Shown here: piece by piece, positions 1-35,491 of the stretch
How positions within the stretch are numbered: position 1 is the first letter of the stretch
How the letters are laid out: every line of letters starts with the position of its first letter
Source: Candidatus Peregrinibacteria bacterium
Lineage (GTDB): Bacteria > Patescibacteriota > Gracilibacteria > UBA1369 > LOWO2-01-FULL-3
NCBI GenBank assembly: GCA_016235895.1
Contig: JACRIB010000007.1
Location: forward strand, 1 to 35,491
DNA: 35,491 bases
Reading direction: 5' to 3'
The notes under the pieces: generated by a model
The model's database searches: none
Told to the model about the DNA's origin: nothing
What the model saw: only the letters and a program-made list of their open reading frames with translations
Made by a program: the position numbers and the translations under genes

Positions 1-122
1 GAACTCTTGGTTTCCGGTAAAACCGTACCATATGTCTCGGCGGCAAACGCTAAAAATTGGACCTGCAAAAAGGCGAAACAAAAAGTAATCAGCCAAAATG
101 CAAAATTCCTTAAAAACTTCAT
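1..122 (-). CDS. Secreted protein, N-terminal part only (runs off left edge)
   Basis: A leftward reading frame opens at an ATG at 122-120 and stays open for 40 codons to the window edge. The start reads MKFLRNFAFWLITFCFAFLQ and continues through a hydrophobic stretch to FLAFAAETYG, which looks like a Sec signal peptide (basic n-region, about 20 hydrophobic residues, cleavage near Ala27/Ala28). A promoter fits well upstream on the same strand: TTGGCT at 153-158, a 17-base spacer, TATTCT at 130-135, then 7 bases to the ATG, the same leaderless spacing seen elsewhere here. The gene is divergent from der. The mature domain lies outside the window, so no function can be given. Confidence 0.6.
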   Translation of the reverse strand, partial: MKFLRNFAFWLITFCFAFLQVQFLAFAAETYGTVLPETKS

Positions 123-129
123 CCCGAAA

Positions 130-158
130 AGAATATCATATTGCTCTTTTCAAGCCAA
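130..158 (-). promoter_or_regulatory. Promoter of the left-edge secreted protein
   Basis: On the minus strand TTGGCT (153-158) and TATTCT (130-135) are separated by 17 bases. The -10 box ends 7 bases before the ATG at 122, so the transcript would begin at or next to the start codon. Confidence 0.45.
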
Positions 159-190
159 TAGCTACTATGTACTGGCTAATTTTCAAACAT

Positions 191-1543
191 ATGAGCGCGA
201 AAACCACAACTACAATAGCAATTATAGGCAGACCAAACGTAGGCAAATCCAGCCTATTTAACCGTTTAATCGGAAAAAAATATGCTGTAACATCCGATAT
301 CGCCGGCACCACCAGAGATAGACTCTTTCACAATTATGACTGCCAGGGCTACAACACAATCTTGATAGACACCGGTGGTTTGGAATATCAAAAAAAGGAA
401 AATATTGAAGCCGATGTGCAATCACAAGCCAGATTAGCCCTGAATGAAGCTGATATAATTATTTTCGTAGTGGACAATATGGAGGAGTTAACAAAAAACG
501 ATTTCACAGCCGCGGACATTTTAAGAAAATCCAGGAAAGAAATTCTATTAGTAGCCAACAAATGTGAAAACCTTGATAAAAAAGAAGAAACTTACCACTA
601 CTACGAACTTGGTTTTGATAAGCCTATACTTATTTCGGCAATCCACAACAAAGGCATCACGGAATTGGAAGAAGCTATTGCCAAAAAATTAAAAAAATTA
701 AAAATTTCCAAAAGGAAACAAAAAAGTGATTCGGCGCTTTGCAATATCTGCATCATTGGCAAACCAAACGCCGGAAAATCATCACTGGTAAACGCGCTTT
801 TCGGTGCGGAAAAGGTGATAGTTTCAGATATTCCCGGAACAACTCGCGATACCATCGATACGGAAATTACTTATAACGAGAAAAGATACAATTTAATAGA
901 TACTGCCGGATTAAGAAGACGCGGCCACATCGAACAGGGAATCGAAAAATACAGCAGTCTCCGAGGCATAAGCGCGATAGAAAGATCCGATGTGGTAGCA
1001 CTTCTAATTGATGGTGAAGCGGGAATCAGCAAGCAAGATTGCCACATCGCTGAATTCGCTCTGGAAGAAAAAAAAGGTCTACTCCTCGTAATCAACAAAA
1101 TCGATCTCTTCAAAGAAGGAGAAGAAAAACGCAACGAATTAATTTGGAATTTAAAATATAAATTTGCTTTTGTCCCCTGGGCACCGGTTATATTTATTTC
1201 CACAAAAAATAAAAAAAATATTCGTGAAATCCTAACGCTTTCCGAAAAAATAATGGGAGAAAGAAAAAAACGCATTCCTACACCGGAATTAAATAAATTT
1301 TTACAAAAAATAATGATGCGCCACAAACCCGCCAGTACCAACATTAAGAAACCAAAATTCATGTATGGCAGCCAGGTAGATATCAATCCTCCAAAGTTCT
1401 TACTATTCTTCAAAAACGCCAAAAATCTTCATTTTTCATATCCGCGCTATCTGGAAAATGAGATCAGAAAAGAATATGGTTTCAATGGTACAGCCATCAA
1501 CTTAAGTTTCAGAAATCAAGTCTCAAAATATTCCCAAAACTAA
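191..1543 (+). CDS. der: Ribosome-associated GTPase Der (EngA)
   Basis: Der is a tandem-GTPase needed for assembly of the 50S ribosomal subunit. Two G domains are visible: the first P-loop GRPNVGKS at residues 13-20 with DTGG, the second GKPNAGKS near residues 190-197 with DTAG and NKID. They are followed by a C-terminal KH-like domain from about residue 360. The 450-residue length fits the family. The first domain's G4 motif reads NKCE instead of NKxD, a mild deviation. The frame is open further upstream to 98, but family members start a few residues before the first P-loop, so the ATG at 191 is preferred. The stop overlaps the convergent gene at 1540 by a few bases. A possible promoter is TTGCTC (141-146), 16 bases, TACTAT (163-168). 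Confidence 0.95.
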   Translation: MSAKTTTTIAIIGRPNVGKSSLFNRLIGKKYAVTSDIAGTTRDRLFHNYDCQGYNTILIDTGGLEYQKKENIEADVQSQARLALNEADIIIFVVDNMEELTKNDFTAADILRKSRKEILLVANKCENLDKKEETYHYYELGFDKPILISAIHNKGITELEEAIAKKLKKLKISKRKQKSDSALCNICIIGKPNAGKSSLVNALFGAEKVIVSDIPGTTRDTIDTEITYNEKRYNLIDTAGLRRRGHIEQGIEKYSSLRGISAIERSDVVALLIDGEAGISKQDCHIAEFALEEKKGLLLVINKIDLFKEGEEKRNELIWNLKYKFAFVPWAPVIFISTKNKKNIREILTLSEKIMGERKKRIPTPELNKFLQKIMMRHKPASTNIKKPKFMYGSQVDINPPKFLLFFKNAKNLHFSYPRYLENEIRKEYGFNGTAINLSFRNQVSKYSQN

Positions 1544-2259
1544 TTTGGAATCAAAGTCCTAAATTTTTCCAGGGATATTTTAGAATCTCTGAATTTCGCT
1601 TGCCACAAGCCTCTATATTCCTGTCTACGATCAAAATTATGGAATTTCAAAATGTGATCATTTATCAAAATACCCGCAGAATCTCCTATCTTGTGCATTT
1701 TGCTTCGCGCGCGCTTCTTTTGCCATTTTTTCAAAAAATTTTCCAAAAAATTACCGAATTTACCATTCAAAAACCATTCTAGGGAAATCTTCAGGTTAGT
1801 CTTATGATAAACAAAAATTGGCTCTTTCAGGGTAATCAAAAAATCCTCAAAATCAGCACGAATCCAGGAATTAGCAGCCAAAAAATTTCGACCTACTCCA
1901 TCATCAATAACCGGAATTAAAGTTTTGATCCAAATTTTCAAATAAACATCATTTTCAATGGCGATAGGCGATAAATCCAAAAAACTATCGTCTACAAAAA
2001 AACTTAAACAAAATCTTCCGGCAACCTTATCATCGTGTCTCCTTACACCTAAAACATGCAAAATACCGGTAACCAAAATCCTTACAAGAAAAAGACGGCC
2101 TGCCTTAGCGATTATAAATAAATCTATATCACTTTTCTCATTCGTATTGGAAAAAGCCAAATTATTACACACCGCGACCATTCTCAAAAAAGGAACAAAG
2201 CAAAGAAAACGCAGATATTTTTTAACTCGCAACCACATTTTTTCTTCTAAATCTTCCAT
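1540..2259 (-). CDS. Nucleotidyltransferase-like protein
   Basis: This 239-residue protein carries a motif resembling the catalytic core of the DNA polymerase beta-like (MNT) nucleotidyltransferase superfamily: NNLAFSNTNEKSDIDLFII, near residues 32-50. In this family a Gly/Ser turn is followed by DxD metal ligands; here SDIDLF provides the DxD but the usual GS turn reads FSN. The remainder is rich in aromatic and basic residues and I recognise nothing else in it. Similar stand-alone proteins are common in Patescibacteria genomes; their substrate is unknown to me. It is convergent with der and divergent from uvrC, whose start is 24 bases away. A TATAGC box (2267-2272) ends 7 bases before the start. 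Confidence 0.6.
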   Translation of the reverse strand: MEDLEEKMWLRVKKYLRFLCFVPFLRMVAVCNNLAFSNTNEKSDIDLFIIAKAGRLFLVRILVTGILHVLGVRRHDDKVAGRFCLSFFVDDSFLDLSPIAIENDVYLKIWIKTLIPVIDDGVGRNFLAANSWIRADFEDFLITLKEPIFVYHKTNLKISLEWFLNGKFGNFLENFLKKWQKKRARSKMHKIGDSAGILINDHILKFHNFDRRQEYRGLWQAKFRDSKISLEKFRTLIPN

Positions 2260-2268
2260 GTTTCAGGC

Positions 2269-2274
2269 TATAAT
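2269..2274 (+). promoter_or_regulatory. -10 box of uvrC
   Basis: A perfect TATAAT ends 8 bases before the ATG at 2283. This leaves no room for a Shine-Dalgarno site, so the mRNA is probably leaderless. No convincing -35 box is visible. Confidence 0.5.
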
Positions 2275-2282
2275 GCGGGCAT

Positions 2283-4391
2283 ATGATGACAGAAAAAACG
2301 AAATTGCAAAAGGTTTTGACGGATTTGCCAAAATCTCCCGGCGTTTACAAAATGATCGATGGCGAAGGAAGAGTGATTTACATTGGTAAAGCCAAGGATT
2401 TAAGCAAAAGAGTTAAACAATACTTTCAAAAAGATTATCAACATTCCACCCGCACGCGAAAATTAATGGAAAACGTTCAAGATATCGAAACCATCATAGT
2501 AGACAGCGATTTGGAAGCCATGATTCTGGAACATAATTTAATCAAACAATTACAGCCAAAATACAACGTCATCATGAAAGATGACAAAAACTACGTTTAT
2601 ATAAAAATTACCAAAGAAGATTTTCCCAGAATTCAATTGGTACGCAAAATTGAAAAAGACAACGCTAAATATATCGGCCCAAAAACAGCGGCCCACAAAG
2701 TAAAAGAGACCTTCAAGGTATTAAAAAAAATTTTTCCATTCAGACACTGTGGTTTGGATATTAAGATGATTCAGAAAAACTCATCCAATAAAGCAAAACA
2801 TCAAGTGCTGGTAACTCATAAAGTTCTCAAATATCCCTGTTTGGATTACTACATCAAAAGGTGCATTGCGCCTTGCATCGGCAATTGCAGCATCGAAGAA
2901 TATCGGGAAATAATTAAAAATGTCGAAAATTTTCTGGAAGGAAAAAGTGAAAACATCGTCAATGATTTAAAAGAAAAAATGCGGCGGTATGCGAAAAAAA
3001 AAGAATTTGAAAAAGCCGTAAAGGTCAGAGATAAAATTAAAAAAATAGAACAAATTCTTGAAACCCAAAAAGTTCAAGATACCGATCAAACAAATAAGGA
3101 TGTAATAAATTACTGCATCACTCAAAACAAAGCTTACTTCAATTTATTCCAGATCAGAGATGGCAAATTAATTGGGCAAGAAAATTTTATTTTGAGCGCG
3201 CAAGAAGTTGAAGAAGATCAAAACAGCGAAGTACTTAGTGCATTCTTGAAGCAATATTATAAATTGGCCACCGACATCCCAAAAGAAATATACTTGCCTC
3301 ATAGCCCAGAAGGGCAACTGGAAATTGAAAAAAAAGTTTCCATTATCATTCCGAAAATCGGCCTTAAAAATAAACTCCTGGAAATGTCCCTGAATAATGC
3401 CAGAATTTTTGCCGACCGCAATAAGCCAAGCTGGAAAGAAGAAAGCCTATCGGGAGAAAACGCTCTCAAAGAATTACAAAAAATACTCAAAATTAACAAA
3501 TCATTAAAAAGAATCGAATGTTATGACATTTCACATCTAAGTGGAACAGATACCGTAGGCTCAATGATTGTTTTTCAAAATGGCGCACCTAAAAATTCAC
3601 TTTACCGCAAATTCAAGCTCAAAACGATCAATAATAAGCCTGATGATTACAAATCCATGGAAGAAGTTCTAACACGTAGATTTTCCAGAATCAGTCTGAA
3701 CTATACGCACAAGGAATATATTCTAAAAAAAGCCACCAAAAAAGATACAAAATTTATCGAAAGCAACAATAAAGTAAATTTAAAAACAACTGACCGCGCC
3801 TTCTACGTCATAGCAAAAGGAAAAGAACAAATCGGCTTTATCTCCGTAAAAAAATACAATGATAAAGTGTCCGAACTGCGCAATTTATGGATCAAAAAGA
3901 AAGCCAGAGGCGCAAAACTCGGTTATAAATTAATCAAAGAAGCAATAAAGAAGAGTAAATTAAAAAGAGTCTACATAAGCTGTAAAAGTAAAATCAAAGA
4001 TTATTATTTGATTGCCGGGTTCGAAGAAATTAAGAAAATACCCGAGGAAATAAACAAGCACAAGGAAGTCTGCTACATGGTTTATGACACCTACAAACAC
4101 AAAGATGATGAATCATTTAGCCAAATACCTGATCTCGTAATTATTGATGGTGGCAAAGGCCAATTAGCCGTAGCGGAAGATGTTTTCAAAAAATTAAAAC
4201 TGGAAATTCCTCACATTTCCTTGGCCAAAAGACTGGAAGAGATATTTCTGCCAAACAATCCCACACCAATTCTTCTGGGTCACCACAACGAAGCCTTGAA
4301 ACTGCTTCAGAGAGCACGCGACGAAGCTCACCGCTTCGCCATCAGTTACAATCAAGATTTACGATCTCGGACTTTTTCAAAATATCGCTAA
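2283..4391 (+). CDS. uvrC: UvrABC excinuclease subunit C with an internal GNAT-like domain
   Basis: UvrC makes both incisions in nucleotide excision repair. In order: a GIY-YIG nuclease (SPGVYKM then VIYIGKAKDLSKRV, residues 1-95); a cysteine cluster (RHCGLD, then PCLDYYIKRCIAPC) like the Fe-S site, with about 25 extra residues between the first and second Cys; a UVR domain (about 213-256); and an RNase H-like nuclease from about 409 with ECYDISH, PDDYKSM, IIDGGKGQ and DEAHRF, matching the catalytic Asp/Asp/Asp/His set. Between PDDYKSM and IIDGGKGQ, where relatives have only a short link, some 140 residues (about 470-612) resemble a GNAT acetyltransferase (LWIKKKARGAKLGYKLIKEA, then YYLIAGF). 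The protein stops just after DEAHRF, so the usual C-terminal helix-hairpin-helix pair is absent. The end overlaps thiI antisense by 50 bases. Confidence 0.95.
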   Translation: MMTEKTKLQKVLTDLPKSPGVYKMIDGEGRVIYIGKAKDLSKRVKQYFQKDYQHSTRTRKLMENVQDIETIIVDSDLEAMILEHNLIKQLQPKYNVIMKDDKNYVYIKITKEDFPRIQLVRKIEKDNAKYIGPKTAAHKVKETFKVLKKIFPFRHCGLDIKMIQKNSSNKAKHQVLVTHKVLKYPCLDYYIKRCIAPCIGNCSIEEYREIIKNVENFLEGKSENIVNDLKEKMRRYAKKKEFEKAVKVRDKIKKIEQILETQKVQDTDQTNKDVINYCITQNKAYFNLFQIRDGKLIGQENFILSAQEVEEDQNSEVLSAFLKQYYKLATDIPKEIYLPHSPEGQLEIEKKVSIIIPKIGLKNKLLEMSLNNARIFADRNKPSWKEESLSGENALKELQKILKINKSLKRIECYDISHLSGTDTVGSMIVFQNGAPKNSLYRKFKLKTINNKPDDYKSMEEVLTRRFSRISLNYTHKEYILKKATKKDTKFIESNNKVNLKTTDRAFYVIAKGKEQIGFISVKKYNDKVSELRNLWIKKKARGAKLGYKLIKEAIKKSKLKRVYISCKSKIKDYYLIAGFEEIKKIPEEINKHKEVCYMVYDTYKHKDDESFSQIPDLVIIDGGKGQLAVAEDVFKKLKLEIPHISLAKRLEEIFLPNNPTPILLGHHNEALKLLQRARDEAHRFAISYNQDLRSRTFSKYR

Positions 4392-5544
4392 GCCATTCAC
4401 CAAGCGGCAACAATTTTTCATATTCCCGCACATCATAAATATTAGCCTTAATCTCCGGATGTTCCGGCATAAACATGCCACAAGTATCCTTACAGGGTAA
4501 TTTTGAAATTTCAAAAGTACCAATTTTCTCCGCCAACCCGATAATGTCTTCTTTATCAAAACCAATTAAAGGCTGATAAATCGGGATCGTCGAAGCCTCA
4601 TGAATGGCAAAAATATTTTCCGGAGTTTGTGAAGCCACCTGTCCAAAATTATCACCGGTAATCAAACCTCGCGCTTTCTCACTTTTGGCTATTAATTCGG
4701 CAATTCGAAGCATCAGTCGTCGATAAATCACCGTTCGAATTTTCGCCGGAATATCTAAATTGGTCGAAATTTTCTTTTGGAATTGACCAAATGGCACCAA
4801 ATAAAGCTTGGTATCAAACTGATAATCAGAAAGCATTTTAACCAATTCCCGCACATGCTCCGACTCGGCCTTATCAGTGTAAGGATACCCATGAAAGTGC
4901 ACAAAAATCACTCTTGCTCCACGTTTCATCATCATATAAGAAGCCACCGGCGAATCAATTCCCGCGGAAATCAAGGATACCAATTTACCCTGGCTGTTAG
5001 CCGAAAGACCGCAGGGACCATCATATTTTTTGAAGGAAAAATATCCATGATTATTAAAAAATTCCACATCCACCACAAACTCCGGATTTTCCATTTTCAC
5101 TTTAATACCAATGTCACTTCGTAAAAGACAAGCCCCAATTTGCCTTTCAGCCTCAATAGATTTGAAAGGCAAAATCATCGAACGTTTCACCCTAACCCTG
5201 AAAGTCCGCGGTTTGCTATCCGGATCTCTGACAAAAGCCGGCAAATTCTCCCAAATCTGAACAGATAATTTCTCAATATCAATCTTACCTTCATAAACAA
5301 ATTTAAAATTCTTAATACCAAAAACTTTATACAAAATCTTGGCATAATCCTCCTCCTGTCCATAAGTAAAATCCCCAGGCAACGCAATCAAAAACCGACT
5401 CAAAGAATGTTTGATCGAAAAATTCCTCTTAAATCTCTTCTCAAAAAGCACCCTCAAACGTTTACGCAATTTCTCCACAAAATACTCAATATTAGCCTTC
5501 TTCAAGCCAATTTCCCCATAATGTACAATGATGAAACGTCTCAT
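4342..5544 (-). CDS. thiI: tRNA 4-thiouridine synthetase ThiI
   Basis: ThiI adenylates uridine 8 of tRNA and installs sulfur to give 4-thiouridine. The 400-residue protein shows the N-terminal ferredoxin-like start (FIIVHYGEIGLKK), a THUMP region (about residues 55-170) and a PP-loop ATPase with SAGIDSPVA near 193. LPCKDTCGMF near the C-terminus carries the conserved cysteines. There is no rhodanese domain, as in the short form found in many bacteria, so a role in thiamine synthesis is less likely. The ATG at 5544 is chosen because MRRFIIVHYGE matches the family start; an ATG at 5562 would add six residues. A TATGAT box (5554-5559) ends 9 bases before the start. The gene is divergent from folP and its 3-prime end overlaps uvrC antisense. 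Confidence 0.93.
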   Translation of the reverse strand: MRRFIIVHYGEIGLKKANIEYFVEKLRKRLRVLFEKRFKRNFSIKHSLSRFLIALPGDFTYGQEEDYAKILYKVFGIKNFKFVYEGKIDIEKLSVQIWENLPAFVRDPDSKPRTFRVRVKRSMILPFKSIEAERQIGACLLRSDIGIKVKMENPEFVVDVEFFNNHGYFSFKKYDGPCGLSANSQGKLVSLISAGIDSPVASYMMMKRGARVIFVHFHGYPYTDKAESEHVRELVKMLSDYQFDTKLYLVPFGQFQKKISTNLDIPAKIRTVIYRRLMLRIAELIAKSEKARGLITGDNFGQVASQTPENIFAIHEASTIPIYQPLIGFDKEDIIGLAEKIGTFEISKLPCKDTCGMFMPEHPEIKANIYDVREYEKLLPLGEWLSDILKKSEIVNLDCN

Positions 5545-5567
5545 AGCCGCCACATCATACAAGAATA

Positions 5568-5596
5568 TTGAATAAAAATGAACGAAAGCCTAAAAT
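5568..5596 (+). promoter_or_regulatory. Promoter of the folate operon
   Basis: TTGAAT (5568-5573), a 17-base spacer and TAAAAT (5591-5596) form a good sigma70-like promoter. The -10 box ends 8 bases before the ATG at 5605. An in-frame ATG at 5578 would lie inside the promoter, which argues for the later start and a leaderless mRNA. Confidence 0.55.
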
Positions 5597-5604
5597 TAGC
5601 CGGC

Positions 5605-6408
5605 ATGGATATAATCAAAGCTATAAGGACCACAAAGAAGCCACTCATCATGGGAGTTCTCAACGTAACCCCCAATTCTTTTAGTGACGGTGGCCAACAT
5701 AATGAAATAAATAAAGCCATCAAAAGAATCAAGGAAATGGAGGAAGAAGGTGCCGACATTATTGATATTGGCGGCGAATCCACCGGTCCGAATTCAAAAA
5801 ACATCTCTTTAGAGGATGAATATCAAAGAGTAATTCCAATTCTTAGAGCTGCCCTGAAAATAACCAAGCTTCCCATTTCAATCGACACCTACAAAGCAAA
5901 AATAGCCGAGGAAAGCCTCAAACTGGGCGCACAAATGATCAACGATGTCACAGCCCTAAGAGGGAACTCCAAAATGGCCAAAATCGTAGCAAAATACCAA
6001 GTTCCCATAATTCTGATGTATTCCAAGGACAACTCGGCCCGCACTACTTTGCAGGAGAAACACTATAAAAACGTCATCAAAACAATCAAAGAGTTTCTTA
6101 CAAAACAAATCAAATTTGCCAGAGAAGCAGACATCAAAAATTCTCAGATAATCATCGATCCCGGTATGGGCAATTTCATCAGTAAAATACCAAAATACAG
6201 CTTCGAGATTCTCAATCGCCTGGAAGAATTAAAAAAACTGGGTTATCCAATTTGCATCGGCGCCTCCCGCAAATCATTCATAGGAGGACCAATGAACGAA
6301 AGAGACCTAAAAGGCCAGATAATCAGTGCTATTGCATATCTGAACGGAGCCGGTATAATCAGAACTCACGACGTAAAAGGAACCAAAAATATACTCGAAC
6401 AATTATGA
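5605..6408 (+). CDS. folP: Dihydropteroate synthase
   Basis: FolP joins 6-hydroxymethyl-7,8-dihydropterin diphosphate to p-aminobenzoate to make dihydropteroate; it is the sulfonamide target. Diagnostic motifs are IMGVLNVTPNSFSDGG near the N-terminus, GADIIDIGGEST, INDVTAL, GASRKSFIGG and IRTHDVKG at the end. The length of 267 residues is normal. The start at 5605 is preferred over 5578, because the promoter overlaps the first ATG and family members start shortly before the MGVLNVTP motif. It is the first gene of a five-gene folate operon; its TGA overlaps the next ATG (ATGA at 6405-6408), suggesting translational coupling. Confidence 0.96.
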   Translation: MDIIKAIRTTKKPLIMGVLNVTPNSFSDGGQHNEINKAIKRIKEMEEEGADIIDIGGESTGPNSKNISLEDEYQRVIPILRAALKITKLPISIDTYKAKIAEESLKLGAQMINDVTALRGNSKMAKIVAKYQVPIILMYSKDNSARTTLQEKHYKNVIKTIKEFLTKQIKFAREADIKNSQIIIDPGMGNFISKIPKYSFEILNRLEELKKLGYPICIGASRKSFIGGPMNERDLKGQIISAIAYLNGAGIIRTHDVKGTKNILEQL

Positions 6409-6755
6409 ACAAAATGGATTTGAGCTGCGTTTTTCACTTTGCGGCTTCGCATTTTCTCACTAAATACCACGGTAAATGTGAAAATTTACATGGGCATAAC
6501 TACAAATTAATAGTTATGATTTCGGATACCGTGAAGGAAGATGGCATGGTCCTGGATTTCAAAATTCTCAAGGAAAAGGTCAACCAATTTGTTATAGATA
6601 CAGTCGATCACAAACACCTAAACGACATTCTCAAAAATCCTTCCGCGGAAAATGTGATAGTCTGGATCTGGAAAAAATTAAAAGATCAGCTACCGTTAAA
6701 GAAACTCACCCTCTACGAAACAGAAGATTACTATTGCGAATATTATGGTCAATAA
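6405..6755 (+). CDS. 6-pyruvoyl-tetrahydropterin synthase family protein, probable FolB substitute (PTPS-III type)
   Basis: A 116-residue T-fold pterin enzyme. Zinc-binding histidines are seen in FHFAASHF and NLHGHNY, the active-site segment reads GKCENLHGHNY, and VDHKHLND and YETEDYYCEYYG follow. PTPS relatives include QueD (queuosine pathway) and PTPS-III enzymes, which cleave dihydroneopterin triphosphate to 6-hydroxymethyldihydropterin and so replace dihydroneopterin aldolase. Its place between folP and folK, with no folB in the operon, favours the PTPS-III role. In that group a Glu is found in the Cys motif region; here Cys is followed directly by Glu. The start overlaps the folP stop (ATGA); an ATG nine bases later is possible. 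The gene overlaps folK by 11 bases. The fold is sure, the exact reaction inferred. Confidence 0.85.
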   Translation: MNKMDLSCVFHFAASHFLTKYHGKCENLHGHNYKLIVMISDTVKEDGMVLDFKILKEKVNQFVIDTVDHKHLNDILKNPSAENVIVWIWKKLKDQLPLKKLTLYETEDYYCEYYGQ

Positions 6756-7230
6756 TACAGCTTATCTTTGCCTGGGCAGCAACATTGGCAACCGCCAAAA
6801 AAATCTAAAAATTGCCATTGAATCAATAAAAGAATTTGCGAATATAATTAAAGAATCATCAATCTACGAAACAGAACCCGAAGATTACAAAAATCAGCCA
6901 AATTTCCTCAACATTGTTTTATTAATAAAAACAGATCTATCCCCATCGGAATTAATCATTAAAACACAGGAGATAGAACATGTTATGGGCAGAAAAAAAG
7001 AAATAGAAAAAGGCCCGCGTAACATCGACATCGACATAGTTTTTTATAATAATGAAATTATTGAACAGGAAAATCTGCATATTCCACATCAAAATTTTTC
7101 CAAAAGAAATTTTGTTTTGACTCCTATGGCGGAAATAGCGCCAAAATATATAGATCCGATTTCTCACAAAACAGTCAGTGAACTGAAAAAATCACTAACA
7201 AAACCATCAAAAGTAACCTTATGGACTTAA
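6745..7230 (+). CDS. folK: 6-hydroxymethyl-7,8-dihydropterin pyrophosphokinase (HPPK)
   Basis: FolK transfers diphosphate from ATP to 6-hydroxymethyl-7,8-dihydropterin, giving the FolP substrate. The 161-residue protein has the family start (YLCLGSNIGNRQKNL), the YETEP segment, GPRNIDIDIVFY with the metal-binding Asp pair, IPHQNFSKRNFVLTPMAEI and a normal C-terminus. It begins inside the PTPS gene (11 shared bases) and ends 10 bases inside folE, so the operon is continuous here. No separate promoter or ribosome-binding site is visible. Confidence 0.96.
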   Translation: MVNNTAYLCLGSNIGNRQKNLKIAIESIKEFANIIKESSIYETEPEDYKNQPNFLNIVLLIKTDLSPSELIIKTQEIEHVMGRKKEIEKGPRNIDIDIVFYNNEIIEQENLHIPHQNFSKRNFVLTPMAEIAPKYIDPISHKTVSELKKSLTKPSKVTLWT

Positions 7231-7778
7231 AAAAAATTACAAAATTATATCGCGAAATTCTTAAGGAAATTGGCGAAGATCCCGAGCGAGAGGGTCTCTC
7301 AAAAACACCGGAAAGAATCGCCAAATCCTTCGAGAAATTATTTGGAGGTTATACGAGAAAAGCCTCTGAAAATTTAACCCAATTCGACGGTGAAAATTAT
7401 GATGAAATGATCATCTGCAAAGACATAGATTTTTATTCTACCTGTGAACACCACATGCAACCGTTTTTTGGTAAAATATCCATCGGCTACATCCCGGACA
7501 AAAAAATCATCGGCCTCTCAAAACTGCCAAGAATCGTGGAAATATTTTCCCGCAGACTTCAAAACCAGGAACGTCTGACAATGCAAATAGCGGATACATT
7601 AAACAAAATACTTAAGCCAAAAGGAGTGGCCGTAGTGGTAAAAGCAATGCACCTCTGCATGATGGCCCGGGGAGTGGAAAAGCAAAATGCTTCAATGATT
7701 ACCTCCTCCTGCACCGGTCTGTTCAAGAAAAACGCCAAAACTAGAAGTGAATTTTTGCGCTTAATTATAGAAGGATGA
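7221..7778 (+). CDS. folE: GTP cyclohydrolase I
   Basis: FolE opens GTP to 7,8-dihydroneopterin triphosphate, the first step of pterin synthesis and the substrate a PTPS-III enzyme would use. The 185-residue protein has the zinc and active-site motifs STCEHHMQPF (Cys75, His77/78) and HLCMMARGVEKQ (Cys146), the KTPERIAKSFEKLFGGY region and GLSKLPRIV. The C-terminal SEFLRLI is typical. It overlaps folK by 10 bases, and its TGA overlaps the pabB ATG (7775-7778). The TGA stop also shows that UGA is not reassigned in this organism. Confidence 0.97.
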   Translation: MDLKKITKLYREILKEIGEDPEREGLSKTPERIAKSFEKLFGGYTRKASENLTQFDGENYDEMIICKDIDFYSTCEHHMQPFFGKISIGYIPDKKIIGLSKLPRIVEIFSRRLQNQERLTMQIADTLNKILKPKGVAVVVKAMHLCMMARGVEKQNASMITSSCTGLFKKNAKTRSEFLRLIIEG

Positions 7779-8908
7779 AAAATTTTCGCAAACTAACTGA
7801 AACGGACAAAAATATCTGTTTTCTTCATACTGCAAATAAAGGTAAATGCATTTTGGCCGCAAATCCAATCGCGGAATTTAGTGAATCAAACATCGAAAAA
7901 TTCGAAAGATTCTGTGAAAAACACAGGAAAAATCTTCTTATAGGCTATATTTCCTACGATTTAGCCTACAAACTCTATGAAATTAAACAAAAGGCAAAAA
8001 ACGACCTCAAATTGCCAATAATAAATTTCTTTGCCTTTAAAAACTGGCAAGAGTGGACAAATTCAGGCAAAAAAGCGAGAGAAATCATCAAAAACTCAGA
8101 AAACATAAATCTAAAAACAATTATAACTAAAAAAGAATACCACTCAACCTTCAAGAAAATCAAAAACTACATTAGGCAAGGCGAAATCTATCAAGTAAAT
8201 TTAACTCATCGCTTGGAAGGCGAAACAACGCTGAACGGCAGGGAATTATTCTTGCAAATTCTCACTAGAAACCCCGTTGATTATTCAGCTTACCTGGAAA
8301 CAAAAAATGCCGAAATTCTCAGCGCCTCACCGGAAAGTTTTATCAAAATTCATAAAAATAAAATCGAAACCTGCCCGATCAAAGGCACCAGACCACGCGG
8401 AAAAACAACAACAGAAGATAAAAAAATGGCCGCAGAATTATTAAAAAACGAAAAAGAAAAAGCCGAATTAAACATGATCACTGATCTACTACGCAATGAT
8501 TTAAACAAAATATGCAAAGCGGGAACAGTAAAAGTCATCAGACATCGCATCCTGCAAAAATGCCCGACAGTCTGGCATACCTACAGCAAAATTGAGGGAA
8601 TAATCAACGTTAAACCAATTCAAGCCCTACTATCAATGCTGCCGGGAGGATCAATCACCGGCTGTCCCAAAAAGCGCGCAATTGAAATTATTGACGAATT
8701 GGAACCAAAAACTCGCGGAGTCTACACCGGCGTGATTGGTTACATTTCTCCATATCAAAAAGAAGTAAATTTCAACATTGCCATCAGAACCCTCATCAAA
8801 AAAAAGCAAAAAATATATCTTCAGGTGGGCGGAGGAATAGTGATAGATTCCAATGAAAAAGCCGAATTTGAGGAAACCATGAACAAAGCGGCTTCATTTC
8901 TTCGATGA
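7775..8908 (+). CDS. pabB: Aminodeoxychorismate synthase component I
   Basis: PabB converts chorismate with ammonia to 4-amino-4-deoxychorismate on the way to p-aminobenzoate. The 377-residue protein shows the chorismate-binding fold with GEIYQVNLTHRL, SPESFI, PIKGTRPRG (201-209) and LPGGSITGCPKKRA. The Lys in PIKGT distinguishes PabB from anthranilate synthase, which has Ala there. The gene is shorter than E. coli PabB at the N-terminus. It closes the folate operon, starting inside the folE stop, and overlaps the convergent DedA gene by 15 bases. The glutaminase (pabA) and lyase (pabC) partners are not in the window. Confidence 0.93.
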   Translation: MKNFRKLTETDKNICFLHTANKGKCILAANPIAEFSESNIEKFERFCEKHRKNLLIGYISYDLAYKLYEIKQKAKNDLKLPIINFFAFKNWQEWTNSGKKAREIIKNSENINLKTIITKKEYHSTFKKIKNYIRQGEIYQVNLTHRLEGETTLNGRELFLQILTRNPVDYSAYLETKNAEILSASPESFIKIHKNKIETCPIKGTRPRGKTTTEDKKMAAELLKNEKEKAELNMITDLLRNDLNKICKAGTVKVIRHRILQKCPTVWHTYSKIEGIINVKPIQALLSMLPGGSITGCPKKRAIEIIDELEPKTRGVYTGVIGYISPYQKEVNFNIAIRTLIKKKQKIYLQVGGGIVIDSNEKAEFEETMNKAASFLR

Positions 8909-9511
8909 ATGCAATTTTTTCAAGAAAATAACTCCAAATGTCAAAATAGCCAAAACAGCCACTGCTATTAAAATTTCACGATAGTAGCTTTGCAAAATTT
9001 GCTCATTTTCTCCAAAAAAGTAACCAAGAGCCGCCAGCATCGAAAGCGAAATTGCCGAACCTAAAATAGTATACATCGAAAAACTCACCAGATTCATTTT
9101 TACAAATCCGGCCGGCAGAGATATCAAATGCCTGATAGCCGGCAACATTCTGCCAAAAAAAGTGGAAAGCTCACCATGATTTTTGAAATAATTTTCGGTT
9201 TTTTCCAAAGTCTTACGACTCAAAAAGAAATATTTAGCCCAAGATTTATCAACCAAGCTATAAATTATCTTTCTACCCAAAAACAAAGCGATAAAATAAT
9301 TAAAAAGCGCCCCAACCAAAGAACCAAGAACTCCAAAAATAACCACTAAATAAATATTCATTTTTCCCTGAAAGGCCAGATAAGCCGCGGGAGGAATAAC
9401 CAATTCCGCCGGCAAAGGAATAAAAGAACTTTCAATCGCCATTAAAATAAAAATGCCAAAATAGCCCAAATTGGCCGTTAACTGAAGCAAATAATTGATG
9501 AAATCGTGCAT
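8894..9511 (-). CDS. DedA family membrane protein
   Basis: A 205-residue integral membrane protein with the DedA (SNARE-associated/VTT) signature: ESSFIPLPAELVIPPAAYLA near the N-terminus, a glycine-rich membrane segment with GALFNYFIALFLGRK, then FFGRMLPAIRHLISLPAGFVKM. The F/GRxxPxxR motif is the conserved functional core. DedA proteins are linked to membrane homeostasis and lipid-carrier flipping; the substrate here is unknown. Four to five hydrophobic segments are visible, and the C-terminus is a short basic tail. The start codon is only 7 bases after the CCA end of tRNA-Leu on the same strand, so the two are probably transcribed together. Confidence 0.92.
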   Translation of the reverse strand: MHDFINYLLQLTANLGYFGIFILMAIESSFIPLPAELVIPPAAYLAFQGKMNIYLVVIFGVLGSLVGALFNYFIALFLGRKIIYSLVDKSWAKYFFLSRKTLEKTENYFKNHGELSTFFGRMLPAIRHLISLPAGFVKMNLVSFSMYTILGSAISLSMLAALGYFFGENEQILQSYYREILIAVAVLAILTFGVIFLKKLHSSKK

Positions 9512-9518
9512 AAAAGTC

Positions 9519-9605
9519 TGGTGCCCAAGGAGGGACTTGAACCCTCACGATGTTGCCACCACTGGATTTTGAGTCCAGCGCGTCTACCAGTTCCGCCACC
9601 TGGGC
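9519..9605 (-). tRNA. tRNA-Leu (anticodon CAA)
   Basis: The minus strand folds as a class II tRNA. The acceptor stem is GCCCAGG with CTTGGGC, the D-loop region reads GGCGGAACTGGTAGACGC, and the anticodon stem CTGGA/TCCAG encloses loop CTCAAAA (anticodon CAA). A long variable arm follows, then the T-arm GGTTCAAGTCC and an encoded CCA. It lies directly upstream of the DedA gene. Confidence 0.97.
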
Positions 9606-9637
9606 ATAAATTACAAAAAAAAACTTAGCAGATCCAA

Positions 9638-9666
9638 TTGAAAACCACAACAAAAAAACGTATATT
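9638..9666 (+). promoter_or_regulatory. Promoter of obgE-pth
   Basis: TTGAAA (9638-9643), a 17-base spacer and TATATT (9661-9666). The -10 box ends 6 bases before the ATG at 9673, so the predicted transcript starts at the start codon (leaderless). Confidence 0.6.
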
Positions 9667-9672
9667 GAACGC

Positions 9673-10992
9673 ATGTTTTGCGATGAACTAAAATTAAAAA
9701 TAATCGCCGGCAACGGCGGGAATGGCGGTCTAAGTTTTAGACGTGAAAAATTTGTTCCGCGCGGTGGCCCGGATGGAGGCGATGGTGGTCGTGGGGGAAA
9801 TATTATTTTTCGCGCCAATCCAAATTTGAATACTTTAAGTCATCTGGCCAACAGAAAAATGTACAAAGCCGAATCCGGCGGCAACGGCAGAGGTAATAAC
9901 ATGACCGGCAAAAACGCCGAAGATTTGATCTTGGACGTGCCACAAGGCACTGTGATCTACACCGCTGACAAAAAACAGTTATTGGCCGATTTAAACAAAA
10001 TTGATGAACAAGTAATTCTTGCCAAAGGAGGTAAAGGAGGCCTGGGCAATTTAAGATTCGCCAGTTCCACCAACCAGGCACCAAAATTTGCTGAAAATGG
10101 TGAGCCGGGAGAAGATAAAGAAATTCTTTTGGAACTCAAACTCGTAGCCGATGTGGGGTTTATTGGGCTACCATCCGTTGGCAAATCCACTCTCATTTCG
10201 ATCGTCAGTAACGCCAGACCAAAAATAGCCGCTTATCATTTCACCACGCTCACGCCAAATCTCGGAGTAGTAAACATGGCGCAATTTGGAGGATCTGTAA
10301 GCGAATCTTTCGTGGTTGCAGATATTCCGGGACTCATCGAAGGAGCCAGTGAAGGCAAAGGACTTGGCCACAAATTTCTGCGACACGTCAGTCGAACCAA
10401 ACTCTTGGTGCACATCATTGATGGAACCTCGGAAGACCCAAGAAAAGACTACAAAACAATCAACGCCGAATTAAAACTTTTTGACAAAAAACTGTACAAA
10501 TTAAAACAAATCACCGTTCTCAATAAAATTGACATGCTATCGATCGAAAAATTGGATGAAAAGTTGAGAGAAATCAAAAAAATAACCAAGAAAGTCAATA
10601 TTTTTCCACTTTCCTGCATGACTAAAAACGGCCTCAAGCCTCTAATGTTCGAAATTTTTAAAGGACTTGGCACATTAAGAGCAAAAGAAAAAAAAGAAAT
10701 TCAAAAAATCGCCCGGACAAAATCAAACATTCCAATATTGCAACCTCATCTGGAAAAAGTAAAATTTGTCATCAGCAGAATAGAAAAAACACCGGAAAAT
10801 ACTATTTTTCACATCAACGGCAAAAGAATTGAGCAATTGGCGAGCATGACCGACATTCACAACCCGGAGGGACTCGAACGCATTTACCACTTCCTGGGAC
10901 GCATGGGCATTCAAAAAGCAGTGGAAAGACAAGGCGCCACCTTCGGCGACAACATCGCCATAAAAGGCAAAATTATCCCTTACAGAAAATAA
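9673..10992 (+). CDS. obgE: GTPase ObgE/CgtA
   Basis: Obg is an essential GTPase acting in 50S ribosome maturation and stress signalling. The 439-residue protein has the glycine-rich Obg fold at residues 1-158 (NGGNGGLSFRREKFVPRGG, GGKGGLGN), a G domain with P-loop GLPSVGKS (165-172), DIPGLIEGAS, NKID, and a C-terminal OCT domain from about 365 (NPEGLERIYHFLGRMGI). All three domains are complete. pth follows directly (TAA then ATG with no gap), so the two form an operon. The start is fixed by the Obg fold and by the promoter. Confidence 0.97.
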   Translation: MFCDELKLKIIAGNGGNGGLSFRREKFVPRGGPDGGDGGRGGNIIFRANPNLNTLSHLANRKMYKAESGGNGRGNNMTGKNAEDLILDVPQGTVIYTADKKQLLADLNKIDEQVILAKGGKGGLGNLRFASSTNQAPKFAENGEPGEDKEILLELKLVADVGFIGLPSVGKSTLISIVSNARPKIAAYHFTTLTPNLGVVNMAQFGGSVSESFVVADIPGLIEGASEGKGLGHKFLRHVSRTKLLVHIIDGTSEDPRKDYKTINAELKLFDKKLYKLKQITVLNKIDMLSIEKLDEKLREIKKITKKVNIFPLSCMTKNGLKPLMFEIFKGLGTLRAKEKKEIQKIARTKSNIPILQPHLEKVKFVISRIEKTPENTIFHINGKRIEQLASMTDIHNPEGLERIYHFLGRMGIQKAVERQGATFGDNIAIKGKIIPYRK

Positions 10993-11544
10993 ATGAAAAT
11001 CATTGTTGGCTTAGGAAATTTTGGCGAGAAATACTTAAAAACAAGACACAATTGCGGCTTTTTGGTGCTGGACGAATTGGTAAAACAATTGGAAGAAGAA
11101 AATATTTCCGTGAAATGGAAAGAAGAAACTAAATTGCAATCCAGTGCTGTGAAAATTAATTTTAACGGTAAAAGCATTTTGCTTGTTAAGCCACTTACCT
11201 ACATGAATCTATCCGGAGATGCCGTGAGCAAAGTCCTAAATTTCTACAAAGAAAATTTGGAAAATTTAATTGTAATATATGATGATATTGATCTTCCTTT
11301 AGGCAAAATTCGTATCCGTGATGATGGTTCAGCCGGAACTCACAACGGCATGAAATCAATTATTCAAAGCCTCGGAACCGAAAAATTCAAACGCATTCGC
11401 ATTGGCATAGAAAGTAGGGGAAAAGTAGCCCCAAAAGAGCAGGATTTAAGCAATTTCGTTCTCAGTAATTTCACCAAACCGGAATACGGCTTAATCAGCG
11501 AAAGCCTAAAAGAGGCGGTAAAAGAACTCAAGAAAATGCTCTAG
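10993..11544 (+). CDS. pth: Peptidyl-tRNA hydrolase
   Basis: Pth releases tRNA from peptidyl-tRNAs dropped by stalled ribosomes. The 183-residue protein has IVGLGNFGEKYLKTRHNCGF with the catalytic His19, KPLTYMNLSGDAV, IYDDIDLPLGKIRIR with the catalytic-pair Asp, and GTHNGMKSI. The length is standard. It starts on the base after the obgE stop and relies on the obgE promoter; no ribosome-binding site is visible. Its end is followed by the rplU promoter. Confidence 0.97.
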   Translation: MKIIVGLGNFGEKYLKTRHNCGFLVLDELVKQLEEENISVKWKEETKLQSSAVKINFNGKSILLVKPLTYMNLSGDAVSKVLNFYKENLENLIVIYDDIDLPLGKIRIRDDGSAGTHNGMKSIIQSLGTEKFKRIRIGIESRGKVAPKEQDLSNFVLSNFTKPEYGLISESLKEAVKELKKML

Positions 11545-11557
11545 CACAAATTTCAGC

Positions 11558-11586
11558 TTGACCATCAAGCCCTTTTTCCCTAGATT
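11558..11586 (+). promoter_or_regulatory. Promoter of rplU
   Basis: TTGACC (11558-11563), a 17-base spacer and TAGATT (11581-11586). The expected start point is near 11593, which gives a leader of about 78 bases, long for this window. Confidence 0.6.
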
Positions 11587-11592
11587 AACACT

Positions 11593-11670
11593 GCCAGAGC
11601 GCCTGGCGCTCAAGCGAGGCTAAGGCCGAGCAAGTCGAGCGAAGCGAGAACCATTTTTAACAAGCAAATC
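11593..11670 (+). promoter_or_regulatory. GC-rich structured leader of rplU
   Basis: The leader is much richer in G and C than its surroundings. GAGCGCC and GGCGCTC (11597-11611) can form one hairpin; GCCAG and CTGGC (11594-11608) form an overlapping alternative. A stretch with repeated CGAG units follows (11612-11649). Leaders upstream of L21 genes can be autoregulatory in other bacteria, so such a role is plausible, but I cannot match this one to a known L21 leader motif. It could also be a dispersed GC-rich palindromic repeat. Confidence 0.4.
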
Positions 11671-12057
11671 ATGTTCGCTATAATTGAAACCGGAGGAAAA
11701 CAATACAAAGTGGAAAAGGGCACCACATTCAGTGTGGAAAAATTAGATCTGAAAGAAGGTGGCAGCATCACCATCGACAAAGTTGTTTTAATTGGCGACA
11801 ATGCGCACCTAAAAATAGGTACACCCTTCGTCGAAGGCGCATCGGTTACCGCTAAAGTGTTAGCGCATGAAAAAGGTGAGAAACTTCGAATCTTCAAGAT
11901 GAAAGCCAAGGATCATTATCAAAGAACCCAAGGTCACAGACAAAAATATACTTCACTCGAGATTACCGAAATTAAAGGCGAAGGAGCAACAAAAGTAGCG
12001 GCAGCTAAAAAAGCTCCGGTTCAGAAAACAACCAAAAAGGCTAAAGTTGAAGCCTAG
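11671..12057 (+). CDS. rplU: 50S ribosomal protein L21
   Basis: L21 is a 23S-rRNA-binding protein of the large subunit. Residues 1-103 match the family: MFAIIETGGKQYKVEKG, GTPFVEGASVTAKVL and the RRTQGHRQ-like segment here YQRTQGHRQKYTSLEI. A Lys/Ala-rich tail of about 25 residues (AAAKKAPVQKTTKKAKVEA) extends the protein to 128 residues. It has its own promoter and structured leader. Its usual partner rpmA (L27) does not follow; instead the convergent pseudouridine synthase overlaps its last 17 bases. Confidence 0.97.
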   Translation: MFAIIETGGKQYKVEKGTTFSVEKLDLKEGGSITIDKVVLIGDNAHLKIGTPFVEGASVTAKVLAHEKGEKLRIFKMKAKDHYQRTQGHRQKYTSLEITEIKGEGATKVAAAKKAPVQKTTKKAKVEA

Positions 12058-12955
12058 TTTTCAGATCCTTCAATTCTTTGGGCAGCGCAGCCTTCACGGA
12101 GATTTCTTTTTTAGTATCCGGCGACTTAAAACCAATTAAATAAGAATGAAGAAACTGCCTTTTGAAACCAAATTTCTTACCGAAAAATCGATTTAACGCA
12201 GGATTGCCATAAGTCACATCACCAACTACCGGATGTCCTATCGAAGACATATGCACTCTGATTTGATGCGTTCTACCGGTGAAAATTTGCACTTCCAACA
12301 AGCTAAAAATATGTTTATGATCGATTCTAAAGACCTTCAAAACCTTGTAAGCGGAAATCGCTTCTCTGCCTAAACCGGGTCCGACCAAAGACATTTTTTT
12401 TCTATGTCTGTGGCTACGTGCAATCGGTGAATTAATAATACCCTCGGGATATTGCAAACCTCCACTTACCAAAGCCAAATAAACTTTCTTCACCTCTCTA
12501 GCCTTAAATTGAGCCATCAAATTTTCCAAAGACGATTGATTTTTAGCCAAAATTAAAACTCCGGAAGTTTCCTTATCCAATCTATGAACAATTCCCGGCC
12601 GCCTTGGATCATTAAATTTATACTTAATAATATTCTCAACAAAATCCAAAACAGTAGGCGACTTATCGTCGGAATTAATAGGATAAACGGAAACTCCGGC
12701 CGGCTTATTGATAACCATGCAAGCTTTATCCTGATACAAAATCGGGAAATTTAAACCCGATTTTTTAAAAGATTTTTCAGGCTTCTTTCTCAACTTAAAA
12801 CTGATTTTATCGGATTCTTTCACTAAATAATTTGCTTTTACCTTCACTCCATTAACAAGAATCAAGCCCTTTTCAATCATTTCTTGAACTTTACTGCGTG
12901 AAAAATCCGCATGCTTTGCCACAAAATATTTATCCAATCGCATTAAATTTGACAT
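12041..12955 (-). CDS. RluA-family 23S rRNA pseudouridine synthase (RluD-like)
   Basis: This protein isomerises uridines in rRNA. An S4 RNA-binding domain opens it (MRLDKYFVAKHADFSRSKVQ through GVKVKANYLV), followed by the RluA catalytic domain with VINKPAGVSVYP, GIVHRLDKETSGVLILAKN (catalytic Asp127), the GRTHQIRVHMSSIGHPVVGD signature and a normal C-terminus. The architecture (S4 plus catalytic domain, 304 residues) resembles RluD, which acts on helix 69, but subfamily assignment needs a tree. A TAAAAT box (12962-12967) ends 6 bases before the ATG, fitting a leaderless mRNA. The 3-prime end overlaps rplU antisense. Confidence 0.94.
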   Translation of the reverse strand: MSNLMRLDKYFVAKHADFSRSKVQEMIEKGLILVNGVKVKANYLVKESDKISFKLRKKPEKSFKKSGLNFPILYQDKACMVINKPAGVSVYPINSDDKSPTVLDFVENIIKYKFNDPRRPGIVHRLDKETSGVLILAKNQSSLENLMAQFKAREVKKVYLALVSGGLQYPEGIINSPIARSHRHRKKMSLVGPGLGREAISAYKVLKVFRIDHKHIFSLLEVQIFTGRTHQIRVHMSSIGHPVVGDVTYGNPALNRFFGKKFGFKRQFLHSYLIGFKSPDTKKEISVKAALPKELKDLKTRLQL

Positions 12956-12961
12956 GCCGAA

Positions 12962-12967
12962 ATTTTA
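12962..12967 (-). promoter_or_regulatory. -10 box of the pseudouridine synthase gene
   Basis: TAAAAT on the minus strand ends 6 bases before the ATG at 12955. No clear -35 box is seen. It lies just upstream of the TrmB-like stop codon in the transcription direction. Confidence 0.4.
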
Positions 12968-12969
12968 GC

Positions 12970-13746
12970 CTAAATTTCCAAACCCTTCCAGGCCAACTGA
13001 AAAATACCTTTTTGCATGTTCGCAATTTCTTTTGACTGGATAATAACACCAAATTCCTGACCTCTCTCCAAATGAATTATAGAAACCTTATCATCGTAAA
13101 TATTCATCTCATTTTCAAATAAATCATGCTCTTTTTTATTCTCCAAATAACGCACCACAGTCAATTTATCATCCATATCGTAATTTTCCGCAAAAAAAGT
13201 CCTGACTTCCGGAGTGTCAGGCACAATCGCTCGCAAAGGCAATTTTTTATTCGCAATTCTAAAATCTTTATACTCCAGCAAAAATTCTTTCAATCCAGAC
13301 CTAAACCACTTATGCAAACACAAATACGCAAAACAACTGCTCTTGGCGTTTAAAGCATCATACAACACATATTTCACCCCTTCCAAACCCTCATGGTAGG
13401 TAACCACCGGCTTTCGAAAAGCGTAATTATTCATCAATTCCCTATATTTGGGCACCAACATGAGCAAATCATTCCTGCAATTATCATAAATATGACACTT
13501 GCGCTCAACATAATTGATCAGGCAATTGGGATCGTTCGCCACAAAAAACTTCATATTGCTGCGATTGTAGGAACCGACAAAGCCCTTTTTGGATAAAGTC
13601 TTCAAAATCACGTAAGTCGAAGTTCGGTTAAATCCGACTCTTTTGGCAATCACACTCACCGGCTGATGCCCCATGGAAAGCAATTCCACGTAAAGACGCG
13701 CTTCATTTTTGGACAACCCCATCTCCGCAAGTTTTTCTATAAACAT
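12970..13746 (-). CDS. TrmB-type transcriptional regulator
   Basis: A 258-residue protein with an N-terminal winged-helix domain of the TrmB type: MGLSKNEARLYVELLSMGHQPVSVIA, then KRVGFNRTSTYVILKTLSKKGFV (residues 10-58). TrmB proteins are best known as sugar-responsive regulators in archaea and also occur in Patescibacteria. The C-terminal part (about 90-258, with VVTYHEGLEGVKYVLYDAL and FENEMNIYDDKVSIIHL) resembles the effector region seen in such proteins, but its ligand is unknown. It is divergent from tyrS with about 105 bases between, so it might control tyrS-recG or itself. A TACAGT box (13752-13757) ends 5 bases before its start. Confidence 0.8.
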   Translation of the reverse strand: MFIEKLAEMGLSKNEARLYVELLSMGHQPVSVIAKRVGFNRTSTYVILKTLSKKGFVGSYNRSNMKFFVANDPNCLINYVERKCHIYDNCRNDLLMLVPKYRELMNNYAFRKPVVTYHEGLEGVKYVLYDALNAKSSCFAYLCLHKWFRSGLKEFLLEYKDFRIANKKLPLRAIVPDTPEVRTFFAENYDMDDKLTVVRYLENKKEHDLFENEMNIYDDKVSIIHLERGQEFGVIIQSKEIANMQKGIFQLAWKGLEI

Positions 13747-13839
13747 AAGAAACTGTAACGGAAATTAACAATATAAGGGTTTTGGAGGATATGTCAAGTT
13801 TTTATTCAAAATACAGATGTAAAATCATAAATAATAGCC

Positions 13840-13845
13840 TAGAAT
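13840..13845 (+). promoter_or_regulatory. -10 box of tyrS-recG
   Basis: TAGAAT ends 6 bases before the tyrS ATG at 13852, again placing the transcript start at the start codon. The -35 region is unconvincing, so activation by a regulator is possible. Confidence 0.45.
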
Positions 13846-13851
13846 GCCCTC

Positions 13852-15045
13852 ATGAAATCAGACATTCAAACACTGCTAAATCGGGGCACGGTGGAAGTAA
13901 TCGTCCGCAAAGATCTGGAGGAAAAATTAAAATCGGGGAAAAAACTACGCGTCAAACTTGGTATCGATCCATCGGGAGCCGATCTACACATAGGTCACAT
14001 GGTGGTAATTAAAAAACTGCGGGAATTTCAAGAAGCCGGTCATGAAATTCAGCTCCTGTTTGGAAATTTTACCGGTCAAATAGGGGATCCGACTGACAAA
14101 TTAAATGCCCGTAAGCCAAAAACACAATCCGAACTCGAAACAAATGCTGCAAAATATCTCGAACAAGCCGGCAAAATTCTAGATACAAAAAAAGCAAAAA
14201 TAGTTTGGAATGCCGATTGGCTCAAAAAATTAACCTTTGCCGACGTTATAAAACTAGCACAATGTTTTACGGTTCCACAAATGATGCATCGTGATATGTA
14301 TCAGGAAAGAATCAAAAACAACGCTGATATTTACATTCATGAATTCCTATATCCGTTAATGCAAGGCTACGATTCTGTTGCCCTAAAATCCGACTTAGAA
14401 CTCGGTGGTACCGATCAAACCTTCAATCTCTTGGCTGGTCGAGTTATTCAAAAAGATTATGGCCAAATACCACAAAATATTCTCACCGTACCACTCCTTA
14501 TTGGTACCGATGGCGAAAATAAAATGGGGAAAAGTCTCGATAATTACATTGGTGTCACAGAAAATCCCAAAGAAATGTATGGAAAAACCATGTCCGTGCC
14601 AGATGAACTCATTATGAGTTATTTTGAATTAGCAACGGATGTAAGCCTCCAAGATATAGCTAAATTACGACAAGCCATGGAGCAAGGAGAAAATCCTCGC
14701 AATTTGAAAATGCGCCTGGCACACGAGTTAGTTACTCTCTACCATGACAAAAAATCCGCCGAACAAGCTGAAGCCGAATTTGTTGAAATTTTCACTAACA
14801 AAGGCCTACCTAAAAATATTCCGGCACAAAAATTCTCAAAAAATAAAATCAATATTGTGGAACTTCTCGCCGAATCCAAATTAGTCGCTTCAAAGGGAGA
14901 AGCCCGCAGATTAATTGAGGGTGGGGGAGTAAGAATTGATGGCAACAAAGTGGCTTCGCACGAGGAAAACATTGACCTTTCACAAGAAAAACTATTACAA
15001 GTAGGTAAGAGAAAATTTTTAAAAGTTCACGGAAATGCTAAATAA
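13852..15045 (+). CDS. tyrS: Tyrosyl-tRNA synthetase
   Basis: TyrS charges tRNA-Tyr. The class I catalytic core has the HIGH-like LHIGHMVV (residues about 44-51) and the KMSKS-like NKMGKSLDN (about 223-231). GDPTDKLNARKP, LYPLMQGYDSVALKSDLELGGTDQTFN and TVPLLIGTDG complete the active site. A C-terminal S4 RNA-binding domain spans about 335-395 (ASKGEARRLIEGGGVRIDG). The 397-residue length is typical of the bacterial TyrZ-like form. The last 11 bases overlap recG. Confidence 0.97.
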   Translation: MKSDIQTLLNRGTVEVIVRKDLEEKLKSGKKLRVKLGIDPSGADLHIGHMVVIKKLREFQEAGHEIQLLFGNFTGQIGDPTDKLNARKPKTQSELETNAAKYLEQAGKILDTKKAKIVWNADWLKKLTFADVIKLAQCFTVPQMMHRDMYQERIKNNADIYIHEFLYPLMQGYDSVALKSDLELGGTDQTFNLLAGRVIQKDYGQIPQNILTVPLLIGTDGENKMGKSLDNYIGVTENPKEMYGKTMSVPDELIMSYFELATDVSLQDIAKLRQAMEQGENPRNLKMRLAHELVTLYHDKKSAEQAEAEFVEIFTNKGLPKNIPAQKFSKNKINIVELLAESKLVASKGEARRLIEGGGVRIDGNKVASHEENIDLSQEKLLQVGKRKFLKVHGNAK

Positions 15046-17080
15046 AAGTTTAGCAAATATCCTTCGTACCACAAAAAAACACCTTTCTTTACTCGAAACT
15101 CTCGGTGTAAAAAATGTGAAAGATTTTTTGATGTATTTTCCTCGCAGCTACACCGATGCCAGTGAATTCACACAAATAATTGACGTCCGCACAGATCAAA
15201 TCAACGTCATCAAAGGAAAACTCAGCAATCTTTTCAACATGAGAACCAAAACCGGAGTAAAAATTACTCGCGGCCTTTTCACGGATGAATCTGGCTCCAT
15301 CCAAGTGGTTTGGTTCAATCAGCCCCATCTTATAAAAATGCTCCCTCGCAACAAAGATATCATTCTCAGCGGCAAGGCCAAACTTTCGATGGGCAAAATT
15401 AGTCTGCAAAGCCCCGGTTACGAAATCATCAAACAGTATGAAGAACAAATTCATACTGGCCGCATTGTCCCAGTCTATCACGAAACCGAAGGCCTAAATT
15501 CCAAATGGATGCGCGAAAAACTCAAACCTCTTGTCGATGAATGGATAGTTTTGTTTGACGAATACATGCCCGAAGAAATTTTAAAAGAACATAATCTCTT
15601 GGATTACAAAACAGCCATTAAAAATATTCATTTCCCTGAAAGTGACGAAATTTTGGATAAAGCTCAAGAAAGATTGGCCTTTGACGAGCTTTTTTTACTG
15701 CAACTCAAAGTCTTACAAAAAAAGTGGCTATGGCGTAGCGCAGCGGAGCCATTTTCTAAAAAAATAGAAACGAAAAGCGAAATCTTAAAAGATTGCATCA
15801 AATCGATAGGATTCGAACTCACCAACGCCCAAAAAAAAGTTATTAAAGAAATTCTTGAAGATCTCAAACAACCATTCCCAATGTCTCGTCTCATTCAAGG
15901 AGACGTTGGCTCGGGCAAAACCATTGTCGCAGCCATCGCCGCTCTAAATGTGGTAAAAAATGGCTTCCAGGTTGCCATTATGGCCCCCACGGAAATTCTC
16001 GCAAAACAACATTACCAAACTTTCATAAAAGTACTAAACCGCTTCGGCTTAAATATCCAATTCATCGCCGGTAGCACCACCAAAAGCCAAAAAGACGATA
16101 TCGTGATGCAAATGAAAACCGGCACCGTAGACATAATCATCGGCACGCATTCACTAATTCAGGAAGGCATTGGTTTCAAAAACCTCGGTCTGGCCATTAT
16201 CGACGAACAACACCGCTTCGGCGTCAAACAAAGAGAAATCCTCAAAAGTTATGGCTCGCCACATTTGTTAAACATGACAGCCACGCCAATACCACGCACC
16301 CTCGCTATCACAATTTACGGCGATCAGGATCTTTCCATCATCGACGAAATGCCTAAAGGACGCCAGGAAATCCTCACAAAAGTGGTACCGGAAACCAAAC
16401 GCATCGAGGCCTATCGCTGGGTTGAAGATCAGGTAAACAAAGGCCGCCAAGCTTTCATTATTTGTCCATTAATCGACGAATCCGATGTTCTTCAGGTGAA
16501 ATCCGTACTCAATGAATTCGCTTTTCTCAGCGAACACATTTTCCCAAAATTAAAACTCGGACTACTTCACGGCAAACTAAAACAGGAAGAGAAAGACAAA
16601 ATAATGAGTGATTTCAAAGAAAACAAAATAAACCTTCTGGTATCCACATCCGTGATTGAAGTAGGCATCGACGTCCCAAATGCCACCATCATGCTGATAG
16701 AAGGCTCAGAACGCTTCGGCTTATCGCAATTACATCAGTTTAGAGGCCGCGTCGGAAGAGGGGAGCACAAGTCTTATTGTTTCCTTTTCACCGGCACGCT
16801 TTCAGAAGAAGGCAACAAACGCATGAAAGCCATGGAAACCTATTCCAGCGGTTTCAAATTATCGGAAATCGATTTGGAATTGCGCGGACCCGGCGAAGTT
16901 TATGGTGTTCGCCAAAGCGGTATCCCCGATTTAAAAATGGCCAGCTTGACAGATTCTAAAACAATTGAAAAAGCTCGCGTCAGTGCACAAAAAATAATTG
17001 AAAAAGATCCATTACTAAAAACCTACGAAAAACTGGCCGAAAAAATCGCCGAATTGCAAGAAATTCACGTTCAGGATTAG
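15035..17080 (+). CDS. recG: ATP-dependent DNA helicase RecG
   Basis: RecG is a branch-migrating helicase that remodels stalled forks and Holliday junctions. A helix-hairpin-helix-like start and wedge OB domain come first (VIKGKLSNLFNMRTKTG, residues about 50-140). The helicase core follows: Walker A GDVGSGKT (about 289-296), DEQH box IIDEQHRFG (about 388-396), TATPIPRT, STSVIEVGIDVPNA and QLHQFRGRVGRGEHKSYC, then the RecG C-terminal region (GEVYGVRQSGIPDL). The length of 681 residues is normal. It starts inside tyrS and is probably translated from the same message. A GC-rich stretch at 15726-15750 encodes LWRSAAEP between wedge and helicase and looks foreign to its AT-rich surroundings. Confidence 0.97.
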   Translation: MLNKSLANILRTTKKHLSLLETLGVKNVKDFLMYFPRSYTDASEFTQIIDVRTDQINVIKGKLSNLFNMRTKTGVKITRGLFTDESGSIQVVWFNQPHLIKMLPRNKDIILSGKAKLSMGKISLQSPGYEIIKQYEEQIHTGRIVPVYHETEGLNSKWMREKLKPLVDEWIVLFDEYMPEEILKEHNLLDYKTAIKNIHFPESDEILDKAQERLAFDELFLLQLKVLQKKWLWRSAAEPFSKKIETKSEILKDCIKSIGFELTNAQKKVIKEILEDLKQPFPMSRLIQGDVGSGKTIVAAIAALNVVKNGFQVAIMAPTEILAKQHYQTFIKVLNRFGLNIQFIAGSTTKSQKDDIVMQMKTGTVDIIIGTHSLIQEGIGFKNLGLAIIDEQHRFGVKQREILKSYGSPHLLNMTATPIPRTLAITIYGDQDLSIIDEMPKGRQEILTKVVPETKRIEAYRWVEDQVNKGRQAFIICPLIDESDVLQVKSVLNEFAFLSEHIFPKLKLGLLHGKLKQEEKDKIMSDFKENKINLLVSTSVIEVGIDVPNATIMLIEGSERFGLSQLHQFRGRVGRGEHKSYCFLFTGTLSEEGNKRMKAMETYSSGFKLSEIDLELRGPGEVYGVRQSGIPDLKMASLTDSKTIEKARVSAQKIIEKDPLLKTYEKLAEKIAELQEIHVQD

Positions 17081-17327
17081 CCAGGAAAAAGCTCAGCAGA
17101 AGCCACAAAAATCATTAAACAATATTCTAGAAATCAACCTAAACGACCTAAACATCGTCTCAAAAATTTAAACGCATTTAAACGCAAATAAATAGGGTTG
17201 TCTCTAGCCGAATAACTGATCAAAGATACAACATTGACTAAGTCAAGATATAAAGTTGAAAATTCCACCAACAAGAATTGCAGACAGATTTCGACCCATG
17301 ATATAAGTTAGGTAAACAAAAATTAAA
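17081..17327. other. Gene-poor region with small repeats
   Basis: I see no gene here. It holds a tandem duplication of TTTAAACGCA (17167-17176 and 17177-17186), related AAACG-containing words just before it (17135-17155), and a 13-base palindrome TTGACTAAGTCAA (17234-17246) that looks like an operator. It leads into the xer promoter and the dif-like site. Confidence 0.5.
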
Positions 17328-17356
17328 TTGACCCTGAAAAGATTATGGACTAAAGT
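17328..17356 (+). promoter_or_regulatory. Promoter of the xer-like gene
   Basis: TTGACC (17328-17333), a 17-base spacer and TAAAGT (17351-17356). A second TAAAAT (17363-17368) abuts the dif-like palindrome. Transcription from either would run through the palindrome, so recombinase binding there could repress its own gene. Confidence 0.5.
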
Positions 17357-17367
17357 ACAGATAAAAT

Positions 17368-17395
17368 AGTTCGCATAAGTTGAATTATGCGAACC
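17368..17395. other. dif: dif-like Xer recombination site
   Basis: Inverted arms GTTCGCATAA (17369-17378) and TTATGCGAAC (17385-17394) flank a 6-base centre GTTGAA. The geometry of 11-base arms around 6 bases is that of dif. The left arm matches the E. coli XerC arm (GGTGCGCATAA) at 9 of 11 positions; the right arm shares TTATG and two A residues with the XerD arm TTATGTTAAAT. It sits 20 bases before the start of a Xer-type recombinase. A transcriptional terminator or operator are alternatives, but no T-run follows. Confidence 0.6.
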
Positions 17396-17414
17396 TTTAC
17401 TTCCTGATCCCAAT

Positions 17415-18368
17415 ATGAATAAAAGCAAAACAGCCCTTACTCAACACATAACCAATTTTCTTGATTGGATAGACATCGAACAAGGACTATCCTCTAAAAC
17501 ACAGGAAAATTACGGCCGTTTTTTGAAAAAATTTTCCAATTGGCTAAGTAAAGCAAAATTAGACCATATAAAACCGCACGAACTCTCCCCTCAAATAGTA
17601 TGGCAATATAGAGTATATCTGTCACGACAAGGCCATGGGCCAAAAAACAAACCGCTCAAGAAAAGTACACAAAATTATTACCTCATTGCCCTGCGTAACT
17701 TAATGACGTTTTTTGCAGAAAGAGACATACTAGCCTTGCCTGTCGGAAAAATTAAACTAGCGCGCAACAAAGATGACAGAGAAGTACGATTTCTTAATAC
17801 TAAACAACTGGAGAAACTACTTTCCATGCCAGATATAAGCACAAACCAAGGACTACGAGACAGAACAATACTAGAAGTATTCTTTTCAACGGGAATGCGA
17901 ATATCGGAACTATCAAAATTAGACATAGAACAAATAAAATCAGAAAAAAATAGTGCAGATATAGAGTTAAGCATCTCGGGAAAAGGTGGACGAACACGGA
18001 CTGTTTACATTTCAGCGAGAGCAATGGTGTGGGTTAAAAAATATCTAGAAACAAGGATGAACGACAAAAAAAAAGCTCTATTCATAAATTATAGAGCCAA
18101 AAATGAGTCGCCGGATCGTCTAAGCATGCGACATATGCAAAACATGATAAAAAAATACGCTCTCCGTGCAGGCTTACCTCTTAACACAACACCACATGTC
18201 TTACGACATAGTTTTGCCACAGATCTCTTAGCAAAAGGAGTAGATTTAAAAATATTGCAAGAGTTTTTAGGCCACAAGGATATTTCTGCAACTCAAATAT
18301 ATGCACATGTGACAAATAAGCAACTAAGAGATATACATAGAAAATTCCACGGATTAACTGATAAATAA
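17415..18368 (+). CDS. Xer-type tyrosine recombinase
   Basis: A 317-residue tyrosine recombinase of the XerC/XerD type, which resolves chromosome dimers at dif. The SAM-like core-binding domain is at about 10-115 (FLDWIDIEQGLSSKTQENYGRFLKKF), the catalytic domain at about 120-310. Catalytic residues visible are Arg in FSTGMRISELS (about 162), Lys in SGKGGRTRTV (about 190), His and Arg in HVLRHSFATDLL (about 261 and 264), His in LGHKDISATQ (about 286) and Tyr in QIYAHVT (about 295). With a near-symmetric dif-like site next to it and no second recombinase in the window, it may act alone, as XerS and XerH do. A mobile-element integrase is less likely because no cargo or attachment repeat is visible. 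Confidence 0.88.
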   Translation: MNKSKTALTQHITNFLDWIDIEQGLSSKTQENYGRFLKKFSNWLSKAKLDHIKPHELSPQIVWQYRVYLSRQGHGPKNKPLKKSTQNYYLIALRNLMTFFAERDILALPVGKIKLARNKDDREVRFLNTKQLEKLLSMPDISTNQGLRDRTILEVFFSTGMRISELSKLDIEQIKSEKNSADIELSISGKGGRTRTVYISARAMVWVKKYLETRMNDKKKALFINYRAKNESPDRLSMRHMQNMIKKYALRAGLPLNTTPHVLRHSFATDLLAKGVDLKILQEFLGHKDISATQIYAHVTNKQLRDIHRKFHGLTDK

Positions 18369-18386
18369 TTTTTTTAGTCAACAATT

Positions 18387-18494
18387 ATGCCCAAAATTAA
18401 TACGAAAAACTGTCTACCGTGGGATCAGGTGGAAAAACAAATAGCTAAAGAAATGCTATTGAATTCCAGAGAATCAGCCACGAATAGTCGTTAA
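18387..18494 (+). CDS. Possible 35-residue protein
   Basis: A short frame between xer and elp3 reads MPKINTKNCLPWDQVEKQIA and ends with NSR. A TAGTCA word ends 6 bases before its ATG, which fits the local start pattern only weakly. I do not recognise it; it may be a remnant of a larger gene or chance. Confidence 0.2.
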   Translation: MPKINTKNCLPWDQVEKQIAKEMLLNSRESATNSR

Positions 18495-18504
18495 GTGCTA
18501 CCTT

Positions 18505-20217
18505 TTAGCACATATCTTTAACCATATATGTCCCCTCCAGCCTGTAACCCTTCTTTTTATAATATTCACGCGTTCCAATTCCGGCGATCACGGCCATTTT
18601 CACAAAACCAGCCTCGCGAGCCATCTTTTCAGCCTCATGCATCAATCGCGTCCCCCATCCCACATGTTGTTTTTCACCTTTTTCCTTATGACCGATGGCA
18701 ATTTGCTTGCCATAGACATGCACCTCGCGAATTAAAGCGGCACCTCTAAGCTCTGGAATAAAAGTCTTTTTTGGAAACCTTAAACGTAGCAAGGCCACAA
18801 GTTTATCCTGTTTCACATCCTCATATGAAATAAAGAATTCCTGGCCTCCACTAGCCAAATATTTACGTATCACCAATTCGATATTTTTTGGATCAACAAG
18901 CGTATTTTGAATTTCACGGGCGCGAATGTCGCGACAGGGTTTGCCCATTTTTTTCAATCTTTCTTCTAGAATTTGCCTGATATTCGAAGCTTTAAATCCA
19001 GCCTCAATATCCGTGGAAGGAATGTCACGAGCAATGCGATCAATGCGACACCACTCCGTCACATCCTGAATTTCCACCAACAAAACATCTTCCAAAGTCG
19101 CATCGTCATATGGCTTAAAAAAGCCTTTTCTATAGATTGAAGAAAGAATTGATTTCGGCACCACCACGCAAGGATAGATTTTCAAATAATCCGGTTGATA
19201 TTGATCATCGGCAAAAAGTTCACCAATCATTTTCTTATCAATTTCCACTGTAGAACCAGGCAAATTCGGCATCATGTGATAACTGATTTTGAAACCGGCA
19301 TCTTTGAGGAGAGCCGTAGCTTGCCTCACCGATGCGAGATCATGTCCACGCTTGGTAATTTCCTGCACGCGATCATCAGTTGTTTGCACCCCAATTTCCA
19401 CTTTTGTTACACCCAAATAGCGCAATCGTTTCACCTCAGACTGATCAATAAAATCCGGCCTGGTCTCCACGTTTATGCCAATACAACGCACTGCCGCCGT
19501 CTCATTTTCCTTCACAATTTGCGCCCAAGTTTGATTTTTTTTATTCAAAGGCTTTAAAATTACCGTGTTCACTTTATCTGAGCCATAAGCACTATCCACA
19601 ACTTTTTCCTTTATAATTTTAGCCATTTTATCGGTCTTTCCATGCTCGGTTTGCAAATAAAATTCATTCATTGCCTGCAGGCACTTTTTCAAAAACCAAA
19701 TCTGGTAAGGTTTGGTATACGAACTCCAAGTCCCGCCAAGCACACGCAACTCCACCTTGGAAATTTCATGCCCGGTAATACTCAAAGCCTTGAGACGCAC
19801 AAAAACCTGTGTGTAGGGATTAAAGCGCTGCCTGAAAGCACGTTGGGCAGCTGGCTGACTCGGTAAATAACTCTTTGGCATGCGCACATCAGTCGGACAA
19901 TAAATGCACTTTCCGGGACAGGGAAAGGGCTTCATCAACACAGTAACCGGCGCCACACCGCTCATCGTGCGCACACTGCGCTTCTGAATCAGTTTGAGCA
20001 AATCACTATTTGGCTTGATCCTGGCCTCTTTCACCAGATCATTATAAGCTTTTACAAAATACAAATTATGAAAAATTTTGCCTTTGTTTTCTTTCGTCAC
20101 GGCATTACGAAACCTCTCAAAATCATGACGATCTTTGAAATGTTTTTTAGATGCCTGCTCAATGATAGCGCGGGCCAACTGCTGATTTTCCTGTAAATCC
20201 AGTTTTGCGAAATTCAT
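18505..20217 (-). CDS. elp3: Elp3-family tRNA wobble-uridine acetyl/carboxymethyl transferase
   Basis: Elp3 uses radical SAM chemistry and acetyl-CoA to form 5-carboxymethyluridine at tRNA position 34. The 570-residue protein has the N-terminal tRNA-binding part, the Elp3 cluster motif CPGKCIYCPTD (Cys100, Cys104, Cys107), LRVLGGTWSSY, GINVETRPDF, VEIGVQTTDD and a C-terminal GNAT domain (about 490-570; VGWGTRLMHEAEKMAREAGF, GIGTREYYKKKGYRLEGTYM). Stand-alone Elp3 is typical of archaea and occurs in scattered bacteria; in eukaryotes it is part of Elongator. A promoter TTGATT (20250-20255), 17 bases, TAAAAT (20227-20232) lies inside the end of the LysM gene. The neighbouring Trm9-like gene suggests a joint pathway. 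Confidence 0.95.
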   Translation of the reverse strand: MNFAKLDLQENQQLARAIIEQASKKHFKDRHDFERFRNAVTKENKGKIFHNLYFVKAYNDLVKEARIKPNSDLLKLIQKRSVRTMSGVAPVTVLMKPFPCPGKCIYCPTDVRMPKSYLPSQPAAQRAFRQRFNPYTQVFVRLKALSITGHEISKVELRVLGGTWSSYTKPYQIWFLKKCLQAMNEFYLQTEHGKTDKMAKIIKEKVVDSAYGSDKVNTVILKPLNKKNQTWAQIVKENETAAVRCIGINVETRPDFIDQSEVKRLRYLGVTKVEIGVQTTDDRVQEITKRGHDLASVRQATALLKDAGFKISYHMMPNLPGSTVEIDKKMIGELFADDQYQPDYLKIYPCVVVPKSILSSIYRKGFFKPYDDATLEDVLLVEIQDVTEWCRIDRIARDIPSTDIEAGFKASNIRQILEERLKKMGKPCRDIRAREIQNTLVDPKNIELVIRKYLASGGQEFFISYEDVKQDKLVALLRLRFPKKTFIPELRGAALIREVHVYGKQIAIGHKEKGEKQHVGWGTRLMHEAEKMAREAGFVKMAVIAGIGTREYYKKKGYRLEGTYMVKDMC

Positions 20218-20226
20218 AGCAGACGG

Positions 20227-20255
20227 ATTTTAGCTCAAATCTAAGCCTTAATCAA
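20227..20255 (-). promoter_or_regulatory. Promoter of elp3
   Basis: Minus-strand TTGATT (20250-20255), 17 bases, TAAAAT (20227-20232), then 9 bases to the ATG at 20217. The -35 box overlaps the last codons of the upstream LysM gene. Confidence 0.5.
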
Positions 20256-21110
20256 TTTCAAAGCCTGCTCGTAATATTTTTTTAATCGCAATGGATAATG
20301 AGGATTACTCTTAGGCCAATTTCTGCCATTGTAAAAGGTCGCGAAGTTTTCATAATTTCCCGCAAGCGGTAATCGACCAGCCAGCTTGCCTTTAGATTTC
20401 TCAATTAAAAAAGCCAAAAAAAGCTTAGCGGCATTTTTAGGATATTCGGTCTGCCCGAGAGACATATTTAAATTTTTGCGCGCTTTCAAACCGGCACCTT
20501 CCATCAAAACATGAAAAACGGAATAAGAAAAAACATGATGGCTCTTTTCGTATCTAAAAGTGGCAAATTGCGCTATATCTCCACCACACTCAACTTTAGC
20601 CAGTGCCAACATCATTGCCAATACTTCCCTTTCCGATATTTTAAGCAAAAGATCCTTAACAGCAGGACCATAAATCTTATTTTGCTTCATTTCCAAAAGG
20701 GCTGCTCTGCAATTTTCAACAAACGTTGACTCATCCAAGTTCTTCATTGGGGACTCCTTGGGTGGCAAAGGAATAAACTTACCGAGCTGCAAAACTTTTG
20801 GTGGAATGTTAAATGATCTCAATCCAACAGCAGGCAAAGTTCTTAAATAAGCAAATTCAGGAATTTTAGACAACTTTTGTTTAATTCCGGACAAGGTATC
20901 ACCTTCAATAACCTTATAAAAAATAAGCGCGGCATCCCGACGAACAGTGACTCCAGGAGCTAAAGTTTCAGAGGAACCAGAGGCATCTTTAGCAACATTA
21001 TTTCCTACTGCTACTCTAGATTTTACGGCATTTACAAAAATTTCCCCATTTCCAGGTAAACTCTTTGGTCTAGTCACGATTTTCGGCCTATCCGGTAATT
21101 CGTTAGACAT
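20241..21110 (-). CDS. LysM-domain protein with lysozyme-like C-terminus
   Basis: A 289-residue protein. Residues about 64-114 resemble a LysM peptidoglycan-binding module (YKVIEGDTLSGIKQKLSK and a closing hydrophobic LGKFIPLP). The C-terminal 150 residues look like a small glycan-cleaving fold: LALAKVECGGDIAQFATFR offers a candidate catalytic Glu, and the end reads YENFATFYNGRNWPKSNPHY. The enzymatic assignment is tentative. No signal peptide or membrane anchor is visible; the first 60 residues are polar and low in structure. A weak promoter TTGCGA (21164-21169), 17 bases, TAGAAT (21141-21146) would give a 24-base leader. Confidence 0.6.
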   Translation of the reverse strand: MSNELPDRPKIVTRPKSLPGNGEIFVNAVKSRVAVGNNVAKDASGSSETLAPGVTVRRDAALIFYKVIEGDTLSGIKQKLSKIPEFAYLRTLPAVGLRSFNIPPKVLQLGKFIPLPPKESPMKNLDESTFVENCRAALLEMKQNKIYGPAVKDLLLKISEREVLAMMLALAKVECGGDIAQFATFRYEKSHHVFSYSVFHVLMEGAGLKARKNLNMSLGQTEYPKNAAKLFLAFLIEKSKGKLAGRLPLAGNYENFATFYNGRNWPKSNPHYPLRLKKYYEQALKLIKA

Positions 21111-21137
21111 TTAGTTTCTTTTTTATCAATTTATCTC

Positions 21138-21143
21138 TATATT
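21138..21143 (+). promoter_or_regulatory. -10 box of the Trm9-like gene
   Basis: TATATT ends 7 bases before the ATG at 21151, matching the leaderless spacing. No clear -35 box is seen. Confidence 0.4.
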
Positions 21144-21150
21144 CTAGCAT

Positions 21151-21837
21151 ATGAAAGACAAAATCGCAAAAGAGCTACTGGCAAAAGTGGTCAATGATTA
21201 TAACGAAATTGCCGAAGAATTCGACAGCACCAGAAATCATAGCTGGAAAGAATTCAAAATTTTTCTGAAATACATAAAGAATGGGCAAAAAATAGCTGAT
21301 TTAGGGTGCGGGAATGGCAGATTTTATGATTTTCTGAAAGAAAATTGTAAAATCAATTATACGGGCATAGACAACAGCACTAAGCTTCTCAATTTAGCCA
21401 AAAGCAAATTCAAGAACGATTCCGATTGCCAATTCCTCGAAGGAGATCTATTAAAAACCGGCTTAGAAACCAATTCCCAAGACCTGGTCACCGCCATCGC
21501 CTCTTTCCATCATCTCCCCGGCAAAGAAACCCGCAAAAAATCTCTACAGGAAATACACAGAATTCTCAAAGAAAATGGCATTTTGATAATCAGCGTCTGG
21601 AATTTATTCCAAGAAAAATATAAGAAATACATTTGGAAAGCCAGATTAAAACATATAGTATCGCTAGGAAAATATGATTGGCGCGATACTATGATTCCTT
21701 GGGGAAAAAGTGGTGTGAAGAGATATTACTACGCCTTCAAAGTTAAGGAATTGCAGCAACTATTGGGAAATAATGGTTTCAAAGTTTTAGGGGCAATTAC
21801 TGATAACAATTTCGTCTTCATATGTCAGAAAAAGTAA
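21151..21837 (+). CDS. SAM-dependent methyltransferase, Trm9/ALKBH8-like
   Basis: A 228-residue class I methyltransferase with SAM motif I IADLGCGNGRF (about 48-58), an acidic strand end GIDNS and a motif IV region AIASFHHL. Several features recall Trm9 and the methyltransferase domain of ALKBH8: the N-terminal YNEIAEEFDSTRNHSWKEFK, the HH followed by a charged helix, the tryptophan in LIISVWNLFQ, and the end RYYYAFKVKELQQLL with DNNFVFICQ. Trm9-type enzymes methylate 5-carboxymethyluridine made by Elp3 at the tRNA wobble position. Elp3 being encoded one gene away supports this reading, but from memory alone the subfamily call is moderate. It overlaps the next gene by 16 bases. Confidence 0.8.
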   Translation: MKDKIAKELLAKVVNDYNEIAEEFDSTRNHSWKEFKIFLKYIKNGQKIADLGCGNGRFYDFLKENCKINYTGIDNSTKLLNLAKSKFKNDSDCQFLEGDLLKTGLETNSQDLVTAIASFHHLPGKETRKKSLQEIHRILKENGILIISVWNLFQEKYKKYIWKARLKHIVSLGKYDWRDTMIPWGKSGVKRYYYAFKVKELQQLLGNNGFKVLGAITDNNFVFICQKK

Positions 21838-22646
21838 GAATTCTAAAAGTCAGATTCGATAAAATCACCATGACAGAAGCCATAAAAAAGGCTTTGGAAT
21901 TTGCCAAGGACACAAAACATCATTACATCTGCACACCCAATCCCGAAATTCTGCTTGCCGCCGAAGAAAATCCAAAATACGAAGAAGTGCTCAATAAATC
22001 AGATCTAAACATCGCCGATGGCATCGGCATTCTCTGGGCCAGCAAGTTCAAAAAAATCACCGAACAAAATCAAGGAAGACTCAAAATCTTTGGCAAATGG
22101 CTGACTTCCCTATCCGCTATTCTTTTTTACCCAAAATATATTCGCACTGAAATTACTGAGCGTGTAACCGGCGCCGATCTCATGCAAAATATTTGTAAAG
22201 CGGCAGCCAACGAAGGACTAAAAATTTTCCTACTTGGAGCTGGAGAAGGAATAGCAGAAAAAGTAAAAACTATCTTGGAAACTAAATACCCTGGCATAAA
22301 AATCGTCGGCACCCACGCAGGCTCACCACGACCATCAATGGAAGCCGAGATCACTAAAAAGACAAACGAAACCGACGCCCAAATACTTTTCGTCGCCTAC
22401 GGCGCCCCCGCGCAAGAATTATGGATCGCCCGAAACCTAAAAAAACTCACTACAGTCAGACTGGCCATCGGCATCGGTGGCGCTTTCGACTACCTCGCCG
22501 GCGTCCGCAAGCGCGCCCCAAAATGGCTCCAAAAAATCGGCGCCGAATGGCTCCACCGTCTCATTCAACAACCTTCCAGAATTAAGAGGATTTTCAATGC
22601 AACGGTGAAGTTTCCGGTGAAAGTATTGAAAAAAAAGTTAAAATAA
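21822..22646 (+). CDS. WecG/TagA/CpsF family glycosyltransferase (GT26)
   Basis: A 274-residue GT26 glycosyltransferase, a family that adds N-acetylmannosamine-type sugars to undecaprenyl-linked intermediates in surface polysaccharide and teichoic acid synthesis. Family segments seen: HHYICTPNPEILLAAEENPKY, LNIADGIGILWASKF, ERVTGADLMQNIC, IFLLGAGEGIAEK, ILFVAYGAPAQELWIARN, IGIGGAFDYLAGVRKRAPKW and EWLHRLIQQPSRIKR. The C-terminus is basic, fitting membrane association. It is co-transcribed with the methyltransferase (16-base overlap). The actual acceptor and sugar are unknown; no other polysaccharide genes adjoin it, though an O-antigen-ligase-like gene lies at 29317. Confidence 0.92.
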   Translation: MSEKVRILKVRFDKITMTEAIKKALEFAKDTKHHYICTPNPEILLAAEENPKYEEVLNKSDLNIADGIGILWASKFKKITEQNQGRLKIFGKWLTSLSAILFYPKYIRTEITERVTGADLMQNICKAAANEGLKIFLLGAGEGIAEKVKTILETKYPGIKIVGTHAGSPRPSMEAEITKKTNETDAQILFVAYGAPAQELWIARNLKKLTTVRLAIGIGGAFDYLAGVRKRAPKWLQKIGAEWLHRLIQQPSRIKRIFNATVKFPVKVLKKKLK

Positions 22647-22673
22647 AATAGACTGCCCACACAAAACTTACAA

Positions 22674-22747
22674 GGGGCTGTAGTTTAGCGGTAAAACGGC
22701 GCTATGGCATAGCGTAGTTGGGAGTTCGACTCTCCCCAGCTCCACCA
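22674..22747 (+). tRNA. tRNA-Ala (anticodon GGC)
   Basis: Acceptor stem GGGGCTG with CAGCTCC, D-arm GTTTAGCGGTAAAAC, anticodon stem GCGCT/AGCGT with loop ATGGCAT (anticodon GGC), T-arm GGGAG/CTCCC with TTCGACT, and an encoded CCA. It is followed 12 bases later by tRNA-Pro. Confidence 0.96.
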
Positions 22748-22759
22748 AAGAAACACCAT

Positions 22760-22836
22760 CGGGGTGTAGCGCAGTTGGCCAGCGCGCAGCGTTCGGGACG
22801 CTGAGGTCGTGGGTTCAAGTCCCGCCATCCCGACCA
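22760..22836 (+). tRNA. tRNA-Pro (anticodon CGG)
   Basis: Acceptor stem CGGGGTG with CATCCCG, anticodon stem CAGCG/CGCTG with loop TTCGGGA (anticodon CGG), T-arm GTGGGTTCAAGTCCCGC, and an encoded CCA. It is convergent with the small membrane-protein gene that ends 2 bases away. Confidence 0.96.
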
Positions 22837-22838
22837 TC

Positions 22839-23102
22839 CTACTTCTTTCCCTTCTTAAACCTGTTCTCAATTGTCGATTCAATATACGGTTTTACCTTTT
22901 CGATGATGTAGTCTACGGCCTTCAGAGGGCCCATTATTGTATTGTGAATGCGATCCATCAGCTCTTTCGAGTCCTGAGTCATGCGACTCACGTCGCGCAT
23001 CACAAGAATTGAATAGAAAATCAAAATACTCAAAAAAATTACCAAAACAATAAAACCAATTGCCAGAGACATATTCAGAATATCGCCTGAAGTTGCAAAC
23101 AT
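22839..23102 (-). CDS. Small single-pass membrane protein of unknown function
   Basis: An 87-residue protein: a short polar N-terminus, one hydrophobic segment (about residues 11-34, [20 protein letters not shown]), then an amphipathic, probably helical cytosolic part ([20 protein letters not shown]) and a basic end FKKGKK. I do not recognise a family. The ATG at 23102 is preferred to one at 23144, because TATCAA (23109-23114) ends 6 bases before it and the longer form adds a poor N-terminus. It follows gatB on the same strand, 48 bases after its stop. Confidence 0.6.
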
Positions 23103-23150
23103 AGAAAATTGATAAGAAATAAGGCAAACTTTAATATAACACAAACTCTT

Positions 23151-24596
23151 CTACGCCAAAAGCTTTCTGATCAAATCATTCACCATCTGCGGATTGGCCT
23201 GACCTTTCATTTCTTTCATTACTATGCCCACCATGAAGCCAATGGCCTTATCCTTGCCAGCCTTGATATCGGCCACCGGACCCGGATTTGCCTCAATCAC
23301 CTTCTTGCAAGCGGCTTCAATCGCGCCGGAATCACTAACCTGCTTCAGACCTTTTTCTTGCACAATTTTCGCAGGAGTTTTTCCACTCGCATACATTTCA
23401 TCAAAAACTTCGATCTTCGCCACGTTATTGGAAATTTCACCTTCGTTTACCAGATGAATCAAATCAGCCATCATCGCCGCCGTCACTTTTTGCTCATCCA
23501 CGGAGATCAATTCCTCTTTCAAATGTTTCATCAAAATCGTATTGATGAACGAAACCGCTTTTTTGGCATCATTGCATTTAGCCACAACCTTCTCAAAATA
23601 TCGCGCCAACTTCAAATCATCCGACAAAATCCTCGCATCGTCATCTAATAAACCAAGCTCAGCGACATATCTCGCACGTTTTACATTAGGCAATTCCGGC
23701 AATTCAGCCTTAAACTTTGCCACCATTTTTTGATCAATTTTCAAAGGCGGCACATCCGGCTCCGGGAAATAGCGATAATCATCACTTTCCTCCTTGTCAC
23801 GCATGAAAAAAGTTTCGCCTTTATCATCATTCCAGCCCACCGTGATGGGATTTTTACGCGGTCCTTTTTCGTTCCATTCCTCAGTCTGTCTGGCAATTTC
23901 ATATTCAATCGCCGCTTCCAAAGCTTTAAAAGAATTTAAATTCTTTATTTCCGCACGCGGATAGAGCTTATCCTCTCCCTTCGGCCTGATGGAAACACTG
24001 GCGTCGAAACGCATCATGCCTTTCTCCATATCCGCCTCGCTGCTACCGACATATCTCATAATTTTTTGGATCTCGCGCGCATAAGCGCCAGCCTCCGCCG
24101 CATTATGCATATCCGGCTCCGAAACAATTTCCATCAACGGCGTGCCGGCACGATTGAAATCGAGCAAAGAACCGTTACGCACGTGCATGAGCTTTCCCGC
24201 ATCGTCTTCCAGATGTAGACGGGTCACGCGTACTTTAATTGAACGAATTTTACCTTCAGTATCCGACACATCCACATTCACCCAGCCTTTTTTAGAAAGT
24301 GGTTCGTCAAACTGGGAAATCTGAAAACCTTTGGGATTATCGGGATAAAAATAATTTTTACGATCAAATTTACAAAACTCCGGAATCTCACAATTTAGAG
24401 CCAACGCGGCCATAATTCCTTTCGAAACCGCTGTCTCATTCACTACCGGCAATTGGCCGGGAAAACCCATGCAAACGGGACAAGTATTGATATTCGGTTC
24501 CTTGTCAAAGGAGTCGTTATCACAGCGGCAAAACATCTTAGTCTTAGTCGCAATCTGCGCATGAATTTCCAATCCGATCACTGCTTCAAATTCCAT
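23151..24596 (-). CDS. gatB: Asp/Glu-tRNA(Asn/Gln) amidotransferase subunit B
   Basis: GatB is the tRNA-binding and kinase subunit of GatCAB, which amidates Glu-tRNA(Gln) and/or Asp-tRNA(Asn). The 481-residue protein has the family start (FEAVIGLEIHAQIATKTKMFC), the zinc-like Cys pattern CRC then CPVC, RKNYFYPDNPKGFQISQFD, LEDDAGK, FNRAGTPLMEIVSEPD, DASVSIRP and EIKNLNSFKALEAAIEYEI. A YqeY-like tail domain ends it (GFMVGIVMKEMKGQANPQMVNDLIRKLL). gatA and gatC are not in the window. It follows coaE in the same direction but has its own promoter. Confidence 0.97.
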   Translation of the reverse strand: MEFEAVIGLEIHAQIATKTKMFCRCDNDSFDKEPNINTCPVCMGFPGQLPVVNETAVSKGIMAALALNCEIPEFCKFDRKNYFYPDNPKGFQISQFDEPLSKKGWVNVDVSDTEGKIRSIKVRVTRLHLEDDAGKLMHVRNGSLLDFNRAGTPLMEIVSEPDMHNAAEAGAYAREIQKIMRYVGSSEADMEKGMMRFDASVSIRPKGEDKLYPRAEIKNLNSFKALEAAIEYEIARQTEEWNEKGPRKNPITVGWNDDKGETFFMRDKEESDDYRYFPEPDVPPLKIDQKMVAKFKAELPELPNVKRARYVAELGLLDDDARILSDDLKLARYFEKVVAKCNDAKKAVSFINTILMKHLKEELISVDEQKVTAAMMADLIHLVNEGEISNNVAKIEVFDEMYASGKTPAKIVQEKGLKQVSDSGAIEAACKKVIEANPGPVADIKAGKDKAIGFMVGIVMKEMKGQANPQMVNDLIRKLLA

Positions 24597-24604
24597 ATGT
24601 GAAA

Positions 24605-24632
24605 ATTATAACAGATTAAAATAGAGAATCAA
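24605..24632 (-). promoter_or_regulatory. Promoter of gatB
   Basis: Minus-strand TTGATT (24627-24632), 16 bases, TATAAT (24605-24610), the -10 preceded by TGT like an extended -10. It ends 8 bases before the ATG. The -35 box lies within the end of coaE. Confidence 0.5.
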
Positions 24633-25170
24633 CAACCTTCTCCAAATCCTTCAGGCTGCCCTCATTTTTCAATACAAAATCTACGTCACTAAGCTTATCT
24701 ATCAAAGCAAAAGCCTTTTCCGCCAAATCCTCAGAGAAACTCCTTTCATCAATCAACGTAGCAAAAATCTGCTCCTTCGGCCTTTCCACCCAAACCAATT
24801 TATCGACAAAATCGGCCAAAAAATCTTCATCAAAATACGTCGCTTCAATTGCCACATTGGCATTTTTATTTTTACACAAAAGTTCACGAATTTCCTCATA
24901 AACCACGGGGTGAATCACATCATTCAGCAATTTCAATTTATTTTCATCTTCAAAAACTACTTTTCGCAGTTTCAAGCGATCCACCGAACCGTCAGATTTC
25001 AAAAATTTCCTACCAAAAACAGCGGCGACCCTTTTAGTTCCCAAACCATCTTTCACGTACAAATCATGCACGATTTTATCCGCATCAATACAATAAAAAC
25101 CCTTCTCAAACAAAATCTTCAACACCTCCGACTTCCCCGCCGCAATTTTTCCGCAAATTCCTAAAACCAT
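24616..25170 (-). CDS. coaE: Dephospho-CoA kinase
   Basis: CoaE phosphorylates dephospho-CoA in the last step of CoA synthesis. The 184-residue protein has the P-loop GKIAAGKS (residues 7-14), YCIDADKIVHDLY, the lid region with RLKLRKVVFEDENKLKLLNDVIHPVV, and WVERPKEQIFATLIDER. Sequence after that is more divergent than usual, with few basic residues in the expected arginine-rich segment, but the fold assignment is solid. It lies in a leftward run with 3 bases between it and the upstream HEPN-like gene. Confidence 0.88.
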   Translation of the reverse strand: MVLGICGKIAAGKSEVLKILFEKGFYCIDADKIVHDLYVKDGLGTKRVAAVFGRKFLKSDGSVDRLKLRKVVFEDENKLKLLNDVIHPVVYEEIRELLCKNKNANVAIEATYFDEDFLADFVDKLVWVERPKEQIFATLIDERSFSEDLAEKAFALIDKLSDVDFVLKNEGSLKDLEKVVDSLF

Positions 25171-25173
25171 AAA

Positions 25174-25584
25174 TTATAAATTAGCACCTAAATCATTTAA
25201 AGCTTTTTTAAAACCAACCAAGGCCTGTTTTCCATGTCCGTTATTCACGTTTACCAATTCGTGAGCCAAAGTATTACGCAATTTATGCGCGCTCCACACG
25301 CCATTCAAATCGGAAAAACGACCTCCAGCCTTTTTCAATTTCTCGCCCAAACTCCCTTCGTAGCCATAACATTTCAAAGCATAATCCAGCAGTTTATCCG
25401 CATCCAAAACACTCTGACCGGGATGGGAGCTAAAAGCATCAATAATGCGAATCCAATGCGCCTTAATATAGACCGACTGTTCATCAGAAAACCCTTTCCG
25501 ATGAAATTTCTTCCACGCCAAACACAGCGCCAAAAAGAAAAGCACGGCCAGAAAAACCAAAATTGCAATCACCCAAATTGGCAT
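25174..25584 (-). CDS. Membrane-anchored HEPN-like protein
   Basis: A 136-residue protein with an N-terminal transmembrane helix (residues 2-23), a basic stop-transfer patch (KKFHRK) and a helical cytosolic domain. SAHKLRNTLAHELVNV contains Arg103-x4-His108, the pattern found in HEPN domains, which are often RNases or substrate-binding modules. Preceding helices (DADKLLDYALKCYGYEG, LGEKLKKAGGRF) fit an all-helical fold. I do not know an assigned family. It is placed between a bacterial-PH protein and coaE, 2 bases after the former, so the three are probably co-transcribed. No antitoxin-like nucleotidyltransferase adjoins it. Confidence 0.55.
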   Translation of the reverse strand: MPIWVIAILVFLAVLFFLALCLAWKKFHRKGFSDEQSVYIKAHWIRIIDAFSSHPGQSVLDADKLLDYALKCYGYEGSLGEKLKKAGGRFSDLNGVWSAHKLRNTLAHELVNVNNGHGKQALVGFKKALNDLGANL

Positions 25585-25586
25585 AT

Positions 25587-26204
25587 TTAATCTTTATCGG
25601 GCAAATCGATTTTATTATTTTGAATATGATAAGCAATCATATCCGCCAACATATCTTTCAAAGCCTGATGATCGCGCACACTGCGTTCGGCCACATAGCG
25701 TTCCTGAAAATCCATAATTTTGCGCTCTAAAGCCTGCGGATGAGTGGCATCAAGCAGCACAACAGACGTCTTAGCACCCAATTTATCAATAGTAATATCA
25801 CCAACGTTCAGAACAGTATTCAAAAAACCTTTAATCGAATAAGAAATACCCTCAATCATGTGATATTCCACACGCGTGGAGGTCATACTAAAAAGCCCTT
25901 CCCTATCCAAATCCACCACTCCATAATTAGTCAACAACCAACAATCAAAATACCAGTCGATAAAATGATAAAAAATTCCGAAAAGTCCGATACCAATCCA
26001 CAATAAAACAAGCAATAATGTTTGTGGAAAAAACAGGTAAAATATTATGGGTACGACAATGCCAAAAAATACCACTTTGGAAGTTTTAATTTTCAAAGTC
26101 AAAATATGTCTGTGAGCCACATCCAGAATTTTCTCGCCATCATCAAGATACCTTGCATAGAAATAAAATTTTCTCTGCTTTTTCTTATTTTTTTCAATAC
26201 TCAT
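25587..26204 (-). CDS. Bacterial-PH-domain membrane protein (DUF304/YdbS-like)
   Basis: A 205-residue protein. After a polar start come two hydrophobic segments (about residues 42-83), then a beta-rich region characteristic of bacterial PH-like (bPH2) domains: WLLTNYGVVDLDREGLFSMT, VEYHMIEGISYSIKGFLNTV and GDITIDKLGAKTSVVLLDAT. A helical tail follows (MLADMIAYHIQNN). YdbS-like proteins are membrane proteins of uncertain role. It heads the leftward run ending with coaE and gatB. TATAAT (26211-26216) ends 6 bases before the ATG. Confidence 0.75.
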   Translation of the reverse strand: MSIEKNKKKQRKFYFYARYLDDGEKILDVAHRHILTLKIKTSKVVFFGIVVPIIFYLFFPQTLLLVLLWIGIGLFGIFYHFIDWYFDCWLLTNYGVVDLDREGLFSMTSTRVEYHMIEGISYSIKGFLNTVLNVGDITIDKLGAKTSVVLLDATHPQALERKIMDFQERYVAERSVRDHQALKDMLADMIAYHIQNNKIDLPDKD

Positions 26205-26210
26205 GGAAAC

Positions 26211-26238
26211 ATTATATTATATTGTAATCAAAAATCAA
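26211..26238 (-). promoter_or_regulatory. Promoter of the bPH2 gene run
   Basis: Minus-strand TTGATT (26233-26238), 16 bases, TATAAT (26211-26216), then 6 bases to the ATG at 26204. It interleaves with the divergent lepB promoter. Confidence 0.55.
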
Positions 26239-26250
26239 AAAAGATAAAAT
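26222..26250 (+). promoter_or_regulatory. Promoter of lepB
   Basis: TTGTAA (26222-26227), 17 bases, TAAAAT (26245-26250). An in-frame ATG at 26249 overlaps the -10 box, while the ATG at 26258 lies 7 bases after it. This supports the later start and a leaderless mRNA. Confidence 0.55.
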
Positions 26251-26257
26251 GCAGTTC

Positions 26258-26968
26258 ATGAAGGAAAAAACAAAGAAAGTCCTATTATGGCTGCTGGATC
26301 TTGGCATAAATTTGGCCATAATATTCGTTTTGGTCTTAGTAATACAGAAATGGATTATTGCGCCTTTTGATGTTTCCGGAGCCTCAATGTGCGACACTTT
26401 AAACAATATCGAGGGTAAATGTGCCAATTCCTACGGCGAAAAAATAATCATCAACGAAGCCCTTTACCTCTTTAACAACCCCGAAAGAGGAGATATCGTG
26501 GTTTTTCGCGTAAATGAAAATAACAACAGTGACGAAAAATATTTCATCAAAAGAGTAATCGGCAAACCCGGCGACAGCGTGGAAATCAAAGGCGGTTATG
26601 TTTACGTAACACCGAAAGAAAGCAAAGACCCGATTAAACTCAATGAAACCTACCTGAACGCAAACAATAACGGCAACACCAAGGCTTATTTCAGTAATTT
26701 TTCAAAATTCAAAGTACCTGATGGACACTACTTTGTACTCGGAGATAATCGTCAAGCCAGTACAGACTCCCGCAGTTGCTTCAAAAGCAATATCTCCATC
26801 ACCTGCAAGGATCACCCGGAAGAAGCCTACGTAAGCCGTGAAGCAATTCGTGGCAAAGCTTGGGTTGTTTGGTGGCCATTAAAAGACATCCGCATTTTAG
26901 ATCACCCTGATTATCCGGAATTAAAGCCTACCACTCAAGCTAATTCGGAATCTCTGGCGGAAAAATAG
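26258..26968 (+). CDS. lepB: Signal peptidase I
   Basis: LepB is the membrane serine protease that removes signal peptides from exported proteins. The 236-residue protein has one N-terminal transmembrane segment (about 10-32), the box with nucleophile Ser43 (SGASMCDTL), the general-base Lys98 (KYFIKRVIGKPGD) and GDNRQASTDSR. A Cys-containing insertion follows the nucleophile (NIEGKCANSYGEK) and another precedes the C-terminal strand (CFKSNISITC), possibly a disulfide pair. The start at 26258 is chosen over 26249 on promoter grounds; the first form would add only three residues. Its 3-prime end overlaps the convergent membrane-protein gene. Confidence 0.95.
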   Translation: MKEKTKKVLLWLLDLGINLAIIFVLVLVIQKWIIAPFDVSGASMCDTLNNIEGKCANSYGEKIIINEALYLFNNPERGDIVVFRVNENNNSDEKYFIKRVIGKPGDSVEIKGGYVYVTPKESKDPIKLNETYLNANNNGNTKAYFSNFSKFKVPDGHYFVLGDNRQASTDSRSCFKSNISITCKDHPEEAYVSREAIRGKAWVVWWPLKDIRILDHPDYPELKPTTQANSESLAEK

Positions 26969-27318
26969 AATTCCAACAATACGGCGACCACAATTAACAA
27001 TAATCCGGACCACCAAGTCAAAACCTTCATCATCTGGAATATTAAACAGAAAACGGCGATCAAACTGAGAAATATCCCCTGTCTTAGAGCCACATTGATA
27101 TGTCGATAAAATATCTCGTTTTTAAACAACCAAACCCGAAAATAAAAACCGAGCACCGCAAAAGTCGAACTCAAAGCGATAAACAAAGCGACATAAAAAA
27201 ATGTCAACGAAAGCCCCAGCGTTTCATAAGGAGAAAGTTTGAAGACAACTAAAAGCCAACCAATCCAGGACAGAAGCCCGGAAACAGCAATTATCGCAAT
27301 ATATTTACTATGACTCAT
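26935..27318 (-). CDS. Four-helix membrane protein of unknown function
   Basis: A 127-residue, very hydrophobic protein with about four transmembrane segments (near residues 6-27, 36-61, 82-98 and 101-121). A loop FRHINVALRQGI-like segment here reads IFYRHINVALRQGIFLSL. Proteins of this shape are frequent in Patescibacteria, but I know of no function. It overlaps lepB by 34 bases on the opposite strand. A TAGTTT word (27325-27330) ends 6 bases before the start codon. Confidence 0.65.
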   Translation of the reverse strand: MSHSKYIAIIAVSGLLSWIGWLLVVFKLSPYETLGLSLTFFYVALFIALSSTFAVLGFYFRVWLFKNEIFYRHINVALRQGIFLSLIAVFCLIFQMMKVLTWWSGLLLIVVAVLLEFYFSARDSELA

Positions 27319-27353
27319 GGCAATAAACTACCAAATTTGTAAGAAAATTTAAA

Positions 27354-28340
27354 CTAGAATTCTAAAAGTTTTTTTGATTCATCCGGAGCAAGCAAACTGT
27401 ATCGCAAATTTTCCTGAATTTTTCCCGTTAACATAAACCCTGAAGCTTTGGAGTGACCACCACCACCAAAAACTGCAGCAATACGAGACAAATCGACATC
27501 AACCTCTCGCGTTCTGAAAGATCCTTTCACATTGCCTTTTCTATCCTCATTCAACAAAACGGCAAACTTGGTGTTTGGCACCATATTCAAATAATCCACA
27601 ACGCCGGACAAATGCTCCGGACTCGCACCAACCTGCTCATAATCCGCATCCTTTACGGCAGAAATAACTACTCGATCATCCGTCACGTGCACATTTTCTA
27701 AAACTTTACCCCAGAGCTTCAAAGTTTCCAAAGATTTGGATTTAAACAGGGCTTTGGTAATCGCCGTCACATCCGCACTTTTCTTCATCAAATCAGCGGA
27801 AATTGCATAAACCTCTTTATCGGTATTGGAATGCATAAAACCACCGGTATCTCCATAAATTCCGGCTAAAAGACAGGTAGCCATATCCGCGTCCAATTCA
27901 ACTCCCAAATATTTAAAAAATCTGTAAAGAATAACGGTCGTTGAAGCCGCCGCACTATCCACAATGTTTAACAAACCAAAATTATCATTGGAAGCGTGAT
28001 GATCAATATTGATAATGGGAATATCCGTTTTAAAAAAATTAGGATATTTGAGATGAAAATTGGTCATGTAAGAAGCCCCTGAATCCACAATTATTACCAA
28101 ATCGTAATCGGCTAATTCAAACTCCTGAATGTATTCATTTACATGAGGCAAAAAAGACAAACCTTCATCAGGTACATCAACACAAGCGACAGTAGCGCGT
28201 TTTCCCAAACCATTGAGCCAAATTTTCAAGGCCAGAGCCGAACCAAGCGTATCCGGATCGGGTTTTCTATGGGAAATAATCAGTACTTTAACCGATCTGT
28301 TAATGCAGTTTTCAGCTTCTTGGTAAAAATTTTCTAGCAT
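27354..28340 (-). CDS. DHH/DHHA1 phosphoesterase (NrnA-like)
   Basis: A 328-residue protein of the DHH-DHHA1 type, whose members act as oligoribonuclease/pAp phosphatase (NrnA) or cyclic dinucleotide hydrolases. Metal-binding motifs seen: SHRKPDPDTLGSALALK (about 23-39), VDSGA, NIDHHASND (the DHH motif) and GIYGDTGGF. The C-terminal DHHA1 part has GGGGHSKASGF. This fits NrnA, which clears 2-5-nt RNAs, but substrate cannot be told from sequence. It is divergent from fmt. A promoter TTGCTT (28379-28384), 16 bases, TATAAT (28357-28362) would give a leader of about 10 bases. Confidence 0.9.
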   Translation of the reverse strand: MLENFYQEAENCINRSVKVLIISHRKPDPDTLGSALALKIWLNGLGKRATVACVDVPDEGLSFLPHVNEYIQEFELADYDLVIIVDSGASYMTNFHLKYPNFFKTDIPIINIDHHASNDNFGLLNIVDSAAASTTVILYRFFKYLGVELDADMATCLLAGIYGDTGGFMHSNTDKEVYAISADLMKKSADVTAITKALFKSKSLETLKLWGKVLENVHVTDDRVVISAVKDADYEQVGASPEHLSGVVDYLNMVPNTKFAVLLNEDRKGNVKGSFRTREVDVDLSRIAAVFGGGGHSKASGFMLTGKIQENLRYSLLAPDESKKLLEF

Positions 28341-28356
28341 AAACTAAATAGAAGAT

Positions 28357-28384
28357 ATTATAATGCTTTTCGGAAATTAAGCAA
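28357..28384 (-). promoter_or_regulatory. Promoter of the DHH phosphoesterase gene
   Basis: Minus-strand TTGCTT (28379-28384), 16 bases, TATAAT (28357-28362). The leader would be about 10 bases without a Shine-Dalgarno site. Confidence 0.5.
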
Positions 28385-28392
28385 GTGCTGTT

Positions 28393-28420
28393 TTGCAAAA
28401 ATTTTAATAACTGATAAAAT
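28393..28420 (+). promoter_or_regulatory. Promoter of fmt
   Basis: TTGCAA (28393-28398), 16 bases, TAAAAT (28415-28420). The start point near 28427 gives a leader of about 10 bases. Confidence 0.45.
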
Positions 28421-28436
28421 CGGGAAAACAAACTTT

Positions 28437-29345
28437 ATGAAAATAGTTTATTTTGGCACTCCGGAATTTGCCGTAAAACCCTTGGAAAGTCTCTTTCAAG
28501 ACAAATCCTTTGAAATAGTCGCAGTTATTACCCAGCCTGACAAACCGCAAGGTAGAAAGCAAATTCCCACAAGTAGTCCGGTCAAATCCAGCGCAAAAAA
28601 ACTAAACCTGAAAGTTATTCAACCGGAAAATTGTCAAAAATTGTTGGAAGAACTGAAGAAAATAGGACCTGTAGATTTATTTGTGGTAATCGCTTACGGC
28701 ATGATTTTTTCAAAGGAAATTCTAAAAATACCAAAATACGTCGCAATCAACGTTCACGCTTCCCTGCTGCCAAAATATCGCGGTGCCTCGCCGATACAAG
28801 AAGCCATTTTAAATGGAGACAAAGAAACGGGCATTTCCATTATGGCCATGAACGAAAAAATGGACCAAGGCGATATTTATTTACTCAAACGCGTAACAAT
28901 AAATCAAAACGAAAATTATCCGCAATTATCCGAAAAATTATCCGGCGTAACAGCTAATATTTTGCCGGCAGTATTAAGGGACATCAGTAATTCCACTCTT
29001 TCCCAAATTCATCAAAATGAACAGAAAGCCAGTTATTGTCACAAGATTGAGAAAAATGACGGAAAAATTAATTTTCAGGAATCCGCCGAGAAAATCAAAA
29101 ATAAAATGCGGGCTTTCACTCCTTGGCCAGGCATTTTTACGGAATTCAATTCTAAAAAATTAAAAATTATCGAAGCGGAAATATCAGACACACAATTGGA
29201 ACCGGGCAAATTTGCTATTGAAGGTAAAACCCTAAAAATAGGCACAAAAAAAGGCTCCTTGGTGCCACGAAAATTACAAATTGAAGGTAAAAACGTGATG
29301 GAAGTAAATTCTTTTATTAACGGCTACAAAGCCTTGATAAAATAA
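28437..29345 (+). CDS. fmt: Methionyl-tRNA formyltransferase
   Basis: Fmt formylates initiator Met-tRNA using 10-formyltetrahydrofolate, linking initiation to the folate pathway encoded upstream. The 302-residue protein has the family start (IVYFGTPEFAVKPLESL), TQPDKPQGR, the catalytic INVHASLLPKYRGASPI (Asn105, His107) and MDQGDIY (Asp143), then the C-terminal OB-like domain from about 205 (MRAFTPWPGIFTEF). Its presence means initiation uses formyl-Met. The last bases overlap the convergent O-antigen-ligase-like gene by 29 bases. Confidence 0.97.
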   Translation: MKIVYFGTPEFAVKPLESLFQDKSFEIVAVITQPDKPQGRKQIPTSSPVKSSAKKLNLKVIQPENCQKLLEELKKIGPVDLFVVIAYGMIFSKEILKIPKYVAINVHASLLPKYRGASPIQEAILNGDKETGISIMAMNEKMDQGDIYLLKRVTINQNENYPQLSEKLSGVTANILPAVLRDISNSTLSQIHQNEQKASYCHKIEKNDGKINFQESAEKIKNKMRAFTPWPGIFTEFNSKKLKIIEAEISDTQLEPGKFAIEGKTLKIGTKKGSLVPRKLQIEGKNVMEVNSFINGYKALIK

Positions 29346-30561
29346 ACCAAAATAAAAATTGACCCTGGTAAAGAGAAAAAAGGTAATGATCAAAAAAAGC
29401 CATCCAGAAAAATCCTAAAATCAAAGCAAGGGAAAAAACATTTTTAGCTTTAATGTTTTCATAAAAAAGATAAATAAAAATCAACAAAAAAACTATCAAA
29501 CCCTGCAAACCTATTTCATTCAGAATTAGCAGAAAAGTATTATGAACCGGTTGAAAATTCCATGGTAACAATTTGTAAAAAGAAAATAGGGGCATGGCGT
29601 CGGTAAAATTTCCGATACCGACACCAAAAGGTTTGTGAATAAATAAATTAAAACTAATAAAAATGAACCTCAGTCGTTCGAGGATGGTAGTTTCAGACAG
29701 AATTAGTAGAATGAGCAAAAAAGTTAAAATAATCGGCAATATAATTTTGTTGTCACCTTTCAACTTTCCCCTAAAAAGAAAAAATAAAATTGAAATCAAG
29801 GCTATAAAAATGGCTTTGGAAAAGGTTAAAAATAACGCGGTAGCAAAAATCGCCAAAACAATAATAATAAGTTTACGCGAATTAAATGCCGCGGTTTTAA
29901 ACAACCAATAAGTTAAAATAATTCCCATAAGCAAATAAGCGGCAAAAATATTTGGATGAGAAAAAGTTCCATATATTCTCAACAATTTAAAACCAAAAAT
30001 ATTCAATTTCGCCACTCCTACCATATTTCCGGACAAAATCGATTCACCGAGAAAATGAAGCCCCAAGGAATGCTGAAATATAAATTGCAATATACCAATT
30101 AGAGAACTCAACAAAAGAGCAATTAAAAAAAACTGAATAAGTTTTTTGGGGGAAACAAAATCAGAAACCAACAACAAATAAACAATGAAAAATTCAAAAA
30201 AACGCAGAACATAAACCAAGGAATTCTCCAAATTAATAGAAAAAAACACGGAAAAAACAACAAAAAACACCAAAGCAGAGCATAAAAATAATAAATTCAT
30301 ATCAAAAACACGATCCTCACGCTTCAAAAAATTATTTTTTCCAAAAAACAAAGATAATACACAAAACAATAAGGCCAGCAAAAAACAAACATCACTCAAA
30401 TAAAAGAAATGGCTTAAAAATGGCGAAAATTCACCTGATTGATAAATGGCGCTATCAAAAATCAAAAATTTTACCGGAAAAATCACGAAAATAACAAAAA
30501 GACACAGCAAAAACTCCGAAATTTTTTGAAAATCACATAAATTTTTTAACTTATTTACCAT
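29317..30561 (-). CDS. O-antigen ligase/polymerase-like membrane protein
   Basis: A 414-residue protein with ten or more hydrophobic segments and a large loop near the C-terminus, the layout of WaaL/Wzy proteins. FGVGIGNFTDAMPLF followed by QPVHNTFLLILNEIGLQGL is the Wzy_C signature; the His is a conserved catalytic-site residue in ligases. Such enzymes transfer or polymerise undecaprenyl-linked glycans outside the membrane. The start at 30561 is preferred to 30594, which would overlap the upstream gene by 44 bases rather than 11. It is the last gene of a leftward operon with a solute-binding lipoprotein and a zinc-ribbon protein. Confidence 0.82.
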   Translation of the reverse strand: MVNKLKNLCDFQKISEFLLCLFVIFVIFPVKFLIFDSAIYQSGEFSPFLSHFFYLSDVCFLLALLFCVLSLFFGKNNFLKREDRVFDMNLLFLCSALVFFVVFSVFFSINLENSLVYVLRFFEFFIVYLLLVSDFVSPKKLIQFFLIALLLSSLIGILQFIFQHSLGLHFLGESILSGNMVGVAKLNIFGFKLLRIYGTFSHPNIFAAYLLMGIILTYWLFKTAAFNSRKLIIIVLAIFATALFLTFSKAIFIALISILFFLFRGKLKGDNKIILPIILTFLLILLILSETTILERLRFIFISFNLFIHKPFGVGIGNFTDAMPLFSFYKLLPWNFQPVHNTFLLILNEIGLQGLIVFLLIFIYLFYENIKAKNVFSLALILGFFWMAFFDHYLFSLYQGQFLFWFILSRLCSR

Positions 30562-32029
30562 TATTCGTTTTCTTGCTGTCAGTCTTGGCATCATCAGGAG
30601 CTTTGACAGCTTTTGGAACGATCAAGCCCTCAGGCGGCAACATTTCCGTAATTTTGGTCTGAGCATCCAACAAGGAACTATTACCAACACCGGATAAATT
30701 TGCCTTGGAGATAACATCGGTAAAAATATCCTTGTAGAGATAATAATCCAAAATTGGAAAACTTTGGGCATAACCAATTTGAGAAGCAAAAATACCATAA
30801 ATCGGATCTTTTTTCTGATCATCGATCATGTCACGACGACTCGCGGGCTTGTGAGTTTTACCGGAGTAATATTCCAAATTCTTCTTTTTCGTTAACTCCA
30901 ACAGAAAATCCCAAGCAACATCGGGATATTTGGAATTCCTCGATACCGTTTCAGCAAAATAGCTGGCATAAGTTACCCTTTTATTGCTCGACACCGCAGG
31001 ATCATAAAGCTGCGGTACATCGGCTATACCTATATCCTTCACATCAATTATCGAACCGCCTTTTTCCTTCAAGAGCTTTATTTCATTTACAATATCATTA
31101 TAGGTATAAGCATAGCCAAAAATCATTGCCACCTGCCCTTTAGCAAAAGCTTCCACCTCCTTGAGACCGGTAGGATCCTGTACTACATATTCATTCCAGG
31201 AATAATGACGCTGCTTTTGATCCGCAAAACTTACCAGCATCTTCAAAGCTTCCATTCCCGGATAAAGAGCTATCCCTCCCTGCTGACCGGCAAAAGTAGC
31301 CTGTGATAAATTATCATTGTAAAACTTAGTACCGTATTGCAACATTAACAGATATAAAACATCCACTCCCCTGCTAATATTATCGGCTCTTCCCATGGCA
31401 ATACCGGAAATCTCAAAGCGCGAAAGACTGCTGTTTGCTTTATTCAAAAGAGTAACATCATCCTTGATCCCCTCCCAGGTTTTTGAAGGGCGACCACGAG
31501 CCGGAATCCGATCCTCAAACTGCGCTTTGTTGTAATACAAGGCCAAAGTGTCCACAGTCATGGGCAGGCCATAAACCTGCAACAAGCCATTTTGATCGGT
31601 TCTCACAAGATCCTTGTAAGCGACATCCACAAAAGTGGAACCAAAATCCTCTGGCGTACCAAATTTATCCGGCAGAGGACTGATTTTCTTATAATTATTT
31701 GCAAACCAACTGTTTTGCATTGAAAAAATATCCGGACCAGCACCTTCAGCCATCTCATTTATAACCACACGCTGATACTCGTTGAAATCCGCAAATTTGC
31801 GATAGTTGATTTTCAGCCCGGGATGATCGGCTTCATACTGATGAATTACCGGATCGATAACTTCATGATCATCAAAAACCTTGTAATAATTTAGTACGAC
31901 ACCATCATATTTAACCTTTGGCGCGGCCTTTTCCTTGGTCCTGCAAGCTGTGGTAAAAATCAAACTGACAAGCAAAAAAATCGTTATTATTGATCGGATT
32001 TTTTTGGAATGAGGGATTCCGTTGATCAT
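30551..32029 (-). CDS. Extracellular solute-binding protein, probable lipoprotein
   Basis: A 492-residue family 1 (sugar-type) solute-binding protein. The N-terminus has a basic start, a hydrophobic stretch and Cys29 in IFTTAC, a poor but plausible lipobox. Fold segments include FNEYQRVVINEMAEGAGPDIF, YGLPMTVDTLALYYNK, a helix ending VDVLYLLMLQYGT and AFAKGQVAMIFGYAYTYNDI. Such proteins normally feed ABC transporters, but no permease or ATPase is nearby. A basic-acidic tail (KAPDDAKTDSKKTNNGK) ends it. The start overlaps the zinc-ribbon stop by 4 bases. Ligand unknown; the neighbouring O-antigen-ligase-like gene suggests a link with glycans. Confidence 0.88.
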   Translation of the reverse strand: MINGIPHSKKIRSIITIFLLVSLIFTTACRTKEKAAPKVKYDGVVLNYYKVFDDHEVIDPVIHQYEADHPGLKINYRKFADFNEYQRVVINEMAEGAGPDIFSMQNSWFANNYKKISPLPDKFGTPEDFGSTFVDVAYKDLVRTDQNGLLQVYGLPMTVDTLALYYNKAQFEDRIPARGRPSKTWEGIKDDVTLLNKANSSLSRFEISGIAMGRADNISRGVDVLYLLMLQYGTKFYNDNLSQATFAGQQGGIALYPGMEALKMLVSFADQKQRHYSWNEYVVQDPTGLKEVEAFAKGQVAMIFGYAYTYNDIVNEIKLLKEKGGSIIDVKDIGIADVPQLYDPAVSSNKRVTYASYFAETVSRNSKYPDVAWDFLLELTKKKNLEYYSGKTHKPASRRDMIDDQKKDPIYGIFASQIGYAQSFPILDYYLYKDIFTDVISKANLSGVGNSSLLDAQTKITEMLPPEGLIVPKAVKAPDDAKTDSKKTNNGK

Positions 32030-32373
32030 ATTTTTATTTTTTTACAACTGCAACCGCCGCCACAGCCCTGCCTACCCGGCAGGCAGCCACCACCGGAAGA
32101 ACTGCATTTACCCGGCGACCCATCCGTTCCACAACCTCCGCAACGCTGAGTGGTATTTTTCATGATACCGCCCAATTCATTTTTCAGCCTATTGCCATCC
32201 AAAACTTTATCGTGAGGACAAAAATTTTTATTGGGATAAAAATAAGTCGTTTCCACTCTTTCGACACTATTAGCGCCACAACTGATGCAACTGATTCCTC
32301 TAAAATCCATGGCGGAAATTAAATGTTCAAAAATCGCCGCACAGCTATCGCATTTGAATTGAAAAATTGCCAT
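32026..32373 (-). CDS. FmdB-type zinc-ribbon protein with Cys/Gly-rich tail
   Basis: A 115-residue protein. The first 45 residues are a zinc ribbon of the FmdB type: FQFKCDSCAAIFE with a first CxxC and ISCISCGA with a second. The C-terminal 40 residues are rich in Cys and Gly (RCGGCG, CSSSGGGCLPG, CGGGCSCKK), a possible second metal site. FmdB-type ribbons have no settled function; some act as regulators. It is first in the operon with the solute-binding lipoprotein and ligase-like gene. A palindromic GC-rich stretch (32068-32086) encodes part of the tail. The promoter has a leader of about 17 bases. Confidence 0.8.
   Translation of the reverse strand: MAIFQFKCDSCAAIFEHLISAMDFRGISCISCGANSVERVETTYFYPNKNFCPHDKVLDGNRLKNELGGIMKNTTQRCGGCGTDGSPGKCSSSGGGCLPGRQGCGGGCSCKKIKI
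32068..32086. repeat. GC-rich palindrome within the zinc-ribbon gene
   Basis: CTGCCTACC and GGCAGGCAG flank a single base, giving a 9-bp stem with one wobble pair. It resembles REP-like GC-rich palindromes scattered in some bacterial genomes. It encodes part of the Cys/Gly tail, so coding function is an equal explanation. Confidence 0.3.
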
Positions 32374-32396
32374 AAAAATATCAATAAACAGAGGCC

Positions 32397-32425
32397 ATTA
32401 TAGAAATCATAAGAAAATTAATCAA
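32397..32425 (-). promoter_or_regulatory. Promoter of the zinc-ribbon/solute-binding/ligase operon
   Basis: Minus-strand TTGATT (32420-32425), 17 bases, TATAAT (32397-32402). The start point is near 32390. Confidence 0.55.
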
Positions 32426-32435
32426 GGCAGATGAC

Positions 32436-32479
32436 AAAAAAAGGCCCCCTCCGGCGAAATGTCGGAGAGGGCCTTTTTT
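32436..32479. terminator. Bidirectional intrinsic terminator
   Basis: GGCCCCCTCCG and CGGAGAGGGCC form an 11-bp stem with one mismatch around a short loop, flanked by an A-run on one side and a T-run on the other. It can end ssb transcription leftward and also stop rightward readthrough. It separates ssb from the zinc-ribbon operon promoter, and is the only clear intrinsic terminator in the window. Confidence 0.9.
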
Positions 32480-32487
32480 AAAACAAA

Positions 32488-32922
32488 CTACGCAGTCACC
32501 AATTCCTCACTTTCATGAGCAATTTTGACCTCAGCATCGATATCGGCACTTACATTTTCAATGCCAATTTCCGTATTACCGGACTTATTTTTTTTCGAAG
32601 TCAAAATATTCAATTCGTCGGCAACAATTTCCGTTCTATAATGCTTCTTGCCTTCGCTATCCTCGAAAGAACGATTGGCTAAACGTCCCTCCATGTAAAT
32701 AGCCACACCCTTAAACAAATAGCTACCGCAAATTTCTCCCAGCTTATTCCATGCGACAACACGATGGAAATCCACAATTTCCCTTTTGCTTCCATCCCCA
32801 TTGCGGAAGACTCTGTTTGTAGCAACCGGAAAATTAACAACGGTGTGTCCGTTTTTGGTCTGCTTCAATTCCGGATCAGCAGCCAGATGCCCGATGAGCA
32901 TCACTTTGTTCAAACTTTTCAT
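32488..32922 (-). CDS. ssb: Single-stranded DNA-binding protein
   Basis: SSB coats single-stranded DNA in replication and repair. The 144-residue protein begins with the OB-fold signature SLNKVMLIGHLAADPELKQT, followed by VVNFPVATNRVF, VDFHRVVAWNKLGEICGSYL and GVAIYMEGRLANRSFEDSEG, covering residues 1-105. The tail is acidic but ends EELVTA; the usual DDDIPF-like tip that recruits partner proteins is missing. The frame is open upstream to 33129, but that part is not SSB-like and would overlap ribE, so the ATG at 32922 is used. TACTAT (32940-32945) is a possible -10 box. A strong terminator follows the stop. Confidence 0.95.
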   Translation of the reverse strand: MKSLNKVMLIGHLAADPELKQTKNGHTVVNFPVATNRVFRNGDGSKREIVDFHRVVAWNKLGEICGSYLFKGVAIYMEGRLANRSFEDSEGKKHYRTEIVADELNILTSKKNKSGNTEIGIENVSADIDAEVKIAHESEELVTA

Positions 32923-33058
32923 AAAATTTGAGTTAAAAAATAGTAACTCCATCAAAGCAGACCAACTTAAAATTTTCTTAAAATTTTTCTTAAATAAACC
33001 TAAAATTTCGTAGAAATTGGCAAAAAAGACTTTAAATAAACAGTAAAACATGGCACAA

Positions 33059-33064
33059 TATACT
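33059..33064 (+). promoter_or_regulatory. -10 box of ribE-ribH-pgk
   Basis: TATACT ends 5 bases before the ATG at 33070, consistent with a leaderless start. No clear -35 box is seen, and there is no room for an FMN riboswitch. Confidence 0.4.
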
Positions 33065-33069
33065 TCGAT

Positions 33070-33696
33070 ATGTTCACAGGAATCATTCAAGAGCTCGGCA
33101 AAGTTAAAAAATTGAAAAAAAGTCCGCAAGGACTCGATTTTTTTATTGAAAGCAAAAAAATTTTAAAAAATAAAAAAATCGGCGATTCCATATCTGTAAA
33201 TGGTGTCTGCCTAACGGTAATAAAAATAACCGGTAGCGGCTTCCAAGTCCAAATTGTCGAAGAAACATTAAGTAAAACCAACCTAAAAGATCTAAAAATT
33301 GGCGACGAAATCAATCTGGAATCGGCCCTGACTCTAAATCAAACCCTTAATGGTCATTTGGTGCAGGGGCATATCGACACGGAAGGAACGGTAGAAAACC
33401 TTAACGGCAAAGGAGATCTGACAATTCATTTTCCGGAAGATATCAGCTGCTATCTTGCATTCAAGGGTTCAATCACAATAAACGGTGTAAGCTTAACAAT
33501 TTCCAACTTGCAGGATAGTACTTTTTCCGTGGCGCTCATTCCTCATACACTTCAAACCACCAACCTTAAAAATTTAAAAAAAGGTGATAAAGTGAACCTG
33601 GAAGTAGATTTAATAGCCCGTTATCTGAAAAACCTATTGGATAAAAAAGCCGATGAAACAAAATATGAATTCTTAAAAGATCGTAATTTAATTTAA
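33070..33696 (+). CDS. ribE: Riboflavin synthase (alpha subunit)
   Basis: Riboflavin synthase dismutates two 6,7-dimethyl-8-ribityllumazine molecules into riboflavin. The 208-residue protein has the diagnostic N-terminus MFTGIIQELGKV and two lumazine-binding halves: first with SISVNGVCLTV (about 40-50) and LTLNQTLNGHLVQGHIDTEG, second with SITINGVSLTIS and LIPHTLQTTNLKNLKKGDKVNLEVD. The length is standard. Its stop overlaps the ribH ATG by one base (TAATG). ribD and ribBA are not in the window. Confidence 0.97.
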   Translation: MFTGIIQELGKVKKLKKSPQGLDFFIESKKILKNKKIGDSISVNGVCLTVIKITGSGFQVQIVEETLSKTNLKDLKIGDEINLESALTLNQTLNGHLVQGHIDTEGTVENLNGKGDLTIHFPEDISCYLAFKGSITINGVSLTISNLQDSTFSVALIPHTLQTTNLKNLKKGDKVNLEVDLIARYLKNLLDKKADETKYEFLKDRNLI

Positions 33697-34151
33697 TGTA
33701 TACAGGCAAAAGAAAAATTACTGTTAACGGCAAAAATTTGAAAATTGCGATCATACTGCCTTATTTCAATGAAAATATTGGCCTGGAATTGGCAAAAAAC
33801 GCTGCAGACGAATTGCAGCAAAACAAAGTTCAGAAAAAAAATATTCAACTTTTCAGAGTAGCCGGAGCCCTGGAAATACCTTTTGCCTGCCAAAAAATCA
33901 TCAAAAAAAATAAATTCGATGCCATCATCGCCCTCGCAATAGTGATCAGAGGTGAAACCAGTCATTACGAATTAGTCACAGAAACAACCTACCACGGACT
34001 GATGCAAGTTCAATTAAATTCCAATATTCCAATAATTTTTGGTATACTTGCCTGCGAAAATTTAGCTCAAGTGAAGGAGAGAATAAGCAAAAACGGCCAA
34101 AACAAGGGCCAGGAGTTTGCCAGAGCGGCGCTAATACAAACTTTAATATAA
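33696..34151 (+). CDS. ribH: 6,7-dimethyl-8-ribityllumazine synthase
   Basis: RibH condenses the pyrimidinedione with 3,4-dihydroxybutanone phosphate to give lumazine, the substrate of the adjacent RibE. The 151-residue protein shows RVAGALEIPFACQKII, ALAIVIRGETSHYELV with the catalytic His90, and IPIIFGILACENLAQ near the C-terminus. Lumazine synthases form 5-mers or 60-mers; the assembly here cannot be read from sequence. Translation is probably coupled to ribE through the TAATG overlap; pgk starts 7 bases after its stop. Confidence 0.96.
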   Translation: MYTGKRKITVNGKNLKIAIILPYFNENIGLELAKNAADELQQNKVQKKNIQLFRVAGALEIPFACQKIIKKNKFDAIIALAIVIRGETSHYELVTETTYHGLMQVQLNSNIPIIFGILACENLAQVKERISKNGQNKGQEFARAALIQTLI

Positions 34152-34158
34152 AAATCCT

Positions 34159-35349
34159 ATGAAAATCCGCACCTTAAAAGAAATTGCCAATCTGAAAGGC
34201 AAAAAAGTTTTATTGAGAGTCGACTTCAATGTTCCGCTAAAGAAAAACGGCGATGTGCAAGATGACACGCGCATGGTTGAGTCCTTACCGACAATTAAAT
34301 ATTTACAAAAAAAAGGCGCAAAAATTATTATTGTAAGCCATCTCGGACGTCCGGACGGCAAAGTAAAAGAAGAATTAAGACTGACAAAAGTTGCTAAACA
34401 CCTTCAGAAAATTCTCAAGAAACAAGTAAAGAAAGTCGATGAAAGCATTGGAGAAAATGTAGAAAAAGCTATTTCAAAACTAAAAGACGGACAAATTCTC
34501 ATGCTGGAAAACATTCGTTTCCACAAGGAAGAAGAAACCTGCGAAAAGAATTTTACCAAAAAACTGGCTTCTTTAGCTGATTTATACGTAAACGATGCCT
34601 TCGGAACTGCGCATCGCAGTCACGCTTCTACGGCAGGAGTTGCAGAGTATCTCAAAGCCTATGCCGGTCTACTCATGGAAAAAGAAATCAAACATCTATC
34701 CCCTCTTCTAGACAAAAAAATTCCACGCCCTCTGACAATGATCTTCGGCGGCGCAAAAATTGACACCAAAATCGGCATTATTCAGAATTTTCTGAAAAAA
34801 GCCGATTACTTTCTGATGGGAGGAGCTTTAGCTAATACTTTTCTATATGCGGCTGGCTACAACGTCGGCAATTCATTATACGAAAAAGATAAAAAAGATA
34901 TAGCCCAAAAAATAATGATGGAATGTGAAAAAGATAAGGATAAATTTGTTTTGCCTCATGATCTAATAGTCGCCAGTGAAATATCCGACAAAGTAGCGAC
35001 AAAAAATATACCGGTAGAAGACGTGATTGGAGACATGAAAATTTTAGATATTGGTAAATGGAGCGCGGAGAAATTCTGTAATATTATCACAAAATCCAAG
35101 ACTATAATTTGGAATGGCCCTCTCGGATTCTGTGAATTCAAACCATTTCAAAAAGGTACCGAAGCCGTAGCCAAATTTCTGGCCAAATCCAAATGCACCT
35201 CAATAATCGGCGGCGGCGACACGGCCGACAGTCTAAAACGCCTAAAAATCAACCCTGAAAAATTCACGCACGTCTCCACCGGCGGCGGCGCCTGCATTGA
35301 ATTTTTATCAGGAGAAAAATTGCCAGGAATTGAAGCACTGAGGCAATAA
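34159..35349 (+). CDS. pgk: Phosphoglycerate kinase
   Basis: Pgk makes ATP and 3-phosphoglycerate from 1,3-bisphosphoglycerate in glycolysis. The 396-residue protein has KVLLRVDFNVPL, SHLGRPDG, MLENIRFHKEEETCE, DLYVNDAFGTAHRSHAS, IFGGAKIDTKIGII, GGALANTFLYAAGYNVG and the nucleotide-site GPLGFCEF then GGGDTADSLKRL with STGGGACIEFLSGEKLPG. Both lobes are complete. It follows ribH by 7 bases. TATAAA (34147-34152) ends 6 bases before the ATG and could provide a private leaderless promoter besides the rib operon transcript. Confidence 0.97.
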   Translation: MKIRTLKEIANLKGKKVLLRVDFNVPLKKNGDVQDDTRMVESLPTIKYLQKKGAKIIIVSHLGRPDGKVKEELRLTKVAKHLQKILKKQVKKVDESIGENVEKAISKLKDGQILMLENIRFHKEEETCEKNFTKKLASLADLYVNDAFGTAHRSHASTAGVAEYLKAYAGLLMEKEIKHLSPLLDKKIPRPLTMIFGGAKIDTKIGIIQNFLKKADYFLMGGALANTFLYAAGYNVGNSLYEKDKKDIAQKIMMECEKDKDKFVLPHDLIVASEISDKVATKNIPVEDVIGDMKILDIGKWSAEKFCNIITKSKTIIWNGPLGFCEFKPFQKGTEAVAKFLAKSKCTSIIGGGDTADSLKRLKINPEKFTHVSTGGGACIEFLSGEKLPGIEALRQ

Positions 35350-35435
35350 TTACGTAGTTTCACGAATCTCAAGTGCACCCCCGGAAAGAAAAGGGATGTA
35401 GAATAGGTATACATAAATATCTAACCCTACACCCC

Positions 35436-35491
35436 ATGAAACTATATCATCCAACGAAAGGATTGAAAGGAATTCGTACAGTTTTGAATCA
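35436..35491 (+). CDS. Possible gene start leaving the right edge
   Basis: An ATG at 35436 opens a frame (MKLYHPTKGLKGIRTVLN) to the window edge. Upstream are TAGAAT (35398-35403) and TATACA (35409-35414), either a possible -10 box. Too short to identify; the protein lies outside the window. Confidence 0.35.
   Translation, partial: MKLYHPTKGLKGIRTVLN

Follow-up and report, generated by a model that had tools for sequence, protein, structure and literature searches.

UvrC is among the most conserved repair enzymes. Its GIY-YIG domain makes the 3′ incision, and in the proteins of T. maritima (2nrt) and D. radiodurans (8b0q) the GIY-YIG, UVR and RNase H-like domains follow one another in that order, with a catalytic D, D, D, H set. 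The GNAT acetyltransferases (PF13508, PF00583), among them Gcn5, RimI and SpeG, share a fold order, a general-acid tyrosine position and an acetyl-CoA pyrophosphate loop whose textbook form is R/Q-x-x-G-x-G/A. A GNAT can be joined to another catalytic domain in a nucleic-acid enzyme: Elp3 combines radical SAM and GNAT in one protein. In-frame insertions in housekeeping genes are likewise familiar from Rickettsia palindromic elements and inteins. We know of no enzyme domain described within the UvrC nuclease core. A search limited to open papers returned no published UvrC with an acetyltransferase or GNAT domain, nor one in Patescibacteria/Peregrinibacteria, in agreement with an earlier note on this DNA, made from the sequence alone, which knew of no described UvrC of such an architecture. 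The UvrC and GNAT families are both old; their combination and its evolution appear to be new.

The gene considered here lies in a window (the whole stretch of DNA analysed) of 35,491 nucleotides from a Candidatus Peregrinibacteria bacterium (contig JACRIB010000007.1). Its product scores 494.5 bits against the NCBIfam uvrC model (curated cut-off 285.45) and has the same domains in the same order as the T. maritima and D. radiodurans proteins, including a UVR motif that presumably binds UvrB, as is known of the family (Table 1). Pfam places UvrC_RNaseH at residues 272–377 and UvrC_RNaseH_dom, in two pieces, at 399–687. The catalytic residues D415, D455, D622 and H683 are all present in the window protein and show no variation across a 48-sequence UvrC alignment from many phyla. 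The same genome encodes UvrA and UvrB at other loci. The window gene encodes the cell's own UvrC, the dual nuclease that serves excision repair, in a form peculiar to this clade. It differs from the T. maritima and D. radiodurans proteins in two respects: it has 145 more residues in one turn, and it lacks the C-terminal (HhH)2 domain.

Table 1. Positions in the window of uvrC, its domains and the putative active-site features of the insert
Feature	Residues	Position	Strand	Basis
uvrC, 702 aa, stop codon included		2283..4391	+	single open frame; NCBIfam TIGR00194
GIY-YIG nuclease domain	19–95	2337..2567	+	PF01541, E 6e-11; VIA-align Z 17.6 to 1yd6
UVR motif	223–257	2949..3053	+	PF02151
RNase H-like 5′ nuclease domain, half 1 (D415, D455)	399–469	3477..3689	+	PF08459; 2nrr alignment; invariant columns
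Inserted segment, 145 residues	470–614	3690..4124	+	alignment to T. maritima UvrC 2nrr/2nrt
GNAT-fold domain proper	477–608	3711..4106	+	PF13508, PF00583, PF13673; AlphaFold; VIA-align Z 14.8 to GCN5
Strand β4, candidate general base	E531	3873..3875	+	alignment of relatives
Acetyl-CoA pyrophosphate loop (motif A), R-G-A-K-L-G	R542–G547	3906..3923	+	alignment of relatives
Helix α4, general-acid position of GNATs	Y575	4005..4007	+	alignment of relatives
RNase H-like domain, half 2 (D622, H683); no HhH after it	615–687	4125..4343	+	Pfam; 2nrr alignment; invariant columns; AlphaFold

The (HhH)2 domain is required for 5′ incision in the UvrCs studied so far (PMC7835731). Pfam found no HhH match in the window protein, which stops 19 residues past H683. 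The C-terminal tail is just as short in every complete UvrC of the window's family and in several sister families.

The additional residues lie between residues 469 and 615, where T. maritima UvrC (2nrr/2nrt) has a two-residue turn. The earlier note had placed a GNAT-like domain here, inside the nuclease domain, at 3692–4120 and with about 140 residues. Pfam, the alignment to 2nrr/2nrt, AlphaFold, Foldseek and VIA-align all bear out the location and the kind of domain, but the exact borders are 3690–4124, enclosing 145 residues. In the full protein, Acetyltransf_7 matches residues 505–582 with 31 bits (curated cut-off 27 bits, E 3.4e-7); with the inserted segment as sole query the E-value is 4.6e-8, and Acetyltransf_7, Acetyltransf_1 and Acetyltransf_10 all exceed their Pfam cut-offs. 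The AlphaFold model of the whole protein has a mean pLDDT of 86, with the GNAT-fold blocks mostly at 73–92. It predicts strands at 479–483, 505–512, 515–524, 530–537, 562–567, 581–583 and 597–602 and helices at 486–495, 546–558 and 569–577 in the insert, and this predicted succession is the GNAT order β-α-β-β-β-α-β-α-β. The fold search that the earlier note had proposed alongside structure prediction also returned GNATs (Foldseek probability 1.00), and VIA-align superposed residues 479–608 on Gcn5 at 2.4 Å over 130 residues (Z 14.8).

As judged from sequence alignment and the predicted structure, the turn between a helix and the D622-bearing strand accommodates an entire GNAT domain, which leaves the two nuclease halves alignable with solved UvrC structures. 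Taken together, the two flanking halves match D. radiodurans UvrC (8b0q) with a Z of 23.9 and 39% identity over 163 residues. Because the four nuclease residues are retained, the domain was inserted, not exchanged, as the earlier note had maintained. The insert would lie at the end of the sheet remote from the nuclease active site and be carried there as a side module. This arrangement differs from that of Elp3, whose domains follow one another along the chain and make up a single tRNA-modifying machine, and from that of other GNATs, in that a loop of a nuclease domain houses the GNAT.

We aligned 189 UvrCs, 187 from Gracilibacteria/Peregrinibacteria, a large class of ultra-small bacteria among the candidate phyla (Patescibacteria), and two from a family (f44) of another class. 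In 166 of them the loop is at least 90 residues long, and a profile built up from the window's family recognises 156 of these 166. The insert is present in frame in three genomes of the same genus and in every same-family genome with a complete gene, which excludes an assembly fusion. The earlier note had named a frameshift or fusion at the borders as one danger to its reading; we rejected such an artefact, in which two genes are fused, as having practically no chance of being correct, since the identical in-frame architecture recurs in many independent genomes, single-contig ones among them. Among the matches listed in a scan of the collection, three Candidatus Peregrinibacteria loci (L100–L102) bear the insert, and none of 110 UvrC loci of other phyla or viral contigs matches the profile. 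Six families (f18, f150, f151, f155, f25 and f156) have ordinary UvrC loops of 6–26 residues. Class members with ordinary loops (L180–L194; f25, f151, f155, f156) have in-frame TGA codons in uvrC, indicating an alternative code, and the window's family differs from them in this.

The f44 insert is a homologue (E about 1e-27; identity to class members about 36%), but the UvrC core of that family branches with an insert-free relative, so its insert may have been exchanged. On a tree built from the UvrC core without this loop, the state of having or lacking an insert changes 6 to 9 times. A donor was sought by an insert-only search of 41 genomes, which gave uvrC alone: apart from split uvrC pieces, no relatives of the insert were found outside this gene. 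Most likely, the main GNAT lineage entered Gracilibacteria/Peregrinibacteria once, early, and was then inherited vertically.

The insert also has GNAT active-site features. The earlier note's motif A segment needs one correction: the candidate acetyl-CoA loop reads R-x-x-K-x-G, a departure from the textbook pattern: R and the final G are retained, and K replaces the first G. Among relatives that keep the loop, a group defined by R542, G543 and G547 without regard to Y575, 59% have K at this fourth position, and R542, G543 and G547 are conserved in 92%, 90% and 90%. Tyrosine at 575 is found in 96% of loop-keeping but only 35% of loop-less relatives, and Y574 falls from 79% to 10%. E531, whose Gcn5-like position makes it a possible general base, is glutamate in 60% and 24%, respectively. 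Scaffold positions do not move with the loop (G579, 98% in both groups; Y564, 98% and 96%), and P587 mostly stays.

The alignment of related UvrCs that the earlier note had suggested thus revealed an acetyltransferase-fold insert across the class, 156 of 189 sequences matching the profile, with an active site that most lineages retain and many others have lost. Under strict definitions, 104 of the 156 inserts retain both loop and tyrosine, 32 lack both, 16 lack the loop only and 4 the tyrosine only. The loop is kept in 24 of 27 members of the window's family and absent from f2, f3 and f8 in every member sampled. These states change at least 15 times on the UvrC tree (24 times with broad definitions), counts that carry no direction, and 14 independent pairs fall on well-supported branches. 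We read this as an active site that is maintained as a unit and has been abandoned repeatedly; that it was lost rather than gained is inferred from GNAT ancestry. Together, the intact and dead natural versions form a series on which control of excision repair by acetyl-CoA or protein acetylation can be tested.

Abandonment of the active site does not release the fold. In close pairs with measurable dS (dS is saturated in many pairs), the dN/dS of the insert is mostly about 0.03–0.2, usually 1–4 times that of the UvrC core. Loop-less pairs give 0.074–0.078 for the insert (0.078 against 0.031 for the core in G053–G081; 0.075 against 0.039 in G060–G081). The scaffold remains under purifying selection, loop-less pairs included. 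The loop-less insert of L101 (Peregrinibacteria RIFOXYB2_FULL_33_20), in a prediction that used four sequences, is still modelled as a GNAT (pLDDT 88.8, pTM 0.83, best Z 17.2).

We considered acetyl-CoA availability as a cause of loop loss, but the presence of CoaE (dephospho-CoA kinase) does not track loop keeping. Family f19 is mostly intact yet lacks CoaE: its sampled genomes give no match above the family cut-off, and most of its UvrCs keep the loop. Families f2 and f8 are all loop-less and mostly have CoaE. The window encodes CoaE at 24616–25170 on the reverse strand. The idea that the GNAT substitutes for the lost HhH domain likewise gained no support: 14 or more changes in HhH are needed on the tree, and a pairs test showed no link between HhH and loop loss.

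In a few members of the class the same loop holds other domains, which points to a permissive site; it would lie at one end of a strand that has D622 at the other. Among nine UvrCs of family f21, four have loops of 12–36 residues and three carry GNATs of another kind; of the remaining two, one holds a DUF559 endonuclease (E 8e-35) and the other a domain resembling nucleotidyltransferases (PF10706, E 1.7e-6). In G095 (f23) the loop is occupied by a serine hydrolase (PF06821, E 7.5e-12), and the 316-residue loop of G035 (L041, f7) seemingly contains two tandem GNAT units, of which Pfam backs the first, and the second weakly. A loop that accepts domains in this way should be useful for tagging or engineering UvrC in laboratory systems.

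In f21, DUF559 segments lie in frame in UvrC, valyl-tRNA synthetase, an Elp3-like gene and an AroA/NUDIX frame (L222, L356:1502–4795, L352:820–2997, L353:244–2385), the hosts besides UvrC being named by eye. Several of these segments are flanked by repeat-type peptides (SPHPDPLPEGEG, SPLAPLIEGG..., VPLLTPPPKGEENSPSLREG). The f21 DUF559 looks like a mobile endonuclease cassette that is translated as an insertion domain, with no splicing domain noticed. Peptides resembling translated palindromic repeats (VIASEAKQS..., SVIPRKAGIQ, and RTGVSNLLNDSK in tandem) also occur in the UvrC loop of other Patescibacteria (L080, L081, L092) and of Candidatus Hatepunaea (L111). The main GNAT insert resembles Rickettsia palindromic elements and inteins in being a foreign coding segment tolerated in a loop of a housekeeping protein. 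It differs from them in that no splicing domain was seen (no Pfam or NCBIfam match to a self-splicing Hint domain in the full window protein), no repeat termini were noticed and no further copies were found.

What might the insert do? The earlier note had suggested that it could modify a partner or DNA-bound protein, bind proteins or sense acetyl-CoA. We give somewhat better than even chances to an acetyl-CoA-dependent enzyme, accessory to UvrC, that later became a scaffold in many branches. Since the loop, the acid tyrosine and the β4 glutamate are kept in the window's lineage, acetyl-CoA binding and acetylation of an amine are most likely there, and the window protein itself, to go by its residues, likely binds acetyl-CoA. 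The GNAT domain would then plausibly transfer the acetyl group to an amine (a lysine or an N-terminus) of a protein in the neighbourhood of the incision complex, with UvrC itself or UvrB, or else some protein bound to the DNA, as candidate targets. This activity would be accessory: about a third of relatives have no loop, so catalysis is dispensable for UvrC function in general. Because the fold stays under purifying selection after the joint loss of loop and tyrosine, such branches likely retain a second, non-catalytic role, as a spacer or interaction surface. Comparative data thus favour both an acetyl-CoA-dependent role in the window's lineage and a scaffold role that outlives its loss, although the 60% conservation of E531 even where the loop is kept, and the failure of CoaE to track the loop, would count against an enzyme. 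It is rather unlikely that the GNAT was never enzymatic and served only as a spacer or as a surface that binds UvrB, UvrA, DNA or another UvrC, its acetyl-CoA loop being left over from ancestry. The persistence of fold and selection after loss of the active site, and three families (f2, f3, f8) without a loop in any sampled member, would fit such a history, but loop and tyrosine are among the best-conserved positions of the insert in 104 of 156 relatives from many families, and they were lost together, which is unexpected had they never been used.

Conservation of the same residues would also suit a sensor in which acetyl-CoA binding alters UvrC activity allosterically without acetylation, and the modest conservation of the candidate base would be explained. 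We nevertheless regard a sensor as improbable: the acid tyrosine, superfluous to it, is kept at 96% alongside the loop, and CoaE does not track loop loss. Still less credible is a selfish passenger: mobile coding segments would land in this loop, and UvrC would do no more than tolerate the GNAT. The DUF559 segments of f21, with their flanking peptides and further in-frame hosts, the nucleotidyltransferase, serine hydrolase and other GNATs found in the loop, and the repeat-like peptides of other Patescibacteria all speak for mobility at this site. However, they account for the site better than for retention: the main GNAT is old, common to many families and under purifying selection, with no second copy in 41 genomes and no flanking repeat noticed. 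The best reading is an accessory domain that acts near the excision complex, is inherited vertically, probably binds acetyl-CoA and has repeatedly been reduced to a scaffold. A bolder proposal, that a built-in acetyltransferase couples acetyl-CoA to nucleotide excision repair, with UvrC acetylating part of the incision complex, or DNA-bound proteins around it, throughout the class, is possible, but we hold it only tentatively and think it on balance doubtful. If true, it would add a previously unknown protein-acetylation branch to bacterial excision repair, at a loop that hosts other enzyme domains in neighbouring lineages.

In the window, uvrC converges on a ThiI-like gene (4342–5562, reverse strand; named by eye), and the 3′ ends of the two genes overlap by 50 bases (4342–4391).
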